Source: Halostella limicola | Lineage (GTDB): Archaea; Halobacteriota; Halobacteria; Halobacteriales; Natronoarchaeaceae | Assembly: GCF_003675875.1 (NCBI RefSeq) | Contig: NZ_RCDI01000001.1 | Location: forward strand, 1,054,001-1,118,000 | Direction: 5' to 3' | Length of the DNA: 64,000 bases | In this document: positions 1 through 64,000 of the stretch, piece after piece | Numbering within the stretch: the stretch's first letter is position 1 | How the letters are laid out: each line of letters begins with the position of its first letter | Program-made: the position numbers and the translations under genes | The notes under the pieces: model-generated | The model's database searches: none | What the model was told of the DNA's origin: nothing | What the model saw: the letters and a program-made list of their open reading frames with translations, nothing else

Positions 1-110
1 AAGGATCGAAAACGGGCCTCGGCCGTCGCGATACGGAACTGGGTCAGAACGACGAAAACGGAGCGGGCGCTCACGACGTGCGGCGACGTGCGCGACCCGA
101 TCGGGAGAGG

Positions 111-1664
111 CTACCGGTCGTCGTAGACGAACTCCCCGTCCACGACCGTGGCGACGACCCCGATGTCGCGAATCCCCTCCTCGTTCTCCCACGGCGACCG
201 GTCGAGGACCGTGAAATCCGCGGCCGTTCCGACTTCGATGGTACCCAGACGGTCCTCGTCGAAGCCGGCGTAGGCCGCGCCGCTGGTGTAGGCCCGGAGC
301 GCCTCGGTCACGGAGACGCGCTGGGCCTCGGTCGGCGCGTTGACGGCGTGGTGGACCCCCTCCAGCGGGCCGAACGGCATCACGTCGCTCCCGAACGCGA
401 GGCGTGCGCCCGCTTCGACGAAGCGACTCAGGCGGTTAGAGCGGTTCCGGCGCTCGCGGCCGAGGCGGCGGTCGTAGAGGCCGTCCTCGTCAGCCCAGCG
501 GTGGAAGTTCGGCTGCATCGAGGCGACGATACCCGCCTCGGCGATGCGCTCTATCTGCTCGTCGGTCGCGAGTTCGACGTGCTCGATGCGGTGGCGGGCG
601 GCCGCGGGGTCCTCGGTCTCCTCCAGCGCCGACAGCGTCTCCTCTATCGCCTCGTCGCCGATGGCGTGGACCGTCGCCTGCAGGTCGGCGTCGTCCACGT
701 CGTCGACGAGGGCGCGAAGCTCCTCAGGGTCGACGACCCACTTGCCGGTGCCGTCGCCGTCCTCGTACGGCTCGAACAGTTTCGCCGTGCGGCCGCCGAC
801 GCTCCCGTCGGAGAACGACTTGATCCCGCCGACCCGGACCACGTCGCTCCCGTGGTTCGACCGCAGCCCCGTCTCACGCACCGCGTCGAGGTGGTCGCTC
901 CAGTAGTTGATCCGAACGCGGAGGTTCAGGTCGCCGTCGAGCGCCAGTTCGCGGTACGCCCGCGGGGCGTGGGAGTCCCGCACCATGTCGTGGACGCCGG
1001 TGACGCCGAGTTCGTGCGCGCGGTCCCGCGCCGCGGCGATCAGCTCCCGCGTCTCCTCGGGGCCGGCGGCGAAGTCGTCGCGGGCGACCTCGACGGCGTC
1101 CTCGACGATCACGCCGGTCGGCCGGCCGTCCGCCGTCTCCACGTCGTCCTCGGGCAGGTCGTCCGCCAGTCGCTCGAGCGCCGCGGAGTTCAGCGACGCC
1201 GTGTGCATGTCGACGCGCACGGCCGCGACCGGGCGCTCCTCGCTGACGGCGTCTAGCTCCCCGCGCGTCAGGTAGTCGCCCTCGGGCCAGTCGCTCTCGT
1301 CGTAGCCGAACCCGAGGACCCAGTCGCCGCCGGCCGAGTCGGAGGCGACCGCGTCGTCGCGCGCGCTGGCGACCAGCCGGTCGATCGCCTCGTCCTTGCT
1401 CTCAGCCCCCGCGAGGTCCGCGTGGAGCCGGTACTTCCCGACCTGCTCCATGTGCGTGTGGGCGTCGACGAAGCCGGGGAGCACGACCGCGCCGTCGAGG
1501 TCGACGACGGTCGTTCCGACGCCCTCCAGGAACGCGACCTCGTACTCGCTGTCGACTCTGACGATCTCGCCGTCGCGGACCGCGACCGCCCCCGCGGTGC
1601 GGTCCGGGTCCGTCAGCGTGTGTACCTCCGCGTTCGTGAGTATCAGGTCCGCGGCCTCCGTCAT
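111..1664 (-). CDS. Amidohydrolase family protein (YtcJ-like)
   Basis: A 517-residue metal-dependent hydrolase of the amidohydrolase-3/YtcJ group. The N-terminal beta-sandwich leads into the metal motif HTH (H69, H71 in VDAHTHMEQ). Further ligands fit HAIGDEA and RHRIEH in the second half and a GSD motif near residue 410. The substrate is unknown; relatives act on amides, formamides or cyclic ureas in the cytoplasm. An in-frame start lies 19 codons upstream, but the ATG at 1664 begins the usual N-terminus (MTEAADLILTNAEV). It is transcribed away from hmgA, with 89 bases between the two start codons. The family call is firm and the substrate is not. Confidence 0.88.
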   Translation of the reverse strand: MTEAADLILTNAEVHTLTDPDRTAGAVAVRDGEIVRVDSEYEVAFLEGVGTTVVDLDGAVVLPGFVDAHTHMEQVGKYRLHADLAGAESKDEAIDRLVASARDDAVASDSAGGDWVLGFGYDESDWPEGDYLTRGELDAVSEERPVAAVRVDMHTASLNSAALERLADDLPEDDVETADGRPTGVIVEDAVEVARDDFAAGPEETRELIAAARDRAHELGVTGVHDMVRDSHAPRAYRELALDGDLNLRVRINYWSDHLDAVRETGLRSNHGSDVVRVGGIKSFSDGSVGGRTAKLFEPYEDGDGTGKWVVDPEELRALVDDVDDADLQATVHAIGDEAIEETLSALEETEDPAAARHRIEHVELATDEQIERIAEAGIVASMQPNFHRWADEDGLYDRRLGRERRNRSNRLSRFVEAGARLAFGSDVMPFGPLEGVHHAVNAPTEAQRVSVTEALRAYTSGAAYAGFDEDRLGTIEVGTAADFTVLDRSPWENEEGIRDIGVVATVVDGEFVYDDR

Positions 1665-1753
1665 ACGAGGCAGGGCGCGGGGCGGGAGCAAAACCGTTTG
1701 GATCCCGGTGCCGAGTAGCAACTGTTAGGGGCACCCCGTCCGACCGTCGAGGT

Positions 1754-2965
1754 ATGACCGACGCTGCGGACCTCGCCGACCGCGTTCGCGAGGGCGACCT
1801 CCGCCTGCACGAACTCGACGAGCACGCCGACCCCGAGACGGCCGCCGCCGCGCGCCGCGAGATCGTCGCCGCCGAGACGGGCGTCGACCTGGACGCCGTA
1901 GGCGACTACGCGTTCGACGCGGCCGACGCCGAATCCGCCATCGAGAACATGGTCGGGGCGGCCCAGATCCCGATGGGCGTCGCCGGACCCGTCCCCGTAG
2001 ACGGGGGCGCGGCCGAGGGCGAGTACTACCTCCCGCTGGCGACGACCGAGGGCGCGCTCGTGGCGAGCGTCAACCGCGGGCTCTCGGTCATCGCCGACGC
2101 CGGCGGCGCGACGGCTCGCGTCACCAAGTCCGGGATGACTCGCGCGCCCGTCTTCCGCGTCGACGGCGTCGCCGAGGCGAGCGAGGTCGTCGAGTGGGTC
2201 GGCGACAACGTCGACGCCCTGCGCGAGGCCGCGGAGTCGACGACGAGCCACGGCGAACTGGAGGCCGTCGACCCCTACGTCGTCGGCGACTCCGTCTACC
2301 TTCGGTTCGTCTACGACACGAAGGACGCGATGGGGATGAACATGGCCACCATCGCGACGCGCGAGGCGGCCGAGGTCGTCGAGGCCGAGACCCCCGCGGA
2401 CCTCGTCGCGCTGTCGGGCAACCTCTGCTCGGACAAGAAGCCCGCCGCGATCAACGCCGTCGAGGGGCGGGGGCGCACCGTCACGGCCGACGTGCTGATC
2501 CCCCACGAGACGGTGGCAGACCGCCTGCACACCACGCCCGAAGCCATCGAGGAGGCGAACACTCGCAAGAACCTCGTCGGCAGCGCGAAAGCCGGGAGCC
2601 TCGGCTTCAACGCCCACGCCGCGAACACCGTCGCCGCCGCGTTCCTCGCGACCGGGCAGGACGCCGCGCAGGTCGTCGAGGGGTCGAACGCGATCACCAC
2701 CGTCGACGTGCGCGAGGAGGGGCTGTACGCCTCCGTCAGCATCGCGAGCCTCGAAGTCGGCACGGTCGGCGGCGGCACGAAGCTGCCGACGCAGTCCGAG
2801 GCGCTGGACGTGCTCGGCCTCCGCGGCAGCGGCGACCCCGCCGGGGCGAACGCCGACGCGCTCGCGGAGATCATCGCGGCGGGCGCACTCGCGGGCGAGC
2901 TCTCCCTGCTCGCGGCGCTGGCCTCGCGGCACCTCTCCGGCGCGCACGAGGACCTGGGCCGGTAG
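1754..2965 (+). CDS. hmgA: Hydroxymethylglutaryl-CoA reductase (NADPH)
   Basis: HMG-CoA reductase, the committed step of the mevalonate pathway that supplies the isoprenoid chains of archaeal lipids. It reduces HMG-CoA to mevalonate with two NADPH. The 403-residue length fits the class I archaeal form. Visible signatures are ENMVGAAQIPMGVAGPV (about residues 62-78), the DAMGMNM loop near 190, the catalytic lysine in CSDKKPAA near 225, GTVGGGT near 336 and a C-terminal histidine in RHLSGAH. The ATG at 1754 is the only good start. A strong hairpin follows the stop. In halophiles this is the target of mevinolin (established knowledge). Confidence 0.97.
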   Translation: MTDAADLADRVREGDLRLHELDEHADPETAAAARREIVAAETGVDLDAVGDYAFDAADAESAIENMVGAAQIPMGVAGPVPVDGGAAEGEYYLPLATTEGALVASVNRGLSVIADAGGATARVTKSGMTRAPVFRVDGVAEASEVVEWVGDNVDALREAAESTTSHGELEAVDPYVVGDSVYLRFVYDTKDAMGMNMATIATREAAEVVEAETPADLVALSGNLCSDKKPAAINAVEGRGRTVTADVLIPHETVADRLHTTPEAIEEANTRKNLVGSAKAGSLGFNAHAANTVAAAFLATGQDAAQVVEGSNAITTVDVREEGLYASVSIASLEVGTVGGGTKLPTQSEALDVLGLRGSGDPAGANADALAEIIAAGALAGELSLLAALASRHLSGAHEDLGR

Positions 2966-2976
2966 CGACCGCCGAC

Positions 2977-2997
2977 TTCGGGGGATGGTCCCCCGAA
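2977..2997. terminator. Perfect hairpin 12 bases after hmgA
   Basis: Inverted repeat with 9-base arms (TTCGGGGGA / TCCCCCGAA) and a 3-base loop (TGG). It begins 12 bases past the hmgA stop. It may end the hmgA transcript or stabilise its 3' end. No T-run follows, so the terminator role is inferred from position only. Confidence 0.5.
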
Positions 2998-3210
2998 CCC
3001 CTGTCCGGACGGACCACTTTCACCTGCGAGCGGCCGCGGTTCGCTCCCCGGTTCGGACGCATTACCCGCCGTAGGGCCGTCGCGTTACGGCAGCCGTCGT
3101 TCACGGTCCACTTTCACTTTCGCCGCGGGGGGCTGGCTGGCGCTTATTCTCGATCTGGCCCACGTTTCGAGTGACGCCCGACCGGGGAGCACCGGCGGGC
3201 GTCGCCACCT

Positions 3211-3360
3211 ATGACACGCGACTGCACCCACAGCGACGAGGCTCGCACCGACGGGACTCGGCCGGTGACGCGCGCGAAACGCTGGCTCACGGTCGCCAAG
3301 CTGCTGGTTTCCGTGATCGCGATGCTCGTCGGCCTCCTGAAGACGCTCGGACTGATATGA
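3211..3360 (+). CDS. Small membrane protein, 49 residues
   Basis: A short ORF from ATG 3211 to TGA 3358-3360. The N-terminal half is polar (MTRDCTHSDEARTDG) and the C-terminal half is one hydrophobic helix (about residues 27-49, rich in Leu, Val and Ile) preceded by basic residues RAKRW. This is the layout of a single-span, inner-side-positive membrane peptide. Codon use follows the GC-rich pattern of its neighbours. It stands alone between hmgA and a minus-strand membrane gene. No function is known to me. The real risk is that it is a chance ORF. Confidence 0.5.
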   Translation: MTRDCTHSDEARTDGTRPVTRAKRWLTVAKLLVSVIAMLVGLLKTLGLI

Positions 3361-3447
3361 GCGACTGTCCGGTGCCGCCGCGACGAGAGCGCTCCGCCGG
3401 ACAACGGGGCACCGCCGACGCGTGCGCCGCTCAGTAGCCGGTCGGCG

Positions 3448-3924
3448 TCACGACTCGACCGTAGAGTCGTCAGTGAAGTAGAGGAGGCCGCCGACGGCGG
3501 CCACCGAGAGGGCGACGGACGGAGCGACGTCGACGAACACCCCGGCGAAGCCGACGCCGACGAGAGCGTAGCCGGTGCCGCGGCGGGGGCGCTCTTCCTC
3601 GACCGCGATCCTGGCACCTACCGCACCGAAGCCGACGAGAACCAGCACGGCCCCGAGCAGCCCCGTTTCGCTGCCGACCGCCGAGAACGTCTCCGCGACG
3701 ACTAGCAGGCTCCCGACGACGACGGACGCACCGCCGGCGGCCGCGAGCGGCCACCGGTCGACTCGTTCCGGGCGCGGCAGGCCGTCGCGACCGACGGTGA
3801 TCCGCCCCGCGACGCCGCCGACGGCCAGTACCGCCGCGAGCAAGACCTGATCAGCGGGAACGCCGGCCGTCATCGACGCGATGGCACGGGACGCCCCGCG
3901 GACGTGGTCGATCAACTGTTCCAT
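3448..3924 (-). CDS. Hypothetical integral membrane protein
   Basis: A 158-residue protein with about four to five hydrophobic segments separated by short charged turns (for example GRDGLPRPERVDRWP and EEERPRRGTG). No catalytic motif is visible. A TTG five codons upstream is possible, but the ATG at 3924 sits 27 bases from a clear TATA box, which fits a leaderless transcript. The family is unrecognised. It stands alone between the 49-residue ORF and the zinc-ribbon gene. Confidence 0.7.
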   Translation of the reverse strand: MEQLIDHVRGASRAIASMTAGVPADQVLLAAVLAVGGVAGRITVGRDGLPRPERVDRWPLAAAGGASVVVGSLLVVAETFSAVGSETGLLGAVLVLVGFGAVGARIAVEEERPRRGTGYALVGVGFAGVFVDVAPSVALSVAAVGGLLYFTDDSTVES

Positions 3925-3948
3925 TGATTTAATTTTCAACTCGATCCG

Positions 3949-3958
3949 ATTTATATTA
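3949..3958 (-). promoter_or_regulatory. TATA box for the membrane gene at 3448-3924
   Basis: The minus strand reads TAATATAAAT here, in a locally AT-rich patch. Its centre is about 28 bases before the ATG at 3924. This is standard haloarchaeal leaderless spacing and supports that start over the upstream TTG. Confidence 0.65.
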
Positions 3959-4011
3959 CAGGGTTGTCAAATGCTACCGCGCGTCACCAGCCGCTGCCCG
4001 TACGGACGCGG

Positions 4012-4539
4012 TCAGAGAAGCCGGTACCGACCGCGCGACTCGGTTGCCTCGCCTCGGCGGACAAGTTTCGTCAGCGCGTCGCGGACGTAGTCGGCCGGCA
4101 CCCCTCGGTCCTCGGCGTACGCGACGACCTCGTCCTCGGTCGGGCGGTCGAGCGTCCGGAGCGCCGACAGGACCGTCTCCTTGCGGCTCTGACTGCCACC
4201 GCTCCGGCCGGACTCCGCGCGTTCCGCGGCGCCCGCCACCGCGTCCGGGTCGACGCCGGCCCTGTCGAGGTACTCCTCGTCGTCCATCCCGGCGTCCTCG
4301 GCCTCCCCGCCGAGTTCGGCGAACGAGTCCATCTCCGCGAACGTCTCGCCCTCGCCCTGTCGGTTCGCCAGCATCGAGGCGCGCACCTCGCGGGCGTGAT
4401 CCTCGTCCTCGGTGCTGACGAACTCGCGGAGCTTCGAGAACTGCCGGCGCGTCCCGCAGCGCGGACACTGCGACGTGTCCGGCCGCCCCTCGACGATCCA
4501 GAGGGCGCTACAGTCGCTACACCCGACCACGGCGTACAT
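4012..4539 (-). CDS. Zinc-ribbon / winged-helix protein (DUF5817-like)
   Basis: A 175-residue protein conserved in haloarchaea. The N-terminus is a zinc ribbon with C7-x2-C10 and C25-x2-C28 (VGCSDC and QCPRCG). The middle is acidic and probably disordered (about 50-115). The last 50 residues look like a small winged-helix domain (RKETVLSALRTLDRP, then a recognition-helix-like DYVRDALTKLVRRGEA). This suggests nucleic-acid binding, perhaps in transcription or RNA handling, but that is inference. The start at 4539 opens directly on the ribbon (MYAVVGC). The longer upstream reading frame has an arginine-rich, shadow-like composition and was rejected. Confidence 0.78.
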   Translation of the reverse strand: MYAVVGCSDCSALWIVEGRPDTSQCPRCGTRRQFSKLREFVSTEDEDHAREVRASMLANRQGEGETFAEMDSFAELGGEAEDAGMDDEEYLDRAGVDPDAVAGAAERAESGRSGGSQSRKETVLSALRTLDRPTEDEVVAYAEDRGVPADYVRDALTKLVRRGEATESRGRYRLL

Positions 4540-4648
4540 GCGCGAGCGTTGGGGCCGGCCGGTGTTGAACGCTCCGTCTCGGCGCACGCGGGGCAGCGGC
4601 CGTTCCCCGGGGCGAACGCTTAGGTGGAGGTCCGCCGTACGCCGGGGC

Positions 4649-4990
4649 ATGGAACGCGTTGCCGTGTCAGATCGCGACTCGACCGAGGCCGTCGACGGCG
4701 TCCACCTGTCGCTGCTCGCCGGCGCGGACGAGATGAACGTCCAGCACTTCGAGATCGAACCCGGCGCCACGGTGCCTGCCCACAGCCACCCGCACGAGCA
4801 GACCGGCTACATCGTCGAGGGGACGCTCACCTTCGTGCTCGACGACGGCGAGGAGGTCGAGGTCGGGGCGGACGACTCCTACGCCATCCCCGGCGGCGAG
4901 ACCCACGCCGCAGAGAACCGCGGCGACGAACCGGTGCGCGGCGTCGACGTCTTCAGCCCGCCGCGGGAGAACCCCGATTGGCAGGACTGA
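4649..4990 (+). CDS. Cupin domain protein
   Basis: A 113-residue single-domain cupin. The metal site is the HSHPHEQ stretch (H45, H47, H49) with H86 on the second motif (GGETHAAEN). The GYIVEG and PGG turns are typical. Such small cupins bind a metal and often act as dioxygenases, isomerases or sensors; the substrate cannot be read from sequence. It is divergent from the zinc-ribbon gene, with 109 bases between start codons, and the histidine-kinase gene follows on the same strand. Confidence 0.88.
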   Translation: MERVAVSDRDSTEAVDGVHLSLLAGADEMNVQHFEIEPGATVPAHSHPHEQTGYIVEGTLTFVLDDGEEVEVGADDSYAIPGGETHAAENRGDEPVRGVDVFSPPRENPDWQD

Positions 4991-5033
4991 CCGTCCCCGC
5001 CGCGTACCCCGATCGGCGACAGATATATCAGTT

Positions 5034-5041
5034 CACTATAC
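5034..5041 (+). promoter_or_regulatory. TATA-like box for the histidine kinase
   Basis: ACTATACC is centred about 30 bases before ATG 5068, in an AT-rich patch that also holds AGATATATC about 15 bases further upstream. The spacing fits a leaderless transcript and supports ATG 5068 over upstream in-frame starts. Confidence 0.6.
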
Positions 5042-5067
5042 CTGTCTACGTTCGATACACGACTCCG

Positions 5068-6114
5068 ATGACCGCTCTCCCTGCCTTCGCCCGGTCGAAC
5101 GGACACGTCGTCTGCGTCGCCCCGGGCGGCGCGCCGACTGACGACCTCTCCGCCGCGGGTTGGTCGGTGACGACCCGATCGGACGCCGAAAGCGCGCTGG
5201 ACGCGCTCGACGCCGCGGACTGCGTCGTGACCGGCCACGACCCGCCGGCCCTCGACGCCGCTGCCCTCCTCGAACGGATCCGCGACGCGGGGTACGACGG
5301 ACCCATCCTCGTCTACGCGGCGGACATCGCGGACGAGACGGTCGAGCGCGTCCTCGCCGCGGGCGGCGACTTCCTCCCCGCGGGGGGAGATACTGGCGAC
5401 CGCTCGCTCCTCCGCGAGCGCGTGCGGACAATCGTCGACGCCCGCCGGACGCGGGCGGCCCTCCGACGGGAGGCCGACCTCCTCGAACGCGTGGCGAGCG
5501 TCGTCAGCCACGACTTCCGCAATCCGATCGGACTGGCGCAGGGGCATCTGGGAATGGTCCGCGAACGGACGGACCACGACAGCCTCGACCAGATCGACTA
5601 CGCGATAGACCGGATCGCCGACCTGACCGACGGCGTGCCCGCTCTCGCGCGGAACGGGTCCGTCGTGACGGAGCCGGAACCGGTCGACCTGACAGCCATC
5701 GCCGAGTGCTCCGCGGCGGCCGTGGCGGACCGGCCGGTCGACGTGCGCGTCGACGAGGCCCTCCCGACAGTTTCGGGCGTCGTGAGCCGGGTCGCGACGC
5801 TGTTCGAGACCCTCTACGCGAACGCCGCGGAGCACGGGATCGCCGACGGAGCCGGTACGGGCGAGTCCCTGACCGTTCGGATCGAACCGACCGAGGACGG
5901 CTTCCGCGTCGCGGACGACGGCGTGGGCATCCCCGAACGCGAGCGCGATGCGGTGTTCGACTGGGGGGTCAGCACGGTCGACGACCGCCTCGGCGTCGGT
6001 CTCGCGGTCGTCGACGCGATCGCCGAGGCCCACGGCTGGACCGCGACGGTCGCGGAGGGGTCCGACGGGGGCGCGCGCTTCGAGTTCGCGTTCGGCGGGC
6101 CGCCGACGGTCTGA
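5068..6114 (+). CDS. Sensor histidine kinase with pseudo-receiver N-terminus
   Basis: A 348-residue soluble histidine kinase. Residues 1-125 fold like a response-regulator receiver but lack the phospho-acceptor Asp (DCVVTGHDPP where D-P normally stand), so this half is probably a pseudo-receiver. The HisKA segment carries H148 in VVSHDFRNP. The ATPase domain has an N-box (N252 in LYANAAEHG), G1 (DDGVGIPE, 283-290) and G2 (GVGLAVV, from 309). There are no membrane spans. The cognate regulator is unknown; the only free receiver protein in the window is at 25.5 kb. It ends four bases from the convergent GNAT gene. Confidence 0.9.
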   Translation: MTALPAFARSNGHVVCVAPGGAPTDDLSAAGWSVTTRSDAESALDALDAADCVVTGHDPPALDAAALLERIRDAGYDGPILVYAADIADETVERVLAAGGDFLPAGGDTGDRSLLRERVRTIVDARRTRAALRREADLLERVASVVSHDFRNPIGLAQGHLGMVRERTDHDSLDQIDYAIDRIADLTDGVPALARNGSVVTEPEPVDLTAIAECSAAAVADRPVDVRVDEALPTVSGVVSRVATLFETLYANAAEHGIADGAGTGESLTVRIEPTEDGFRVADDGVGIPERERDAVFDWGVSTVDDRLGVGLAVVDAIAEAHGWTATVAEGSDGGARFEFAFGGPPTV

Positions 6115-6118
6115 GCCG

Positions 6119-6595
6119 TCACTCGCCGGCCGGCCCGCCCTCGCTCTCCAGCGCCTTCTCCATCGTCACGTGCGGGATGCCTGCCTCCTCGAACTCCTCG
6201 CCGACGCGCTCGTAGTCGAGGCGGTCGTAAAAGGGCGCCGCGTGGGTCTGTGCGTGCAGCGCGACGCGGTCGTACCCCCGCGCCGCGGCGACGGCCTCCA
6301 CCTCGCGCATGATCGCCCGGCCGTACCCCTCGCCGCGGTACTCTCGCAGGACCGCCACTCGCTCGACCTTGGCGGTGGTGTCGTCTTTCTCCCGCAGTCG
6401 CGCGGCCCCGACCGGGTCACCGTCTCGGTACGCGACGAAGTGGACCGACTCGTCCTCGTGCTCGTCGACTTCGAGGTCCTCGGGCACGTCCTGCTCGTCG
6501 ACGAACACGGCGTATCGCACGTCGAGCGCGTCGTCGTACTGCTCGTCGGTCCGCACTACCCGCACGTCGAGGTCGTGGGCGTCCGCGTGGCTCAT
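6119..6595 (-). CDS. GNAT family N-acetyltransferase
   Basis: A 158-residue GCN5-type acetyltransferase. The acetyl-CoA loop is REYRGEGYGRAI (R87, G88, G90, G92). The core beta-strand before it (VERVAVLREY) and the C-terminal AAPFYDRLDYERVGEEF are typical of the ElaA/YjdJ-like group. The acceptor is unknown. ATG 6595 was chosen because the 26 upstream codons are Pro/Arg-rich and not conserved in style. It converges with the histidine kinase with a four-base gap. Confidence 0.88.
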   Translation of the reverse strand: MSHADAHDLDVRVVRTDEQYDDALDVRYAVFVDEQDVPEDLEVDEHEDESVHFVAYRDGDPVGAARLREKDDTTAKVERVAVLREYRGEGYGRAIMREVEAVAAARGYDRVALHAQTHAAPFYDRLDYERVGEEFEEAGIPHVTMEKALESEGGPAGE

Positions 6596-6704
6596 TGCGG
6601 TGGCGTAGTGACTCCGGAATAGAGAGGGTTGCGGAGGAGTACAGTCCGTCGGTTCGTCGCCGCGACGGCGCACGCGAGAAAGAAGTTCGGAGTTTCTCGA
6701 TGTT

Positions 6705-6742
6705 CCCGGAAATCGAAGATTTCCGGGCGCACGAAAAGCTGT

Positions 6743-6758
<16 letters not shown>
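6705..6758. repeat. Two tandem perfect hairpins at the icd stop codon
   Basis: Hairpin 1 has arms 6705-6714 and 6718-6727 (10 bases, CCCGGAAATC) with a 3-base loop. Hairpin 2 has arms 6732-6743 and 6747-6758 (12 bases, CGAAAAGCTGTC) with a 3-base loop. Four bases separate them. Hairpin 2 contains the icd stop codon and its last five codons. An imperfect 15-base copy of the icd end (AACATCGARAARCTS) lies beyond hairpin 1 at 6690-6704. It may act as terminator or mRNA stabiliser, or be a small inserted element. Confidence 0.75.
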
Positions 6759-8020
<1,262 letters not shown>

Positions 8021-8096
8021 GGTCGTCTATACGGTACAGTGACGCCGACAAAAGGGCTGCCATTTCTCGCCCCCGGTGCAAATATCGCGGAGGCGG

Positions 8097-8161
8097 TCGC
8101 GGTCCGGCGGTTCGCCGGCCGCGAGGGACGCGGCGGCCCACCGACTGGGCCGGACGTTCCC
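8097..8161. repeat. Two GC-rich hairpins between icd and the MBL-like gene
   Basis: The first hairpin pairs 8097-8109 (one bulged T at 8103) with 8113-8124, giving 12 base pairs and a GTT loop. The second pairs 8134-8140 with 8146-8152 (7 bases, CGGCCCA). Short GGGA/TCCC flanks (8125-8128 and 8158-8161) can extend it. They lie between the stop of the MBL-like gene and the start of icd on the minus strand, so they may end the former transcript. Confidence 0.5.
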
Positions 8162-8202
8162 TGTGGCACCATCCGCGGCGAGCGCCGGTTCGGACCGTCC
8201 CC

Positions 8203-8898
8203 TCATCCGATCGCGCCGACCATCGCCCGGAGTCCCGCGACGCCGTTCGCGAGAAGCGCGCGCGGGAACCGCCGCCGGGCGTTCGCGAGCGAGGCCGACA
8301 GCGCCGCGGTCGCGTCCTCGAACACGCCCCCGCCGTGACCGAACAGGATCCGGTCGGGAGAGAGCCCCTCGAACGTCCCGCGCGGCGGCGCGAGCCTGTT
8401 GAGGACGTTCATCGCGATGCGCTCGCCGTCGACCGTGAACGTCGGCAGGGTGGTGAGGAAGTCGGGAACGTACAGCGTCCCGTCCGCCTCGCGGTACGCG
8501 ACCGCCTCACGCCACGCCCGGAGCGGCCGGAGCTCGCGCAGTTCGAAGCCGGCCACGCTCCCCTCGATGCGGGTTATCGGCGCGTCGATCCGGTCGTCGA
8601 CCCGGTTCACCCACCCCGGAACCCGCACGGAAACGTCGTGCCGGCGCGCGAACGCGCCCGCGTCGCGAGCGTGGTAACTGGACAGCACGGCGACGCCGGC
8701 CACGTCGCCGAGGTCGGCGATCAGGTCGTCGACGCCCGGCGCGTCGATCGGGTCGAACAGCCAGACGCCGTCGTTCCCGCGGACGGCGTGACTCGCCCGA
8801 CGCCCGCCCTCTTCCGGATGGGCGATCCAGCCGACGCCGCCGTCCCAGCGGTCGATAACCTGCGGATCCGTTGGCGGCGACCGCGAGTACATCGGCAT
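8203..8898 (-). CDS. Metallo-beta-lactamase-fold-like protein, degenerate site
   Basis: A 231-residue protein whose strand pattern resembles the MBL fold: VWLFDPIDAPGVDDLIADLG, then VAVLSSYHARDAGAFARR, DGTLYVPDFLTTLPTF, and a C-terminal RILFGHGGGVFEDA. The place of the HxHxDH zinc motif reads SYHARDA, so the first histidine is replaced. A hydrolytic role is therefore uncertain. ATG 8898 was taken as start. It lies 99 bases from the divergent asparaginase start, sharing a promoter region. Confidence 0.6.
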   Translation of the reverse strand: MPMYSRSPPTDPQVIDRWDGGVGWIAHPEEGGRRASHAVRGNDGVWLFDPIDAPGVDDLIADLGDVAGVAVLSSYHARDAGAFARRHDVSVRVPGWVNRVDDRIDAPITRIEGSVAGFELRELRPLRAWREAVAYREADGTLYVPDFLTTLPTFTVDGERIAMNVLNRLAPPRGTFEGLSPDRILFGHGGGVFEDATAALSASLANARRRFPRALLANGVAGLRAMVGAIG

Positions 8899-8965
8899 GC
8901 GTATCCGGGCGACGGGAACGCCGAAGAGGATTTCGGATCCCGGGGGCCGTGGAGCGACCCCGATC

Positions 8966-8974
8966 ACTATAAGG
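8966..8974 (+). promoter_or_regulatory. TATA box for the asparaginase-like gene
   Basis: ACTATAAGG is centred about 28 bases before ATG 8998. This fixes ATG 8998 as the start of a leaderless transcript against a much longer upstream open frame. Confidence 0.65.
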
Positions 8975-8997
8975 AGCAGGCACCGGCAGTCCGGTCC

Positions 8998-9882
8998 ATG
9001 CAGGTCATCGTTCACGGGGGTGCCGGCGGCGCGCCGGACGACCCCGACGCGCGCCAGTCCGTTCTCGACGACGCAGCCACCGCCGGCGCCGACGCGTCGA
9101 CGCCGCTCGACGCGGTAACGGCGGCGGTCCGAGTGCTGGAGTCGAACCCGCGGTTCAACGCCGGCGTCGGCGGCGCGGTGCAGTCCGACGGCGTCGTCCG
9201 TACCGACGCCGGACTGATGACGAGCGACCGCGAGGCCGGGGCGGTGTCGTCGATGCCGGGCGTCGAGCACGCCCTCGACGCGGCCCGGGTCGTCCTGGAA
9301 GAGACGCCGCACGTCTTCGTCAGCGGCGAGCACGCGGTCCGCCTCGCCGCCGACTACGGCGTCGAGACCGACCGCGACCTCTGGACCGAGCGGACGCGCG
9401 AGCGCTGGGCCGACGCGGACCCGCCGTCGGGCGGTCCCGCCGACCACCTGGCGTGGCTGACGGACCGATTCGGCCGCTCGGACCCCGACGGCCGGCCCGA
9501 CGAGACGGACCACGACACGGTCGGCGCCGTCGCGCGGGACGGCGACCGCCTCGCCGCCGCCACCTCGACCGGCGGGCGGTGGCAGGCGCTCGCCGGCCGG
9601 GTCGGCGACGTGCCCCAGATCGGGAGCGGGTTCTACTGCGCCCCCGCGGGCGGCGCGTCGGCGACGGGCGCCGGCGAGGACATCGCCCGGGTGACGCTCT
9701 CGCGGCGGGCGGTCCAGCATCTGGAACGCGGGGCCGACGCCGCGACTGCGGCCGACCGCGCGATCGAGTCCTTCGGTGAGCTCACAGGGTCCGACGCGGG
9801 CGTCATCGTCCTCGGTCGCGACGGGAGCGTCGGCTCGGCGTTCAACAGCGACGCGATGCAGACCGCGACCACGCGTCGATAA
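8998..9882 (+). CDS. Isoaspartyl peptidase / L-asparaginase (Ntn hydrolase)
   Basis: A 294-residue plant-type asparaginase. These enzymes autocleave to expose an N-terminal threonine nucleophile that hydrolyses asparagine or beta-aspartyl peptides. The cleavage site is visible as DHDTVGAV with T174 as the predicted nucleophile. Upstream motifs IVHGGAGG, NPRFNAGVGG and the SSMPGVEHALDAARVV helix are typical, as is GSGFYCAPAGGASATGAGE in the beta subunit. The linker before T174 is long and acidic (about 140-172). The stop codon overlaps an A-run that serves as the T-run of the convergent gene. Confidence 0.92.
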   Translation: MQVIVHGGAGGAPDDPDARQSVLDDAATAGADASTPLDAVTAAVRVLESNPRFNAGVGGAVQSDGVVRTDAGLMTSDREAGAVSSMPGVEHALDAARVVLEETPHVFVSGEHAVRLAADYGVETDRDLWTERTRERWADADPPSGGPADHLAWLTDRFGRSDPDGRPDETDHDTVGAVARDGDRLAAATSTGGRWQALAGRVGDVPQIGSGFYCAPAGGASATGAGEDIARVTLSRRAVQHLERGADAATAADRAIESFGELTGSDAGVIVLGRDGSVGSAFNSDAMQTATTRR

Positions 9883-9886
9883 AAAA
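9881..9886 (-). terminator. T-run terminator for the repeat protein gene
   Basis: On the minus strand six T follow the stop codon of the 9902-12280 gene by 15 bases. T-runs of this kind end transcription in archaea. It overlaps the stop codon of the convergent asparaginase gene (TAA at 9880-9882). Confidence 0.55.
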
Positions 9887-9901
9887 GGTCGGTCGGCTAC
9901 G

Positions 9902-12280
9902 TTACGCGACGACCGCGGCGTCCGACTCGTTCGCGGACTCGTTGTCCACCATCTCGGACTCGTTGGTCTCGTTCAGGTCGGACTCGTTGTCCGCCATGTC
10001 GGTTTCGTTCGTCGCGTTCATGTCGGACTCGTTGTCCGCCATCTCGGACTCGTTGTCAGCCGGCTCTTCCGATTCGACGGGCTGGTTCGGCCGCTCCTGC
10101 TGTTCCTCCCCGGTGTCGGCCACGGTGAGCGTCGACGTGATCGCGTGGTTGCTTGCGTTCACCGACTGCGAGGTTTCGCCGGTCGGGAACGCCAGTCCGT
10201 CGACCTCGATGGTGACGTTCGTGGTGTTCCCGGCGGCGACGCCGACGCGCTCGGACTCGTAGTTGCTACCGCCGAGCTCGTACCGGACGAACTCGGAGAT
10301 CCGCTCGTCCGTCGGGTTGTGGACCGTGACGGTCACGTTGTAGCTGTCCCCGACGTTCGCGTTCTCGGGCAGGTCGGCCTCCTCGATGATGAGGCTGTCC
10401 CAGTCGTCGCCGAGCCGCAGGGTCTGCTCGCCCGCGGTCGCCTGCGCGACCGTGGCGTTGCCGACCGTCATGTTCTCGATGGTCACCTGTTCGACGTCGG
10501 GCTCCTGCATCTGCATCCCGTCGTCGGTTTCGTTGGTCTCGTTGAGACCGGTGTCGGTCTCGTTGGTCTCGTTCAGGTCGGATTCGTTATCCGCCATCTC
10601 CGTCTCGTTCGTCGCGTTCATGTCGGACTCGTTGTCCGCCATGTCGGTCTCGTTCGTCTCGTTCATGCCGGCGTCGGTCTCGTTGTCCTCTTCCTGGACG
10701 CCGGTCTCGTTGTCCTCGGTCTCGTTGTCCTGCAGGGCCGACTCGTTGGTCTCGTTCAGGTCGGACTCGTTGTCCGCCATCTCGGAGTCGTTGCCCATCT
10801 CGGACTCGTTGGTCTCGTTCAGGTCGGACTCGTTGTCCACCATGTCCGTCTCGTTCGTCTCGTTCATGTCGGACTCGTTGTCCGCCATGTCCGTCTCGTT
10901 CGTCGCGTTGTCGGCCGTCTCGTTACCGGTCGCCTCGACTTCGGTGTCGTTGACCTCGAACTCGGTGTCCGTGGTCTCGTTGTCCGTAGTCTCCTCTTCG
11001 GCTTCGGTCAGCGAGACCGTCTCGACCGTCATCGACTCGATCGTCATGTTCTCGATCGACATCTCCTCGATGACGAGTTCGCCGATGACGCGAGCGTCGG
11101 ACTGCTGGCCGGCGGTGTCAGTCTGTGCGCCGGTCTCGTTGTCCTCGGTCTCGTTGTCCTGCAGGGCCGACTCGTTGGTCTCGTTCAGGTCGGACTCGTT
11201 GTCCGCCATCTCGGAGTCGTTGCCCATCTCGGACTCGTTGGTCTCGTTCAGGTCGGACTCGTTGTCCGCCATCTCAGTCTCGTTCGTCGCGTTCATGTCG
11301 GACTCGTTGTCCGCCATGTCCGTCTCGTTCGTCTCGTTCATGTCGGACTCGTTGTCCGCCATCTCAGATTCGTTCGTCGCGTTCGTCGCGTTCGTCGCGT
11401 TCTCCTCACCCTCTTCCGCGAAGGTGAAGAGCCCGCTCTCGTCGTTCTGGACCGACAGCTCCTCGATCGTCAACGTCTCGACCGTGAGCTGTTCGATCGT
11501 GAGGTCCTGAACGACTATCTGCTGGCCGTCCTGCGCGCCAGCGTCGGTTTCGTTGGTCTCGTTGAGACCAGTCTCGGTCTCGTTGGTCTCGTTCAGGTCG
11601 GACTCGTTGTCCGCCATGTCGGTTTCGTTCGTCGCGTTCATGTCGGACTCGTTGTCCGCCATGTCCGTCTCGTTCGTCTCGTTCATGCCGGCGTCGGTCT
11701 CGTTGTCCTCTTCCTGGACGCCGGTCTCGTTGTCCTCGGTCTCGTTGTCCTGCAGGGCCGACTCGTTGGTCGCGTTCATGTCGGACTCATTGTCCGCCAT
11801 GCCCATCTCGGACTCGTTGTCCTCGGCGCCGAGGTCGGAGTCGGTCTCGTTGTCGGTCAGCCCTTCGGTGGTCTCGTTCTCCGTGGTTTCGTTGTCCGCG
11901 GCCGTGTCGTTCGACGCGCCGGCCGTCTGGACGTCGTCACCGAAGACCTCCGTCAGGGATTCTTCGTCACCGCTGACCTGCTCGAACGTGACGTCCTCCA
12001 GCGCGAGCCGGTCGAACGTCACGTTCTCGAACTGCGCGTTCGTGAACACGCGGTCCTCCGTGCGCAGCTCCTCGACGGTCAGGTTCTCGATAGTCGCGTT
12101 GTGGACCGTCACGTTCTGGAGCTCGAGCTCCTCGACGGTCACGTTCTGGAGGACGACCTTGCCGTCCTCTGTTGTGTCGTCCACTCCTGTCGTCGCCGTT
12201 CCTCCTGTCGCTCCCACTGGTACGCCGGAGAGCGACACCATGGCTGCGAGAACCACAGCCAACAGTGCTTGCTTTTTCAT
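9902..12280 (-). CDS. Large secreted Asn/Asp/Glu/Thr-rich repeat protein
   Basis: A 792-residue exported protein. The signal peptide is residues 1-25 (MKKQALLAVVLAAM). Then come pentapeptide-like beta-helix repeats (VTVEELELQNVTVHNATIENL), and about 18 copies of DNES-type units such as MADNESDMNATNET. Nearly every unit holds an N-x-T/S sequon, so heavy N-glycosylation is expected. Short VTIEEL-type islands interrupt the arrays. Near the C-terminus is a CARDB-like beta domain (SYNVTVTVHNPTDERISEFVRYE), then more DNES units; no C-terminal anchor is seen. Halomucin-like surface shielding is an inference. The ATG at 12280 is fixed by the signal peptide and a TATA box 33 bases upstream. Confidence 0.88.
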   Translation of the reverse strand: MKKQALLAVVLAAMVSLSGVPVGATGGTATTGVDDTTEDGKVVLQNVTVEELELQNVTVHNATIENLTVEELRTEDRVFTNAQFENVTFDRLALEDVTFEQVSGDEESLTEVFGDDVQTAGASNDTAADNETTENETTEGLTDNETDSDLGAEDNESEMGMADNESDMNATNESALQDNETEDNETGVQEEDNETDAGMNETNETDMADNESDMNATNETDMADNESDLNETNETETGLNETNETDAGAQDGQQIVVQDLTIEQLTVETLTIEELSVQNDESGLFTFAEEGEENATNATNATNESEMADNESDMNETNETDMADNESDMNATNETEMADNESDLNETNESEMGNDSEMADNESDLNETNESALQDNETEDNETGAQTDTAGQQSDARVIGELVIEEMSIENMTIESMTVETVSLTEAEEETTDNETTDTEFEVNDTEVEATGNETADNATNETDMADNESDMNETNETDMVDNESDLNETNESEMGNDSEMADNESDLNETNESALQDNETEDNETGVQEEDNETDAGMNETNETDMADNESDMNATNETEMADNESDLNETNETDTGLNETNETDDGMQMQEPDVEQVTIENMTVGNATVAQATAGEQTLRLGDDWDSLIIEEADLPENANVGDSYNVTVTVHNPTDERISEFVRYELGGSNYESERVGVAAGNTTNVTIEVDGLAFPTGETSQSVNASNHAITSTLTVADTGEEQQERPNQPVESEEPADNESEMADNESDMNATNETDMADNESDLNETNESEMVDNESANESDAAVVA
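9924..11830. repeat. Direct-repeat arrays inside the secreted repeat protein
   Basis: Units of 12-36 bases encode DNES(D/E)(M/L)N(A/E)TNE. They fall in blocks at about 9930-10060, 10520-10920, 11140-11400 and 11540-11830. Longer copies exist: 10523-10750 and 11543-11770 are near-identical over 228 bases at an offset of 1020. The stretch around 10715-10850 recurs around 11148-11280. This indicates recent internal duplication or gene conversion. Confidence 0.85.
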
Positions 12281-12716
12281 ACTCTGGCTTCGCCAACTTC
12301 GACTACAGGTCCAATAAACGAGTCCGGCCGTTCCGCTTTGTTTCCGTTCTATAACGCTTCTTAACCGGTTTTGAACCGTTATACGGCGATCCTGAAACCG
12401 TCGGGAGAGTGTGGAAAGTACAGTATGTCGACCTTTGTGCACGCGGGGACGGCGCCGTTCGCGCGGCTTCGGCCGATATCCGCGACGCGGACGGTCGAAC
12501 GCGGCGAAATCGTGGTACTCGGTATCGAAGTACATAGTTCTCTCCGGAGAATGTCTGAGGGTTCTGCGCACCGTGCGGACCGGCGGGAACGCCGCGACGA
12601 GAGCCGCGCTGGCGGGACGCACCGACTCGCGCGCAGCGGCCGGGGGAAGTGGCGTCGAGAGCCTTCGGAACCGGCGAGACGCAACCTCTTTTTGCCGGTC
12701 CGGTCTACGGGGAGAC
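12281..12716. other. Divergent intergenic region, 436 bases
   Basis: It lies between the starts of the repeat protein (minus) and map (plus). On the minus strand TTTATTG (12313-12319) is a plausible TATA box for the repeat protein. A hairpin TAAC(c)GGTT-TTG-AACCGTTA spans 12362-12381. The motif TTTGAACCGTT (12370-12380) recurs upstream of the small zinc-ribbon gene (13893-13903). For map, CTCTTTTTGCC near 12687-12696 is a possible TATA region. I see no convincing gene; the open frames here are arginine-rich shadows. Confidence 0.6.
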
Positions 12717-13613
12717 ATGGCAGAGAGCGACGTGGACCTCGACGACGAGAAGTACGAGAAACACCGCGAAGCGGGCGAGATCCTCGCGCAGGTCCGGGAG
12801 GAGACCGCGGACCGGGTGGACGTCGGCGTCAGCCACCTGGAGGTCGCCGAGTTCGCCGAGGAGCGGATCCGCGAACTCGGCGGCGAACCCGCCTTCCCCG
12901 TCAACATCAGCATCGACCACGAGGCGGCCCACGCGACCCCGAGCATCGACGACGACGAGACGTTCGGCGAGGAGATGATCAACCTCGACATCGGCGTCCA
13001 CGTCGACGGCTGGCTGGCGGACACGGCGATCACCGTCGATCTCTCCGGCAACGACGACCTCGCCGCGGCCAGCGCCGAGGCGCTCGACGCCGCACTGGAG
13101 GTCGTCGAGGACGGCGTGAGCACCGGGGAGATCGGCGCCGCGATCGAGGAAGTGATCGACGGGTACGGCTTCAACCCCGTCGTCAACCTCACCGGACACG
13201 GACTCGGTCACTGGGAGCAACACACCGCGCCGAACATCCCGAACCGCGAGGTCTCGCAGGGCACGACGCTGGAGGCCGGCGACGTCGTCGCTATCGAACC
13301 GTTCGCCACGGACGGCTCCGGGAAGGTGACGGAGGGGGCCGACGAGGAGATCTTCGCGCTCGAACGCGAGGGGACGGTACGGAACCGGCAGGCCCGCCAG
13401 GCCCTCGAACAGATCACCGAGGAGTTCCGGACGCTCCCGTTCGCGACGCGGTGGATCGACTCGCCGCGCGCCGAGATGTCGCTGCGGCGACTGAAATCGC
13501 AGAACATCGTCCACGGCTACCCGGTCCTGCAGGAAGACGAAGGCGCCCTAGTGAGTCAGAAAGAGCATACGATCATCGTTACCGACGATGGGTGCGAGGT
13601 TACCACCGAGTAA
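12717..13613 (+). CDS. map: Methionine aminopeptidase, type II
   Basis: Removes the initiator methionine from nascent proteins. The 298-residue length and the insert before the last domain mark the type II archaeal/eukaryotic form. The five metal ligands are visible: D91 and D102 in NLDIGVHVDGWLADTAI, H161 in GHGLGHW, E194 in VAIEPFATDG and E283 in QKEHTIIV. H72 in the HATP segment probably contacts substrate. The ATG at 12717 follows a T-rich patch at suitable TATA distance. It converges with the small zinc-ribbon gene. Confidence 0.96.
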   Translation: MAESDVDLDDEKYEKHREAGEILAQVREETADRVDVGVSHLEVAEFAEERIRELGGEPAFPVNISIDHEAAHATPSIDDDETFGEEMINLDIGVHVDGWLADTAITVDLSGNDDLAAASAEALDAALEVVEDGVSTGEIGAAIEEVIDGYGFNPVVNLTGHGLGHWEQHTAPNIPNREVSQGTTLEAGDVVAIEPFATDGSGKVTEGADEEIFALEREGTVRNRQARQALEQITEEFRTLPFATRWIDSPRAEMSLRRLKSQNIVHGYPVLQEDEGALVSQKEHTIIVTDDGCEVTTE

Positions 13614-13635
13614 GCGTGATAGCAAGTAGCACGGA

Positions 13636-13836
13636 TCAGGCGTTGTTCATGCGCTGGCTGTGGCGCTCGCCGCAGCGCTGACACTCCGCGACGCGGTAGG
13701 GTTCCCGGGAGAACTGAGCGTTCTCTTCTTTGAGGCTCTCGGTTCGGATCTGAACGGACACCTCGTGAAGGGTGTCGCTGTCGCACGCGTCGCAGTGTTC
13801 CGTCATTCCGTCGAATGAGTCGTCGGTCGTTGCCAT
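13636..13836 (-). CDS. Small zinc beta-ribbon protein (DUF7835-like)
   Basis: A 66-residue protein with two CxxC knuckles, CDACDSDT (about 17-24) and CQRCGERH (about 54-61), forming one zinc ribbon. The sequence matches a haloarchaeal family of putative zinc beta-ribbon proteins that is very conserved but uncharacterised. The ATG at 13836 is preceded by AGGAG about nine bases upstream, an unusually clear Shine-Dalgarno, and by a TTTTTATG TATA-like box near 13865-13872. Either a very short leader or an SD-led start is possible. Confidence 0.85.
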   Translation of the reverse strand: MATTDDSFDGMTEHCDACDSDTLHEVSVQIRTESLKEENAQFSREPYRVAECQRCGERHSQRMNNA

Positions 13837-14102
13837 CGTAATTACTCCTGAAAGCCGATCCAAACATAAAAACCCTCGTTCGTTCTCCGCCGTTTGAACC
13901 GTTTATTCCGGTTTCTGGAGGGTTTATTCCGCAGCGCTCCACGTTGCTCTAGAAATACGGCCTAAGAGGGCGTTAGAAAGTTCAAAAACGGTTTTGGCGC
14001 GTTAAAACTACTATACTAGTTGACCGTATGACAGCAATCGGCGACGGCTCCCGTTCGCACCGGAGGTGAAAACCTAACTGCGCGGCACTCCCAGCACACC
14101 GC

Positions 14103-14633
14103 ATGGATCAGGTGTTCGCGCCGTGGCGTATCGAGTGGGTCGAGCGCGAGGGCGACGGAGAGTTCGAGGACTGCGTCTTCTGCGAACTCCCGGACCGCGA
14201 CGACGCGGCGTACAACCTCGTCGCTCGCAGCGAACGCGCCTACGTCCTCCTGAACAACTACCCGTACAACCCGGGTCACGTCATGGTCATCCCGCACCGC
14301 CACACCGGGTCGTACGCCGACCTCCCTGACGAGGCCCTGCTCGATCACGCCCGACTGAAGCAGCGTACCTTCGATGCGCTGGAGGAAGCGTTCGGTCCGG
14401 ACGGCTTCAACGCGGGCCTGAACCTCGGGGACGGCGCGGGGGGCTCCGTCGACGACCACCTCCACACCCACGTGGTCCCGCGGTGGGAGGGCGACACCAA
14501 CTTCATGCCCGTCCTGAGCGACACCAAGGTGATCGTGGAGGCCCTCGACGACACCTACGAACGGCTGCACGCGGCCTTCGCCGCGCAGGAGGGCGCGACC
14601 GTCCCCGACGAGGGGGCGGTCCGCGTCGAGTAG
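14103..14633 (+). CDS. HIT family nucleotide-binding protein
   Basis: A 176-residue histidine-triad protein. The triad is HLHTHVV (H119, H121, H123) followed by PRW. A zinc site is likely from CVFC (C24, C27) with H65 and the triad region. Members of this branch hydrolyse or phosphorolyse Ap4A-type dinucleotides or AMP-amine adducts; the exact substrate is not readable. It starts cleanly at ATG 14103 and is followed 43 bases later by the cation transporter. Confidence 0.92.
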   Translation: MDQVFAPWRIEWVEREGDGEFEDCVFCELPDRDDAAYNLVARSERAYVLLNNYPYNPGHVMVIPHRHTGSYADLPDEALLDHARLKQRTFDALEEAFGPDGFNAGLNLGDGAGGSVDDHLHTHVVPRWEGDTNFMPVLSDTKVIVEALDDTYERLHAAFAAQEGATVPDEGAVRVE

Positions 14634-14675
14634 GAGTCGGTACGCCCTTAGTGCGGTGTCCCGTAGGTGCCGCCG

Positions 14676-15605
14676 ATGGACCGGCGCGCGGCGCTTCGCA
14701 AGGTCGGGATCGTCGTCCTCTCGGCGAACCTGGCCCTCGCGCTCCTGAAAGGGGCCGTCTGGTACTGGACCGGGAGCCTCGCCGTCGGGTCCGAAGCCGT
14801 CAACAGCCTCGCCGACTCGACGTACAGCCTCGTCGTGCTCGCCGGCCTCTATCTCACCACGCAGCCGCCGGACTTCGAACACCCGCACGGCCACGAGCGG
14901 ATCGAACCGTTCGTCTCCCTGTTCATCGCCGTCGCCGTCTTCGCCGTCGGCGGGATCGTCCTCTACAACGCCGTCGTCGACGTCCTCTCCGGCAGCGTCG
15001 TCGTCACCCGCGGCTGGATCGCCGGCGCGGTCCTCGCCGGCGCGGCCGCGACGAAGTTCGGGCTCTACCGCTACTGCCTGCGGGTCGCCGACGAGAACAA
15101 CTCGCCGGCGGTGAGGGCGGCGGCGCTCGACAACCGCAACGACATCCTCACCGCCGTCGCGGCGCTGGTCGGGGTCGCCGGCGCGCAGGCCGGCTACCCC
15201 ATTCTCGACCCCGCCGCGGCCGTCGTCGTCTCCTTCGGCATCCTGTACACCGGCGTCGAGATCGTGCGGGACAACGTCAACTACCTCGTCGGCGCGGCCC
15301 CGCCGGACGACCTCCGGGCGGAGATCGTCCGCAGGGCGCTCGACCACCCGGACGTCCAGGGCGTCCACGACGTGATCGCCCACTACGTCGGCCCGGAGAT
15401 CGACGTCAGCCTCCACATCGAGGTGGAGGGCGACCGGACGCTCCGGGAGGCCCACGCCATCGAGACCGCCGTCATGCAGTCGATCCGCGAGATGCCGGAG
15501 GTCGACGACGTGTTCGTCCACGTCGACCCGAAGGAACTCGGCGAGTGGAAGGAGGACGAGGCAGCGGACGAACTGCTCCGGCGGATCGACGGCGGCCGCG
15601 AGTGA
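14676..15605 (+). CDS. Cation diffusion facilitator (CDF) transporter
   Basis: A 309-residue six-span CDF transporter exporting divalent metal against protons. The metal site in span 2 is NSLAD and in span 5 is DNRND, so it has an N-x3-D and a D-x3-D pair instead of the D-x3-D/H-x3-D of zinc exporters such as YiiP. This favours Mn, Fe or another metal over Zn, but only by analogy. HPHGHERIEP follows span 2, as usual. The cytoplasmic domain (about 215-300) ends in an acidic tail. A GTG three codons upstream is possible; ATG 14676 was preferred. Confidence 0.9.
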   Translation: MDRRAALRKVGIVVLSANLALALLKGAVWYWTGSLAVGSEAVNSLADSTYSLVVLAGLYLTTQPPDFEHPHGHERIEPFVSLFIAVAVFAVGGIVLYNAVVDVLSGSVVVTRGWIAGAVLAGAAATKFGLYRYCLRVADENNSPAVRAAALDNRNDILTAVAALVGVAGAQAGYPILDPAAAVVVSFGILYTGVEIVRDNVNYLVGAAPPDDLRAEIVRRALDHPDVQGVHDVIAHYVGPEIDVSLHIEVEGDRTLREAHAIETAVMQSIREMPEVDDVFVHVDPKELGEWKEDEAADELLRRIDGGRE

Positions 15606-15683
15606 GCGGCGGACGACGCCCGGCGGCGTAGCGCGTCCCGGGACCCCAAGCGTTTGACTGTCGTCGCGTCGTACACCGTTCGG

Positions 15684-16580
15684 ATGTACCACGCTGTCCG
15701 CCCCGTCCTCTTCCAGATACGGTTGCTCGACCGGTTCTGGCGGCGCTACGGCGAACTGCTCCTCGGGGTCGCGGAGTTCGCGGCGTGGTTCCTCGCGATA
15801 TACGCGCTCGGCCGGTACGTGTTCGTTCCCGCGCTCTCCGGGCTGTTAGACGCCAGGAACGCCGATCCGACCTACGCCGCGGCGCTGGTGCGGGTAGCTC
15901 GGGCGGGCGTCCTGGTGGCCGCCGTGATGCTGGCGGCGACGGTCGCCGGGTTCGGGCGCGTGCTCGGCGGCTCCGCGGTGTTCGCCGCCGGCCTCACCGT
16001 CGCGCTCGGCTTCGCGGCTCAGGACGTCATCGGCAACTTCGTCAGCGGCGTGTTCATCGTCACCGACCCCAAGTTCAACATCGGCGACTGGATCCGGTGG
16101 AACGATCAGGAGGGCGTGATCGACGACATCTCCTTCCGGGCGACCCGCGTCCGAACGTTCGACAACGAGGTCATCACCGTCCCGAACGGCGAGCTCACGA
16201 CGACGGCGGTGACGAACCCCGTCCTCAACGACCGCCTGCGGATCCGGCTGCCGGTGGAGGTGAGCTACGACGACGACCTCGACGCCGTCTCCGCGCTGCT
16301 CGTCGAAACCGCCGAGGAGCACCCGGAGGTCCTCGACAGGCCCGCCCCGGCCGTCCGGCTCACCGAGTTCGCCGACAACGGCGCCGTGCTCTCGGTCGGC
16401 GCGTGGATCGCCGACCCCGCGCGTTCGGACTTCGTGCGCATCCGGTCGGACCTCGCCAAGCGGGTGATCGAACGGCTCGACGACCACGACGCGCAGCTCA
16501 GCCCGCCGTCGGAGCACGAGCTATCGGGCGGGATCGACGTCGGCGGCGGGGGCGTCCCCCCGGGCGAGACGGAGCGCTAA
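15684..16580 (+). CDS. MscS family mechanosensitive ion channel
   Basis: A 298-residue small-conductance mechanosensitive channel that opens on hypo-osmotic shock. About three N-terminal membrane spans end in the pore helix (GLTVALGFAAQDVIGNFVSG, about 110-130). The MscS beta domain follows (FNIGDWIRW, then RATRVRTFDNEVITVPNG), then the C-terminal alpha/beta domain. A TTG ten codons upstream is possible; ATG 15684 is preferred. Its TAA stop interlocks with the stop of the convergent methylthiotransferase gene (CTAA at 16577-16580). Confidence 0.94.
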   Translation: MYHAVRPVLFQIRLLDRFWRRYGELLLGVAEFAAWFLAIYALGRYVFVPALSGLLDARNADPTYAAALVRVARAGVLVAAVMLAATVAGFGRVLGGSAVFAAGLTVALGFAAQDVIGNFVSGVFIVTDPKFNIGDWIRWNDQEGVIDDISFRATRVRTFDNEVITVPNGELTTTAVTNPVLNDRLRIRLPVEVSYDDDLDAVSALLVETAEEHPEVLDRPAPAVRLTEFADNGAVLSVGAWIADPARSDFVRIRSDLAKRVIERLDDHDAQLSPPSEHELSGGIDVGGGGVPPGETER

Positions 16581-17827
16581 ACCGGGTCGGCGAGCGCGTA
16601 CACCGTGTTGTGGCCCGTGACTTCGACCTCGATGAAGTCGCCGACCTCGAAGTCGCTCTCGGTGGCGTCCTGAACGATGATCTGCCGGTACGCGCCGTCG
16701 CGGCACTTCACGGAGTCGCCGGTGCCCTCCTCGACGACCAGCACCTCGCGGGTGGTGCCGACGAGTTCGTCGTACGCTTCGGCGACGATCTCGCGTTTGA
16801 GTTCGGACATCTCCTTCGAGCGGTCCTTCTTCGTCTGGCCGCCGAGACCCTTCATGTCCGCCGCGTCGGTGCCCGGCCGCTTCGAGAAGCGGGTGACGTT
16901 GACCTTCTCCGGGCGGACCTCGCGGAACAGGGCCATGCTCTGCTCGTGGTCGCGGTCGGTCTCGCTGGGGAAGCCGACGATGAAGTCCGTCGACAGCGTC
17001 CAGTGGTCGAGGTAGTCGTCGAACGTCTCGACGACCTCGACGAACTCCGACACCTGGTGCTGGCGTCGCATGTCCCCGAGCACGTCGTTCGACCCGGACT
17101 GGACCGGCGCGTGGATGAAGTTGTACAGCTTCTCGTTCTCGGCGAACACTTCCGCGAGCTCCTCGCGGATGCCGTGGATGCCCTTCGGGTTCGCCATCCC
17201 GACGCGCACGCGGAAGTCGCCCTCGATGTCGCAGATGCGGTCGAGCAGGACGTGGAGCTTGCGCTCGCCCTCGTCCCAGCCGTAGACGCCGGTGTCCTGG
17301 CCGGTGATGCGGATCTCCTTCGCGCCGGCGTGGACCAGCGCGCGGGCCTTCTCGACGTTCTCCTCGACCGGCGGCGAGTCGATCTTGCCGGTCGCCTTCT
17401 TCGTGATGCAGTACGAGCAGTCGCTCATGCAGCCGCGGGCGATGGGGAGGATGCCGACGACGCCGTCTAACACGGGGTCGGTCCCGCTCTCGGGCGTCGG
17501 GCACTCCCCGTTCCGGATCGCCGTGGGGACGTCGTCCCAGTGCAGCACCTGCGCGTCGACGCCCGCCTCGTCGAACTCCTCGCCCTGCGCGAGCGCCATA
17601 CAGCCCGTGACGATGAGGTCGGCCGTCTCTTCCTCCAGCTCCTGCGCCCGCCTGAGCATGTTCCGCTCGGTCTTCTCGACGACGGTGCAGGTGTTCATGA
17701 TGGCGACGTCCGCCTCTTCGGGTCCCTCGACCGGTTTGTGGCCCGCGTCGCGGAGCTTCCGCTCTATCTGCCGGCTCTCCCCGCGGTTCGACGTACAGCC
17801 GTACGTCTCGATGTGATACCGGGCCAT
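16577..17827 (-). CDS. tRNA (t6A37) methylthiotransferase, e-MtaB type
   Basis: A 416-residue radical-SAM enzyme that converts t6A37 to ms2t6A37 in tRNAs reading ANN codons. The N-terminal UPF0004 domain has C11, C47 and C76 for one [4Fe-4S] cluster. The radical-SAM cluster is RGCMSDCSYC (C133, C137, C140). A TRAM domain occupies the last 65 residues. The sequence is the archaeal/eukaryotic CDKAL1-like branch, not bacterial MiaB. ATG 17827 was preferred because the 18 upstream codons are basic and not family-like. Confidence 0.94.
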   Translation of the reverse strand: MARYHIETYGCTSNRGESRQIERKLRDAGHKPVEGPEEADVAIMNTCTVVEKTERNMLRRAQELEEETADLIVTGCMALAQGEEFDEAGVDAQVLHWDDVPTAIRNGECPTPESGTDPVLDGVVGILPIARGCMSDCSYCITKKATGKIDSPPVEENVEKARALVHAGAKEIRITGQDTGVYGWDEGERKLHVLLDRICDIEGDFRVRVGMANPKGIHGIREELAEVFAENEKLYNFIHAPVQSGSNDVLGDMRRQHQVSEFVEVVETFDDYLDHWTLSTDFIVGFPSETDRDHEQSMALFREVRPEKVNVTRFSKRPGTDAADMKGLGGQTKKDRSKEMSELKREIVAEAYDELVGTTREVLVVEEGTGDSVKCRDGAYRQIIVQDATESDFEVGDFIEVEVTGHNTVYALADPV

Positions 17828-18033
17828 TCGCTTGTCCCTGCTTGCGGCCCGGCGGTCAAAAGCACGACGGATTCGGGGCACCGACGCTTACGTGCCCGCC
17901 AGGCGAGCCGTCAGCCACGTTGCCCTCTACCCGCCGTTGCGTGAGCGACGCCACGTGCGGTCAGAAACCGCCGATTCAGGCCGCTCTCGGGCGTTGTTAC
18001 ACGCTGTCATCGGGGAAACGAAGTCGGTGGAGT

Positions 18034-18039
18034 TATAAT
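18034..18039 (+). promoter_or_regulatory. TATA box for the PGF-CTERM protein gene
   Basis: TATAAT lies 26-31 bases before ATG 18065, inside a 40-base AT-rich stretch that stands out from the GC-rich surroundings. It fits a leaderless start. Confidence 0.65.
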
Positions 18040-18064
18040 TGATAAAATTACAAGTAAGAATACT

Positions 18065-20014
18065 ATGGTGACATATAGCCGCGCGGCTATCGCCGTCGGC
18101 CTGGTGGTCCTCCTCGTGACGGCCCCGGTCGGCGCGGCCGCGACGGGACAGTCCCCCGGCGTAGCCCAGAGCGGTGCGCAAGACGACGATTCGGTCGAAC
18201 CCGCGGACGAAGCGTACGTCGAAGACGACGGCGACGTGGTCCTCGTCTATCGGAGCGACGAGGGCGACGCCTCGATGAACGGCCGCTTCGGCGCGGACCT
18301 CTCCGAGGGGCTGTTCCACGCGTTCCTCAACGACACGATGGAGGAGCCGCCCGGAAACAACTTCACCGGGAACGCCTCGCTCGAACTCGGGCCGGAGTCG
18401 ATGACCGGCGACGGCGCGTTCTCGATGGCGAAGCCCGATTCAATCGAGGACCTGAGCTTCGACGCGTCCGCGACCCGGACGCGCCAGGAGTCCGCCGCCT
18501 CGATGACGCTCGACGGCACCTTCGTCGACGAGTCGAACGCGGCCGCGCAGGGGACCTCCTCGCTCGAATCCGTCTCGACCGAGGGGAGGGTGACCGTCAC
18601 CGGCACCTCGTTCTCGGCGGACGGGTCGACCACCGCGTCGGTCTCCGAGGCGCAGTCGCCCGCGGAGTCCGCGATGGCTCACGAGTTCACCCTCTCCGAG
18701 ACGGGCGACGCGTACGTCCTCTCGGGGGCCCAGAACTACACCGTCGGCCCCTACGGCGCCGACGCGTGGTCCAGCCGCGAGAACGCGACGCGGACGCTCG
18801 AATCCCAGTTCGAGTCGGTCGCGAGCGACCTCGACGGCGAGGTCTCGGTCACGGTCGACTCGTACTCGTTCGACGACGAGACGAACCGCGTCGACATCGA
18901 GTACACGGTGCGATTCACCGGCGTCGACGAGGCCGTCTCCGAGCAGATGGCGACCTTGCTCTCCGAGTCCCGGGACCTGGACCTCTCCGAGAGCGAGGCC
19001 CGCGACCTCGCCGACCGCATCCAGTCGGTCGAACTGACCGAGCTCTCCGGCTCGGTCGAGGCGCGGTCGCAGGAGGTGAGCGCGCGCTGGTCCGTCCAGA
19101 TCGACAACTACGACGAGGCCGTGCTCGCGACGTTCGACCTCGCCGAGGCCGCCGACGTGAACGCCACCGAGTCGGACCTCGAACGGGCCCGCAGCCAGTT
19201 CGAGGCCCAGCAGGCGGCGGACCTCCGCCGGACGGTCGAGTGGGAGGGGTCGGTCTCCTCGCCGTCGGCCGACACCGCGACGGTGGAGTTCGACGCCGAG
19301 TACCGGACCGAGAACTGGAGCGACTACGTGGACGAACTCGAGTCCCGCGACGTCGAGTGGCCGGGCGACTCCTCGTTCGAGTCCCACGCCGAGACGCGGG
19401 ACGGCGAACTGACCGCCACCGTCTCGGCGTCGTTCAGCCAGGAAGGCCTGGTCGAGAACGCCATCGAGGGCATGCTGCAGGAGCCCGGGACGGCCGACCG
19501 CCAGTCCGGCAGCAACGAGCAAGCCCGGGAGTTCCTCCGGTCCCTGCAGCGCTCCGGGTTCGAGCGAGCGAAGATGGACGTCGCCGTCGGTGACGGCGCG
19601 GTGACCGTCGAGGCGGGCGCGAGCTTCGACAACGCCTCGGCGTTCCGCGACGTGGTGTCCGACGAGTACGGCGACCTCGGCGTCGCCAGCGTCGTCGGCG
19701 AGACCGAAAACGGCGAGACCGTCACGTACGTCCGGCTCCGCGACGCCGTCGGGTCCGACGCCGACGAGTCCGACGTGCGGGCGCTCTCGACGGTCGACGA
19801 CGACACCGAGGTTCACACGGCCGACGACTGGAACGAGTCGGAGACGGAGTTCCCGGAGATGAACACCGAGGACGCGCGTAACTACCTCGGCACCGACGAC
19901 GGCGGCGACGGCGAGGACGAGACCTCTGACTCGTCGCTGCCCGGCTTCGGTCCGGTCGTCGCGCTGATCGCGCTCGCCGGATTCGCGCTGGTCGCCCGGC
20001 GCCGCGCCGCCTGA
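18065..20014 (+). CDS. Secreted PGF-CTERM surface protein
   Basis: A 649-residue exported protein. The signal peptide covers about residues 1-27 (RAAIAVGLVVLLVTAPVGAAA). A long acidic, Ser/Thr-rich beta-type ectodomain follows with several N-x-T sequons. An acidic stalk (about 595-622) leads to the C-terminal sorting signal SSLPGFGPVVALIALAGF then RRR. PGF-CTERM proteins are cut and lipid-anchored by archaeosortase A in haloarchaea (established knowledge). The ectodomain family is not recognised. It converges with deoC across a seven-base gap. Confidence 0.88.
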   Translation: MVTYSRAAIAVGLVVLLVTAPVGAAATGQSPGVAQSGAQDDDSVEPADEAYVEDDGDVVLVYRSDEGDASMNGRFGADLSEGLFHAFLNDTMEEPPGNNFTGNASLELGPESMTGDGAFSMAKPDSIEDLSFDASATRTRQESAASMTLDGTFVDESNAAAQGTSSLESVSTEGRVTVTGTSFSADGSTTASVSEAQSPAESAMAHEFTLSETGDAYVLSGAQNYTVGPYGADAWSSRENATRTLESQFESVASDLDGEVSVTVDSYSFDDETNRVDIEYTVRFTGVDEAVSEQMATLLSESRDLDLSESEARDLADRIQSVELTELSGSVEARSQEVSARWSVQIDNYDEAVLATFDLAEAADVNATESDLERARSQFEAQQAADLRRTVEWEGSVSSPSADTATVEFDAEYRTENWSDYVDELESRDVEWPGDSSFESHAETRDGELTATVSASFSQEGLVENAIEGMLQEPGTADRQSGSNEQAREFLRSLQRSGFERAKMDVAVGDGAVTVEAGASFDNASAFRDVVSDEYGDLGVASVVGETENGETVTYVRLRDAVGSDADESDVRALSTVDDDTEVHTADDWNESETEFPEMNTEDARNYLGTDDGGDGEDETSDSSLPGFGPVVALIALAGFALVARRRAA

Positions 20015-20021
20015 CGACGGA

Positions 20022-20660
20022 CTACTCGTTTTTCGACCCTTCGACGATCGCGACGCCGCTCGACGCGCCGATCCGCTCGGCGCCGGCCTCGAACATCTCG
20101 ATCGCTTCCTCGTAGCTCCCGACCCCGCCGCTCGCCTTGACCGGGAGGTACTCGCTCATGATCCGGACGTCCGCGACGCGCGCGCCGCCGTCTGCGAACC
20201 CGGTCGAGGTCTTCACGAAGTCGGCGTCCGCGTCGACGGCGGCCTCGCAGGCCCGCCGGAGTTCGGCCTCGTCGAGCAGCGTCGCCTCGACGATCACCTT
20301 CACCGTGATCGGCACGGCGGCGACGACCTCCGCCAGCTCGTCGCGGACCGCGTCGTCCTCGCCGGCCTTCAGGCGACCGACGTTCAACACGACGTCGAGT
20401 TCGTCCGCGCCCGCGTCCCACGCGGCGACGGCCTCCTCGCGCTTGACGCCGGGCGCGTGCTGTCCGTGCGGGAACCCGACGACGGTGGCGAGGGTCACGT
20501 CGGGCGCGTGGTCGTCGGCCAGATCGACGTAGCACGGCGGGATGCAGGCGTTCATCCCGTATTCGTCCGCCTCGTCGAGGACCCGCCGGACGTCGGCGGG
20601 CGTCGTTTCCGGACCCAGTACGGTGTGGTCGATGCGTCCTGCGAGCGTCTCGCTGTCCAT
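20022..20660 (-). CDS. deoC: Deoxyribose-phosphate aldolase
   Basis: A 212-residue class I aldolase that splits 2-deoxyribose 5-phosphate into acetaldehyde and glyceraldehyde 3-phosphate. The Schiff-base lysine is K150 in DFVKTSTGF, the second lysine is K175 in LPVKASGG, and D89 lies in DELDVVLN. The IDHTVLGP N-terminus and GFPHG turn are typical. Together with the nucleoside phosphorylase at 22161 it suggests catabolism of nucleoside sugars, although the two genes are not in one operon. Confidence 0.96.
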
Positions 20661-20746
20661 GTCGGCAGTCTCGCCCGCCCGGTAGATAAGTCTCCGGCGT
20701 TCGGAGCGAGCCGACGGACGTGCACTCCGTCTGAGCGTTTCAGTTA

Positions 20747-20770
20747 CCGGAACCTTTTCGGTGGTTCCGG
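20747..20770. promoter_or_regulatory. Inverted repeat before the DUF63 gene
   Basis: Perfect 8-base arms CCGGAACC / GGTTCCGG flank an 8-base spacer (TTTTCGGT). The repeat spans -39 to -16 relative to ATG 20786, so it covers the expected TATA and start region. This position suits a repressor site or a leader hairpin; no regulator is identified. Confidence 0.45.
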
Positions 20771-20785
20771 CGCTGTTCCGCCCAC

Positions 20786-21610
20786 ATGGTACTGCCAGAA
20801 GGTTTCGTTCTGCCGCCGTTGCCGTATCTCGTGGGGTTGGGGATCGGGTTCGCCGCCGTCGTCGCGCTCCTGTGGGCGCTCTCTCCCGCCGTCACCGACG
20901 TGACCGTCCTCGCGTTCGCGCCGTGGATGGTCGCCGGATCAGTTCTGCACGTGCTCTACCAGCAGGAGGCGTTCCCGCCGGTGCTGGAACCGCTGTTCAG
21001 CACCGGCGCGGTGTACCTCACGACGGCCATCGTCGCCGGACTCGTCTGGATCGTTGCCGTCTTCCTGACCGCGATGCGCCGGAACGCCTCGGTCGCCCGG
21101 CAGCTAGGGACAATCGGCACCGGCGTCGCCGTCACGTTCGCCATGTTCTCCCTGTACCTCGGGACGCAGGACGGCTCGGTCGAGCTGTTCTGGCCCGTCA
21201 TCGGCGCCGTCCTCGCCGGCGTGGTCGCGGCGCTGGCCTGGCTCGTCCTCGGTCTCACGATCACCGACGCGGCGGCCGTCACCGGCATGAGCGGCGCGCT
21301 CGTCGTCTTCGCTCACTCCCTCGACGGCGTCTCTACGGCCATCGGCGTCGACGTGCTCGGCGCGGCCGAGCGGACGCCGGCGTCGCGGGTGGTCCTCGAC
21401 CTCGCTGCCCGACTGCCCGTCGCCGACACCGTCGGCGTCGGCTGGCTGTTCGTGCTCGTGAAGGTCGCGCTCGCGCTGCTGGTCGTCTGGCTGTTCGAGG
21501 AGTACGTCCGCGAGAGCCCGCGACAGGCCCGCCTGCTGCTGGCGTTCGTCGCCGCCGTCGGGCTCGGCCCCGGCGCGCACAACCTGCTCCTGTTCGCCGT
21601 CGCCGGGTGA
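20786..21610 (+). CDS. DUF63 family integral membrane protein
   Basis: A 274-residue membrane protein of the archaeal DUF63 family, with about seven or eight spans. Typical features are LPPLPYLVG at the start, the polar [20 protein letters not shown] loop, an [10 protein letters not shown] segment and GPGAHN near the end. The function is unknown. Its gene stands alone on the plus strand, divergent from deoC with 125 bases between start codons. Confidence 0.85.
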
Positions 21611-21717
21611 GGCCGGGACGAAAATATACCTGACCTTATACTTGTCTGACAAAGTTATTTATTCGTGAACGTGTCAGCTGAAAGCGCGAAATCCGGTCAG
21701 ACGGGTGGGAGATACAC

Positions 21718-22029
21718 ATGAGCGGCGAACAGACGGAACCAGTCGACGGAGGCACAGTGTTCGACCGAGCGGCGACGGGCTCGGAGTACAGGTACGACGT
21801 CCCCGCGGGCGAACCGCCGAGCGTGGCGGTCGCGCGCGCCCTCGCGGCGGTGCGGGCCGAGTTCCCGCACGAGACGACGCCGCAACTGTACGACTACGTC
21901 GACCCCGACGCGCTCGACGCCATGTTCGCCGAGTGGGGGTCACACGCCGAGACGACCAAGGTGGAGTTCGACGTCGAGGAGCGCACCGTCGTCGTCCGCG
22001 GACACGGCGAGGTCGTCGTCCGCGGCTGA
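21718..22029 (+). CDS. HalOD1 output domain protein
   Basis: A 103-residue stand-alone HalOD1 domain, a haloarchaea-specific module usually found as the output part of signalling proteins. The pattern SVAVARALAAVRAEF, LYDYVDPDALDAMF, VEFDVEERTVVVRGHG matches the domain end to end. The molecular action is unknown. An AT-rich promoter region precedes it (TTATTTATT at 21655-21663), which would leave a leader of roughly 30 bases. A strong inverted repeat begins three bases after its stop. A second HalOD1 protein lies at 42709-42993. Confidence 0.85.
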   Translation: MSGEQTEPVDGGTVFDRAATGSEYRYDVPAGEPPSVAVARALAAVRAEFPHETTPQLYDYVDPDALDAMFAEWGSHAETTKVEFDVEERTVVVRGHGEVVVRG

Positions 22030-22031
22030 TA

Positions 22032-22105
22032 CTGTCGGGCGTAAGTCATCGAAGCATTTCGCGGTGACGTCCCCGCGAAATAGCTGAAACAGTTACGGCC
22101 GACAG
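22032..22105. repeat. Concentric 74-base inverted repeat
   Basis: All arms share one centre. The outer stem pairs CTGTCGG (22032-22038) with CCGACAG (22099-22105), then a G-G mismatch, then CGTAA (22040-22044) with TTACG (22093-22097). An 11 x 11 internal loop follows, then ATTTCGCGG (22056-22064) with CCGCGAAAT (22073-22081) and an 8-base loop. It fills the gap between the HalOD1 stop and the phosphorylase start. Possible roles: terminator, leader structure, or a small palindromic element. Confidence 0.7.
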
Positions 22106-22160
22106 CGTGACCCCGGCGAGAAGCGCACGCTTTTTCTCGGCGTCCCGCGAACGGGAGAGT

Positions 22161-22886
22161 ATGGCGAAACAGCCCCATCTCCTTGTGGAACCGGGCGATC
22201 TGACAGACGTCGCGCTCGTCCCGGGCGACCCGGGCCGCGTCGACCGGATCGCCGGTCACTGCGACGACCACGAGGTCGTGGCGGAGAACCGGGAGTACAA
22301 GATCGTCAACGCCGAGTACGAGGGCCGCGAGCTGACCGTCTGTTCGACCGGCATCGGCAGCCCCTCCGCCACCATCGCGGCGGAGGAACTCGACGCGGTC
22401 GGCGTCGAGACGCTGATCCGCGTCGGCACCACGGGCGCGCTCCAGCGCGGCATCGAGATCGGCGACATGGTCGTCGCGACCGGGGCCGCGAAGGACGAGG
22501 GAACGAGCCGCCGGTACGAGAGCCCGACGCTCCCCGCGGTGCCGGACTACGACGTGCTGACGTCGCTGGTCGACAGCGCGGAGGCGAACGACGAGGAGGT
22601 CCACGTCGGCCCGATCGCCACCGACGACGCCTTCTACGCCGAGACCGACGAGTACGTCGAGAACTGGGAGGCCGCCGGCATCCTCGCCGTCGAGATGGAG
22701 GCCGCCGCCCTGTTCACCCTCGCCCGCCGCAAGGGCATGCGCGCCGGCGCCATCTGCACCGTCGACGGGAACCTCGTCGAGGGCACGCAGAAAGGCGAGA
22801 CCGACGAGGACGAGCTCCCGGAGAAGGCGAAGAACAACGTCGACCGCGCCATCGAGATCGCGCTCGACGCGACGACGGAGCTGTAG
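22161..22886 (+). CDS. Uridine-phosphorylase-like nucleoside phosphorylase
   Basis: A 241-residue NP-I family phosphorylase that splits nucleosides with phosphate to base and ribose 1-phosphate. Signatures are VALVPGDPGRVDRIA for phosphate, STGIGSPSATIAAEEL, RVGTTGALQ, and the EMEAAALFTLARRKG active-site helix near residue 175. The sequence is closest in style to uridine phosphorylases, but purine activity cannot be excluded. It would pair functionally with deoC. The ATG at 22161 follows GGGAG. Confidence 0.88.
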   Translation: MAKQPHLLVEPGDLTDVALVPGDPGRVDRIAGHCDDHEVVAENREYKIVNAEYEGRELTVCSTGIGSPSATIAAEELDAVGVETLIRVGTTGALQRGIEIGDMVVATGAAKDEGTSRRYESPTLPAVPDYDVLTSLVDSAEANDEEVHVGPIATDDAFYAETDEYVENWEAAGILAVEMEAAALFTLARRKGMRAGAICTVDGNLVEGTQKGETDEDELPEKAKNNVDRAIEIALDATTEL

Positions 22887-22946
22887 GCCGGCGACGGTCC
22901 GCTCGCGACCCTCCGCTTTTGCCGCTCGCCGTGGCCACCGATCGGT

Positions 22947-23945
22947 ATGGACACGAGCCGCGGCTTTCTGATCGCCCTCGTCCTCGCGCTCGGCGGTATC
23001 GCGGCGATGCTGGCGATGCCGTTCCTCCAGTTCCTGCTTCTCGCGATCCTCCTCGTCTATGTCCTGTACCCCGTCCAGAAGCGGCTCGCGCCGCGGATCG
23101 GTCCCGGCTACAGCGCGTTCGTCCTCGTCACGCTCACCTCGCTGCTCGTCCTCCTGCCGCTGTTTCTCGTCTTCCGGTCGGTCTTCGACCAGGCGCAGAC
23201 CCTCTACGCCGCCATCCGCGACGGGGAAGTGACGGTGGCGCTCGTCGAGGACACGCTTGAGAACGCGCTGGGCGTTCGGCCGGACCTCAAGTCGATGTTC
23301 GGCAACGCGCCGCAGGAACTCGGCTCGACGGCATTCGACGAGGCGCTCGGCATCTTCGACCTGGTGACGCACGTCCTGATCGGGCTCGGAATCACCGCGT
23401 TCCTGCTGTACTACTTCCTGAAGGACGGCGACGCGTTCGTCGACTGGCTCCGGGACGTGATCCCGCTCCCGGACGACGTGGTGACGGAACTGTTCGACGA
23501 GTTCGACAACGTCATGTGGGCCGTCATCGCCGGGCACGTGTTCGTCGCGGCCATCCAGGGCGGCATCGCCGGGATCGGCCTCTTCGTCACCGGCATCCCG
23601 AACGCCCTGTTCTGGACCGTCGTGATGATGGTGCTCGCGCTGTTGCCGATCGTCGGCGCGCCGCTCGTCTGGGGGCCGGCGGCGCTGTACCTCCTTGGGC
23701 AGGGCGACACCGCCGCCGCGGTCGGCCTGACTATCTACGGCACCATCGTCGTCGGCGTCACCGACGACTACCTCCGTCCGGTGGTCGTCGACCGGCGGGC
23801 AAACCTCAACCCCGCGGTGATCCTCTTCGGCATCATCGGCGGCGTCTACGTTTTGGGCGCGATGGGCATCTTCTTCGGCCCGGTCGTGCTCGGGGTGCTG
23901 AAGGCGACGATAGACGTCTTCGACGAGAAGTACGAGGACCTCTGA
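22947..23945 (+). CDS. AI-2E family transporter (PerM-like)
   Basis: A 332-residue permease of the AI-2E/UPF0118 family with about eight spans. Two hydrophobic helices open the protein (residues 8-65). The soluble middle (about 85-135) and the VLALLPIVGAPLVWGPAALYL segment are characteristic. Some members move Na+ against protons, others AI-2; the substrate here is unknown. The terminal segment (NLNPAVILFGIIGGVYVLGA) is conserved in style. Confidence 0.9.
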   Translation: MDTSRGFLIALVLALGGIAAMLAMPFLQFLLLAILLVYVLYPVQKRLAPRIGPGYSAFVLVTLTSLLVLLPLFLVFRSVFDQAQTLYAAIRDGEVTVALVEDTLENALGVRPDLKSMFGNAPQELGSTAFDEALGIFDLVTHVLIGLGITAFLLYYFLKDGDAFVDWLRDVIPLPDDVVTELFDEFDNVMWAVIAGHVFVAAIQGGIAGIGLFVTGIPNALFWTVVMMVLALLPIVGAPLVWGPAALYLLGQGDTAAAVGLTIYGTIVVGVTDDYLRPVVVDRRANLNPAVILFGIIGGVYVLGAMGIFFGPVVLGVLKATIDVFDEKYEDL

Positions 23946-23995
23946 CCGCCCCTGGGACCGGGCGATTTTAACCGTCCTCGCGACGACGCTCCGGT

Positions 23996-25399
23996 ATGTT
24001 CGACGCGCTCCGGACCCGGTACCGCGACGCCGCGCGGCGGCTCCGCCGGGTCGAGCGCAGGGAGATCCGCGACTTCCACCGGTGGATCGAACACACGGAC
24101 CACTTGGTCCACGCCAGTGCACTGCTGGCCGTCCCCCTGCTCGTCGTGCTGGTGACCGTGATCTCGAACGCCGTCCCGCAGCTCTCCTTCCTGCTGTTCC
24201 CGCCGCTCGCGTCCGGGACGTACACGCTGTTTTCCGATCCCGAGGGGCGGTACTCGTCGCCGCGGCGGTTCGTCGCCGGGCTGACCCTCGGCGCGGCGAG
24301 CGGGTGGCTGGCGATCGAACTCGGGTCGCTGTTTCTCGCCGAACCGGTCGGTCGATTCGAGGTGAGCGCCCCGGCGGCCGCGCTCGCCGTCTTCCTCACC
24401 GGTGCTCTCACCTGGGCGCTCGACGTCGAGGAGCCGTCCGCCTACGCCTGCGGCCTCCTCGTGTTGCTCATCGACGCCTCACCGTTCGCGTACGTCGTGA
24501 GCGTCTTCACGTCGACGTCCATCGTCGCCCTCGTCTTTCTCGTCTGGCGGCGGGAGTTCTACGAGAACCGGGCCCGGTACCTCTACCGGTCGACGAAGGG
24601 TGACGACCACGTCCTCGTGCCGATGCGGGGCGACCGAGCGACGGCGACGGCGTACCTCGGCGCGCGCCTCGCCGCGGCCCACGACGCCGGCAAGGTAGTC
24701 CTGTTCGCGACCGTCCCTCCGGACGCCGACGGTGATGCGGCGGACGCGTCGGGCGGCGAGGACGCGGTCGAGGGGGCGGCCGACGCCCTCGCCCACCGCC
24801 TCGAATCGTGCGCTGCGAACCTCCAGACGAAGGTCGGGGTGCCCTGCCAGGTCGTCGTCGCTTCGTCGGACGCCCCCGCGAAGGCGACGCTCCGGACGGC
24901 CCGCGAGGAGAACTGCGACCTCGTCGCCACGCCGTACGAACAGCGCCACGGTCACCTCTCGTCGTACGTCCGGTCGCTGTTCGGGAGCGACCTCGACGTG
25001 GTCGCGGCGCGCGTCCCCGCGGGCGAGCGCCGCTGGCGGCGGGTCCTCGTCCCGATCCGCAGCGCGGGCGAGCGGGCCCACGCGAAGGTGGAGTTCGCCT
25101 GTCGCCTCGCCGGGCCGAACGGCCGGATCGCCGTGGCGACCTGCATCGACGACGAGCACGAGCGCCGCCGCGCCGAGGCGATGCTCGCCGACGTCGTCGA
25201 GGCGTTCGACGGGCCGTTCGAGACGCGAGTCGTCCGCGACTCGATCGAGTCCTTCCTCGCGACGACGGCTTCGACGTACGACCTGACGATCATCGGGGCC
25301 AGCACGGACCGCACCGCCGCGTCGCGGTTCATCTCGCCGCCGACGTTCGAACGGATCGACGAGGTCGACGCCGCGGTCGCCGTCGTCCACCTCGGGTGA
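23996..25399 (+). CDS. HPP membrane domain fused to tandem UspA domains
   Basis: A 467-residue fusion. The first 190 residues form an HPP-type membrane domain with about five to six spans (LLVVLVTVISNAVPQLSFLL, LLFPPLASGTYTLFSDPE, RRFVAGLTLGAASGW). Residues 200-330 and 340-467 are universal-stress-protein-like alpha/beta domains (HVLVPMRGDRATATAY; RVLVPIRSAGERAHAK; DLTIIGAS near the end). HPP proteins include nitrite transporters in plants and cyanobacteria; here a transporter with cytoplasmic nucleotide-sensing domains is inferred. The start at 23996 is 24-33 bases from ATTTTAACC. Confidence 0.88.
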   Translation: MFDALRTRYRDAARRLRRVERREIRDFHRWIEHTDHLVHASALLAVPLLVVLVTVISNAVPQLSFLLFPPLASGTYTLFSDPEGRYSSPRRFVAGLTLGAASGWLAIELGSLFLAEPVGRFEVSAPAAALAVFLTGALTWALDVEEPSAYACGLLVLLIDASPFAYVVSVFTSTSIVALVFLVWRREFYENRARYLYRSTKGDDHVLVPMRGDRATATAYLGARLAAAHDAGKVVLFATVPPDADGDAADASGGEDAVEGAADALAHRLESCAANLQTKVGVPCQVVVASSDAPAKATLRTAREENCDLVATPYEQRHGHLSSYVRSLFGSDLDVVAARVPAGERRWRRVLVPIRSAGERAHAKVEFACRLAGPNGRIAVATCIDDEHERRRAEAMLADVVEAFDGPFETRVVRDSIESFLATTASTYDLTIIGASTDRTAASRFISPPTFERIDEVDAAVAVVHLG

Positions 25400-25516
25400 G
25401 CGGTCCCGTCCCGCTCCGGTCGACGGCGCGAGGAGCGACCAGGAACTACCAAAGTGTTTAGTAGGTCACCTTATGCCCCTTAGACGTTAACGACGTTATA
25501 ACTACCACCTGCTCTC

Positions 25517-25945
25517 ATGCTCCACATCCTTCTCGTCGAAGACAACCCCGGCGACGTCAGACTCACGCGCGAGGCGTTCGGGATGGCGGACGTCGAAACG
25601 TCGATACGCGCGGTCTCGGACGGCGACGAGGCGCTCGATTTCTTCACCGAGTGCCGCGACGACGACTCGATCACCGCCCCCGATCTCGTCCTGCTCGACC
25701 TGAATCTGCCGCGGGTACACGGGTTCGACGTGCTCGACGAGATCAGAGACGACCCCGACTTCGCCCGGCTGCCGGTCCTCGTGCTGACGAGTTCGGCGGC
25801 CGATGAGGACATCGCGCAGAGCTACGACCTCCGCGCGAACGCCCACCTCACGAAGCCGGACAGCCTCGGCGAGTTCGTCGAACTGGTCGAAGCGGTCGAG
25901 GAGTTCTGGTTCGAACAGGCGCGGCTGCCGCCGCTCCCCGCCTGA
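25517..25945 (+). CDS. Response regulator, receiver domain only
   Basis: A 142-residue CheY-like protein of the Rcp1-type. The acidic pair is E8-D9, the phospho-acceptor D61 (LVLLDLNLPRVHG), T91 in LVLTSS and K113 in HLTKP. No DNA-binding or output domain follows, so it works by protein contact. The partner kinase is not adjacent. It ends 18 bases from the convergent K+ channel gene. An AT-rich patch with TTATAAC lies 15-22 bases upstream. Confidence 0.92.
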   Translation: MLHILLVEDNPGDVRLTREAFGMADVETSIRAVSDGDEALDFFTECRDDDSITAPDLVLLDLNLPRVHGFDVLDEIRDDPDFARLPVLVLTSSAADEDIAQSYDLRANAHLTKPDSLGEFVELVEAVEEFWFEQARLPPLPA

Positions 25946-25963
25946 ACGCGGCCGAGCGGATCG

Positions 25964-27133
25964 CTACTCTTCTTCCAGAAGCCGGTTCGCGATCGCCTCG
26001 GTGTCCCCCTCGCCGAGCGCGGACTGCGCGAGCAGGTGACTCCCGATGGTCGCCGGGCTGATCACCGTGTCCGCGCCGGCGCGGCGGAGCTTCTCGACGT
26101 TCTCGCGGTCCGTGGCGGCCGCGACGATGCGGACGTTCGGGCGGAGCTGCCGGGCCGTGAGGACGCTCAGCGCGTCGTCACCGTCGCTGTTTGTCGCCGC
26201 GATGACCGCGCGGGCGTCGGCCAGTTGCGCGCGTTCGAGCGACTCCTCGTCGCTCGGGTCCTCGTTGATGACGTGAACGCCCCGGTCCCGGAGCGCCTGC
26301 GTTCGTTCGGACCGCGGCGCGATGACGACGTACTCGACGACGCTGTCGTCGAGTTCCGACAGCAGCGGTTCGGTCAGTTCGCCGTACCCCAGAACGAGGA
26401 CGTGGTTTTCGAGGAGTTCGAGCTGTGATTCGGTCATTTTACCGAGTGCCTTCGTGAGTCGTGCTTCGATCGCCGGTCCGAGCAGCGCGCCGAGTGCGAT
26501 GGCGAAACTGGCCGTCCCGATGGTGACGACGGAGATGGAGAACAGCTTCGCCGTCTGGGTGGTCGCCGTCACGTCGCCGTACCCGACCGTGCTCGCGGTG
26601 ACGATGGTGTAGTAGAACGCGTCGAGGACGGTGGAGACGCCGGAGAACCCCTCGCGGAGCGCGTACGTCCCGACGGTGCCGTACACCAGCACGCCCGAGA
26701 GCGCGATCGCCGAGGCGAGCTGCGAGGTCGTCAGCGTCACCTCGCGGTCGAAGCGACGGTAGTTCACGAGGACGACCGGGAGCGCGATCGTGGAGAGCAC
26801 CACTAGCGGGAACGACAGCTGGCTCGACTGCACGAGCCCCTGTCCGGCCGTCACCGGGAGCAACACGACCGTCGTGTACCAGGCGGCCCGGAGGCCTCGA
26901 CGCAGTCCGAGCGCACTGGCGAGCATGAGAAACCCGGTGAGCGCGCCAGTGAACCCGGCGAGCTGCTGGATCTCCGCCGGGACGTGTTCCCCCAGCGGGC
27001 CGAACACCGTGGTCGTCCCGATGTTGGCGATTCCCGTCACAACCGACACCAGAGCGACCGCCATCACCAGCAGCACGGAGGTCTGCGCGCCTACCGGGTT
27101 CCGGCGACCGATCCACCTCCGGCCCTCGACCAT
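25964..27133 (-). CDS. Potassium channel with RCK (TrkA-N) domain
   Basis: A 389-residue K+ channel. Residues 15-125 hold about four extra membrane spans, then two pore-forming spans (140-160 and 195-220) flank the selectivity filter TVGYGD (182-187). The cytoplasmic RCK_N domain starts at 244 (HVLVLGYGELTEPLL, a Rossmann GxGxxT-type turn) and ends near 360. There is little room for an RCK_C domain. It is divergent, with 83 bases between start codons, from two genes carrying TrkA-C-like domains, which may be partners. Confidence 0.92.
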   Translation of the reverse strand: MVEGRRWIGRRNPVGAQTSVLLVMAVALVSVVTGIANIGTTTVFGPLGEHVPAEIQQLAGFTGALTGFLMLASALGLRRGLRAAWYTTVVLLPVTAGQGLVQSSQLSFPLVVLSTIALPVVLVNYRRFDREVTLTTSQLASAIALSGVLVYGTVGTYALREGFSGVSTVLDAFYYTIVTASTVGYGDVTATTQTAKLFSISVVTIGTASFAIALGALLGPAIEARLTKALGKMTESQLELLENHVLVLGYGELTEPLLSELDDSVVEYVVIAPRSERTQALRDRGVHVINEDPSDEESLERAQLADARAVIAATNSDGDDALSVLTARQLRPNVRIVAAATDRENVEKLRRAGADTVISPATIGSHLLAQSALGEGDTEAIANRLLEEE

Positions 27134-27216
27134 ACCTCTCAGTGGCCAGCGCCGCCAATAAAGCCCGTCGGTGTCCGGTCGGTAGCCATTTACCGGACCC
27201 CTCCCATGCTCGTTGC

Positions 27217-28452
27217 ATGCCTTCGCTGCCAGTCGAGATCCTCCTCGGCATCTACCTCGGCCTGCTGACGGGGATATTCCCCGCCCTCATCTCGGGCGGC
27301 CTCGGCTTCATCTTCAAGTACTTCACCGGCGTCACGCTCCCCGGACTGGGGGTCGTCGTCCTCGCCGTCGCCGTCGCGGGCGTCAACGGCGGGCTCCTCG
27401 GCCTCATCGACCCGACGATAAAGCAGTCGCCGCGCCTGCTCGTCGCCGTCACGGTCGTGATGATGCTCGCCCTGTACGCCCACAGCCAGGGCGACAAGCT
27501 CGGCGCGAGCCTCCCGAAGCGCTTCTCGCTGCGGTCGCTCCGCCGTCGGACGCTCTCGATGGACGTCGTCGACTTCGTCGGCGGCATCGGGCAGGTGACG
27601 ATCGTCCCCGCCGGACAGGTCGGCGACATGGAGGGATACCCGCCGCTTCCGGCCGACGTCCGGTCCGCGATCGGGGCCGGCTCATGGAAGTTCCCCGCCG
27701 ACGTCCCCATCGAGGAACTCGAACGGCGGCTGGCAGACCGCCTGCGCTCCGAGTACGACCTCGCGGACGCGACGGCGACCATCGACTCGCACGGCCGGGC
27801 GACGATCAGCGCCGCGCCCCCCTCGGGCGGGCTCTCCCGCCGGGTACCGAAGGGCCACCGCGCCGTCTCCGTGAGCGCGCTCGTCCCGACGGGCGTCGCC
27901 CGCGGCGAGAAGGTCCGCGTCCTCACGGACGGCGGAGCGGTGTCGGGGACGGTGCTCAGCGCGAAGTCGGACCCCGACGCCGACCCGCCGGCTCCGGCGG
28001 TGGCGACGGACGGTGGCGAGGAAGAACCCGCGGGGATACCGGTTCCGACGGCCGCGCCGACGACCACCGGCGGCGAGGGACGGATCACCGTCGCCGTCCC
28101 CAGCGAGCGGGCCGGGACCCTGCTCGGGGCGTCTCGGGGGCGCGTCGTCGTCCTCTCCCGCGGCACTCGGCGGGAGTACGAACTCGTCTCCCTCTTCCGG
28201 CGGAACGGCAAGCGGATCGAGCGGCTGACGATCGGCGACGCGGGCGCCTCCGGGGGGTCGCGACTCGACCCGGCGACGTTCCGGGCGGACCACGGCGTCG
28301 CCGTCCTCGCGGTCAACCGGAACGAGTCGGGCGACGCCGACGGCGGTTGGGCGTTCTCCCCCGCCGGGTCGGCCCCGCTGGCGCCGGGCGACGAGGTGTT
28401 CGTCGCCGGGAAGCCCGACGCCGTCGAGCGGTTCAGGGAGGTGGTTCGCTGA
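27217..28452 (+). CDS. Membrane protein with TrkA-C-like domain, first of pair
   Basis: A 411-residue protein. About three membrane spans occupy residues 5-90 (VEILLGIYLGLLTGIFPALI, LPGLGVVVLAVAVAGVNGGL). A soluble part follows with an IEELERRLADRLRSEYDL helix and a C-terminal TrkA-C-like module ending LAPGDEVFVAGKPDAVERF. It lies opposite a K+ channel gene and overlaps the next gene by one base (TGATG). The start is ATG 27217, preceded by ATTTACC 26-32 bases upstream. A K+ transport or gating partner role is inferred. Confidence 0.82.
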   Translation: MPSLPVEILLGIYLGLLTGIFPALISGGLGFIFKYFTGVTLPGLGVVVLAVAVAGVNGGLLGLIDPTIKQSPRLLVAVTVVMMLALYAHSQGDKLGASLPKRFSLRSLRRRTLSMDVVDFVGGIGQVTIVPAGQVGDMEGYPPLPADVRSAIGAGSWKFPADVPIEELERRLADRLRSEYDLADATATIDSHGRATISAAPPSGGLSRRVPKGHRAVSVSALVPTGVARGEKVRVLTDGGAVSGTVLSAKSDPDADPPAPAVATDGGEEEPAGIPVPTAAPTTTGGEGRITVAVPSERAGTLLGASRGRVVVLSRGTRREYELVSLFRRNGKRIERLTIGDAGASGGSRLDPATFRADHGVAVLAVNRNESGDADGGWAFSPAGSAPLAPGDEVFVAGKPDAVERFREVVR

Positions 28453-29603
28453 TGGCCGTCCTGGCGCTCGAATCGCTCGCCGCGGCGGTCACCGGCATCC
28501 TCGTCTTCGCCGTCATCGCCGGGAGCATCACGGCGCTGACGGCCTTCGCGTACCGCTGGTACGGCCACGAGACCGTTCCGGAGGGGCTCGCCGTCCTCGT
28601 CGGCCTCTCAGTCATCGCGGCGTGGCTGAACACCGACGCGGCGCTCCAGGAGGCGATCGTGGGGAACTCCGACCTGCTCGACCCGTCGGTCGCCGCGTTC
28701 ACCGTCGCCGCGTTCGTCGCCGGCGGCGTCGCCTCCGACCTCGGCCGGCGCGGCGGCGACCGCCTCGCCGCCGACTCGCTGTCGGTCACCGGCGCGCGCA
28801 ACATCGACGCCGAGGTGAGCCAGCTCGTCAGGGCCGCCGGGCGCGTGATCCGCGTCGAACTCCCCGAGGAGATCGACGACATCGACGGCTACGACCCGGT
28901 CCCGGAGGAGACGAAGCGGGACCTCGCCGGCACCGTCTTCCTGTTCCCCCGCCGGATCACCGTCGCCGAACTGGAGCGCCGCATCCGCACACGGCTGAAG
29001 GACGACTACGGCGTCGGTCACGTCGACCTCTCCGTCGCGGCCGACGGCGCGGTCGACTACGTCGCGGTCGGGAGCCGGGCGGCCGGGATCGGCCCGACGC
29101 TGCCGCCCGGCTCCGCGGCGGTCGCCGTCCGCGCGGACCCGGCGTTCAGCGCCTCGCCCGGCGACCGGGTGCAGGTGTTCCGCGACGGCCCGACCCCCGA
29201 GCGCGTGACGACGGCGGAACTGCGCGCCGCCGTCTCGGACGTGGCGACGCTGGCCGTCGACGAGGCCGACGCGGCGACGCTCGACCCGGACGACGCCTAC
29301 CGACTCGTCACCCTGCCCGCCGAGGCCTCGGCCGACCGCGAGTTCGCGTCGCTGCTCCGGGCCGCCGACGAGACGATGGCCGCGGTCGTCGTCGAGGCGG
29401 GGAGCGACGCGGTCGGTCGGACCGTCGGGTCGCTGTCGGTGACCGTCGCGGCGGTGACGACCGCGGACGGGGTCACCGAGACCGTCCCGGAGCCGGACCG
29501 CGCGCTCGCGCCCGGCGACACCGTCTACGCCGTCGCCCGCCCGAACGCCCTCCGCGAGTTCGAGGGCGCGGCCGGCTCGCCGGAGGCGGAAGTTACTTCC
29601 TGA
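28452..29603 (+). CDS. Membrane protein with TrkA-C-like domain, second of pair
   Basis: A 383-residue paralogue-like partner of the preceding protein with the same plan: about three N-terminal spans (8-100), a soluble part with VAELERRIRTRLKDDYGVGH, and two TrkA-C-like halves, the last ending LAPGDTVYAVARPNALREF. The start codon overlaps the previous stop by one base, so translation is probably coupled and the products made in equal amounts. No substrate is visible. Confidence 0.82.
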   Translation: MAVLALESLAAAVTGILVFAVIAGSITALTAFAYRWYGHETVPEGLAVLVGLSVIAAWLNTDAALQEAIVGNSDLLDPSVAAFTVAAFVAGGVASDLGRRGGDRLAADSLSVTGARNIDAEVSQLVRAAGRVIRVELPEEIDDIDGYDPVPEETKRDLAGTVFLFPRRITVAELERRIRTRLKDDYGVGHVDLSVAADGAVDYVAVGSRAAGIGPTLPPGSAAVAVRADPAFSASPGDRVQVFRDGPTPERVTTAELRAAVSDVATLAVDEADAATLDPDDAYRLVTLPAEASADREFASLLRAADETMAAVVVEAGSDAVGRTVGSLSVTVAAVTTADGVTETVPEPDRALAPGDTVYAVARPNALREFEGAAGSPEAEVTS

Positions 29604-29623
29604 CGGGCGAGCCACCGACGTGC

Positions 29624-29899
29624 ATGGAGTGGAAATTGTTCGCCGACCTCGCCGAGCGGGCGGGACAGAAGCGCGTCCCCGTCGCCGGCGACGCCGCGAC
29701 CGTCGGGGAGGCGCTCGACGCCCTCCTCGACGAGCACCCCGCGCTCGAAGAGCGCGTGCTGACCGACGACGGCGACCTGCGCGACCACATCAACGTCCTG
29801 CGCAACGGGACGAACGTGCTCGTCGAGGGCGACGGGCTCGACGAGGGCCTCGAAGCGGGCGACGAGCTCGCGCTGTTCCCGCCGGTCTCCGGCGGGTGA
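29624..29899 (+). CDS. samp1: Ubiquitin-like small archaeal modifier protein SAMP1
   Basis: A 91-residue MoaD-like beta-grasp protein. It starts MEWKLFADLAERAG and ends LALFPPVSGG, with the diglycine (90-91) that is adenylated by UbaA. The sequence closely resembles SAMP1 of Haloferax, which is attached to lysines of proteins and also acts in molybdopterin synthesis (established knowledge). It follows the TrkA-C-like pair by 20 bases and may be co-transcribed. A MoaB-like gene lies 26 kb away in this window. Confidence 0.93.
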   Translation: MEWKLFADLAERAGQKRVPVAGDAATVGEALDALLDEHPALEERVLTDDGDLRDHINVLRNGTNVLVEGDGLDEGLEAGDELALFPPVSGG

Positions 29900-29958
29900 C
29901 CGGGCGGACCGCGCCGGGACCCGAACTGCAAAGGCGGTCGCCCCACGATTCCTGACCG

Positions 29959-30483
29959 ATGACCGAGACGAAGCCGCTGGAGGAGATGGGCCTGAAAGCG
30001 CGCGACGCCATCATCCTCCACGAACTGGCCAAGGACCCGCAACGCTCCTCGCGGGAGCTCCGGGACATCCTCGCCGAGGAGCACGACATCGACGTCTCGC
30101 ACGTCACCGTCAGCGAGTCGATCCGGACGATGCGCGAGCAGGAGGTGTTCCGGGAGGCCGTCGTCCCCAACGAGGAGCACCTCATCTTCTCGCTGTTCGA
30201 GTTCCAGTTCGACCCCGGCAGCTTCGAGGACAACTGGCGGGCGGCGCTCGAGGACATCCGCGACGACAAGCACACCTTCCTCTACTTCCTCGCCGACGGC
30301 GAGTACCAGTGGAAGACCATCATGATGTTCGAGACCCGCGAGCAGGAGTCGAAGTGGATCCACGACTTCTACAAGGAGCACGGGGAGCTGATCAGCAACC
30401 TCCGGAACTCCGTCGTGACGAACGTGCTGAAGTTCGGTACCGACCCCGAACTGTTCGAGGAGTTCAGCGGCAAGTTCGAGTGA
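29959..30483 (+). CDS. Lrp-like winged-helix regulator
   Basis: A 174-residue protein. Residues 10-70 form an HTH of the Lrp/AsnC style (ARDAIILHELAKDPQRSSRE then VSHVTVSESIRTMREQEVFR). The second part (75-174) is aromatic-rich with FEFQFDPGSF and FLYFLADGEYQWK and may be a ligand-binding or dimer domain; it is not a standard RAM domain. The regulated genes are unknown. It ends 14 bases from the convergent acyl-CoA dehydrogenase gene. Confidence 0.82.
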   Translation: MTETKPLEEMGLKARDAIILHELAKDPQRSSRELRDILAEEHDIDVSHVTVSESIRTMREQEVFREAVVPNEEHLIFSLFEFQFDPGSFEDNWRAALEDIRDDKHTFLYFLADGEYQWKTIMMFETREQESKWIHDFYKEHGELISNLRNSVVTNVLKFGTDPELFEEFSGKFE

Positions 30484-30496
30484 GTGCGGCCCCGTC

Positions 30497-31711
30497 TCAG
30501 CCGTCGTAGCGGGTGACTGCCTCCAGTTCCCCCGTCGGCGGGTCCTCGAACGCGTCGCGGGCGATGGTCCGGCGGTGGACCTCGTCGGCGCCGTCGATGA
30601 CCCGGAACTGCCGGACGTTCTCGTAGAAGTCGGCGAGCGGGAGGTCCTTCCCGATGCCGTTGCCGCCGCAGCACTGGACGGCGGCGTCGACGGCCTCCTG
30701 TGCGGCGTTGGCGGCGAACGTCTTGCACATCGCGACGGGGATGCGAGCCTCCCGCCCGTCGCGGATCCGGCCGGCGGCGTGGCGGACCATCGTCCGCGCG
30801 GCGTGCAGTCGGGTGCGGTGGTCCGCGACCTCGAAGCGCAGCGCCTGCTTCTCCGACAGCGGCTCGCCGAACGCCTCGCGCTCGCTCGCGTACGCCGTGG
30901 CGATGTCGAGCGCCCGGTCGGCCATCCCGAGGAAGCGCATGCAGTGCGTGAGGCGGGCGGGACCGAGGCGGCGCTGGGCGATCTCGAACCCGGCGTTCTC
31001 CGCGCCGAGCAGGTTCTCCTCGGGCACCCGGACGTCCCGGTACCGTATCTCGGCGTGGCTCGCCCCCGTCACCTCGCCGCCGAGGTGGGCGACGTCTCGG
31101 ACGATATCGACGCCCTCCGTGTCGGAGGGGACCAGGAACATCGAAGAGCCCGCGTACGGGTGGGCGTCCTCGTCGGTGCGGGCCATCACGATCAGCAGGT
31201 CGGCCTCGCTCCCCTGCGTCGTCCACCACTTGTGCCCGTTGATGACCCACTCGTCGCCGTCTTTCTCCGCGGTCGTCCGGATCATCTTCGGGTCGGAGCC
31301 GCTCCCCTGCATCGGTTCGGTCATCGAGAAGCCCGACCGGATCTCGCCCTCGGCGAGCGGGCGGAGCCAGCGCTCCTTCTGCTCCTCGGTGGCGACCATC
31401 TCCAGCGTGTGCATGTTGCCCTCGTCGGGCGCGGCACAGCGCATCGCCACCGCGCCGAGGAGGCTCCTCCCGGCCTCCTCGAACACCGGCAGCATCGCCC
31501 GGAAATCGAGGCCGAGGCCGCCGTACTCCTCGGGGATCTGCGGACCGTACACGTCGTACTCGCGGGCTCTCTCCCGCAGGTCGGCGACCGTCGCGCCGTC
31601 GACGGGGCCGTTCCCCAGCAGTTCCCGCTCGACCGGGATCGCTTCCGCCTCGACGAACTCGCGCGCTCGCTCCGCGACCTCGCGGCCGCGCTCGGGGTCG
31701 TCGTACTCCAT
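30497..31711 (-). CDS. Acyl-CoA dehydrogenase
   Basis: A 404-residue FAD-dependent acyl-CoA dehydrogenase, first step of beta-oxidation or of a branched-chain acyl-CoA route. Typical motifs are YGGLGLDF, GFSMTEPMQGSGSDP, the WVINGHKWWTTQGSEAD strand pair for FAD, RVPEENLLG, and the C-terminal AVQCCGGNGIGKDLPLADFY segment. The chain-length preference cannot be read. An AT-rich TTTTACA (31735-31741) about 27 bases before ATG 31711 is the likely TATA box. Confidence 0.93.
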   Translation of the reverse strand: MEYDDPERGREVAERAREFVEAEAIPVERELLGNGPVDGATVADLRERAREYDVYGPQIPEEYGGLGLDFRAMLPVFEEAGRSLLGAVAMRCAAPDEGNMHTLEMVATEEQKERWLRPLAEGEIRSGFSMTEPMQGSGSDPKMIRTTAEKDGDEWVINGHKWWTTQGSEADLLIVMARTDEDAHPYAGSSMFLVPSDTEGVDIVRDVAHLGGEVTGASHAEIRYRDVRVPEENLLGAENAGFEIAQRRLGPARLTHCMRFLGMADRALDIATAYASEREAFGEPLSEKQALRFEVADHRTRLHAARTMVRHAAGRIRDGREARIPVAMCKTFAANAAQEAVDAAVQCCGGNGIGKDLPLADFYENVRQFRVIDGADEVHRRTIARDAFEDPPTGELEAVTRYDG

Positions 31712-31808
31712 GTTCGCACCTGTCGTTACCGATGTAAAAGGTTGCTCCCGAATCCCTGTGAACGAGAACGGTAAACAGCGATAAACGGGCTAACTGTCGT
31801 CGTGCTAT

Positions 31809-31821
31809 CTAACAATGTTAG
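31809..31821. promoter_or_regulatory. 13-base palindrome upstream of acyl-CoA dehydrogenase
   Basis: CTAACA-A-TGTTAG is a perfect odd palindrome in the AT-rich gap between the SDR stop and the acyl-CoA dehydrogenase start, about 100 bases from the latter. The size and symmetry resemble a dimer-bound operator. The assignment is speculative. Confidence 0.35.
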
Positions 31822-31840
31822 TCGATCTCGGCGGGAGGTC

Positions 31841-32611
31841 CTACCGCGACGTCCACCCGCCGTCGGCGGCGAGGCACTCGCCGGTGACATAGCTCGCGGC
31901 GTCGCTCGCCAGGAAAACTGCCGGACCCGCCAGCTCCTCGGGGTCGGCGAAGCGGTCGAGCGGCGTCCGGTCGAGGATGGACTCGCGCAGGGCGTCGTCG
32001 GCCTGCAGTTCCTCGGTGAGTTCGGTCTTCACGTAGCCCGGCGCGAGCGCGTTGACGCGGACGTCGGGGGCCCAGTCGAGGGCCATGCTCTTGGTCATCC
32101 CGACGAGGCCGTGCTTCGACGCGACGTAGGGGTGCTGGCGCGGCAGGCCGACGAGGCCGCCGACGCTGGCGACGTTGACGACGCACCCGCCGCCGCGCTC
32201 GTGCAGGGCCTCCGCGGCCGCCGCGGCGCAGCGGAACGCGCCGCCGAGGTTCACGTCGAGCGTGAACTCGTACCCCTCCGGCTCGACGGCCTCCGGCGGG
32301 CCGAGCGCGCCGTCGGGGTTCACCCCGGCGTTGTTGACGACGACGTCGACGCCGCCGAACTCGGCGACCGTCTCGTCGATCAGCGCCTTCACGTCGCCCT
32401 CGTCGGTCACGTCGGTCGTGACGGCGAGCGCCTCGCTCCCGCGCTCCCGGACCGCCTCGCAGGCCGCCTCGACGTCCTCGCGGGTGCGCGAGGTCGGAAC
32501 CACGTCCGCGCCCGCCTCGGCGAACCCCTCGGCGATGGCGCGGCCGATGCCTCTGCCGCCGCCGGTGACGACGGCGACCGACCCGTCCATCGAGAACCGG
32601 TCGGTCGTCAC
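31841..32611 (-). CDS. Short-chain dehydrogenase/reductase
   Basis: A 256-residue classical SDR. The NAD(P) motif is TGGGRGIG (16-23), the NNAG motif lies at 93-96, and the catalytic residues are S149, Y162 and K166 (YVASK). The style is that of 3-oxoacyl-ACP/CoA reductases and glucose 1-dehydrogenases. Being upstream of and on the same strand as the acyl-CoA dehydrogenase, it may serve the same acyl-CoA pathway. The start is taken as GTG 32611; an ATG seven codons in is the alternative. Confidence 0.9.
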   Translation of the reverse strand: MTTDRFSMDGSVAVVTGGGRGIGRAIAEGFAEAGADVVPTSRTREDVEAACEAVRERGSEALAVTTDVTDEGDVKALIDETVAEFGGVDVVVNNAGVNPDGALGPPEAVEPEGYEFTLDVNLGGAFRCAAAAAEALHERGGGCVVNVASVGGLVGLPRQHPYVASKHGLVGMTKSMALDWAPDVRVNALAPGYVKTELTEELQADDALRESILDRTPLDRFADPEELAGPAVFLASDAASYVTGECLAADGGWTSR

Positions 32612-32745
32612 GCCGCGCTCACCCCTCCGGGTCGGTCGGTACGCGGCCGTCTCTCGCGCCGGTCAGTCGGCTGCCGAGCGTCGTCTGCCATACCGTGGCT
32701 GTCGAAAACGTCGCGGAAAAGCGTTCGGCAACCGGAAAGCGGCCG

Positions 32746-33672
32746 TCAGCGGCGCTCGGCGGTCAGGTCAGCCGCCATGACGAAGTCCGGCTCGTCGGAG
32801 ACCGGCGTCCGGGCCGCCGCCACGTCGCTGACGTGCCGGACCGTCTCCGGTATCAGGACGCGGACGTCGTCGGCACCCAGTTCGCCGGCGTCCCGGCGGA
32901 CCGCGGCCAGCAGGTCGCGACAGGCGGCGAGGTCCTCCCACGCGCCGACGCCGTACTCGACGTGGTGCTCGACCTCGCCGTCCTCGTTCTCCCGCTCGTA
33001 GTCGCGGACGCGGTAGGCCGTCCCGCGCGTGCCGTCGTCCCGCACGGCGAAAACGGCCGTCTCGTCGGCGGCGTGACGCAGGTCCTCCCGGGTCAGCTCC
33101 CGCATCGCCCACGTCTCCTCGAACGAGAGCGTCAGGCCGCGCAGGCGGTCGCGCGCGTCGCTCCGTGCCCAGTAGGCCCAGGCGTCGTCCGGGTCCTCGC
33201 TGATCGCCGCGCCGGGCTCGGCGTCGGGGTCCGGTTCGGGACGGGCCCACCGGAACTCCGTCGCGGGGGCGAACCCGGTCGCGCGGGACTGGCCGAGGCC
33301 GGCGACGTTCCACGAGAACACCATGTTCCGCGCGACGGCGGCGCCGCGGTCCCGCGCCCAGTCGAACAGGGCGTGCGTTATCCGCGTACTCACGCCCTCG
33401 CCGCGGTGGGACGGGGCGACGCGCATCCCCTGACACCACGCCTCGTGGTCGGACAGCAGGACGGCCTGCGCGATGCCGACGACGGCCTCGTCGTCCTCGG
33501 CGACCAGCGTCCGCCGCCGGTCGCCGCCGTCGGGGCCCTCGATCCAGTCGTGGTAGATGCGGGGGATGTAGTCGCTCCCCTCACGGTCCGCCCAGGTGTC
33601 GCTCGTGAACGCGACGACGTCGTCGTAGTCGCCGCTCCGCGCCGGTCTGATCGTCAGCCCGCTCACTCCCAT
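32746..33672 (-). CDS. GNAT family N-acetyltransferase
   Basis: A 308-residue acetyltransferase. The acetyl-CoA site is QGMRVAPSHRGEGVSTRI (about 75-92). The N-terminal domain is a standard GNAT; the second half (about 145-308) is a partner domain seen in two-domain GNATs. The substrate is unknown. Its ATG at 33672 lies inside the end of gatD (10-base overlap), so the two are co-transcribed and likely coupled. Confidence 0.82.
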   Translation of the reverse strand: MGVSGLTIRPARSGDYDDVVAFTSDTWADREGSDYIPRIYHDWIEGPDGGDRRRTLVAEDDEAVVGIAQAVLLSDHEAWCQGMRVAPSHRGEGVSTRITHALFDWARDRGAAVARNMVFSWNVAGLGQSRATGFAPATEFRWARPEPDPDAEPGAAISEDPDDAWAYWARSDARDRLRGLTLSFEETWAMRELTREDLRHAADETAVFAVRDDGTRGTAYRVRDYERENEDGEVEHHVEYGVGAWEDLAACRDLLAAVRRDAGELGADDVRVLIPETVRHVSDVAAARTPVSDEPDFVMAADLTAERR

Positions 33673-34904
33673 GGCACCGACCGTTCGGTGAGTTCGCCGG
33701 AAAGCGGCTCCGCCATCGCCGTCTCGGGGTCCGCGGCGTTCTCGAGCGCCCACATCAGCTTCACCTTCGCCGTGCCGGGGAGGGTGTCGCCGGCCTCGAC
33801 GACGCCCGCCTCAAGCAGGTCGCGCCCGGTGTCGTAGACGCGGTCGCAGACCCGCCCTTCGAGGCACTGGCTGGTCATGACGACCGTCGTCCCGTCCTCG
33901 ACCAGTTCCTCGATCCGCGGGACGAGGTCGGTGTGGACGTGGCCGAGGCCGGTGCCCTCGATCACCAGGCCAGACTTGCCCTCCGCGACGTCTAAGTACG
34001 CCGGGTCCATCCCGGGCGTGAACTTCAGCAGCTCCACGTCGGGGTCGAGCTCCGGGGCCAGCGAGAGGTCGGCCTCGCCGCGCTCCCGGTAGTCCCGGCG
34101 GAACGAGACCCCCCGCGTCTCGTAGTCGACCCGGCCGAGCGGCTCCGCGCCGACCGTCTCGAAGGCGTCGCGCCGGGAGGTGTGGTTCTTCCGCACCCGG
34201 GTGCCGCGGTGGAGCGCGCAGGCGTCGTCGCTCTCGCTCTCGTGCATGCAGACCATGACCTCCGCCGCGTCGGCCTTCGCGGCCTCGACGGCGCAGACGG
34301 CGTTCATCACGTTGTCCGAGGAGGGCCGGTCGGCCGAGCGCTGGCTCCCCGTGAACACGATCGGCACCGGCGTGTCGAGCATGAACGAGAGCGCCGACGC
34401 GGTGAACTGCATCGTGTCGGTGCCGTGCATGACGACGACGCCGTCCGCGCCCGCCTCGATCTCCTCGTGGACGGCCTCGGCGAGGTCGCGCCAGACGTCC
34501 GGCGTCATGTTCTCCGAGAGGATGTTGGCGACGACCCGGCCGCGGTAGTTCGCCAGCCCCGCGAGGTCCGGCACGGCCCGGAGCACGTCCTCGGCGTCGA
34601 ACTGCGCGGTCACCGCGCCGGTCCGGTAGTCGACGGTCGACGCGATGGTGCCGCCGGTGCTGATAAGCGAGATCGTGGGGAGGTCCTCGTCGAACTCGAC
34701 CTCGGAAGACTCCTCGCCGCCGCCCTCCTCGATCTCGTACACGTCTGACTCCAGCACGTCGACCTCGGCGCCCTCGCGGTCGATCCCGACGTTGTACCCG
34801 CCGTCGAGCTTGACGACGAGGTGGTCCTGCGTCGTCGACGGGAGCAACACGCCCTCGTGAGTCTGGTCCGCGCGCTCGACGCGGACCCGGTCGCCTGCGT
34901 TCAT
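33663..34904 (-). CDS. gatD: Glutamyl-tRNA(Gln) amidotransferase subunit D
   Basis: A 413-residue asparaginase-like subunit that releases ammonia from a donor amide for GatE, converting Glu-tRNA(Gln) to Gln-tRNA(Gln). An N-terminal SH3-like extension (1-72) precedes the asparaginase core with ISTGGTIAS (T83, T86), HGTDTMQFTASAL (T162, D163) and the catalytic lysine near RVRKNHTSRRDAF. The extension and length mark GatD, not a plain asparaginase. gatE is not in this window. Confidence 0.95.
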   Translation of the reverse strand: MNAGDRVRVERADQTHEGVLLPSTTQDHLVVKLDGGYNVGIDREGAEVDVLESDVYEIEEGGGEESSEVEFDEDLPTISLISTGGTIASTVDYRTGAVTAQFDAEDVLRAVPDLAGLANYRGRVVANILSENMTPDVWRDLAEAVHEEIEAGADGVVVMHGTDTMQFTASALSFMLDTPVPIVFTGSQRSADRPSSDNVMNAVCAVEAAKADAAEVMVCMHESESDDACALHRGTRVRKNHTSRRDAFETVGAEPLGRVDYETRGVSFRRDYRERGEADLSLAPELDPDVELLKFTPGMDPAYLDVAEGKSGLVIEGTGLGHVHTDLVPRIEELVEDGTTVVMTSQCLEGRVCDRVYDTGRDLLEAGVVEAGDTLPGTAKVKLMWALENAADPETAMAEPLSGELTERSVPWE

Positions 34905-35002
34905 CTTACCGGGCGTTCGGCCCGCGTCACTTCAAGCGTTGCGTTATCGCCGGCGGCCCCGACGACGCGGTCGACGACCGCCCTCGAACCGGTCTCGGTG
35001 CG

Positions 35003-35008
35003 TTTATG
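35003..35008 (+). promoter_or_regulatory. TATA box for the membrane gene at 35033
   Basis: TTTATG is centred about 27 bases before ATG 35033. It supports that ATG as the leaderless start and excludes the longer frame beginning at 35006, which would start inside the box. Confidence 0.55.
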
Positions 35009-35032
35009 CGGCGGGGGGCCGGCCGATCGCCC

Positions 35033-35560
35033 ATGAACGTCGACGCGGTCGCTCACGCCGCGGGCGCGGAGCTACGGCCGGTGCCGACGCGGGTCGCCGT
35101 CGCCGTGCTGGCCGGCTTCGCCGCGGCCGCGGTGGCGCGGATGGTAATGAGCCTGCTCCCCGAGGGGGACGTCGCGCCGCGGGTCGCCGTCGCGGCCGCC
35201 TGGCCGGACGCCCCGCCGAACGTCGTCCCCGCCGCCAGCCACAGCGCGCACTACCTCGCCGGCATCCTCGCCGCCGTCGCGTGCGAACTCCTGCTGGTCG
35301 CCGTCGAGGGCGTCCGGACGACCGAGGCGCTCCTGTTCGGCTGGGTGTCGCTCGCCCGCATCGCCGCGAGCGCAGCCGTCGCCGCCGTCCTGATCGCCGT
35401 CTTCACGGGCGCGCTCCTGCCCCGCGTCGGCCCCGGGAGACTGCCCCGGTACGAGGAGCGCGCCGGCGGCGTCCGGCGCGACGCGGCGATCGCCGCCGGC
35501 GTCTACGGCCTCGCCCTCGCCGCCGTCACCCCCGCGCTCTACCTTCTCTTACCGGTGTGA
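35033..35560 (+). CDS. Hypothetical integral membrane protein
   Basis: A 175-residue protein with about four hydrophobic spans (near 18-45, 70-95, 105-130 and 150-173). The loop DVAPRVAVAAAWPDAPPNVV and the short basic loop RVGPGRLPRYEER separate them. No known motif. It is divergent from gatD and followed 43 bases later by another small membrane gene, possibly in one transcript. Confidence 0.75.
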   Translation: MNVDAVAHAAGAELRPVPTRVAVAVLAGFAAAAVARMVMSLLPEGDVAPRVAVAAAWPDAPPNVVPAASHSAHYLAGILAAVACELLLVAVEGVRTTEALLFGWVSLARIAASAAVAAVLIAVFTGALLPRVGPGRLPRYEERAGGVRRDAAIAAGVYGLALAAVTPALYLLLPV

Positions 35561-35603
35561 TCCGAGGGAAAAATCCTTCCCGGTCGGCCCCGTACCCCGT
35601 CGC

Positions 35604-36080
35604 ATGAGCGAACGCACCGACCAGCTCACCAGATCGGGCGAGGAGCGCGGCGTCGACGAGCCGCTCGACGGCGTCGAGCGCGACTCGGTCGACGGTGGGC
35701 TGGAGACCGTGGCGGAACGAGGGGACGAAACCGGGGGCGTCCGACGGTGGTTCTCGCCGCGGTTCTTCCTCCTCTCGGCGGTCCTGCTCGCCGTCGCGCT
35801 CGTCGGCGGGTCCACGGTCCCGGTGTTCGGCCGCCCGCTCGGCCTGTTCGTCGTCGCCTTCGCCCTGGGCCTGGTCAGCGAGGAGCGCCGGTACGCGGAG
35901 GTCGGACTCGCCGGCGTCGCCGTCGGCGGCGTCGGCTCCCTGCTCCGCAACGCCGTCCTGACGCTGACCGGCGTGGGCCTTCCGCTCGTCGTGGTGAGCG
36001 CCGTCATCGGGGGCGTCGCCGCGCTAGCGGGGGTCTACTTCGGCCGCGACCTCCGCGACGGTCTCACCCGGGAGATATAG
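35604..36080 (+). CDS. Hypothetical membrane protein with acidic N-terminus
   Basis: A 158-residue protein. Residues 1-48 are hydrophilic and acidic (VERDSVDGGLETVAERGDE). Three or four Gly-rich hydrophobic spans follow (56-76, 80-92, 100-118, 122-145) and a short charged tail (GRDLRDGLTREI). The family is not recognised. It ends 19 bases from the convergent ArsR-type gene. Confidence 0.72.
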   Translation: MSERTDQLTRSGEERGVDEPLDGVERDSVDGGLETVAERGDETGGVRRWFSPRFFLLSAVLLAVALVGGSTVPVFGRPLGLFVVAFALGLVSEERRYAEVGLAGVAVGGVGSLLRNAVLTLTGVGLPLVVVSAVIGGVAALAGVYFGRDLRDGLTREI

Positions 36081-36099
36081 CCGACCGACCCGTCGCCTC

Positions 36100-36774
36100 T
36101 CAGCCGAGCGTCCACCCGTCGTCGACCCGCCGGACCAGCCCGTCCTCCGACATCGCGGCCAGCGTCTCCTCGACCAGTTCCGGCGGCGCGTCGACGGCGT
36201 CGGCGAGGTCGCCGACCTCGCGGGGGCCGTCCGCGAGACACCGCAGGACGTCCGCCGAGAGGCGGCTGTCGACGTCCTCGTCGGTCGCCTCGGCGATGCG
36301 GTCGAGCAGGTCGGTCATCCGGCCCTGAACCCAACGCTGGGCGAGCGAGAGCTCGTTCTCCAGGTCCTCCAGCTCCGCGAGCTCCGCCGCGAGCGCCTCC
36401 GGGTCGTCGGCGTCCCCGTTCGACACCTCGTCGTCCGAGCGCGACTCGACGTCGACCGAGAGGTAGCGACACGTGGTGATGTCGAGGCTCTTGCTCGTCG
36501 GGTAGGCGCTTTTCGCCCCGAAGCCGTACGGCGAGACGTTCACCTCCAGGCGGACGTTCCGGGCGATGTGGAAGTACTTCCGGCGCTGGTCGTCCGTGTG
36601 GCTCTCGACCAGTCCGGCCTCTTCTAGCTTCCGCAGGTGCTCGATGACGGCCTTGGGGCTCACGCCGAGGTACTCGCTGATCTCGGTCACGTAACAGGGT
36701 TTCCGCGAGAGCAACCGCAGGATTCGCCTGCGGTTCTCGTTGCCCAGGAGGTCGAGCAGTGCGGCAGAATCCAT
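36100..36774 (-). CDS. ArsR family transcriptional regulator
   Basis: A 224-residue regulator. The N-terminal winged helix (1-75) is ArsR/SmtB-like: LLGNENRRRILRLLSRKPCYV then GVSPKAVIEHLRKLEEAGLV. A middle region with FGAKSAYPTSKSL and a coiled stretch (about 130-165) lead to a second small HTH-like domain (RCLADGPREVGDLADAVD). No metal-binding Cys pair is evident. It lies 41 bases after the secreted coiled-coil gene on the same strand and probably shares its transcript. Confidence 0.87.
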   Translation of the reverse strand: MDSAALLDLLGNENRRRILRLLSRKPCYVTEISEYLGVSPKAVIEHLRKLEEAGLVESHTDDQRRKYFHIARNVRLEVNVSPYGFGAKSAYPTSKSLDITTCRYLSVDVESRSDDEVSNGDADDPEALAAELAELEDLENELSLAQRWVQGRMTDLLDRIAEATDEDVDSRLSADVLRCLADGPREVGDLADAVDAPPELVEETLAAMSEDGLVRRVDDGWTLG

Positions 36775-36815
36775 TCAGCCGATAGTTCGCCGCGAGCGGT
36801 AAAAAGGGTGTCTGC

Positions 36816-37613
36816 TCAGGCGATCAGTCTGCCGTTGTCGGGCCCGCCGCCGTTGCCGCCACCGTTTCCGCCGCCGTTACCGCCGTCTTCGTCACCGTCG
36901 TCATCGTCGTCGCCGTCGTCGCTGCGGTTCTCGTTTCGCTGGTCGTTGGCGTTCGCGTTCGCGTCGTCGGGCCCGTTCCCAGGCTTGTCCTCCGGGCCGC
37001 CCTCGCGCCCGTTCGCCTCGCCGTTCCCGCGGTCGCCGTCCGGGCCGCGGTCGGGCCGCTCGTCGGGGACGACCGACATCCCTCTCGCGATCGCGGCGAC
37101 CTCCTGGCCGGAGAGCTCGGACGCGTTGTTCCGGATGGACCGGAGCGCCGTCGCGTTCACGCCCGCCCTCTCGGCGAGCGGTTCGGTCCGGTCGACGGAC
37201 CGCTCCAGCGAGCGGATGTCGCTGACGAGCCGGCTCATCCTCGCCTGGTACTCGACCCGGCTCATCTCGTCTCTGTTCTCCTGCAGTTCGCGCTTTCGCT
37301 CGCGCAGCTCCGCGAGGTCCCCCTGCAGGTCGCCCGTCCTGTCCTCGACCAGCGCCGCGCGGTCGTCCTCGGCCCGCTCGTCGTACTCGGCCTCGAACAT
37401 GCCGTCCTCGACCGCGCCGTCGGCTTCGGACGCGGACGACTGCATGAACGCGGAGATCTCCGCCCCCATGGAACTGTCGTTCGTGGAGTTCGTCGGGGCT
37501 CGATCCGCCCCGTCCGTCGCCCCGCCCGTCGCAGCGCCGACTATCGGCACCGCGACGGCGAGCAGGGCGACGGCACAGAGGACGGCCGCCGCCGGGACCC
37601 GTGAATCGGTCAT
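36816..37613 (-). CDS. Secreted coiled-coil protein with low-complexity tail
   Basis: A 265-residue exported protein. A signal peptide covers about residues 1-27 (AAAVLCAVALLAVAVPIVGA). Residues 75-135 form a charged coiled coil (ELRERKRELQENRDEMSR). A short conserved helix follows (GVNATALRSIRNNASELSG). The last 80 residues are Asn/Gly/Asp-rich, with six or more consecutive Asp and GGGN repeats, and are likely disordered. No anchor is seen at the C-terminus. It is the first gene of a pair with the ArsR-type regulator. Confidence 0.8.
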   Translation of the reverse strand: MTDSRVPAAAVLCAVALLAVAVPIVGAATGGATDGADRAPTNSTNDSSMGAEISAFMQSSASEADGAVEDGMFEAEYDERAEDDRAALVEDRTGDLQGDLAELRERKRELQENRDEMSRVEYQARMSRLVSDIRSLERSVDRTEPLAERAGVNATALRSIRNNASELSGQEVAAIARGMSVVPDERPDRGPDGDRGNGEANGREGGPEDKPGNGPDDANANANDQRNENRSDDGDDDDDGDEDGGNGGGNGGGNGGGPDNGRLIA

Positions 37614-37928
37614 TACCGGTTTTCTAACGTGTCGGGGGTTAAAAACCCGGACCTTCGTTCGCTCCGTTCAAACCGGGAGAGAGGCGGCCCGAGATGTCGT
37701 TTTAGCGTTTAATAACCGTTCTCTCGCCGTCCTCGCAGATCGGCTCGATCGCGGCTCGTCCGGCCCCGAACCGCGGTTGCCGGCCGTTGAGTCACGGGGG
37801 TGTGCGTCACCGCCGCGGCCCGTCCGGCCGCGTCCGGTCGGTACGGGCGTCGAGACTGTTTGCACTGCGTGATAAGCGCTGTGGCGAAGCCTTATCAGCG
37901 TCCGTACCCTGTCATGTTCTTGCATAGC
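37614..37928. other. Intergenic region, 315 bases
   Basis: It lies between the divergent starts of the coiled-coil gene (minus) and the DUF5802 gene (plus). The first part is AT-rich (GGTTAAAAACCC near 37638-37649, TTTAGCGTTTAATAACC near 37701-37717) and probably holds the minus-strand promoter. Near the end is the inverted repeat TGATAAG (37870-37876) / CTTATCA (37891-37897), whose right arm may double as the TATA box of the downstream gene. I see no gene in it. Confidence 0.55.
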
Positions 37929-38291
37929 ATGTTCGAGGAGTTCTCCAGCGGCTACTACTTCGGACGGCTCTACGTGGAGCCGTTCGACGGGGACCGCGCG
38001 CTCATGCAGCGCGAACAGCACGAGCGCGTCAACGAGCAACTGTACGCGAGCGGCGAAGGCGTCGAGCGCCTCGACGCGCCGCTCGTGATGAAACTCGACA
38101 ACCGGCACTTCCCGGTACACGGGGAGGAGGGCGTTCCCTCCGACACGCTCGCCGTCCCCGAGGATCTGCTCGACGACGGGCTCCGAAGTCCGCCGACGCT
38201 CCGCGAGGTGCTGCTCGCGAAGGCGGACCGGGCCACGCAGTTGCTCCGCCTCTCCGGCGGCGTCGGCTTCGATCCCGCGGCGGGCACCTGA
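37929..38291 (+). CDS. DUF5802 family protein
   Basis: A 120-residue haloarchaeal protein of unknown function. The start MFEEFSSGYYFGRLYVEP is highly characteristic, followed by HERVNEQLYASGEG and VMKLDNRHFPVHGE. A second in-frame ATG five codons upstream (37914) is possible; 37929 matches the family N-terminus. A possible TATA (CTTATC, 37891-37896) lies 33-38 bases upstream of 37929 and 18-23 upstream of 37914. The next gene starts 47 bases after the stop. Confidence 0.82.
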   Translation: MFEEFSSGYYFGRLYVEPFDGDRALMQREQHERVNEQLYASGEGVERLDAPLVMKLDNRHFPVHGEEGVPSDTLAVPEDLLDDGLRSPPTLREVLLAKADRATQLLRLSGGVGFDPAAGT

Positions 38292-38311
38292 CGCCGCCGT
38301 CGGAACCTAAA

Positions 38312-38332
38312 AGTGGCCGCGCCGCGGCCACT
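38312..38332. promoter_or_regulatory. 21-base palindrome at the start of the Vms1-like gene
   Basis: AGTGGCCGCG-C-CGCGGCCACT has 10-base perfect arms around one central base. It lies between a TATA-like CCTAAAAG (38306-38313) and ATG 38339, so it would cover the transcription start. This is a typical place for an operator or a leader hairpin. Confidence 0.5.
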
Positions 38333-38338
38333 CTACCG

Positions 38339-39232
38339 ATGCTCGACGAGTTGCTGGGCCGAGCGGCGCTGAAAGACCGCATCGACGAGCTAGAGGCCGA
38401 GAAAGAGAGTCTGGAGCGCCAGCTGGAGGCGGAGTCCGAGCGCCGCGCCGACGCTGCCAGCGCCCGCCAGGACGCCGAGGAGCGGGTCAACCGACTCGAG
38501 GACCGGATCGCCGAACTCGAGGACCGGGTCGAGCGGGCGGGCGGCGACGCGGACGGCGACGGCCTCGACTTCAGCGGCGTCGACAAGGTGCGGGGCGACC
38601 GCCTCGCGGAGGTGCTCTCGCGGCTCGACAGCGTCGCCACCGACCAGGAGGGCGCGCTGACCGCGGCGGTCGACGACGAGGTGCCCGACGCGGTCCGCGA
38701 GGCCGTCGGCGACCGCGCGGCGCTGGTCGACCGCGCCGCCCCCTGCGTCGTCTGCGCCGACGACGCCGGCCTCGTCTCCGTCGCGCTCGACCCGCCCGTC
38801 GCCCCCGAACCGTTCGCCACGTGGGGCGACGGGTTCCGCCTCGACCGGGAGTGGTTCCTACCGACCGGCGAGTTCGCGCTCGCGCTGGTCCGGGCCGACC
38901 TGTTCGCGCTCGGCGAGTACGACGGCCGGGAGCGAGTCGCGACGACGACGTTCGAGAGCGACGTGAAGAGCAAGCACTCGAAGGGCGGCTTCTCGCAGGC
39001 CCGCTTCGAGCGCCTGCGCGACGAGCAGATCGCCGACCACCTCGACCGCTGCCGGGCGGCGCTCGCAGACCGCGACGCCGACCGGCTGATCCTCGCCGGC
39101 GACCGGCGCGTGATCGACGAACTCGACGCCGACGCGACCGCGACCGCCGCGGTCGACGCCACCGGCGACCCCGAGGACGCGCTGGACGAGGCGTTCTACG
39201 ACGTCTGGACGACGGCGCTGTACCGGCTCTGA
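38339..39232 (+). CDS. Vms1/Ankzf1-type peptidyl-tRNA hydrolase-like protein
   Basis: A 297-residue protein. Residues 8-70 form a charged coiled coil. The rest resembles the VLRF1 (Vms1-like release factor) domain, related to aRF1. The catalytic loop is seen as SKHSKGGFSQARFERLR (211-227), where K-G-G-F-S-Q stands in place of the GxxQ of Vms1. Vms1 cleaves peptidyl-tRNA on stalled 60S subunits in eukaryotes (established knowledge); rescue of stalled ribosomes here is inferred. A 21-base palindrome precedes the start. Confidence 0.82.
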   Translation: MLDELLGRAALKDRIDELEAEKESLERQLEAESERRADAASARQDAEERVNRLEDRIAELEDRVERAGGDADGDGLDFSGVDKVRGDRLAEVLSRLDSVATDQEGALTAAVDDEVPDAVREAVGDRAALVDRAAPCVVCADDAGLVSVALDPPVAPEPFATWGDGFRLDREWFLPTGEFALALVRADLFALGEYDGRERVATTTFESDVKSKHSKGGFSQARFERLRDEQIADHLDRCRAALADRDADRLILAGDRRVIDELDADATATAAVDATGDPEDALDEAFYDVWTTALYRL

Positions 39233-39336
39233 AACGGCTCGATCCCGCAGCGATCGCGCTGTCACTCGGTTAATCAAAGCACCTGATTTCCATGAAAAAC
39301 TCGACGGTTCTTACCCGCCGAACGCCTACGACCGGT

Positions 39337-39492
39337 ATGACTATCGTATTGGGAACCTGTACGGCGTGTGGAAACGAGCAGCCGGGCGAAGCGGGGGCCG
39401 CCGTCGCCCTCCTCTCCGGGGAGGGATGCGCGAAGTGCGGGAACGAGGAGTTCGTCGTTCCGTCGGAGAAGTGGTTTCCCGACCGCCGCTGA
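39337..39492 (+). CDS. Small zinc-binding protein, 51 residues
   Basis: A short protein with two CxxC knuckles, CTACG (about 8-12) and CAKCG (about 34-38), enough for one zinc ribbon. It starts MTIVLGTC and ends EKWFPDRR. An upstream ATG (39292) would add 15 codons, but TTCTTACC about 28 bases before 39337 looks like a TATA box, favouring the shorter form. No function known. It stands alone between the Vms1-like gene and the alpha/beta hydrolase. Confidence 0.72.
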   Translation: MTIVLGTCTACGNEQPGEAGAAVALLSGEGCAKCGNEEFVVPSEKWFPDRR

Positions 39493-39711
39493 GTCGGTCG
39501 CCCGCGTAGGGGATGACCCCGTCGCGCCGCGGACGCTACCACACCGACCGTCTCGGCCGGGATCGTGACTGTCCCGTCGCGCACGTAGCGCAGCGCGAAC
39601 CACCGACTGCAACCGGCTTTTCGCTTCTTTCAGTCGTTCGGGCGGCGCTCGGCCGAGAACGGTCAGGTAGCGGGGGAGAAACCCTACACGGGTAGGACTC
39701 CTCCGTACCGT

Positions 39712-40518
39712 ATGGAGATGAATCACGTACGGCGGGGATCGGGAAGACCGTTGCTTCTCGTTCACGGACTGGGCGGGAGCTGGCGGACGTGGGGACCCGT
39801 GCTCGACGAACTGGCCGCCGAACGCGAGGTGATCGCGGTCGACCTCCCTGGCCACGGCGAGACGGCGCCGTTACCCGGCGAAGCCTCTATCGACACGCTC
39901 GCCGATGCCGTCGCGTCGTTCCTGACGGCGCAGGACCTCGAAGGGGTCGACGTGGTCGGGAACTCGATGGGCGGCCGACTCGTGCTCGAACTCGCGCGGC
40001 GGGGCGAGGTCGGCGCCACCGTCGCGCTCGACCCCGGCGGGTTCTGGGAGGGGTGGGAGCGGTACTTCTTCTACGCGACGCTCGCCCCCTCGATCCGGCT
40101 CGTTCGCCTGCTCCAGCCCGTGATGGGGCGGCTCATGAACAGCGCCGCGGGTCGCACCCTGCTCCTGGCTCAGCTGTCGGCCCGCCCGTGGGACCTCCCC
40201 GCCGACGTCGCGCTCGAAGAGATGCGGACGTTCGCGGACTCGCCGTCCTTCGACGAACTGCTGCGTCGGCTGGCCTTCGGCCCCGGCCAGCCGGGCACTG
40301 ACTCCGCTCCCGGCCCCATCGTGATCGGGTGGGGTCGCGAGGACCGGGTGACGCTGCCCAGGCAGGCGAAGCGAGCCGCGAACCGGTTCCCTAACGCCCG
40401 GCTGCACTGGTTCGAGGGGTGCGGTCACTACCCTCACTGGGACGCCCCCGACGAGGCCGCCCGGTTGATCCTCGCGAGCACCGCCCGCGACGCGAGGAGC
40501 GAAGCTGAGTCGAACTGA
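39712..40518 (+). CDS. Alpha/beta hydrolase
   Basis: A 268-residue hydrolase of the alpha/beta fold. The oxyanion motif is HGLGG (18-22), the nucleophile is S85 in GNSMGG, the acid is probably the aspartate in WGREDRV near residue 207, and the histidine lies in FEGCGHYPHWD near 240. No substrate is evident. It lies upstream of dgcN on the same strand, but a separate promoter precedes dgcN. Confidence 0.9.
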   Translation: MEMNHVRRGSGRPLLLVHGLGGSWRTWGPVLDELAAEREVIAVDLPGHGETAPLPGEASIDTLADAVASFLTAQDLEGVDVVGNSMGGRLVLELARRGEVGATVALDPGGFWEGWERYFFYATLAPSIRLVRLLQPVMGRLMNSAAGRTLLLAQLSARPWDLPADVALEEMRTFADSPSFDELLRRLAFGPGQPGTDSAPGPIVIGWGREDRVTLPRQAKRAANRFPNARLHWFEGCGHYPHWDAPDEAARLILASTARDARSEAESN

Positions 40519-40614
40519 CCCGTCTGAACGTCGGGTTCCGCCGGTGACGGCCGCGAGAGGCGATCGGCGCGCTTCCGCCTCGTGTCGGCGGGGTCGCCAC
40601 CGACTCGCAACTAG

Positions 40615-40620
40615 TATATA
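40615..40620 (+). promoter_or_regulatory. TATA box for dgcN-dgcA
   Basis: TATATA within AGTATATATCC is centred about 28 bases before ATG 40645. It gives the dgcN-dgcA pair its own leaderless promoter, separate from the alpha/beta hydrolase. Confidence 0.68.
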
Positions 40621-40644
40621 TCCTCCTGTCCACAACGATACCCT

Positions 40645-41658
40645 ATGCGAATCGCCATTCTCGCGCACGAGAAGTTCCCCGACCGCGCCAAGACGGCGCT
40701 CGGCGTCCTGCGGTACGGCGACTACGACGTGGCCGCGGTGCTCGACCGCGACGCCGCCGGCACGCGGGTGTCGGACCACGTCCCGGACGTGCAGGACGCG
40801 CCGGTCGTCGCCTCGATGGACGACGTCGGCGAGGTCGACGCCCTGTTGATCGGCATCGCGCCCATCGGCGGCGAGTTCGAGGAGTCCTGGCGGCCGGACG
40901 TTCGAGCGGCGCTCGAACGCGGCTGCGACGTGGTCTCCGGGCTCCACTACTTCCTCGCGGAGGACGAGGAGTTCGCCCGCCTGGCGGACGAGAACGGCTG
41001 TGAACTTCAGGACGTCCGCAAGCCGCCGGCGGACCTGAGCGTGGCCGACGGCGTCGCCCGCGACGTCGACGCGGAGGTGATCCTCACCGTCGGCACCGAC
41101 TGCTCGGTCGGCAAGATGACGGCGACGATGGAGCTGGCGCAGGCCGCGCGGGAGAGGGGCCACGACGCCGCCGTGATCCCGACGGGCCAGACCGGCATCA
41201 TGATCGAGGGGTGGGGGAACCCCATCGACCGCGTCATCAGCGACTTCACGGCCGGCGCGGTCGAGGAGATGATAGTCGAGAAGGGCGACGACCACGACTA
41301 CCTGTTCGTCGAGGGGCAGGGGAGCATCGTCCACCCCGCGTACTCTGCCGTCACCTGCGGCATCCTCCACGGCTCGATGCCCGACAAGATGGTGCTGTGT
41401 CACGTCGCCGGCCGCGAGGCCATCCACGGTTACGAGTCGTTCGCTCTGCCCGACCTCCCCGCGTACGTCGACCTCTACGAGTCGCTCGCCGGAACCGTCC
41501 ACGAGAGCGAGGTCGTCGCCGGCGCGCTGAACACGATGACGGTCGACGACGACGCGGCCGCCGCCGAGGCGGTCGACGCGTACGCCGACGCGCTCGGCCT
41601 CCCGGCGTCCGACGTGATCCGGTTCGACGAGGACGCGGTGCTGGAGGCGATACTGTGA
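40645..41658 (+). CDS. dgcN: DgcN-type D-glutamate N-acetyltransferase (DUF1611)
   Basis: A 337-residue DUF1611 protein. A Rossmann-like N-terminal domain (1-135) precedes a P-loop-type domain with GTDCSVGKMTATMEL near 148-162 and VEGQGSIVHPAYSAVT near 222-237. The family member DgcN has been described as an N-acetyltransferase acting on D-glutamate, working with DgcA, in marine proteobacteria and haloarchaea (recalled knowledge). The GTG of dgcA overlaps its stop by four bases, supporting that pairing. Confidence 0.87.
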   Translation: MRIAILAHEKFPDRAKTALGVLRYGDYDVAAVLDRDAAGTRVSDHVPDVQDAPVVASMDDVGEVDALLIGIAPIGGEFEESWRPDVRAALERGCDVVSGLHYFLAEDEEFARLADENGCELQDVRKPPADLSVADGVARDVDAEVILTVGTDCSVGKMTATMELAQAARERGHDAAVIPTGQTGIMIEGWGNPIDRVISDFTAGAVEEMIVEKGDDHDYLFVEGQGSIVHPAYSAVTCGILHGSMPDKMVLCHVAGREAIHGYESFALPDLPAYVDLYESLAGTVHESEVVAGALNTMTVDDDAAAAEAVDAYADALGLPASDVIRFDEDAVLEAIL

Positions 41659-42695
41659 CGCTCTCGGCGTCGTTCGAGCGTCTGGAGCTCCCGCTGGAGA
41701 CGCCGTTCACCATCTCTCGCGGGACCCAGACCGTCTCGGAGAACGTCGTCGTCCGGATCGAGGACGGAGAGGGTCGGGTCGGCGTCGGCGGCGCCGCGCC
41801 CTCTGCCCACTACGGCGAGACCGCGGCCACCGTCGAGGCGGTGCTGCCGGACCTGCTCGCCGCGGTCGAGGCGGTCGGCGACCCCCACCAGCTCGAACGG
41901 ATCGAGCGCCGGATGCGCGAGACCGTGCGCGACAACCCCGCTGCCCGCTGCGCGGTGAGCGTCGCGCTCCACGACCTCGTCGCGAAGCGCGCGGACCTGC
42001 CGCTGTACCGGTACTGGGGGCTCGACCCGGCGGAGTCCGTGAAAACGTCGTTCACCATCGGTCTCGACGACACCGACCGGATGCGCGAGAAGACCGAAGA
42101 CGCGGTCGCGGCGGGCCACGACGTGCTGAAGGTCAAACTCGGCACCGGCCGCGACGAGGAGATCGTCGACGCCGTGCGCTCCGCCGCGCCGGACGCCCGG
42201 GTCCGCGTCGACGCCAACGAGGCGTGGACGCCGAAGCAGGCCGTGCGGATGAGCGAGACGCTCGCGGAGTACGGCGTGGAGTTCGTCGAACAGCCCGTTC
42301 CGGCGGAGAACCCGGAGGGGCTGCGGTTCGTCTACGAGCGCTCGGCGCTCCCGGTCGCGGCCGACGAGTCCTGCGTGACCCTCGCGGACGTGCCGCGGGT
42401 CGCCGACCGCACCGACATCGTGACGATCAAGCTGATGAAGTGCGGCGGCCTGCTGGAGGCGAAACGCATGATCCACGCGGCGCGTGCCGAGGGGCTGGAA
42501 GTGATGCTCGGCTGCATGGTCGAGAGCGACGCCTCCATCGCGGCGGGCGCGCATCTCGCCCCCCTGCTCGACTACGCCGACCTCGACGGGTCGCTCCTCC
42601 TCGGCGACGACCCGTACGAGGGCGTCCCGATGTCGGGCGGCGACATCGACCTCGGCGCGGTCGACCGGCCCGGGACGGGCGCGCGGCGAACGTAA
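41655..42695 (+). CDS. dgcA: DgcA-type N-acetylglutamate racemase / dipeptide epimerase
   Basis: A 346-residue enolase-superfamily enzyme of the muconate-lactonising subgroup. All catalytic residues are visible: K159 and K161 in LKVKLG, metal ligands D186 (RVDANEAW), E212 (FVEQPV) and D237 (ADES), and K262 on the other face (KLMKCGG). By itself it would be called an Ala-D/L-Glu epimerase. The tight coupling to dgcN points to racemisation of N-acetyl-D-glutamate. The start is GTG at 41655, overlapping the dgcN stop (GTGA). Confidence 0.9.
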   Translation: MTLSASFERLELPLETPFTISRGTQTVSENVVVRIEDGEGRVGVGGAAPSAHYGETAATVEAVLPDLLAAVEAVGDPHQLERIERRMRETVRDNPAARCAVSVALHDLVAKRADLPLYRYWGLDPAESVKTSFTIGLDDTDRMREKTEDAVAAGHDVLKVKLGTGRDEEIVDAVRSAAPDARVRVDANEAWTPKQAVRMSETLAEYGVEFVEQPVPAENPEGLRFVYERSALPVAADESCVTLADVPRVADRTDIVTIKLMKCGGLLEAKRMIHAARAEGLEVMLGCMVESDASIAAGAHLAPLLDYADLDGSLLLGDDPYEGVPMSGGDIDLGAVDRPGTGARRT

Positions 42696-42708
42696 GTCAC
42701 TCCCCCGG

Positions 42709-42993
42709 TCACCGGTCGCCGTCCGCTCGCTGGACGACGACCTCGTCGCCGGAGGCGGTCACCAGAAAGCCGACGTGCTCGAACTGCACGGCCGCCGACC
42801 CCGGTCCGCCGACGACCGCGTCGAGGGCCTCGGGGTCGACGCTGTCGTACAGCGGCGGGAGGTCGATCTTCTCGCGAGCGGCCGCGTCGGCGAGCGCCGA
42901 GAGGACGGCGTCGGTCGGAGTCGGGTGGTCCGCCGGGTCCCGCGTCCACGTCCGGCCGTCCGAACTGCGTGACGAAAACGGTGCTTCGGTCAT
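42709..42993 (-). CDS. HalOD1 output domain protein
   Basis: A 94-residue stand-alone HalOD1 protein. The helix PTDAVLSALADAAAREKI, then LPPLYDSVDPEALDAVVG and the closing strands FEHVGFLVTASGDEVVV match the domain. Its function is unknown. It lies just downstream of the Bat-type regulator gene on the same strand and could share a pathway. A 14-base palindrome lies 25-38 bases before its ATG. Confidence 0.82.
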   Translation of the reverse strand: MTEAPFSSRSSDGRTWTRDPADHPTPTDAVLSALADAAAREKIDLPPLYDSVDPEALDAVVGGPGSAAVQFEHVGFLVTASGDEVVVQRADGDR

Positions 42994-43017
42994 CGTACTT
43001 CCGTGCGTCGGTCGGGC

Positions 43018-43031
43018 GGTCGTCGACGACC
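43018..43031. promoter_or_regulatory. 14-base perfect palindrome before the HalOD1 gene
   Basis: GGTCGTCGACGACC is fully self-complementary and sits at -25 to -38 from the minus-strand ATG at 42993, where the TATA region would be. It may be an operator. GC-rich composition and the common CGTCGAC word make chance occurrence a real alternative. Confidence 0.35.
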
Positions 43032-43138
43032 CGTCGTCCGTCGACCGTCGAGCCGTCGTCTACGAGGTGTCGTTCGGTCCATCGTGTCGTCCACGGCCGT
43101 ATTGGACAGTCACGTTGGTAGGCCCTGTCTGTGAGTAT

Positions 43139-43807
43139 TCACGCTCCTTTAACTGATCCCTCCGGCCCATCCGCGAGCGAGTACCGGACGAGGTTCGCGT
43201 GGCCCCGCCGAAGCCGGGAGGACAGCGCGTTCGACGAGATGCCGAGATCGTCGGCCACGTCCGCGAGCGTCACCGCGCGCGGTACGTCGAAGTAGCCCGC
43301 CTCCAGCGCGGCGACCAGCGCCTCTCGCTGGTCCTCGGTCACGGGGTCCTCTTCGTACTCTGAGGGGTCGTCCGGGTAGAAGAGCCGGTCGACGTCGAAG
43401 GAGAGGTGCGACTCCTCGCAGTGCTCGTTGAACGTCGAGAGCGCGTCCTCGTCCGGAAACAGCATCCGCACGTGCCAGCCGCCGTTCGCCTCGGCGTTCA
43501 GGACCGTCCCGAGCGACCCGCGGAGCGCGAACAGCACGCCGTCTTCCGGCGCGTGCCAGTCCACGCGGTAGAGGCGCTCGCGCTCGCTCGTCTCCAGCAC
43601 GCGGACGTTCCCCGCCGTGTCGTCCTCTCGAAGCGCCTCGTCGAACGCGTCGAGGTCGTCGCACGCCACCCAGAAGTACGGGGTCACGCGCTCCTCGCTC
43701 GTCGCGGCGACCCGTTCTATCTCCACCGTAGCGTCCGGAACCGCGGCCAGCGCGTGCGCCAGCACGAACTCCTCCGGCGGCACGGTGATGTCGGCGATGA
43801 TGCTCAT
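43139..43807 (-). CDS. Bat-type helix-turn-helix regulator
   Basis: A 222-residue haloarchaeal regulator. Residues 1-155 form the GAF/HTH-associated sensor region common to bacterio-opsin-activator-like proteins (VLETSERERLYRVDW, GGWHVRMLFPDEDAL). The HTH_10 domain occupies 160-215 (VTEDQREALVAALEAGYFDV, then GISSNALSSRLRRGHANLV). The target genes are unknown; the HalOD1 gene follows on the same strand after 145 bases. Confidence 0.88.
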   Translation of the reverse strand: MSIIADITVPPEEFVLAHALAAVPDATVEIERVAATSEERVTPYFWVACDDLDAFDEALREDDTAGNVRVLETSERERLYRVDWHAPEDGVLFALRGSLGTVLNAEANGGWHVRMLFPDEDALSTFNEHCEESHLSFDVDRLFYPDDPSEYEEDPVTEDQREALVAALEAGYFDVPRAVTLADVADDLGISSNALSSRLRRGHANLVRYSLADGPEGSVKGA

Positions 43808-43831
43808 ACGTCGAATACCAGACGTGCAGGA

Positions 43832-43839
43832 GTATATAC
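43832..43839 (-). promoter_or_regulatory. TATA box for the Bat-type regulator
   Basis: The minus strand reads GGTATATA here, about 28 bases before ATG 43807. It lies directly next to the stop codon of the upstream ThrRS-like gene (43841-43843), so the regulator has its own promoter. Confidence 0.65.
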
Positions 43840-43840
43840 C

Positions 43841-45658
43841 CTAACTGCCGGGGATTTTCGGTCCGTCCCCGAACAGCGTCGGCGTCCGTGGCCGCGGCGC
43901 CGGGAAGCCGTCGACCGCCTCGCGGACCGCCGCTTCGAGTTCGCCGACCGTCATCGCCGATTCGCGCCCGGTCGCGCGCTCCGCGACCGGCAGGCTCTCC
44001 CGCGCCAGTTCACGGTCGCCGACGACCGCCCGGTACGGCGCGCGGTCGGCGTCGGCACGGGCGATGCGCTCCCCGACGGTCGCCGCCCGGTCGTCCACGT
44101 CGGCGCGGACGCCCGCGTCGCGGAGGCGCTCCGCGACCGCCGAACAGCGGTCGACGTGGTCCTCGCCGACCGGGATCAGCCGGACCTGCGTCGGCGCGAT
44201 CCAGGTCGGCAGTCGGGGCGGGTCGCGGTCGTCAGCGGCGGCCAGCAGGGCCCCGATCGACTCCGTCAGGCTCCCCACCGGCGAGCAGTGGACGAGCGCC
44301 GGCGAGCGTTCCCCGTCGCCGTCCGCGTAGGTCACGCCGAAGCGCTCGGCGGTCTCGTCGTCGAGCGCGACCGTCCCGAGGGTGACGGTCGGTCCGTCGC
44401 CCGCGGTCGCCACGGCGTCGAGCTTCGCGACCCAGTCTCCCCGGGGGTCGGGGAGGACTTCGAGGAGCAAGGGCGCGCCGAGCGCTTCGGGGATCGTTTC
44501 GATCCACGCCGCGTTCGCGTCGCGGAACGCCCGCGTCGCCCGGAGGACGTACTCGCAGTCCAGACCGAGGGCCGCCGTCCCGTCCCGGACCAGCATCGCG
44601 TGGCGCTCGAAGGCCTCCAGTGCGGCCGGCCCGTCGGCGACGGCGGTGCGAATCTCCGGTAGGGTCGCCTCGTCAGGCCCGCCACCGGTCGCCCGCCGGA
44701 ACGTCTGTCCGTCGCGCTCGTAGAGGCTGACGGGCAGGTCGTCGGCGTCCGCGATCGCCTCGCGCAGGAGCGAGCAGTGGACGGCGCAGGCCGTGGCGCG
44801 GAGGCGCCGCCGCCGGTCGCCCGCCTCGGCCCGGTACCGGTCCCCGCCTCCGACTCCCTCCCGGACGCGAACGTCCCGAACGCCGGGGTCGACGAGGTGC
44901 GGCGTCTCGACGGGCGCTGCGCCGACGTCGGCGGCGAGGTCGTCGACGAGCGCCCGCAAGCAGTCCCTGACCACCGTCCCCCGCGGCGTCCAGCGCGGGT
45001 CGTCGGTCGGGCCGTCGGAGGACGCGAGTCCCCAGTCGGCGAGGCGGTCCGCGGCGGCGCGCCACCGTCGACCGTCGCCGCCGGCGTCCCCGCGGTCCAC
45101 CTCTTCGTCGCTCGCCGCCTCCCGCTCGACGACGGCCCGGAGCCCCTCGTCGAGGTCCGGGTTCGCTGCCTCCGGGTCCCGGCGTTCGCCGTCGACGGTC
45201 AGGAGCGTCCAGTCGCTCGGCGGCCGCGAGCCGCTCTCGCGTGCCGGGTGCACGCGCCGGGCGAACGCCGACAGCGGATGACCCTTGCAGGAGACGTCGA
45301 ACGCCAGGTGCCACCCGGCCGGCGCGCGGAGCACCTCGCGGTCGGCGAGGGCCGCCTCGACGCGTTCGAGCACCGACGCCGTCGTCTCCGCGTCCGCCGC
45401 GTCGTCGCTCAGGACCGGGCTCGGGTAGAGCGCGACCCGGTCGGCGTTGAGGCGGTCGGCGGCGGCCCGGACCTCGTCCACCGCGCCGTCGGCCGCCGCG
45501 TCGGGCGCGCCCCCGTCCTCAGCCTCGACGGCGACGAACGCGGCGACGCAGTCGTCCAGCTCGCCGGAGAGGGGAACGTCCCGCTCCGCGCTCGCCTCGT
45601 CGGCGGTCGTGGTGGCCTCGAACGCCGCGCGGTCCGCGTGGACGAACAGCAGTCGCAT
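43841..45658 (-). CDS. Degenerate threonyl-tRNA synthetase-like protein
   Basis: A 605-residue protein with the plan of archaeal ThrRS. The N-terminal editing domain (1-140) begins MRLLFVHADRAAFEA and keeps SCKGHPL with K125, but the usual histidine in the YPxAHLS motif is V82 (YPSPVLSDD). The catalytic part (200-475) is badly altered: motif 2 reads TFRRATGGG and motif 3 HCSPVGSLTES, where H-R-A-x-x-G-S-x-E-R is normal. The anticodon-binding domain (485-590) is well kept (LPTWIAPTQVRLIPV). It is unlikely to charge tRNA; tRNA binding or trans-editing is possible. True ThrRS is not in this window. Confidence 0.82.
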   Translation of the reverse strand: MRLLFVHADRAAFEATTTADEASAERDVPLSGELDDCVAAFVAVEAEDGGAPDAAADGAVDEVRAAADRLNADRVALYPSPVLSDDAADAETTASVLERVEAALADREVLRAPAGWHLAFDVSCKGHPLSAFARRVHPARESGSRPPSDWTLLTVDGERRDPEAANPDLDEGLRAVVEREAASDEEVDRGDAGGDGRRWRAAADRLADWGLASSDGPTDDPRWTPRGTVVRDCLRALVDDLAADVGAAPVETPHLVDPGVRDVRVREGVGGGDRYRAEAGDRRRRLRATACAVHCSLLREAIADADDLPVSLYERDGQTFRRATGGGPDEATLPEIRTAVADGPAALEAFERHAMLVRDGTAALGLDCEYVLRATRAFRDANAAWIETIPEALGAPLLLEVLPDPRGDWVAKLDAVATAGDGPTVTLGTVALDDETAERFGVTYADGDGERSPALVHCSPVGSLTESIGALLAAADDRDPPRLPTWIAPTQVRLIPVGEDHVDRCSAVAERLRDAGVRADVDDRAATVGERIARADADRAPYRAVVGDRELARESLPVAERATGRESAMTVGELEAAVREAVDGFPAPRPRTPTLFGDGPKIPGS

Positions 45659-45736
45659 AGCGGAGGATTCCGCCGGCCGGTGAAAAGCGTGCCGTCGTCG
45701 GCGGAGCGGTCCCGGGATCGTCCCCCTTCGGCCGCG

Positions 45737-46789
45737 CTACTCCTCGCCGGCGGACGAAGTCTGCTCCCGGTCGTCGCCGGACGACCGCCGCGTCTCCCGC
45801 AGGACGAACGGTCCGACAGAGAGCGTCCGCTTCGTCAGCGTCAGCATCCGGAGCAGGAACGCGAGCAGGACGGCGATCGGAAACAGCGCCAGCGTGAACG
45901 CCAGCGCGACGGCGAGGTAGCTGTTCTCGATGTGGAGCGTCGTCCCGGCGACTTCCGTGGGGTCGAAGATAAGAAGCATGTACGCCGACAGCGCCAGCGC
46001 CGGCATCGCGCTGTACAGCATCACCTGCGAGAGGTTGACGAACTCCCACTGGAGGTACTTCGACTTGACGTACTCCCGCGCCGGGCCGAGCAACTGCAGC
46101 CCGTCGAGCAGCTCGTCGAACGCCCGCTCCGTCTCGACGGAGAACGCGTCGCGGTTCGCCGTCCGGAGGCGCTGGGCGGCGTCCATCTTCCAGGCGTAGT
46201 TGTAGTTCAACACCGGCAGGAGGACCTCGAAGGAGCCGAACTCGGCTCCCTCTAGGTCGCCGATGACCTTCTCGCCGTGGTCGACCACCTCCGTGACGTA
46301 CGTCGAGACGGCGTCGCCCGCGCCGTCCCGCTCGGCGGCGTCGGCTACCGCTCTTGCGCGGTCGCTGACCGTCTCGATCACCGCCACGAGGAAGAGTCCC
46401 GGCTCCGCCGGACTCACGCCCACCGACGAGAGGTCCTCCAGGTCGCGGCGGAAGGTCAGCTGCTCGTCCATCCGTTCTCGCACGTCCCCGATGGTGCCGA
46501 GCTCCTGCGAGAGGACGATCTGCGAGACCGTCAACACGAATGCGACCGCCGTGACGACGGCGATGATCGTCGAACTGAACAGCGACCCGATCGCGTTCGT
46601 CCCGATGAACCTCTCCATCGAACTCGTCCCGATGACCGCCAGACCGACGAGGAGGAGAAAGGTTCCGAGGAGGATCAGCGCGACGAGGGCCCACCGGTTT
46701 CCGGTGATCAGAAACCAGAACTGCACCCGGCTCTCGTCGGAGCGCTCACGCATCGTGTCCGCCGGCGGCGAGAGGTCGCTGTCGTCCAT
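45737..46789 (-). CDS. Four-span membrane protein, paralogue A
   Basis: A 350-residue protein. Two spans lie near the N-terminus (about 30-52 and 68-92), a soluble domain of about 160 residues follows, and two spans near 265-325. Shared words with the divergent gene at 47097 are LNYNYAWK, LGPAREYVKSKY and KRTLSVGPFVLRE, and both have EPGLF/EPAAF before the soluble domain. The acidic tail is SSGDDREQTSSAGEE. No known family or motif. It probably forms a module with the DUF4177-like gene and its paralogue. Confidence 0.78.
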   Translation of the reverse strand: MDDSDLSPPADTMRERSDESRVQFWFLITGNRWALVALILLGTFLLLVGLAVIGTSSMERFIGTNAIGSLFSSTIIAVVTAVAFVLTVSQIVLSQELGTIGDVRERMDEQLTFRRDLEDLSSVGVSPAEPGLFLVAVIETVSDRARAVADAAERDGAGDAVSTYVTEVVDHGEKVIGDLEGAEFGSFEVLLPVLNYNYAWKMDAAQRLRTANRDAFSVETERAFDELLDGLQLLGPAREYVKSKYLQWEFVNLSQVMLYSAMPALALSAYMLLIFDPTEVAGTTLHIENSYLAVALAFTLALFPIAVLLAFLLRMLTLTKRTLSVGPFVLRETRRSSGDDREQTSSAGEE

Positions 46790-46820
46790 CCTCCGCGCTA
46801 CGACGGACGCGCGGAAAGGC

Positions 46821-46997
46821 CTAGGTCTCCCGCCGGAAGACGAACAGGATCGTCGACTCGCCGAGGGTGATCGTCTCGTCCAGTTCCCAGCCGTCGGCCG
46901 CCGCCTCGTTGAGCACGTCCTCGAACCGCCTGCTGTCGAGTTCGGTCGGGTAGATCGACACGTCGTGGACGCGGTACTCGTAGCGCTGGTCTCCCAT
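46821..46997 (-). CDS. DUF4177-like small protein
   Basis: A 58-residue protein, MGDQRYEYRVHDV through LNEAAADGWELDETI to ILFVFRRET. The YEY...LNxxxxxGWEL...FxR pattern is that of DUF4177, a small alpha/beta domain of unknown role. It starts at ATG 46997, 99 bases from the divergent paralogue B gene, and its stop is 31 bases before the start of paralogue A, so the two minus-strand genes are likely one transcript. Confidence 0.75.
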   Translation of the reverse strand: MGDQRYEYRVHDVSIYPTELDSRRFEDVLNEAAADGWELDETITLGESTILFVFRRET

Positions 46998-47096
46998 GAC
47001 CGAGCGGTCAACGGGTGCGGTGATAACCGTCGGGTCCGACCGACGACTGCCGTCGTCCCGCCGCGACTTTTCCGTCTGGTCGTCGTACCGTCGGCC

Positions 47097-48119
47097 ATGG
47101 CAGACGAGGGCAGTCCGGAGGACACGATGCGAGGGCGCGGCATCGACAGCCGCCTCCGTCTCTGGCTCCTCCTCGGCGCGAACCGCTGGGTGATCGTTGC
47201 GGCGCTCGCGGTCGTGCTGTTCGCCACGCTCGTCGTCCTCGGCACGCTCGACGCCACGCCGCTGCGGTCGACGATGCGGGGCAGCGACCCGACCGAAACC
47301 GTCTTCCAGGCGCTCATCACGTCGATCATCACCGGCGTGACGCTCGTCGTCACGATCAACCAGCTCGTTCTCTCGGCGGAGCTCGGCCCGCTCGGCGACC
47401 AGCGGGCGCGGATGTCGAACTCGATGGAGTTCCGCGCGGACACGGAGGACATGTTCGGCGAAGTGAGCCCGACGGAACCCGCCGCCTTTCTCCAGGCGCT
47501 CGTCGAGACGTCGGCCGACCGTGCCGCCGACCTCCGAGACAGCGTCGCCGGCGCGGACGACCGGGCGCTGCGCGACGACGTCGAGGAGTACACCGAGGGG
47601 CTCATCGACCACGCCCGGACGGTCTCCGACCAGTTAGAGGACGCCGAGTTCGGGTCCTACGACGTGATCCAGGCGGCGCTGAACTACAACTACAGCTGGA
47701 AGATATACAGGGCGCGGCAGCTCCGCGACGACTACGGCGACGGGCACTCCGCCGAGCGGCGCGAGGCGTTCGACGAACTCGTGCGGGTGCTGACGTTCTT
47801 CGGTCCCGCGAGAGAGCACATCAAGACGCTGTACTTCCGGTGGGAGCTGGTCGACCTCTCGCGGGCGATGATCTACACGTCGCTCCCGGCGCTCGGCGCG
47901 GCCATCGCCGCGCTCCTGTTTCTGGACGCGCCGTCGTTCCCCGGGGCGACGCTCGGGCTGGACAACGTCCTCCTGATCGTCTGTCTCGGCGTCACGGCGT
48001 CCGTCCTCCCGTTTCTCGTGCTCATCTCGTACATTCTCAGGATCGCGACCATCGCGAAGCGGACGCTGTCGGTCGGCCCGTTCATCCTCCGGGAGTCGGA
48101 GCGCTCGGGCGGCGACTGA
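47097..48119 (+). CDS. Four-span membrane protein, paralogue B
   Basis: A 340-residue protein with the same plan as paralogue A: spans near 28-52, 68-92, 262-285 and 292-320, with the soluble domain between. Shared words include LNYNYSWK, FGPAREHIKTLY and KRTLSVGPFILRE. N-terminus MADEGSPEDTMRGRG is polar. The function is unknown; the shape is that of a small channel or sensor. Its stop lies one base from the stop of pspA on the other strand. Confidence 0.78.
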   Translation: MADEGSPEDTMRGRGIDSRLRLWLLLGANRWVIVAALAVVLFATLVVLGTLDATPLRSTMRGSDPTETVFQALITSIITGVTLVVTINQLVLSAELGPLGDQRARMSNSMEFRADTEDMFGEVSPTEPAAFLQALVETSADRAADLRDSVAGADDRALRDDVEEYTEGLIDHARTVSDQLEDAEFGSYDVIQAALNYNYSWKIYRARQLRDDYGDGHSAERREAFDELVRVLTFFGPAREHIKTLYFRWELVDLSRAMIYTSLPALGAAIAALLFLDAPSFPGATLGLDNVLLIVCLGVTASVLPFLVLISYILRIATIAKRTLSVGPFILRESERSGGD

Positions 48120-48120
48120 G

Positions 48121-48960
48121 CTACGTCTCCTCGCTTTTGATGTCCTCTAGCTCCTCCTCGACCTCGGACTCGTCGACGTTCACGTCGACCTCCTCGCCGG
48201 TGTCGCTCTCGAACTCGACTTCCTCCTCGCCCGGCGGCTCCGCCTCCTCTTCGGCCGCGGTCTCCTTGCCCATCTCCGATTTCAGCGTGTCAAGCTCGGC
48301 GTCGACCTCGCCCTTCGAGCGGACCTCCTCCAGCTCGCGGTCGAGCTGGTCCTTGTCGGACATGGCGTCCTCGAACACGCCGGTCTCCTGGAGCTCGTCC
48401 ATGGCGGCGGCGCGCGCCTCCATGTCGTCGGTGCGCTCCTCCGCGCGCTCGATGGCGCGGCCGACGTCCTCCATCTCGTCGCCGGCCCCGGTCATCGCCT
48501 CGGAGACGCGAGCGCTCGCCTCGGCGGCCTCGTGGCGGGCCTTGATCGTCTCTTTCCGGGTGCGGAACTCCTCGATGCGCTGCTGGAGCGTCTCTTTCTT
48601 CTCGACGAGGTTGTCCTGCGTGTTCTGGAGGTCGGCGATCTGGGCCTCCAGCTCCTCGATCTGAGTCATCTTCGCCTTCTTCTTCTCCAGCGCGCGCCGC
48701 GCGAGGTCGTCGCGGTCCTGCCGGACGGCCTCCCGCGCCTGTTCGTTGTGCTTGTCGACGTTCTCCTCGAGCCGGCGCTTCTGCATCTCCAGGCGCTTCT
48801 TCTGGGTGGTGAGATCGGCGATCCCACGTTTCACGTCCTGTAGCTCGTCGCGCATCTGCTCGTAGGAATAGTCCAACGTCTCCGTTGGGTCTTCGGCCCG
48901 GTTGAGCAAGGCGTTGACCTTCGAGCGAATGACGTAAGAGGCCCGCGAGAGTATTCCCAT
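48121..48960 (-). CDS. pspA: PspA/IM30 family membrane-stress protein
   Basis: A 279-residue PspA/IM30 (ESCRT-III-like) protein. It starts MGILSRASYVIRSKVNALLN, an amphipathic helix that binds membranes, followed by long coiled-coil helices (30-190) with ERAEERTDDMEAR. The last 70 residues form an acidic tail (EEEVEFESDTGEEVDV) longer than in bacteria. PspA proteins stabilise damaged membranes. The start codon is 27 bases from a TATA element that may also serve the divergent hydrolase. Confidence 0.93.
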   Translation of the reverse strand: MGILSRASYVIRSKVNALLNRAEDPTETLDYSYEQMRDELQDVKRGIADLTTQKKRLEMQKRRLEENVDKHNEQAREAVRQDRDDLARRALEKKKAKMTQIEELEAQIADLQNTQDNLVEKKETLQQRIEEFRTRKETIKARHEAAEASARVSEAMTGAGDEMEDVGRAIERAEERTDDMEARAAAMDELQETGVFEDAMSDKDQLDRELEEVRSKGEVDAELDTLKSEMGKETAAEEEAEPPGEEEVEFESDTGEEVDVNVDESEVEEELEDIKSEET

Positions 48961-48983
48961 ACCATTATTTATGCGACCCGCGA

Positions 48984-48991
48984 CTTAAAAT
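48984..48991. promoter_or_regulatory. Shared near-symmetric TATA box for pspA and hydrolase
   Basis: CTTAAAAT on plus, ATTTTAAG on minus. The centre of TTAAAA (48987.5) is exactly midway between the first base of the pspA start codon (48960) and that of the hydrolase (49015), 27.5 bases from each. One element could thus drive two leaderless divergent transcripts. No second AT-rich box lies in the 54-base gap except ATTATTTAT right beside the pspA start. Confidence 0.6.
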
Positions 48992-49014
48992 CCTGACTCC
49001 ACCTAGTGACGAAC

Positions 49015-49623
49015 ATGTCTCCGAACGACGTACTACTGCCGGGCGGACGCGACGTGCGCGGCACGCTCGACGGGGCCGACGGCGCGGGCGACGCGGCGAC
49101 CTGCGTCGTCGCCTGCCCGCCCCACCCCCAGCACCGCGGGCACCGCGGCGACGACCGGCTCGTCTCCGTGAGCGACGCGCTCGCGGACCGCGGGACGGAC
49201 TGCCTCCGCTTCGACTACGGCGACTGGGACGAGGGGTACGGCGAGCGCGAGGACGCGCGCAACGCCGTCCGCTGGGCCGCCGAGCGCTACGATCGGGTCG
49301 GTCTCTTCGGCTACAGCTTCGGCGGGGCGATGGCGCTGCTCGCGGGCGCGACGGTCGACCGCGAGGTCGTCGGCGTCTCCGTGCTCGCGCCCGCCCCGAA
49401 ACTGGCCGACGACCTGGACGCCGCCGCGGCGCTGACCGACCTCGGCTGCCCGGCGCAGGTCATCTACGGCGAGCGCGACGGGACGGTCGACGCGACGCCG
49501 GTCGCCGCGGCGGCGCGCGAGCGCGGCGACGAGGTGGTCGAACTCTCCGCGGACCACTTCTTCCTCGGGAAGCACGACCGGATCGGCGAACGCGTCGCGG
49601 ACTTCTTCGACCGCTCGCCGTAG
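49015..49623 (+). CDS. Alpha/beta hydrolase (dienelactone-hydrolase-like)
   Basis: A 202-residue small alpha/beta hydrolase. The nucleophile is S101 in FGYSFGG, the acid is probably in YGERDGTVD near 156-164, and the histidine is in LSADHFFLGKHD near 184. The HPQHRGHRGDDR loop (37-48) is typical of esterases acting on lipids or alpha/beta hydrolases of unknown substrate. A GTG three codons upstream is possible; ATG 49015 matches the shared TATA spacing. Confidence 0.88.
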   Translation: MSPNDVLLPGGRDVRGTLDGADGAGDAATCVVACPPHPQHRGHRGDDRLVSVSDALADRGTDCLRFDYGDWDEGYGEREDARNAVRWAAERYDRVGLFGYSFGGAMALLAGATVDREVVGVSVLAPAPKLADDLDAAAALTDLGCPAQVIYGERDGTVDATPVAAAARERGDEVVELSADHFFLGKHDRIGERVADFFDRSP

Positions 49624-49704
49624 ACCGCTCGCCGCGCCGTGCAATCGTTCTGCACACGGGGCGCTCTCCGAAATCGTTTTGACTCGGGATTGCGGAGAAT
49701 CGGT

Positions 49705-51384
49705 ATGCCGACCGATCCTGAATCCGAATACGACCCCACCCTGGGGAACAAGTTCATCTTCGTCACGGGAGGTGTCATGTCCGGGCTCGGCAAGGGGATC
49801 ACCGCCGCGAGCACCGGCCGACTCCTGAAGAACGCCGGGTTCGACGTGACGGCGGTGAAGATCGACCCGTACCTCAACGTCGACGCCGGGACGATGAACC
49901 CGTACCAGCACGGCGAGGTGTACGTGCTGAAAGACGGGGGCGAGGTCGACCTCGACCTGGGGAACTACGAGCGGTTCCTCGACGAGGACATGACCTTCGA
50001 CCACAACATCACGACGGGCAAGACCTACCAGCACGTCATCGAGAAGGAGCGCGCGGGCGACTACCTCGGGAAGACGGTCCAGATCATCCCGCACGTCACG
50101 ACCGACATCAAGCGGCGCATCCGCGAGGCCGCCGAGGGCACCGACGTCTGTCTCATCGAAGTCGGCGGCACCGTCGGCGACATCGAGGGGATGCCCTACC
50201 TCGAAGCGCTCCGCCAGTTCGCCCACGAGGAGGAGGACGACGACATCCTCTTCACTCACGTCACCCTCGTCCCCTACTCGAAAAACGGCGAGCAGAAGAC
50301 CAAGCCCACGCAACACAGCGTCAAGGAGCTCCGCTCTATCGGCCTCCAGCCGGACATTCTCGTCGGGCGCGCCGACGACAAGCTCGAACCGCACACCAAG
50401 GAAAAGATCGCGCTGTTCTGCGACGTCCCGACCGACGCCGTCTTCTCTAACCCCGACGTCGAGGACATCTACCACGTGCCGCTGATGGTCGAGGAGGAGG
50501 GCCTCGACGAGTACGTCATGCAGGAGCTCGGCCTCGCGGACGAGGCGCTGCCGAAGGCCGACCGCGACAACCGCTGGCGCGAGGTCGTCACCCGCGAGCG
50601 CGAGGGCGAGGTCGACATCGCGCTCGTCGGCAAGTACGACCTGGAGGACGCGTACATGTCCGTCAACGAGGCGCTGAAACACGCCGGCCTCGCGAAGGGC
50701 GTCAACGTGAACATCCACTGGGTCGACTCCGACGAGATGGTCGACGAGACCGACGGCGGCGAACACCGCCGCCGCCTGGAGTCCGCGGACGGCATCGTCG
50801 TCCCCGGCGGGTTCGGCTCCCGCGGCACCGAGGGGAAGATCAGCGCGATCCGGTACGCCCGCGAGAACGACGTCCCCTTCCTCGGGCTCTGTCTGGGCTT
50901 CCAGATGGCCGTCGTCGAAGTCGCGCGCAACGTGCTGGGCTACGAGGACGCCCACAGCGCGGAGATGGACCCCGACACGAACAACCCCGTCATCGACATC
51001 CTGCCCGAGCAGTACGAGGTCTCGGACATGGGTGGCACGATGCGCCTCGGCGCGCACCAGACGGACATCACGCCCGGCACCCTCGCGGAGGAGGTGTACG
51101 GGTCGACGGCCTGCACCGAGCGCCACCGCCACCGCTACGAGGTGAACCCGAACTACTTCGAGGACTTCGCCGACACCGACATCGCGTTCTCCGGGCGCGC
51201 GGGCAACCGCATGGAGATCCTCGAACACGAGGACCACCCGTACTTCCTCGGGACGCAGTTCCACCCCGAGTTCCGGTCCCGTCCCGACCGGGCATCGCCG
51301 CCCTTCGTCGGCCTGCTCGAAGCGGTGATGGAGCGGACCGGGATCGACGGCGCGGCCGCCGAGGGAACGGAGGTGGAGGCCTGA
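49705..51384 (+). CDS. pyrG: CTP synthase
   Basis: A 559-residue CTP synthase that aminates UTP to CTP using glutamine. The amidoligase domain opens with [20 protein letters not shown] and holds the Mg site in [16 protein letters not shown]. The glutaminase domain has C396 in GLCLGFQ and H520/E522 in FHPEF. The start is ATG 49705 ([11 protein letters not shown]). The stop overlaps the guaAb start (TGATG), making a three-gene operon of nucleotide synthesis. Confidence 0.97.
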
Positions 51385-52301
51385 TGGTCGACGTCGACTC
51401 CTTCATCGACGAGAAGATCGAGGAGATCAGCGAGGCCGTGGGCGACGCCAACGCCGTCATCGCGCTGTCTGGCGGCGTCGACTCCTCGACGGCCGCCGCG
51501 CTGGCCTACGAGGCCATCGGCGACCAGCTGACGCCCGTCTACGTCGACACCGGCCTGATGCGGAAAGGCGAGACGGACCAGATCCGGGAGACGTTCGACT
51601 ACATGGACTCGCTCCGGATCGTCGACGCCAAAGACCGCTTCCTCGACGCGCTCGGCGGCACCACCGACCCCGAGGAGAAGCGCCACATCATCGGCGAGCA
51701 GTTCATCCGGGAGTTCGAGACGGTCGCGAAGGAGGAGGACGCCGACTACCTCGTGCAGGGGACGATCTACCCCGACCGGATCGAGAGCGAGGGGACGATC
51801 AAGTCCCACCACAACGTCGGCGGCCTGCCCGACGTGGTCGACTTCGACGGCATCGTCGAGCCGATGCGCGACCTTTACAAGGACGAGGTCCGCGAGGTCG
51901 CCCGCGAACTCGACCTCGACGAGCTCGTCGCCGAGCGGATGCCGTTCCCGGGTCCCGGGCTGGCCGTTCGCATCATCGGAGAGGTCACCGAGGAGAAGCT
52001 GGAGGTCGCGCGCGAGGCCAACCACGTCGTCGAGGAGGAACTGGAGGAGTACGAGCCGTGGCAGGCGCTCGCCGCCGTAATCGGCAAGGCGACCGGCGTC
52101 AAGGGCGACAACCGCGTCCACGGCTGGGTCGTCTCCGTCCGCTCGGTCGAGTCCCGCGACGGGATGACCGCCCGTGCTCAGGAGATCGACTGGGAGACGC
52201 TCCAGCGGATCCAGTCCCGCATCACCGGCGCCCACGAGAACGTCGCGCGCGTCGTCTACGACGTGACACACAAGCCTCCGGCCACCATAGAGTACGAGTG
52301 A
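51384..52301 (+). CDS. guaAb: GMP synthase, PP-ATPase subunit
   Basis: A 305-residue synthetase subunit of the split archaeal GMP synthase. It adenylates XMP and transfers ammonia to form GMP. The PP-loop is ALSGGVDSS (near 28-36), with [14 protein letters not shown] near 190 and the C-terminal dimer domain ending [12 protein letters not shown]-like ([12 protein letters not shown]). The glutaminase subunit (guaAa) is not in this window. Both ends overlap neighbouring genes by one base. Confidence 0.96.
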
Positions 52302-52627
52302 TGAAGGTAGTGTTCGCGGGTCACGACGACGACGGACTGGCGGAGCGCCTGGAGGGCGAGGGCAACGAGGTCACGGTGGTCGAGGACATCGCCACGCGCC
52401 CCGCCCTCGAAGAGTCGGGCATCGTCGGCGCAGACCTGTTCGTCCTCACCGACGTCGGGCAGGCGACGGCGGTCCCGATCGCGAAGGACCTGAACGACGA
52501 CCTCCGCGTGGTCATCTACTCGCGGGACTCGCTCCCCGAGTTCGCCAGCGCGCAGGTCGACCTCGCGGTCGACCCCGACCTGCTCGGTCCGGACGCTGTC
52601 GCCGAGGAACTGAGCGGGAGCGCGTAA
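52301..52627 (+). CDS. Small Rossmann-like protein in the pyrG operon (DUF7126-like)
   Basis: A 108-residue protein with alternating strands and helices: [65 protein letters not shown]. It resembles half a receiver or TrkA-N fold. Haloarchaeal homologues sit beside pyrG-guaAb and are sometimes mislabelled CTP synthetase; the sequence has no synthetase motif. The one-base overlap with guaAb implies co-expression. A regulatory role in CTP/GMP synthesis is conceivable but unproven. Confidence 0.78.
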   Translation: MKVVFAGHDDDGLAERLEGEGNEVTVVEDIATRPALEESGIVGADLFVLTDVGQATAVPIAKDLNDDLRVVIYSRDSLPEFASAQVDLAVDPDLLGPDAVAEELSGSA

Positions 52628-52787
52628 CCGCCGGACGGCGACCCTCAGGGATCGATGCGGGTCGCGGTCTCGGCCGGCCGACCCGTTCGGTAACCCACAC
52701 TTGCGTCGGACCGCCGTCTGTTGCAGTGCTTTTCGCGGCCGCTACGCCGGTCATTACAATACTCGGGTGCGACAGAGGCGGAGGCGT

Positions 52788-53546
52788 ATGCGATCCGGAC
52801 CATCACCGACCGCACCGTCTCTCGACCGATCGACCGCGAAGCGATTTCTCACCGTCATCGTCGTCCTCGCCGTCGCCCTGCCGATGCTGGGCGGCCCAGT
52901 CGCCGCGCAGGACGACGACGCACAGGACGACTCCTACACCGTGCGACAGGGCGACGACTGCTACGCGGTGACGCCGTACACGGGCGACGAGTCCGCGAAG
53001 GAACTCTACGACTACCAGGCCCCGTTCGAGGACAACCCGTACGTGAACACGACCGGGGCGTCCTACAGTTCGGAGGGGACGAGCGAGATACTGCGACCGA
53101 ACACGAGCACGCTCTTCCTCTACGAGGACGCCCGGGGGACGCTGAGCCTGGTGATCGTCCACGGGGCCAACGAGAGCACGTCCGGGAGCGGGTCCGTCAC
53201 GTTCAACGTCACCGGCCTCCCTGATGACGGGAACTGGACCGTCAAGGACGACCTGTACAACGGCTCGAACATGTACGACAACTGGACTCACGAGGAGTCG
53301 TACGACCGGATCAACTGGACCTGGGACGACCGCCGGACCGACGGCGGCGTCTACTCGGGTCTCGGTGACGACTTCAACATCACGATCGACCCGGCGTTCA
53401 ACGAGGAAGCGAGCCTGTACGGCGAGTACTACAACGGCACGGTCGAGAACTGGACCGCGCTGTCGGGGACCGGGAGCGACCTCGAACGGACGCAGTTGAA
53501 CCTCTCCGAACCGGTGACGATATCGAGCGAACCCTGCGGCGAGTAA
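52788..53546 (+). CDS. Secreted glycoprotein-like protein
   Basis: A 252-residue exported protein. A polar N-terminus (1-18) precedes a hydrophobic signal (KRFLTVIVVLAVALPMLGG) and an AQ/DDD cleavage region. The ectodomain has a paired-Cys start (GDDCYAV, closing at EPCGE) and many sequons (NTTG, NESTSG, NVTG, NGSN, NWTH). Conserved words GNWTVKDDLYNGSN and NWTWDDRRTDGGVYSGLGD mark a haloarchaeal family of unknown function. No C-terminal anchor. A T-run 55 bases later may end the transcript. Confidence 0.8.
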   Translation: MRSGPSPTAPSLDRSTAKRFLTVIVVLAVALPMLGGPVAAQDDDAQDDSYTVRQGDDCYAVTPYTGDESAKELYDYQAPFEDNPYVNTTGASYSSEGTSEILRPNTSTLFLYEDARGTLSLVIVHGANESTSGSGSVTFNVTGLPDDGNWTVKDDLYNGSNMYDNWTHEESYDRINWTWDDRRTDGGVYSGLGDDFNITIDPAFNEEASLYGEYYNGTVENWTALSGTGSDLERTQLNLSEPVTISSEPCGE

Positions 53547-53600
53547 TCCGAGTCGAACCTCGCTGCTGACGGCGCCGCTGACGACGCCGCACCGTCCACG

Positions 53601-53606
53601 TTTTTT
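53601..53606 (+). terminator. T-run terminator after the secreted protein gene
   Basis: Six T follow the stop codon at 53546 by 54 bases in an otherwise GC-rich gap. This matches archaeal T-run termination. Confidence 0.5.
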
Positions 53607-53814
53607 ACTGCCGCGACGTATATCCGTGCGAGCGCGCCGCATTGCGTCTCCGAAAAAGAACGTCGAACGTGACGGCCCCCGGCGACGGGTGCCTCTGACG
53701 ACCGGAAGCGTTGCCGGGAGCCGGCGGAGGTGCGGGAGCGACGCGGGGACCGCGGGCGGAGGGCCGGGAGCTATCGCGAGCACCGCAGGACGCGGTGCGG
53801 GGAGACGGCGGGCG

Positions 53815-54810
53815 TCAGTGCTCCAGGACCGTCCCGTCGGCGCCGACCGCGACGTCGGGCGAGGCCTGAAGCACCGCCTTCAGGTTGGCGCCGGTCGGCG
53901 TGTCGACCGCCGTCCAGCGCTCGCCGTCGTACTCGTAGAGCTTGCCGCCGCCGCCGACGGTGAAGCCGCCGTCGCCGTCGACCTCGACGTCCTGCAGCGT
54001 GGCGTCGCCCGTGTCCGACGAGGTCCACTGCGAGCCGTCGTAGTGGAAGACCATGCCGCCGCCGCCCGACACCCAGACGTCGTCGCGGGTGTCGGAGTCG
54101 ACGTCATCAGACTCCGTCTGATGGGCTGTCACGCTTCGCGAGACAACGCCGTAGAAGTTGACGTTGGCGTCCTGCAGGCCGATCGGCTCCCACGTCTCGC
54201 CGTCGGTCGTTTCGAACACGCGGCCGTTCGTGTCGACCGCGTGGCCCGTCCGGACGTCGCGGAAGTCGATTGCTTGGATGGCGGCACCGCTCCCGGGCGT
54301 CACGTAGTTCCACGTGCCGGTCGCGCCGTTCTCGAAGCTGTAGTAGATCTTCCCGGAGTCGCCGGCGACGTAGACGTTCGCGTCGCCCGCGGGTCCCTCT
54401 GCGGCTACGTCGTTGTAGTTGTTCGTGTTGTCGTTCGGCGCAGAGTGGTCCTCCAGGTTCCCCGTCTCCACGTCGTACTCGCCGATCGCGCCGCTGGCGC
54501 CGACGAACCAGAGGCGCTTCTCGTCGTCCGTGGCGTCGGACCCGTACAGGTCGTTGCCGTTGCCGGTCGGACCGCCGTCGAGGACCTTCCGCCAGCCCTC
54601 GCTCCCGCGTTCGAGGACGATCCCGCCCTCGCCGACGGCGTGGTGGACGGTCGCCGTCGCGTTCACGCCGTGGAGCGTGTTCGCGGTCGGCGTCTCGACG
54701 ACCGTCCAGCCCTCGTCGCTCGCCTGCGCGGCCGCCGGCACTGCCGTGGCCGCGGCGGTTCCTCCGATCGCCTTCAGCATCGTGCGTCGGGTAGGTGTCG
54801 TGTCGAACAT
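53815..54810 (-). CDS. Tat-exported beta-propeller (YCF48/BNR-like)
   Basis: A 331-residue exported protein. The twin-arginine signal is TRRTMLKAIGGTAAATA (8-24). The mature part is built of propeller blades with DVWVSGGGGMVFHYDGSQW, GFTVGGGGKLYEYDGERW and VAVGADGTVLEH, as in YCF48 or BNR/Asp-box proteins. Residues 222-240 (SRSVTAHQTESDDVDSDTR) break the blade pattern; they are encoded by two adjacent hairpins (54105-54144) and may be an in-frame insertion. Ligand and role unknown. Confidence 0.85.
   Translation of the reverse strand: MFDTTPTRRTMLKAIGGTAAATAVPAAAQASDEGWTVVETPTANTLHGVNATATVHHAVGEGGIVLERGSEGWRKVLDGGPTGNGNDLYGSDATDDEKRLWFVGASGAIGEYDVETGNLEDHSAPNDNTNNYNDVAAEGPAGDANVYVAGDSGKIYYSFENGATGTWNYVTPGSGAAIQAIDFRDVRTGHAVDTNGRVFETTDGETWEPIGLQDANVNFYGVVSRSVTAHQTESDDVDSDTRDDVWVSGGGGMVFHYDGSQWTSSDTGDATLQDVEVDGDGGFTVGGGGKLYEYDGERWTAVDTPTGANLKAVLQASPDVAVGADGTVLEH
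54105..54144. repeat. Two tandem 3-base-loop hairpins inside the propeller ORF
   Basis: Hairpin 1 pairs CATCAGAC (54105-54112) with GTCTGATG (54116-54123). Hairpin 2 pairs 54128-54134 with 54138-54144 (six of seven pairs). Each loop is three bases and the spacer is four bases (54124-54127). The same plan is seen at the icd stop (6705-6758). The encoded peptide SRSVTAHQTESDD interrupts a propeller blade. Confidence 0.65.
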
Positions 54811-54837
54811 GCTGCACTCGGGACATATCGACAGGGG

Positions 54838-54846
54838 ATAGTAAAG
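54838..54846 (-). promoter_or_regulatory. TATA-like box for the propeller gene
   Basis: The minus strand reads CTTTACTAT here, about 32 bases before ATG 54810, in an AT-enriched patch. It fits a leaderless or near-leaderless start. Confidence 0.5.
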
Positions 54847-54924
54847 CCGGGAAGCCGCTAGCGCGAATTAAGTCGTTTTACGCCGTTTCACCATCCATCC
54901 GCCCAGTTATGTTATTCATCCTAT

Positions 54925-54978
54925 CTATCTCGGTCTCCGTTCGAGATAGTTTATACCCGACAGTTTCGCGGCCGAAAC
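54925..54978. other. AT-rich intergenic hairpins with an internal TATA-like box
   Basis: CTATCTCG (54925-54932) pairs with CGAGATAG (54942-54949) around a 9-base loop. Immediately after is TTTATAC (54950-54956), and then GTTTCG (54963-54968) pairs with CGAAAC (54973-54978). The 286-base gap between the propeller and cupin genes holds no credible ORF. A small RNA starting near 54980, or an operator around this TATA box, are possibilities. Confidence 0.4.
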
Positions 54979-55064
54979 GGTTCCGTCCGCATATAATTTT
55001 CTGTATGTTGGTTGTCGCATGGTACCGTGTGTTGCCCGATAGCCACTTGCCGCAGCGACGACCA

Positions 55065-55072
55065 GATATATC
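55065..55072 (+). promoter_or_regulatory. TATA box for the cupin gene
   Basis: GATATATC is centred about 28 bases before ATG 55097, giving a leaderless start for the cupin gene. Confidence 0.65.
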
Positions 55073-55096
55073 TCCGCGGCGACGGTACGTCGTCGC

Positions 55097-55414
55097 ATGG
55101 CACTCGATAGGTACCCCGAGTTAGACCCCGACGACGGGGAGGTGGTCGACGCGGAGGTCGTCGTGAGCGACGACGTTCTGGTGAAAGCCTTCGCGCTCGG
55201 CCCCGGCGCGGAACTGGAACCGCACGAACACGGCGACTCGACGAACGTCTTTCACGTCGTCGAAGGGACGGTGACCGTCCTGCAGAACGGCGAGGAAGAG
55301 CGGATCAGCGCGCCGGGCGTCGTCCTCCACGAGCGCGGCGTCGCCCACGGCGCGCGCAACGACGGTGACGAGGTCGCCGTCCTGACGGCGAGTCTGTGCC
55401 CCATGCCGGGGTAG
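55097..55414 (+). CDS. Cupin domain protein
   Basis: A 105-residue cupin. Metal-binding motif 1 is EPHEHGDSTNVFHVVEG and motif 2 is HERGVAHGARNDGDE. It ends LTASLCPMPG. Substrate unknown; small cupins of this form often bind a metal and a phenolic or sugar ligand. It converges with the MoaB-like gene, stop codons five bases apart. Confidence 0.88.
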   Translation: MALDRYPELDPDDGEVVDAEVVVSDDVLVKAFALGPGAELEPHEHGDSTNVFHVVEGTVTVLQNGEEERISAPGVVLHERGVAHGARNDGDEVAVLTASLCPMPG

Positions 55415-55419
55415 TCGCG

Positions 55420-56205
55420 TTACTCGTCCCGCTGGGCCAAGCCCGCGATGTGTGCCGCCTGCTCGGAGACGATCGCTTCGGTGCCGAGGCGGGCGGCGTT
55501 CTCGCTCCCGGGGAGACAGAACACCGGCACGCCCCCGATGACGCCGGCGGTCGCGCGCGTCGCGACGACCTTCGTCCCGATCTCGTCGTAGGAGAGCAGG
55601 CGGAACAGCTCGCCGAACCCGGGGAGCTCCTTGTCGAACAGGCGCTTCGCCGCCTCGATGGTCACGTCGTCCGGCGTGACGCCCGTCCCGCCAGTCGTGA
55701 TCACCAGATCCACGTCGTCGCGTTTGACGAGGTTGTCGATCGTCCCCTCGATCCGGTCGTACTCGTCGGGGATCAGCTCCCGCGTCACCACCTCGTCGTC
55801 GCCCTCCTCCATCACCGCCGTGATGGTGTCGCCGGCGGGGTCGTCCGAGAGCGTCCGCGACGACGAGACGGTGACGACGGCCACGCCGAGGGCGTCGAGG
55901 TCGTGGGCGTGGTGGCGGTCGTGCTCGTGAGAGTGGCCGCCGTGCTCGTCGTGGTCGTGGCCGCCGTGACCGCTACCGGCGCTCTGGTGGTCGCTCCCCG
56001 CGCGTTCGCTGCCCCCCGAATCGCCAGCGTGTTCGCCCGAGTCCCCGGTCGGCTCTCCCGCGTTCTCGTCGGCGGGCCGCGCCGACCGGTCGTCCTCCTC
56101 GCTTTCGGCCGCGGACGCCGCGTCGTCCGTCGATTCCGTCTCGCCGTCGTCCTCGTCGTCGTCCTCCAACCCCCGCCGCGTGTCGCGTGACTGGAAATCG
56201 ACCAT
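55420..56205 (-). CDS. moaB: MoaB/MogA-type molybdopterin protein with His-rich extension
   Basis: A 261-residue protein. Residues 105-261 are a MoaB/MogA domain that adenylylates molybdopterin: VAVVTVSSSR, DLVITTGGTGVTPDDVT, GEL-type FGELFRLLSYDEIG and VFCLPGSENAARLG. The first 100 residues are unusual: an acidic stretch (DDDEDDGETESTDD) and then a histidine cluster around residues 77-100 with about a dozen His in HGGHDHDEHGGHSHEH and following. The extension may bind metal, perhaps for cofactor loading or storage. Usual MoaB length is near 170. Confidence 0.88.
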   Translation of the reverse strand: MVDFQSRDTRRGLEDDDEDDGETESTDDAASAAESEEDDRSARPADENAGEPTGDSGEHAGDSGGSERAGSDHQSAGSGHGGHDHDEHGGHSHEHDRHHAHDLDALGVAVVTVSSSRTLSDDPAGDTITAVMEEGDDEVVTRELIPDEYDRIEGTIDNLVKRDDVDLVITTGGTGVTPDDVTIEAAKRLFDKELPGFGELFRLLSYDEIGTKVVATRATAGVIGGVPVFCLPGSENAARLGTEAIVSEQAAHIAGLAQRDE

Positions 56206-56299
56206 ACCCGTCAGTTCAGGGGGCGGCCACAAAAGTGTCTCCCGGAATTCCGTGTGGTCTTTCGTCGACTTTTTGCCCGCCGTCGTACAGGGAACGCGC

Positions 56300-57340
56300 A
56301 TGCAAGCGGTCAAGTTCACCGACCACGGCGACACCGACGTCATCGAGTACGGCGACTTCCCGGACCCCGACCCGGCCGCGGACGAGGTGCTGGTCGACGT
56401 GAAGGCGGGGGCGCTGAACCACCTTGACGTGTGGACGCGCCGCGGCCTCCCCACCATCGACGTGGAGATGCCCCACGTTCCGGGCAGCGACGCCGCGGGC
56501 GTGGTCGAGGAGGTGGGCGACGACGTCTCCCGCTTCGAACCGGGCGACCGCGTCGCCGTCCTCGCCGGCACCTACTGCGGCGAGTGCGAATACTGCCGCG
56601 ACGGTGACGTGGCGCTGTGCGTCCGGTTCAGCATCATCGGCGAGCACACCCGCGGCGTCCACAGCGAGTACGCCGCCGTCCCCGAGCAGAACCTCGTCTC
56701 CGTTCCCGAGGGCGTCGGCTGGGAGACGGCCGCGGCCGCGCCGCTCGTGTTCCAGACCGCCTGGCGGATGCTGATCTCCCGCGGCGACGTCTCGCCCGGC
56801 GAGGACGTGCTCGTCCTCGGCGCGAGCGGCGGCGTCGGCCACGCCGCCGTCCAGATCGCGGACTACGCCGGCGCGACGGTGTACGCCACCGGTAGCAGCG
56901 ACGAGAAACTGGAGTACGCCCGCGAGTGCGGAGCCGACCACGTGATCGACTACGAGGCGAAGGACTTCGCCAGCGAGATCCGGGACCTGACCGGCAAGCG
57001 CGGCGTCGACGTGGTGGTCGACCACGTCGGCGCGGCGACGTGGTCCGATTCGCTGGCCTCGCTCGCGAAGGACGGCCGCCTGCTCACCTGCGGGGCGACG
57101 ACGGGACCGAACCCCGAGACCGACATCAACCGGATCTTCTGGAACCAGCTGAACGTGATCGGGTCGACGATGGCGACGCCCGGCGAGTGCGACGACGTGC
57201 TCGAACTCGTCTGGGACGGCACCTTCGAACCGCGGATCCGCGAGGTCCTCCCCATGAGCGGGACCGCCCGCGCCCACGAGATGCTGGAGAACCGTGAGGG
57301 CTTTGGCAAAGTAGTCGTAAGGCCCGACAGTGAGCTCTGA
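56300..57340 (+). CDS. Zinc-binding alcohol dehydrogenase-like (MDR) protein
   Basis: A 346-residue medium-chain dehydrogenase/reductase. The structural zinc site is C93, C96, C99 and C107 (CGECEYCRDGDVALC). The catalytic-site region is AGALNHLDVWTRRG, in which the usual catalytic Cys is replaced by Asn40, so the catalytic zinc is likely absent as in quinone oxidoreductases. The cofactor loop is LGASGGVGHAA near 173-183. Substrate unknown. The GTG of the next gene overlaps its end by 11 bases. Confidence 0.9.
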   Translation: MQAVKFTDHGDTDVIEYGDFPDPDPAADEVLVDVKAGALNHLDVWTRRGLPTIDVEMPHVPGSDAAGVVEEVGDDVSRFEPGDRVAVLAGTYCGECEYCRDGDVALCVRFSIIGEHTRGVHSEYAAVPEQNLVSVPEGVGWETAAAAPLVFQTAWRMLISRGDVSPGEDVLVLGASGGVGHAAVQIADYAGATVYATGSSDEKLEYARECGADHVIDYEAKDFASEIRDLTGKRGVDVVVDHVGAATWSDSLASLAKDGRLLTCGATTGPNPETDINRIFWNQLNVIGSTMATPGECDDVLELVWDGTFEPRIREVLPMSGTARAHEMLENREGFGKVVVRPDSEL

Positions 57341-57620
57341 CGACGCGAGCGGCTACGTTCACGACCCCGAGGCCGGCGTCGAGACCGGCACCGCGAACGA
57401 CGCGGAGCCCGACGACGGGTTCGACTGGCGAGGCTGGACGCTGGTCGGGGTCATCGTCGTCTCGTTTCTGATCGTCCCGGCGATCGTCCTGGTCCGCCCG
57501 CCGGTGTTGCCGTGGCGCGTGGCGCTGCTCGTGTTCCCGCTGCTGCCGGCGTTCCTGCTCGGCGGCACCGCTGTCTGGGCGGCCGTTGCCGGCGAAAAAA
57601 GCGACGAGGAAGGTCGTTAG
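57330..57620 (+). CDS. Small two-span membrane protein
   Basis: A 96-residue protein. The first 32 residues are acidic and polar (DDASGYVHDPEAG, DAEPDDGFDWRG); two hydrophobic spans follow (35-55 and 60-85). It starts with GTG at 57330 within the end of the dehydrogenase gene (11-base overlap), so the two are coupled. Its TAG stop interlocks with the stop of the convergent repeat protein (57617-57620). Confidence 0.75.
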   Translation: MSSDDASGYVHDPEAGVETGTANDAEPDDGFDWRGWTLVGVIVVSFLIVPAIVLVRPPVLPWRVALLVFPLLPAFLLGGTAVWAAVAGEKSDEEGR

Positions 57621-60448
57621 GTGAGGACCGTCCCGTCCGACTCGTTCGTCTCGTTCGAGTCGGTCGTCTCGGTCGTGTCGTTGGCGTCGAACGACTGGAC
57701 CGTCACGCTGGCGTCGTCGATGACGGGCGTGCCGTTCATGACGTACGCGCCGTCCTCCTCACCGTCGGTCGTGAGGAAGTCGTAGGTCTCGTTGTCGTTC
57801 GTGTCGAAGTGCGGCATCGCGACGAGCGTCTGGTCCTCCTCTAGCGACGTCTGGTTGGCCTCCAGTCCGGGGACGTCGTACAGCGGTACCGACACGCTGT
57901 CGTGCTCGCCGGGTTCGAGGTACTCGGAGACGCCGATGACGCTACCGAGCACCTCGCCGTCGAGGAGCGTCGCGTCGTGAATCACCACGAATCCGCCCTC
58001 GGAGAGGTTCGCGGACGCGACGCCCACGATCTCCCCGCTCGTCGTCTGGTCGTTGAACTCGACGGACGCCGTGGCGTTTACCGCGGTCTCGTTGTCAGTG
58101 ACGTTCGTCTCGTTATCGGTGACGTTCGTTTCGTTGTCCGTAACGTTGGTCTCGTTGTCAGTGACGTTCGTCTCGTTATCGGTGACGTTCGTTTCGTTGT
58201 CCGTAACGTTGGTCTCGTTGTCAGTGACGCCGTCCGTGACGTTGGTCTCGTTGTCTGTAACGTTCGTTTCGTTGTCAGTGACGCCGTCCGTGACGTTGGT
58301 CTCGTTGTCAGTGACGTTCGTTTCGTTGTCCGTAACGTTGGTCTCGTTCTCCGTCACGTTCGTGACGTTCTCCTCGGCCGCCTCGATCGTCACGAAGCCG
58401 TCGTCGAGGACGGGCGCGCCGGTCTCGTTGACATACGGGCCGTCCTCCGCGCCCTCAGTGGCGACGAAGTCGTACGTCCCGTTCTCGTTGGTGTCGAGGT
58501 GCGGCATCGCGATCAGCGTCTGGTTCTCGGTCAGTTCCGACTCGGCGAAGTCCGCACCGGAGACGTTGAACAGTTCGACGCTGACGTTCTCGTGTTCGCC
58601 CTGTTCGAGGTACTCGGAGACGCCGATGACGCTACCGATGACGTTCCCTTCGAGCAGGGTTGCGTCGTGAATAGCGACGAACGTTCCGTTACTGCTGTTC
58701 ACGGAGTCGACGACGACGGTCGACCCGTTCGACGTCTGGTTCTCGAAGCTGACGTTCGCGGTCGGTGCCGCCGTCTCGTTGTCCGTGACGTTCTCCTCGG
58801 CCGCCTCGATCGTCACGAAGCCGTCGTCGACGACGGGTGCGCCGGTCTCGTTGACGTACGGGCCGTCCTCGGCGCCTTCACTGGCGACGAAGTCGTACGT
58901 CCCGTTCTCGTTGGTGTCGAGGTGCGGCATCGCGATCAGCGTCTGGTTCTCGGTCAGTTCCGACTCGGTGAAGTTCGCACCGGAGACGTTGTACAGCTCG
59001 ACGCTGACGTTCTCGTGCTCGCCCTGTTCGAGGTACTCGGAGACACCGATGACGCTACCGATGACGTTCCCTTCGAGCAGGGTTGCGTCGTGAATAGCGA
59101 CGAACGTTCCGTTACTGCTGTTCACAGAGTCGACGACGACCGTCGACCCGTTCGACGTCTGGTTCTCGAAGCTGACGTTCGCGGTCGGTGCCGCCGTCTC
59201 GTTGTCCGTGACGTTCTCCTCGACGTCCTCGCTCACGTTGAGCTGCTGGACCTCACCGAAGTCGCGGGTGAGCACGCCCAGGTAGTACGTCCCCTCCTCG
59301 TCGGCGCTGACGTTGAGCGAGACGGTCGTCTCCTCGCCCGCGTCCAGCGTGACGTTCTCCTGCGCGGCGACGGAGCCGTTCAGGCGCGCGGTGACGTTCT
59401 GCGTGTCGTTCGCCTCGCCGTCGTTCGTGATCGTCGCGTTGACGGTCACGTTCTCCCCGACCGGCGCGTCCGCGGGCGCGGAGAGGTTCGACACGTTGAA
59501 CGAGGCGTTCTGTTCGGTGAGCGTTATCTGCGCGACCTCGCCGTCGTCCTCGGTGAAGACCCCGTGGACGTAGGTGCCGGGCGCGAGTCCGGTCGTGTTG
59601 ACGTTGAACTCGACCGTCCGCTCGTCGTCGTCCTCGAAGGAGACGTGCCGGCGCTCGACCACGTCACCCTCGACGCGGAGTTCGACGGCCCCGGCCTCGC
59701 GGTCGTCGGGCGCTTCCACGTCGGCCGTCACCGTGACCGTGTCGTTGACGGGCGCGGTGTCGACGGCCTGGAGGTTACTCACATCGAAGCCCTCCTCGGC
59801 TTCGACTTCGTCCTCGTCTTCGGCTCCTTCTTCCTCGGTCTCGTTCTCAACCTCTTCGGGTTCTTCCGTCTCGTTCTCGACTTCCTCGGGCTCCTCTTCA
59901 GTTTCGTTCTCTATCTCTTCGGTTTCGTTCTCTACCTCTTCGAGTTCCTCTTCCGTCTCGTTCTCGACTTCCTCGGTCTCGTTGTCAGCGGTGGCGTCGT
60001 CATCTTCGGCCGCGCCGCCGCGGACGGTCAGGTCGGCCTCGTCAGAGACGATATCGCCGTCCTCGGTCTGGTAGCGACGGTCGATGCTGGCGTTGAGTTC
60101 CTGGTTGCCGTCGGTGTCCTCGTGGAGCACGGCGACGACAGTGGTGTCGCTACTGATCTGCCGTTCGAGCTGAATCCTGACGTTCCGGTCCTGTTCGGCG
60201 ATGTACTCGGATGTTCCAATCACCGGGCCCTCCTCGGATCCCTCGTGGAGAGCGATGAATCCGCCGTTCTCGGGCGGCGTCACCGAGGAGACGCGGACCT
60301 GCTCTCCGTTGGTGTTCTGGTCGTCGATCGATACACTCGGCTCGGCCTGCTCCTGTTGGGCGCTCGCGGCGACGGTCGCGATGCCGCCGGCTGTCACCAT
60401 CAGGAGCGCAACTAAAACGGCGCTGATCTTTGTTGTCTGCAGTTTCAT
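57617..60448 (-). CDS. Large secreted protein with DUF7282-like repeats
   Basis: A 943-residue exported, strongly acidic, sequon-rich protein. The signal peptide is about 1-30 (ISAVLVALLMVTAGGIA). Four DUF7282-like beta domains follow the pattern FVAIHDATLLEGNVIGSV...SEYLE...IAMPHLDTNENGTYDF: about 38-145, 440-570, 585-715 and 805-925. Between the first and second are an acidic ETEEVENETEE spacer and two CARDB-like domains (240-425). An NVTDNET heptad spacer lies before the last domain. No PGF-CTERM anchor is present. A cell-surface or S-layer-associated role is inferred. Confidence 0.88.
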   Translation of the reverse strand: MKLQTTKISAVLVALLMVTAGGIATVAASAQQEQAEPSVSIDDQNTNGEQVRVSSVTPPENGGFIALHEGSEEGPVIGTSEYIAEQDRNVRIQLERQISSDTTVVAVLHEDTDGNQELNASIDRRYQTEDGDIVSDEADLTVRGGAAEDDDATADNETEEVENETEEELEEVENETEEIENETEEEPEEVENETEEPEEVENETEEEGAEDEDEVEAEEGFDVSNLQAVDTAPVNDTVTVTADVEAPDDREAGAVELRVEGDVVERRHVSFEDDDERTVEFNVNTTGLAPGTYVHGVFTEDDGEVAQITLTEQNASFNVSNLSAPADAPVGENVTVNATITNDGEANDTQNVTARLNGSVAAQENVTLDAGEETTVSLNVSADEEGTYYLGVLTRDFGEVQQLNVSEDVEENVTDNETAAPTANVSFENQTSNGSTVVVDSVNSSNGTFVAIHDATLLEGNVIGSVIGVSEYLEQGEHENVSVELYNVSGANFTESELTENQTLIAMPHLDTNENGTYDFVASEGAEDGPYVNETGAPVVDDGFVTIEAAEENVTDNETAAPTANVSFENQTSNGSTVVVDSVNSSNGTFVAIHDATLLEGNVIGSVIGVSEYLEQGEHENVSVELFNVSGADFAESELTENQTLIAMPHLDTNENGTYDFVATEGAEDGPYVNETGAPVLDDGFVTIEAAEENVTNVTENETNVTDNETNVTDNETNVTDGVTDNETNVTDNETNVTDGVTDNETNVTDNETNVTDNETNVTDNETNVTDNETNVTDNETNVTDNETAVNATASVEFNDQTTSGEIVGVASANLSEGGFVVIHDATLLDGEVLGSVIGVSEYLEPGEHDSVSVPLYDVPGLEANQTSLEEDQTLVAMPHFDTNDNETYDFLTTDGEEDGAYVMNGTPVIDDASVTVQSFDANDTTETTDSNETNESDGTVLT
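58083..58365. repeat. 21-base NVTDNET-encoding repeat array
   Basis: About twelve copies of a 21-base unit (encoding NVTDNET on the minus strand), some with a 9-base insert (DGV), form a spacer between the third and fourth DUF7282-like domains. Every unit encodes two overlapping N-x-T sequons. Copy number is expected to vary between strains. Confidence 0.85.
58372..59217. repeat. Tandem near-identical 423-base duplication
   Basis: Two consecutive 423-base units (about 58372-58794 and 58795-59217) differ at only a few bases, for example CGAGGACGGGC against CGACGACGGGT. Each encodes a 141-residue DUF7282-like domain plus the ENVTDNETAAPTAN linker. The near-identity at synonymous sites implies a recent duplication or ongoing gene conversion. 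Confidence 0.88.
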
Positions 60449-60765
60449 ACGGACTTGTGAACCACGACGCGGCAGATAAACGCCGAAGAACGTTTTTGAT
60501 TGAAACGCGCGCGTAACCCTGACGGCGTTCTGACCGGTCGCCGCTCCGCGGCACTTCTGTCGTTCTCGTGGCGTCGGAAAGGCCCGGATACGGCGACATA
60601 CACGCCTCAAACCCCCGTAATGCGCCGTTACCGATCCTCGGCGCCACGGCGACGCCGGGTCTCCGTTATCGGACCTGTCGAGAAGGGATGCAACGCGACT
60701 CGGCTATCGCGAATCGGCCGATCCGGGGCAGTAATACTGGGTGAATGACCCGATACGCTATCTCA
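60449..60765. other. Intergenic region, 317 bases
   Basis: It lies between the start of the repeat protein gene (minus) and the stop of the 104-residue protein gene (minus). TTTATC on the minus strand (60475-60480) is the likely TATA box of the repeat protein gene, about 29 bases before ATG 60448. The rest is GC-rich. An arginine-rich open frame (60500-60748, plus) lacks the acidic bias of real genes here. I see no RNA gene. Confidence 0.55.
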
Positions 60766-61080
60766 CTACTGTACCGCCGCGGGCGGCGACCGGTAGGCCG
60801 CCTCGATCCGGCCGAGAAGGGTCCGTGCCGGCGACCGGTCCCGGTCGGGCGCCCGCTCGACGTAGGACTGGACCGCGCGCTTGACGCGCCAGGCCTCGAA
60901 GCAGGTCAGCGACAGCGCGTCGCTTTCGACCTGTTCGAGGACGGCGAGGGCCCACCACGGCGGGGACCGGTCGCTCTCCTCCGCCGCTTCGAGCTCCCGA
61001 AGCATGACGTCGTGGAGGACCCACTGCTCCGTCCGAGTCAGTTCGAGCGCTTCCGCGTCCGAAGCCGTCGTGGTGCTCAT
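60766..61080 (-). CDS. Conserved haloarchaeal helical protein (DUF7853-like)
   Basis: A 104-residue, mainly helical, acidic protein: LELTRTEQWVLHDVMLRELE, PPWWALAVLEQVESDAL, TCFEAWRVKRAVQSYVE, ARTLLGRIEAAY. The even spacing of amphipathic helices suggests a small helical bundle. Families like this are widespread in haloarchaea without known function. It stands alone, with gaps on both sides. Confidence 0.72.
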   Translation of the reverse strand: MSTTTASDAEALELTRTEQWVLHDVMLRELEAAEESDRSPPWWALAVLEQVESDALSLTCFEAWRVKRAVQSYVERAPDRDRSPARTLLGRIEAAYRSPPAAVQ

Positions 61081-61247
61081 TGCCAGACCGTCGGTACGGC
61101 TTGCCCCGATATCAACCCCAGCGTTAATCGGGGGTCGTTCCGCTCCGTTTCGGCCCGATTTCGGACTGTTCGCGCGTTAACAGCAGTTTGCGGCAGGCGA
61201 TCGGGCTCCGCCTCGGTAGGAGAGGGGGCTCGACCGGCCGCGGTTCG

Positions 61248-61817
61248 TCACTCCACGTCGCGACGCATCGCGATCTCGAACCAGGGACAGAGCCGAAGCT
61301 GCCGGTACCACTGCGGGTTGCGGTGGAGCCGCTCGTAGGGCACCCACATCAGGCCGGCGACCTCCTCCTCGTTCGGGTCGAGGGTAGTGTCGGTGAGGGT
61401 GAGCTGGAGCACGGCGCAGACCTCGTGTTCGACGCCGGCGTTCTCGTAGTAGCGCTTGTACTCGAAGCGGTCGGTGAGGCGCAGGTCGTCGTACTGGTCC
61501 GGCGAGATGCCGAGTTCCTCTTCGAGGCGCTGGCGGGTCGCCTCCTTCTGGGTCTGGCCCTCGACCGGGTGGGAAGCCACGGTGCCGTCCCAGTGGGTGT
61601 CCCACAGACGCTTGTCGGGGCTGCGCTGGGCCAGGAGGATGCGGCCGTCCTCGTCGAAGATGAGCGCGGTGAACGCGCGGTGGCGGATCCCGTCGCCCGT
61701 GTGCGCGTCCAGCCGGTTGACCAGCCCCTGTTCCTCGTCGTCCGCGTCGACCGCGATGACGTCCTGCATCGCGTTCTCGTGGACCCCCTCGTCGGCAGTC
61801 CCCTCGTCGGTACTCAT
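61248..61817 (-). CDS. idi: Idi-type Nudix protein (IPP isomerase-like), catalytic Cys missing
   Basis: A 189-residue Nudix protein of the type I isopentenyl-diphosphate isomerase family, which interconverts IPP and DMAPP. The Nudix-like helix is KEATRQRLEEELGI, the metal His is H83 (ASHP) and the catalytic glutamate region is VEHEVC (E130, E132). However, the catalytic Cys of the NSVCGHP motif of E. coli Idi is A81 here (DGTVASHP). It may be an isomerase with a changed mechanism or a Nudix hydrolase. ATG 61817 is preferred to an upstream TTG. A lipid-kinase gene follows upstream on the same strand. Confidence 0.8.
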   Translation of the reverse strand: MSTDEGTADEGVHENAMQDVIAVDADDEEQGLVNRLDAHTGDGIRHRAFTALIFDEDGRILLAQRSPDKRLWDTHWDGTVASHPVEGQTQKEATRQRLEEELGISPDQYDDLRLTDRFEYKRYYENAGVEHEVCAVLQLTLTDTTLDPNEEEVAGLMWVPYERLHRNPQWYRQLRLCPWFEIAMRRDVE

Positions 61818-61856
61818 GACTGGGGAATCGTCCGGGGAGGTCAAACAGTCTTCGGA

Positions 61857-62789
61857 TCAGTCCGGATCCGGCGCGTAGGCGTCGCCGACCCTGAGTTTCA
61901 GCCGGCGGTGCTCAGTCGCCGCGTGGAGCGATTCCGCGGAGATCATCTCGCCGTCGAGGCTGTAGTTGACCGGGTCGTCGGCATCGGTGGTGATCCGCAG
62001 TTCCGGCGTCCGCCGCGTCACGACGTCGACGGCCTCGCTCCCGAACAGCCGCTGCTCGATGGCGTCTTCCACGAGGTCGATCGCCGGCTCCTCCTCGAGG
62101 ATCGTCACCTCGAACAGCCCGTCCTCCACGTTCGCCTGCGTCCGGCCGCTCTCGTCGGGAGGCCGGCGGCAGTTACCGATCATGACGATCAGCGCCTCCC
62201 CGCTCCAGGGGTCGGCGATGTCGTCGCTCGTCTCGACGTGGATCGGGACGCCGTCGAACTCCGCCATCGTCCGGAGCGTGCTCACCGCGTAAGCCGCGAC
62301 GCCGATACGCTCTTTCAGGTCCGCCGACGTACTCGCGCTCGCGTCGGCGGTGAGCCCGCCCACGCAGGAGTTGATAAACGGCTCGTCGTTCGCCCGCCCG
62401 AGGTCTATCGCGCGCTCCTCGCCCGTCTCGACCGCGTCGAACGCCGCGGCGATACTCCCGACGCCGACGTTGCTCGCGAAGTTGTTCCCCGTCCCGCAGG
62501 GGACGGGGCAGAACGTCACGTCCTCGAAGGCGTCGGCGCGGTCGATGCCGCAGACCACCTCGTTCAGCGTGCCGTCGCCGCCGGCCGCTGCGACGACGTC
62601 CGCGCCCCCCTTGGCCGCCTCGGCGGCGAGGTCGACGGCGTCGCCGGGCTCCTCCGACACCCGCACGTCGAACCCGTGGTCGGCGGCCCTGTTTCTGACC
62701 TCCGGGCCGTGGTCGGCGCTCCCGCTGTTCGGGTTCAACACGAGAACGCGCGCTTCGTCCTCCCGGTCGCCCGCTGGCGTGTCACTCAC
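61857..62789 (-). CDS. Diacylglycerol kinase / YegS-type lipid kinase
   Basis: A 310-residue DAGK-catalytic-domain protein that phosphorylates a lipid or sphingoid-like alcohol. The ATP site is AAAGGDGTLNEVV (G70-E77) and CGTGNNFASN (98-107); the second domain includes NSCVGGLTAD and VEDGLFEVTIL, and it ends with NYSLDGEMI, which is typical. It starts with GTG at 62789. It lies 40 bases upstream of the idi-like gene on the same strand, so lipid metabolism may be the shared theme. Confidence 0.9.
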   Translation of the reverse strand: MSDTPAGDREDEARVLVLNPNSGSADHGPEVRNRAADHGFDVRVSEEPGDAVDLAAEAAKGGADVVAAAGGDGTLNEVVCGIDRADAFEDVTFCPVPCGTGNNFASNVGVGSIAAAFDAVETGEERAIDLGRANDEPFINSCVGGLTADASASTSADLKERIGVAAYAVSTLRTMAEFDGVPIHVETSDDIADPWSGEALIVMIGNCRRPPDESGRTQANVEDGLFEVTILEEEPAIDLVEDAIEQRLFGSEAVDVVTRRTPELRITTDADDPVNYSLDGEMISAESLHAATEHRRLKLRVGDAYAPDPD

Positions 62790-62852
62790 TGGGATCCCCT
62801 GAACGAACCACGGGTCGGAGCGTGAAAGATTGACGGGTGCCCCGGGACCCGC

Positions 62853-62859
62853 CTATAAG
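62853..62859 (+). promoter_or_regulatory. TATA box for the PHP protein
   Basis: CTATAAG is centred about 27 bases before GTG 62883, fixing that GTG as a leaderless start. Confidence 0.65.
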
Positions 62860-62882
62860 GATCGGGCCGTGGTACGGCTATC

Positions 62883-63599
62883 GTGTTCGCGATCGACCTT
62901 CACTCCCACACGCGGTTCTTCCACGGGCGGCCGCGCCTCGGCGAAGCGTTCGACCCGCTCGGGTTCAGGATGCTGGCGTGGACCGCGAAACGGCGCGGGC
63001 TCCACGGCCTCGCGACGACCAATCACGACTACTACCGGGCGTTCGACGCGCCGGACGACTTCGTCGTGATCCCCGGGATCGAGGTGACGACGACCCGGGG
63101 CCACGTGCTGGTCGTCGGCCCGGACCCGCCGGCGGAGACGAAACCGGAGACGCTCACGCCCGAGGAGACGGTCGAGATGGCCCACGCGCGCGACTGCGCG
63201 GCGATCATCGCGCATCCGTACCGCAACAGCACCGTCCGGGACGTCGACGCCGCCTTCGACGCCATCGAGATAAACGGCAAGCACCCGCGCACCCGGCCCT
63301 GGGTCGAGCACCTCGCGCGGGGTCACGACCTGCCGATGACCGGCGGGAGCGACGCGCACTACCCCTTCGAGGTGGGTCGGGCGTTCACGACCGTCGACGC
63401 GGACGAACTCACGCCGGAGAGCGTCGTCGAGGCCATCCGGGACGGACGGATCGAGGCGCAGGTCGGGTACGGCTTCCCCAACGGCCTCCTTCGCCCGGCC
63501 TACCGGCGGATCCACGAGTGGAAGGGCTACCTCGACAAGCCCGACTGGATCACCCCCGGCGTGGGGACGCCGCCCGGGGAGCGGGAGAACGAACCCTAA
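62883..63599 (+). CDS. PHP domain phosphoesterase-like protein
   Basis: A 238-residue stand-alone PHP protein. Metal ligands are visible as H7 and H9 (AIDLHSHTRF), an Asp/His cluster in TNHDYYRAF, E in IPGIEVTTTRGH, H in IAHPYRN and the closing GGSDAHYP. PHP proteins hydrolyse phosphoesters such as histidinol phosphate or 3',5'-nucleotides; the substrate here is unknown. It starts with GTG. Its TAA stop interlocks with the convergent regulator stop (CTAA at 63596-63599). Confidence 0.9.
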   Translation: MFAIDLHSHTRFFHGRPRLGEAFDPLGFRMLAWTAKRRGLHGLATTNHDYYRAFDAPDDFVVIPGIEVTTTRGHVLVVGPDPPAETKPETLTPEETVEMAHARDCAAIIAHPYRNSTVRDVDAAFDAIEINGKHPRTRPWVEHLARGHDLPMTGGSDAHYPFEVGRAFTTVDADELTPESVVEAIRDGRIEAQVGYGFPNGLLRPAYRRIHEWKGYLDKPDWITPGVGTPPGERENEP

Positions 63600-64000
63600 C
63601 CCAGCTTCTCGTTCAGTATCAGCCGCGTCTTCGTGCCCACGACCTCGTCGATCTCGCGGGCCTGCGTGATCAGTTCGTTCACCCCCTGCGTGTCGGCGGC
63701 GTCGACGACGAGCACGATGTCCTCCTCCCCGCTCACCTGCCACGCGAAGTCCACCTCCTCCCACTCGGCCATCCGCTCGGAGACGGCGGTCGTGTCCACG
63801 TCGACGGCGACGCTGATCTCGATCATCGCCTTGACGTTGCCCTTCCGGGTCGAGACCGTGAACCGCTCGATGATCCCGTCCTCGGTCATCCGCTCGACGC
63901 GGTTTCGCACGGTACCCTCCGACGTGCCGACCCGCTCCGCGATCTCCGTGTACGGCGTTCGCGCGTCGCGTCGGAGGATGTTCAGTATCTCCTGGTCCAG
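63596..64000 (-). CDS. Lrp/AsnC family regulator, truncated by window end
   Basis: The last 134 residues of an Lrp/AsnC regulator. The DNA-binding part begins LDQEILNILRRDARTPYTEI and the HTH continues VGTSEGTVRNRVERM; the RAM ligand domain (about 55-134) has VSTRKGNVKAMIEISV, WQVSGEEDIVLVVDA and TKTRLILNEKLG. The frame is open to base 64000, so only a few N-terminal residues are missing. Ligand unknown, probably an amino acid. Confidence 0.88.
   Translation of the reverse strand: MDQEILNILRRDARTPYTEIAERVGTSEGTVRNRVERMTEDGIIERFTVSTRKGNVKAMIEISVAVDVDTTAVSERMAEWEEVDFAWQVSGEEDIVLVVDAADTQGVNELITQAREIDEVVGTKTRLILNEKLG

Follow-up and report, generated by a model that had tools for sequence, protein, structure and literature searches.

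The gene at 43841 to 45658, on the minus strand of the window (the whole 64,000-nucleotide stretch of Halostella limicola DNA that was analysed), encodes a protein of 605 residues that is probably the ancestral archaeal-type threonyl-tRNA synthetase (ThrRS-R) of haloarchaea, displaced by an acquired bacterial-type enzyme (ThrRS-C), deprived of aminoacylation and, very probably, of editing, and kept as a non-catalytic protein. We infer that it still recognises the anticodon of tRNA(Thr) and that such binding is its selected function. An earlier sequence-only reading had placed the gene at exactly these coordinates, with no strand given, and had seen in it a tRNA-binding protein recruited to a new job. 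Recruitment is the reading favoured by the data presented here, which comprise an intact ThrRS-C, lost catalytic residues and an anticodon domain preferentially retained under purifying selection, with tRNA binding as the presumed activity. That earlier observation as a whole can be upheld in part: the gene and its losses are real, while one lysine was misassigned and the strand was missing.

The domains of the protein, all encoded on the minus strand, have fared differently. The N-terminal archaeal ThrRS editing domain (residues 1-135; 45254 to 45658) is recognised by PF08915 with 99.1 bits, its editing residues being lost, and the anticodon-binding domain (residues 491-580; 43919 to 44188) is retained, with 76.7 bits to PF03129. 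Between them lies a degenerate class II synthetase core (residues 211-485; 44204 to 45028) that scores 18.7, below the Pfam cut-off of 29.3. Over its full length the protein reaches 377.6 bits with the NCBIfam model for archaeal threonine--tRNA ligase (PRK03991), short of the cut-off of 484, and intact ThrRS-R proteins score 816 (G011), 820 (G046) and 666 bits (G123). A counterpart of the gene is found in all nine genomes of the family, and in a scan of named genomes the sole true relative was the metagenome-assembled genome Halobacteriales archaeon QS_9_68_17, with 71% identity, the other match being one bacterial ThrRS. The open frame alone is weak evidence, because antisense frames at the locus are also open, for 418-492 amino acids.

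The sequence-only reading had made its case depend on a separate, intact thrS, and one is present. The other true ThrRS of the window genome (G000) is a ThrRS-C at C2:810152-812101, which is complete from TGS through the second additional domain (tRNA_SAD) and the catalytic core to the anticodon domain and scores 675.7 with the thrS model against a cut-off of 383.65. It has its own editing motifs, HSAAH (HxxxH) and CAGPH (CxxxH), as well as motif 2, motif 3 and the presumed zinc ligands, and the motifs for editing, catalysis and presumed zinc binding are present in the ThrRS-C of all nine family members.

The situation of the window genome is repeated across its order. The archaeal editing domain was found in 62 of 392 genomes and is absent from the remaining 330, so the function can be dispensed with in most haloarchaea. 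Both ThrRS types occur together in 43 of these 62 genomes: in 20, ThrRS-R is apparently intact (one of these copies, that of G175, runs into a contig end, which leaves its core beyond judgement), and in 23 it is degenerate (including the G061 copy, likewise ended by a contig end), a split that we set from the editing-domain score and the state of the motifs. The other 19 have an intact ThrRS-R alone; genomes were counted as lacking ThrRS-C where the best match, at 1e-41 to 1e-47, was read as ThrRS-R itself. The degenerate copies fall into four families: f1 has nine (one in each of its nine genomes), f17 has six, and f4 and f7 have four each. The residue losses described below are more than chance, because they recur in 23 of the 62 genes with an editing domain among 392 genomes. 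A separate pattern was seen in genus g27 of f17 (for example, G037, G089 and G107), where each genome has two ThrRS-C matches and no archaeal editing domain; these matches are apparently two genes, or gene fragments, for a bacterial-type ThrRS.

As the functional reference we took the 19 ThrRS-R proteins whose genomes lack ThrRS-C; it has 228 invariant columns and a numbering that equals that of P. abyssi at H83, Y120, K121 and E134. Alignment to this reference reveals how far the core has been dismantled. The roles of the motif arginines and zinc ligands are those we take from the ThrRS literature, placed by alignment. In the motif 3 remnant (residues 455-475; 44234 to 44296, minus strand) the catalytic arginine R474 is replaced by Glu466, and in the motif 2 remnant (residues 318-338; 44645 to 44707, minus strand) the loop has been shortened, with E325 replaced by Ala323, R335 deleted and R337 replaced by Asp329. 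The earlier view that both motifs had lost their conserved residues therefore holds for R474 and the motif 2 loop, but not for the first motif 2 arginine, R323, which is still there as Arg321. One of the three presumed zinc ligands is gone (H345 to Arg337), and Cys291 and His457 remain. Of the 23 degenerate copies, 21 lack R323 and 17 lack R474, the truncated G061 copy being scored as lost for the core. In 22 complete degenerate proteins the zinc site reads Cys-His-His in five and His-His-His in two, a weak lead towards a threonine sensor in some copies; the window protein is without one ligand. As judged from these residues, a complete active site is absent from the window protein.

These losses make it extremely unlikely that the protein is a conditional or moonlighting synthetase that still charges tRNA(Thr) under some condition. 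The motif 3 arginine and full motif 2 that characterise an archaeal threonine--tRNA ligase are missing, and each of the 22 complete degenerate proteins has lost at least one of the five catalytic residues that were compared. What speaks for continued charging is the retention of Arg321 and of two presumed zinc ligands in the window protein. There is also a precedent in Anabaena, which, according to PMC9437257, has a second ThrRS for low zinc.

The editing site has suffered in a similar way. Relative to the reference, the window protein has V82 for H83, H117 for Y120, L118 for K121 and A131 for E134, and the adenine-stacking Phe117 has become Ala114; the Leu118 codon lies at 45305 to 45307 on the minus strand. 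The missing motif histidine had been noticed before, and V82 does sit at His83 of P. abyssi. However, the lysine then thought to be retained, K125, belongs to the SCKGHP motif (K128 in the reference) and is not the editing-site lysine, which is K121 in Pyrococcus. Across the degenerate ThrRS-R proteins K121 is lost in 23 of 23 and F117 in 20 of 22, while H130 and P131 of the same domain are kept in all 23. According to PMC4491819, mutation of H83 abolishes activity in P. abyssi but leaves moderate activity in A. pernix, whereas K121M and its equivalents are severely compromised with binding still strong. The loss of the histidine is thus not decisive alone, and that of the lysine weighs more. 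F117, as PMC3845328 describes it, stacks on the adenine. From its residues, the window protein has very probably lost editing activity. Threonine also replaces K121 in G068 (L102) and G123 (L090), two ThrRS-R proteins with otherwise intact catalytic motifs from genomes with ThrRS-C, which possibly represent early steps of decay.

As examples of a possible new job, the sequence-only reading named trans-editing, regulation of thrS and sequestration of tRNA. In trans-editing the protein would be a factor like the crenarchaeal ThrRS-ed, which takes serine off tRNA(Thr), and its specificity might be altered. In the order of its parts the protein does match ThrRS-ed, with an editing domain followed by a reduced core and an anticodon domain. 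Its editing domain is under constraint (dN/dS of 0.054 between G000 and G002), and, according to PMC4491819 and PMC3845328, the fold is thought to catalyse through main-chain atoms and the 2'-OH of the tRNA. The proposal is nevertheless unsupported and we consider it very unlikely, because the editing lysine and, in most degenerate copies, the adenine-stacking Phe are gone and ThrRS-C has editing motifs of its own, HxxxH and CxxxH, in all nine family members. The ThrRS-ed model PRK14938 also gives only 68-157 bits, below its cut-off of 362, for all seven degenerate proteins scanned (157.3 bits for the window protein), although intact ThrRS-R falls below this cut-off too.

An AlphaFold2 model of the window protein, built from 59 of the 62 sequences, has a mean pLDDT of 84.8, and its residues 201-587, which cover the core and the anticodon domain, match a solved ThrRS with a Z score of 30.5 and an rmsd of 3.0 A over 376 residues at 19% identity, so the overall fold is predicted to persist. 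The structure matches listed barely extend to the N-terminal domain. Confidence in the motif 2 region is below a pLDDT of 50, and this cannot be taken as evidence of loss, because a control model of an intact enzyme, itself poor (mean 68.9), is also low there; the pocket is not readable from the model, and it is the sequence that speaks for an incomplete active site.

At the level of conserved residues, the anticodon domain is the best retained part. Of the invariant reference residues, the window protein keeps 81% in this domain, against 66% in the editing domain and 49% in the core, in line with the earlier description of the anticodon domain as intact. In functional ThrRS-R the order is the opposite: in all 19 proteins the core exceeds the anticodon domain in conservation (means of 0.79 and 0.66). 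Against the same functional set, the anticodon domain is ahead of the core in all 22 degenerate proteins (0.44 versus 0.30), rows that are not independent and that we count as about 15 lineages. Nine anticodon-domain residues are common to ThrRS-R and ThrRS-C and absent from ProRS, as compared in 16 of 17 ThrRS-C sequences and in the ProRS sequences of six of eight loci; these are kept in 18-22 of the 22 degenerate proteins. For instance, R501 and R527 are kept in all 22, and the window protein has the ThrRS-type residues R493, R518, W486 and Y542.

This retention also bears on the idea that the protein is conserved for binding a partner protein or DNA instead of tRNA, as in the polymerase gamma accessory subunit, a non-catalytic class II relative. 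Synthetase-like accessory subunits are known, the structural matches include POLG2 (at a Z score of about 25) and the editing domain has been retained as well. Even so, the best retained part consists of ThrRS-specific anticodon-domain residues and no neighbour gene is conserved across families, which makes such a role quite unlikely.

Degenerate ThrRS-R is under purifying selection. The dN/dS of degenerate pairs is 0.114 (G000-G002), 0.255 (G005-G007), 0.109 (G001-G003) and 0.095 (G006-G008), the saturated pair G000-G004 having been left out. By likelihood these values are far from 1, with a 2dlnL of 227 for G000-G002, 60 for G005-G007 (dS 0.26) and large differences for the other two pairs. 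ThrRS-C has a dN/dS of 0.012-0.047 in the identical genome pairs, and ThrRS-R evolves much faster. Among the domains tested in G000-G002, dN/dS peaks in the anticodon domain (0.237) and is smallest in the editing domain, a poor fit with the anticodon domain as the sole selected part. Since the editing domain is constrained as well, the protein may do more than bind tRNA through its anticodon domain.

These data must be weighed against an alternative in which ThrRS-R is a slowly decaying relic with no present function, its frame still open since GC-rich genomes have few stop codons. The very fast divergence of ThrRS-R would suit a relic, as would the open antisense frames and the lack of the editing domain in most of the order. 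There is also an in-frame TAA at codon 286 of thrS-R in G002 (L104, L004, L033), the closest relative, a metagenome-assembled genome with 71% identity, although this is a single observation, from the same record twice. On the other hand, the other 21 of the 22 complete degenerate copies have no internal stop, the gene is kept in all nine family members, decay is uneven across the domains and dN/dS is well below 1 even in the recent pair G005-G007. We therefore regard a functionless relic as unlikely and continue with the displaced, non-catalytic tRNA binder.

The genomic neighbourhood indicates where the degenerate genes came from. A common set of neighbours, variably complete, surrounds intact and degenerate genes alike: guaA, pyrG, a hydrolase gene, pspA, thrS-R, dgcA and dgcN, the neighbours being named provisionally from their sequences. 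In the window, the presumed pspA-like gene lies at 48121 to 48960 on the minus strand, and 12 degenerate and 15 intact loci have it within 4.5 kb of thrS-R; the presumed dgcN-like gene (DUF1611) lies at 40645 to 41658 on the plus strand, followed by a dgcA-like gene, and is within 4.5 kb in 13 degenerate and 14 intact loci. In f17, a downstream gene (of cluster C8) is common to intact and dead copies. The shared markers were not seen within the stretch examined at several loci, such as those of G024, G135, G365 and the intact f7 copies. With a neighbourhood common to both classes, the dead copies look like displaced ancestral enzymes that decayed in place, so the term paralogue, used at the outset for a protein correctly seen as ThrRS-derived, is imprecise in suggesting a duplicate.

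Other features of the locus are more local. Directly downstream of thrS-R, at 43139 to 43807 on the minus strand, is a bat-type HTH_10 regulator (Pfam HTH_10 and BAT) that is possibly co-transcribed with it. The regulator is immediately downstream in G000, G001 and G003, 1.7 kb off in G004 and not at the locus in G002, and it is not a neighbour of thrS-R in the other two genera of the family. Together with a HalOD1-domain gene downstream on the same strand it occupies 42709-43807, and all but one of the genus's five genomes have both genes. If the protein regulates thrS or sequesters tRNA, it would do so with no regulatory partner conserved beside its gene: in a search across families for a conserved operon or regulatory partner, no gene cluster proved to be an immediate neighbour shared by degenerate copies from more than one family. 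At about 45737-48119 lie two related predicted membrane-protein genes in opposite orientation, with similar N- and C-terminal segments, and related genes are found at the equivalent place in other families. In G029, G050 and G115 of f6 (L119, L131 and L120) and in G365 (L094), the ThrRS-C gene adjoins thrS-R on the opposite strand, at about 0.2 kb in the f6 trio and at 0.9 kb in G365. This looks like insertion of the newcomer next to the enzyme being replaced.

Displacement followed by decay in place has probably occurred more than once. In a full tree of 60 of the 62 sequences, from which G061 and G175 were left out as both are ended by contig ends, the 22 degenerate rows all fall on one side of a branch (100/100), and the tool flagged that long branches meet and that many rows have an unusual composition. 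In five runs, 7 of the 22 degenerate rows were placed singly or in pairs among 31 of the 38 intact rows, and the placements differed: G123 of f17 was the neighbour of G000/G002, G135 and G075, two f7 rows were the neighbours of G004, and G281/G358 had no clear branch. Because of these differences, the trees neither show nor exclude a single origin. The case for multiple origins, which we think probable, is built on the gene neighbourhood and on the intact and dead copies within genus g19, with vertical descent assumed.

In the mechanism that we propose, a bacterial-type ThrRS-C would be acquired and take over threonine charging from ThrRS-R. The old enzyme would then decay in place, losing the activities of the core and the editing domain and retaining the anticodon-binding domain, and would hold tRNA(Thr) without charging or deacylating it, most likely as a chaperone, buffer or charging sensor, while the editing-like domain may serve as a structural or dimerisation scaffold. 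A more general idea can be put forward tentatively, and we hold it to be possible rather than probable: after each ThrRS swap the old enzyme can independently become a dead tRNA(Thr) binder, a recurrent sensor or chaperone that reads the anticodon and neither charges nor edits. Genus g19 appears to keep graded intermediates of this kind (G068 and G123, with the editing lysine lost and catalytic motifs present).

Within a single order, the displacement of an essential enzyme is visible at many stages: an intact enzyme by itself, an intact enzyme beside the newcomer, one without its editing lysine, one without its core and, lastly, loss of the gene. Should the dead form bind tRNA(Thr), displaced synthetases would be reused and not simply discarded, and synthetase-like regulators could be studied in a tractable archaeal model. 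Searches of open-licence papers turned up no account of dead ThrRS-R proteins in haloarchaea. ThrRS-R and ThrRS-C have been described as homeoalleles, with no single genome said to carry both (Andam and Gogarten 2011, PMC3191353). The same two types are found here, and that statement must now be qualified, as 43 of the 62 ThrRS-R genomes have both, 23 of them with a dead ThrRS-R.

Several known systems resemble the window protein in part. Crenarchaeal ThrRS-ed (ApThrRS-2), a Ser-tRNA(Thr) hydrolase, likewise combines archaeal editing and anticodon domains, both above cut-off in the window protein, with a reduced core and a separate ThrRS. However, ThrRS-ed keeps its editing lysine (K116 in A. 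pernix, PMC4491819), which the window protein does not have, and serves a ThrRS without an editing domain (PMC7373986), whereas the partner here has tRNA_SAD, HSAAH and CAGPH. Animal ThrRS-L is also an extra ThrRS-like protein, proposed to recycle tRNA(Thr) (PMC9437257), but it retains aminoacylation activity, while the window ThrRS-R has lost catalytic residues. The closest match, and the nearest functional precedents, are haloarchaeal LeuRS2 and Sulfolobus LeuRS-I, second synthetase-like archaeal proteins in which, according to the review PMC9437257, aminoacylation is strongly reduced or absent and tRNA affinity is retained. They belong to another synthetase family and class, their tRNA binding was measured where that of ThrRS-R is deduced, and ThrRS-R differs in being a displaced ancestral enzyme with much of its core lost; what the window protein shares with them is the loss of catalytic residues beside a functional synthetase.

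Follow-up and report, generated by a model that had tools for sequence, protein, structure and literature searches.

Several small palindromic DNA elements are known to enter genes or to spread without an enzyme of their own. The Rickettsia palindromic elements RPE-1, RPE-4 and RPE-6 are short palindromic DNAs found in frame within many unrelated, apparently functional genes, sometimes as dimers or clusters (PMC3733652). RPE-4 and RPE-6, together with dRS3, are included among the CGTC-tagged REPs (Di Nocera et al. 2013), which have been reported from five bacterial phyla only and for which no dedicated transposase has been reported (PMC3733652). The PATEs of Haloquadratum, with their IS605-type terminal palindromes, are small, non-coding and make no target duplication, and their terminal-only versions of ~52 bp are possibly mobile (PMC3119063). 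The same genus carries SMR-A and SMR-B, transposase-free small repeats that enter PATEs, also without target duplication, and whose mobilisation is unknown (PMC3119063). No archaeal in-frame palindromic family was found in the open-access literature, subscription papers being outside the scope of the search.

The element described here lies in a 64,000 nucleotide stretch of the Halostella limicola genome (the window). Like the Rickettsia elements, the haloarchaeal unit is palindromic, dispersed, in frame in unrelated functional genes and missing from orthologues, and so meets both criteria for the comparison. The Rickettsia elements are bacterial, however, and their dimers and grouped repeats encode 20–30 residues, whereas the haloarchaeal unit is a fixed 45 bp element with two triloop hairpins, placed at RRC|G, in one archaeal order. 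A first-pass annotation of the window had already drawn the parallel with Rickettsia, which holds as an analogy; the haloarchaeal element may work like an RPE, but kinship is unproven. In-frame palindromic insertions, so far an oddity known from Rickettsia and some bacteria rich in REPs, extend with this family to another domain of life.

With the CGTC-tagged REPs the unit shares stems of about 8 bp, pairing of hairpins (dimers are common in REPs), intragenic copies and the lack of a dedicated transposase, although only Y1 was examined here. On the opposite strand, its right end and target read C|GTC, the C being a target base, followed by a stem that often starts and ends with AT. Membership of the REP family as defined is nevertheless not met, as loops are 4–5 nt and stems 8–9 bp there, compared with 3 nt and 7–8 bp in the haloarchaeal unit. 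REPINs and BIMEs with RAYT also use paired short hairpins as the mobile unit, but the haloarchaeal one has neither the GTAG tag nor a RAYT partner, is only 45 bp long and is largely genic in the set read.

A 45 bp insertion in a beta-propeller gene

The host gene gives PSII_BNR/Ycf48 and TAT_signal matches that are weak and under the curated cut-offs. It and the parts of the insertion are as follows (R2 is the family covariance model described below).

53815..54810, minus strand: Tat-signal beta-propeller (BNR/Ycf48-like) gene of 331 codons, host of the insertion (open reading frame)
54148..54150, minus strand: left target codon GGC; consensus GAC/GGC, RRC (site statistics)
54103..54147, minus strand: 45 bp element, 15 codons GTT..GAC encoding VVSRSVTAHQTESDD, between codons GGC (G) and GTC (V) (filled/empty comparison; R2 match)
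54127..54145, minus strand: hairpin 1, TGTCTCGC-GAA-GCGTGACA, 8-3-8, with one T.T mismatch in the window copy (folding; family alignment; R2 match)
54124..54126, minus strand: spacer GCC; the family spacer is 4 nt, since the adjoining pair often fails to form (23-41, present in 9 of 20 copies)
54105..54123, minus strand: hairpin 2, CATCAGAC-GGA-GTCTGATG, perfect 8-3-8 in the window copy; family core 7-3-7 (folding; family alignment; R2 match)
54103..54105, minus strand: GAC, the element's right end (boundary inferred by comparison with 20 empty sites; right-end triplet GAC at 58 of 77 independent sites)
54100..54102, minus strand: right target codon GTC; first base G at 97% of sites (site statistics)

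The element codons, from 54147 down to 54103, are GTT GTC TCG CGA AGC GTG ACA GCC CAT CAG ACG GAG TCT GAT GAC. The first-pass annotation had described two hairpins with 3-base loops, four bases apart, at 54105-54144, and folding confirmed them, the spacing of four holding for stems delimited as in that annotation. On the plus strand the first is CATCAGAC-TCC-GTCTGATG (8 bp, perfect, loop of 3) and the other is (T)GTCaCGC-TTC-GCGaGAC(A), which forms 7 of 8 pairs around a loop of 3 and has a single A.A mismatch. The peptide then read from them, SRSVTAHQTESDD, is encoded as claimed, the complete insert being VVSRSVTAHQTESDD. The DNA folding energy of the segment (z = -3.5, with none of 200 shuffles equally good) is by itself not decisive in a 4 Mb genome, and the comparison of homologues is.

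Alignment against close homologues in nearly 30 further haloarchaeal genomes shows the additional 45 bp only in the window gene and in that of H. pelagica, one of five Halostella genomes in the comparison. All other aligned homologues read NFYG|VDSD without a gap and are shorter by exactly 45 bp, so the segment is an in-frame insertion, as the first-pass annotation had suspected. That annotation had allowed that its proposal would fall if many genera carried the same peptide here with the pairing broken; nothing of the kind was seen, the insert at this site being limited to the two Halostella species. The propeller gene of the sister genome QS_9_68_17 is 90.7% identical at the DNA level and has no insert, nor do those of two further Halostella genomes. 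The insert is found in two more distant species and is absent from the sister species (L004/L009 versus L003/L008).

The H. pelagica insert differs from that of the window at 3 of 45 positions, and each has a single mismatch in hairpin 1. Because these mismatches sit at different pairs in the two species, the ancestral insert probably had two perfect stems, TGTCTCGC-GAA-GCGAGACA and a perfect second hairpin. The inserts are 93% identical and the genes 80% (binomial P ~0.013), and the hairpin 1 sequence common to both inserts is unusual within the family. Judged from these sequences alone, the history of the site would fit either a single insertion that was later lost precisely, or passage of the segment from one species to another. 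Separate insertions of this rare variant in the two species would be less likely than loss or transfer. AlphaFold2 models of the propeller (three sequences) reached a pLDDT of only 50, too low for a fold search, and offer no more than weak evidence that the insert lies mostly in coil between predicted strands. A PDB search returned no solved structure with the insert peptide. An example of a tryptic peptide across the insert is SVTAHQTESDDVDSDTR.

Distribution, pairing and host genes of the family

A covariance model built from the window and H. pelagica copies (R1) gave full-length 45 nt matches in other genera (E 1e-11 to 1e-6), which are in-frame inserts in unrelated genes. At E<=1e-4, a second model (R2), from an ungapped alignment of 20 copies, matched 334 of 392 Halobacteriales genomes, representing 82 of 95 genera; with scoring limited to 16 candidates per genome, copy numbers are lower bounds. 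A control model (R3), made by reversing the R2 alignment with composition and pairing retained, matched none of the 392 Halobacteriales genomes. In a phylum sample of 197 genomes, R2 matched 23 Halobacteriales genomes and none of ~164 from outside the order. The propeller site is the only strong R2 match in the window (54145-54101, 61.4 bits, E 7.6e-15), and 54103-54147 is almost certainly an inserted member of the family. An exact search of the window's own genome with the hairpin 2 core did not reveal the family, for which the covariance model was needed, and an exact search of IMG/VR with the hairpin 2 core pattern found no viral carriers.

The family has the form RRC|[NN, 8-3-8 hairpin, 4 nt, 7-3-7 hairpin, GAC]|G, and its stems covary. 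Pairs are formed in 91.9% of the cells of the 20-copy alignment, with two-sided changes (n = 57) in 14 of 16 pairs, and none of 500 shuffles was as good; the sequences were retrieved with a structure model, which biases them towards pairing. The same two-hairpin sequence, for example TGACGAGC-GAA-GCTCGTCA..TCAGAC-GCA-GTCTGA, recurs in unrelated genes and genera. Chance hairpins are ruled out by the 45 bp empty sites and the family search. The best joint explanation, to which a probability of about 0.8 is given, is that the propeller insert is a copy of a dispersed family of 45 bp palindromic insertion elements of the Halobacteriales, including the inference that the units move, or moved, as hairpin DNA.

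About 150 distinct copies were fetched, and 149 of the 150 read lie on the sense strand, in a single codon phase, within an open frame of at least 100 codons. The genic share is overstated, since R2 was trained on coding copies and non-coding arrays exist. Together with 20 host genes that have empty sites (below), these numbers bear out the earlier suggestion of a class of palindromic elements that can enter coding sequence, the proposed covariance-model search having recovered it across the Halobacteriales. From their protein sequences, the hosts are presumed to include valyl-tRNA synthetase (ValS), Mre11, MutS, ThiI, PurC, PurL and GatD, and likewise PEP synthase, threonylcarbamoyl-AMP synthase, dihydrolipoamide dehydrogenase, ABC exporters and acyl-CoA synthetases. 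Many other hosts are taken to be histidine kinases, in which the units occur in tandem. Collapsing related hosts and excluding the histidine kinases left 77 independent host sites. At the RRC^G target sites of host genes, this strand and phase would be available only 34% of the time (41% for GACG), so that some filter must act on the phase and strand of the inserts, the simplest being selection against stops and against basic or hydrophobic readings.

The encoded peptide has 15 hydrophilic residues with the consensus [VAST]-[VDA]-E-[RQH]-[SGR]-S-[TSA]-x-[SNRH]-[RQ]-T-[EQ]-S-[DG]-D. Acidic and serine-rich loops are favoured in the proteins of halophiles. This background, and the uniform and hydrophilic nature of the encoded peptides, would suit an origin at the peptide level, with haloarchaeal proteins repeatedly acquiring such loops and the hairpins arising as a by-product of codon bias. 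That account was already disfavoured and is barely credible, as the DNA is common to unrelated genes and shows compensating changes in both arms, the reversed model of equal composition matches nothing, a non-coding version of 46 bp occurs in PATE-like repeats, and orthologues are shorter by exactly 45 bp. On the insertion-element reading, mobile DNA has been adding 15-amino-acid loops to haloarchaeal proteins, which accounts for many unexplained 15-residue insertions in haloarchaeal alignments (VDERSSSAxQTxSDDV, VEHGSTSxRTESDD).

In haloarchaeal histidine kinases, tandem 45 bp units (VEHGSTGSRTESDDS repeated) follow FENLFRN, within the N-box region of the ATPase domain. Such arrays were seen at L132:1366-1545 and L167:1544-1678, and in L126, L151, L160, L185 and L106. 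Histidine kinases with these peptide arrays have been shaped by repeat DNA.

Empty sites, boundaries and the icd hairpins

Empty sites were sought for 20 host genes, using one concatenated query against 14 congeneric genomes. Orthologues without the insert were found for these genes, and nearly all comparisons had a gap of 0 once the 45 bp were removed; one orthologue (L246) also carries the insert. Stems are conserved or perfect in many copies, as would be expected of selected regulatory mRNA hairpins (acting in stability or pausing) that are not selfish insertions at all. Such a role is very unlikely to explain the family, because presence differs gene by gene among congeneric species, host genes and positions are unrelated, and each propeller copy already has a stem mismatch. 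Where the ends of the element carry unlike dinucleotides, the empty site usually retains the right one, and the element is accordingly delimited as NN, hairpin 1, 4 nt, hairpin 2 and GAC, placed between codons.

The left target is GAC at 44% of sites (background 9.5%) and GGC at 17%, and base +1 is G in 97% (background 48%). The left dinucleotide equals the right target at 28 of 77 sites, where 13 are expected, and the base directly left of hairpin 1 equals its right counterpart in 55% (26% expected). A full target-site duplication of 3–5 bp is unsupported, both at the propeller (GGC on the left, GAC on the right) and in general; whether there is a short or partial duplication, or a site-type preference of element lineages, remains open. 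The definition of a MITE is not met either, as there are two internal hairpins and no outer terminal inverted repeats, and the propeller site has GGC on the left but GAC on the right.

The first-pass annotation had linked the propeller hairpins to a similar pair at the icd gene.

6705..6758, minus strand: probable relative with longer arms, at the icd 3′ end, AAC|AT-hp1(12 bp)-TGCG-hp2(10 bp)-AAC|AT (boundary plan; R2 match to the sister-genome counterpart, window copy unmatched)

This link stands in part. The boundary plan is the same, and the icd-adjacent counterpart in the sister genome (L049:1402-1454), with second hairpin TCCGGAC-GGA-GTCCGGA and spacer GGCA, is an R2 match (E 2e-5), but the window copy itself has no R2 score and stands at the stop codon, not inside the frame. 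The 5′ arm of icd hairpin 1 re-encodes the Icd C-terminus (IEKLS-stop), and a remnant of the original gene end follows. It is plausible, though less certain and resting on sequence comparison only, that the icd element is a relative with longer arms, fixed at the gene end in several families. Elements at the 3′ end of icd were also seen in L048, L049, L051, L053, L056, L057 and L058, from several families, and not in L050.

The repetition of the gene's own 3′ end in the icd arm bears on a further account, in which the hairpins are made in place by local mutation, through template switching or fold-back synthesis where short inverted repeats occur, without any unit that transposes. Fold-back synthesis naturally yields triloop hairpins, and the left dinucleotide shows a weak correlation with the right flank. 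As a general explanation it is nonetheless unlikely: the same two-hairpin sequence occurs across unrelated genes and genera, and past the last base there is little similarity to a copy's own flank above that of shuffled flanks. Near-identical copies at unrelated sites of one genome, without a local source, would also oppose it and were partly seen. Insertion of a dispersed unit remains the preferred reading.

Non-coding relatives and possible routes of movement

In genome G061, a 46 bp two-hairpin unit occupies at least nine PATE-like repeats, and the repeat also occurs in that genome without the unit (filled, TTCTACGAC[GTTGTCAGACTGCGTCTGACAGCCCACCAGACGGAGTCTGGTGAAC]GCACTTTGCAG; empty, TTCTACGACGCACTTTGCAG). 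These repeats (gtgaactaccccgccct...agggcggggcttcctgc) are at loci L308-L316 and L328-L351. G061 has a low GC content and many Y1 transposase pseudogenes, and looks like Haloquadratum in its repeats. Two other genomes, G046 and G008 (L317-L326), have high-copy arrays of related two-hairpin units outside clear genes, with ends CGCGCGTGC...GCACGCGC, possibly an archaeal BIME-like repeat. Since non-coding copies exist in the G061 repeats and the G046 and G008 arrays, the unit behaves as DNA that can be inserted with no dependence on a reading frame.

The haloarchaeal unit is distinct from PATEs in being a separate 46 bp insertion that some copies of a PATE-like repeat contain and others lack. Identity as a PATE or an IS605 derivative is not met, as it inserts into the PATE-like repeat of G061 and the 30 Y1 loci searched are without a convincing R2 match. 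SMR-A and SMR-B differ in their length (80–110 bp, compared with 45–46 bp), in having terminal inverted repeats where the present unit has two internal triloop hairpins, and in not being reported as in-frame coding insertions.

Spread at the RNA level would account for sense-only, gene-only copies such as the 149 of 150 in the set read: the unit would invade mRNA, for instance as a small structured RNA that reverse-splices, and be copied back into DNA by reverse transcription. Against this, there are intergenic arrays and copies within PATE-like repeats, antisense relatives lie in TnpB genes (L072, L077), and the sense bias can also be obtained by codon-level selection. No linked reverse transcriptase is known, though none was looked for, and this route is considered quite unlikely. 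Movement as DNA is the route inferred here. The units would move, or have moved, as single-stranded hairpin DNA, recognised by its structure in trans by a nuclease or transposase encoded by the host or an IS, and copies landing in coding DNA would be retained only if readable and if the added acidic or serine-rich surface loop were tolerated.

For the joining of the ends, an IS200/IS605-type (HUH) join of target plus fixed right end would be a likelier match than full target duplication. In favour of such a route specifically are the hairpins, and the empty sites that retain the right dinucleotide, the left one being the element's own; but left and right dinucleotides correlate, which is not predicted by a pure fixed-end model. 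No convincing R2 match was found within 1.5 kb of 30 Y1-transposase loci, and on this ground IS605 parentage was rejected. Y1_Tnp is absent from several copy-rich genomes (G004, G008, G011, G059, G135, G247, G316), no transposase adjoining copies was found (Y1 only was examined), and no mobility was observed. An IS200/IS605-like route is possible but must be regarded as doubtful. Somewhat better supported, although still short of an even chance, is the broader proposal of an order-wide, transposase-free 45 bp class, precise at codon boundaries, that places 15-residue loops in essential proteins (ValS, Mre11, MutS, ThiI, PurC, PurL), is the first counterpart in archaea of the in-frame elements of Rickettsia, and is mobilised unlike known routes, by structure-recognised single-strand transfer with no dedicated enzyme. 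Many of the host genera can be cultivated, some are open to genetic work, and sister species offer perfect empty sites, so that movement without a transposase, excision, and the tolerance or use of the added loops by proteins are now testable questions.

A second class of two-hairpin units was also observed, with a longer first hairpin, the spacer TGCC and CRTCAGAC-GYA-GTCTGAYG-ACCG; its members are antisense to the gene and in some cases lie within TnpB genes. It is found at the TnpB C-terminus in L072 and L077, and in L067, L069, L070, L094 and L099.
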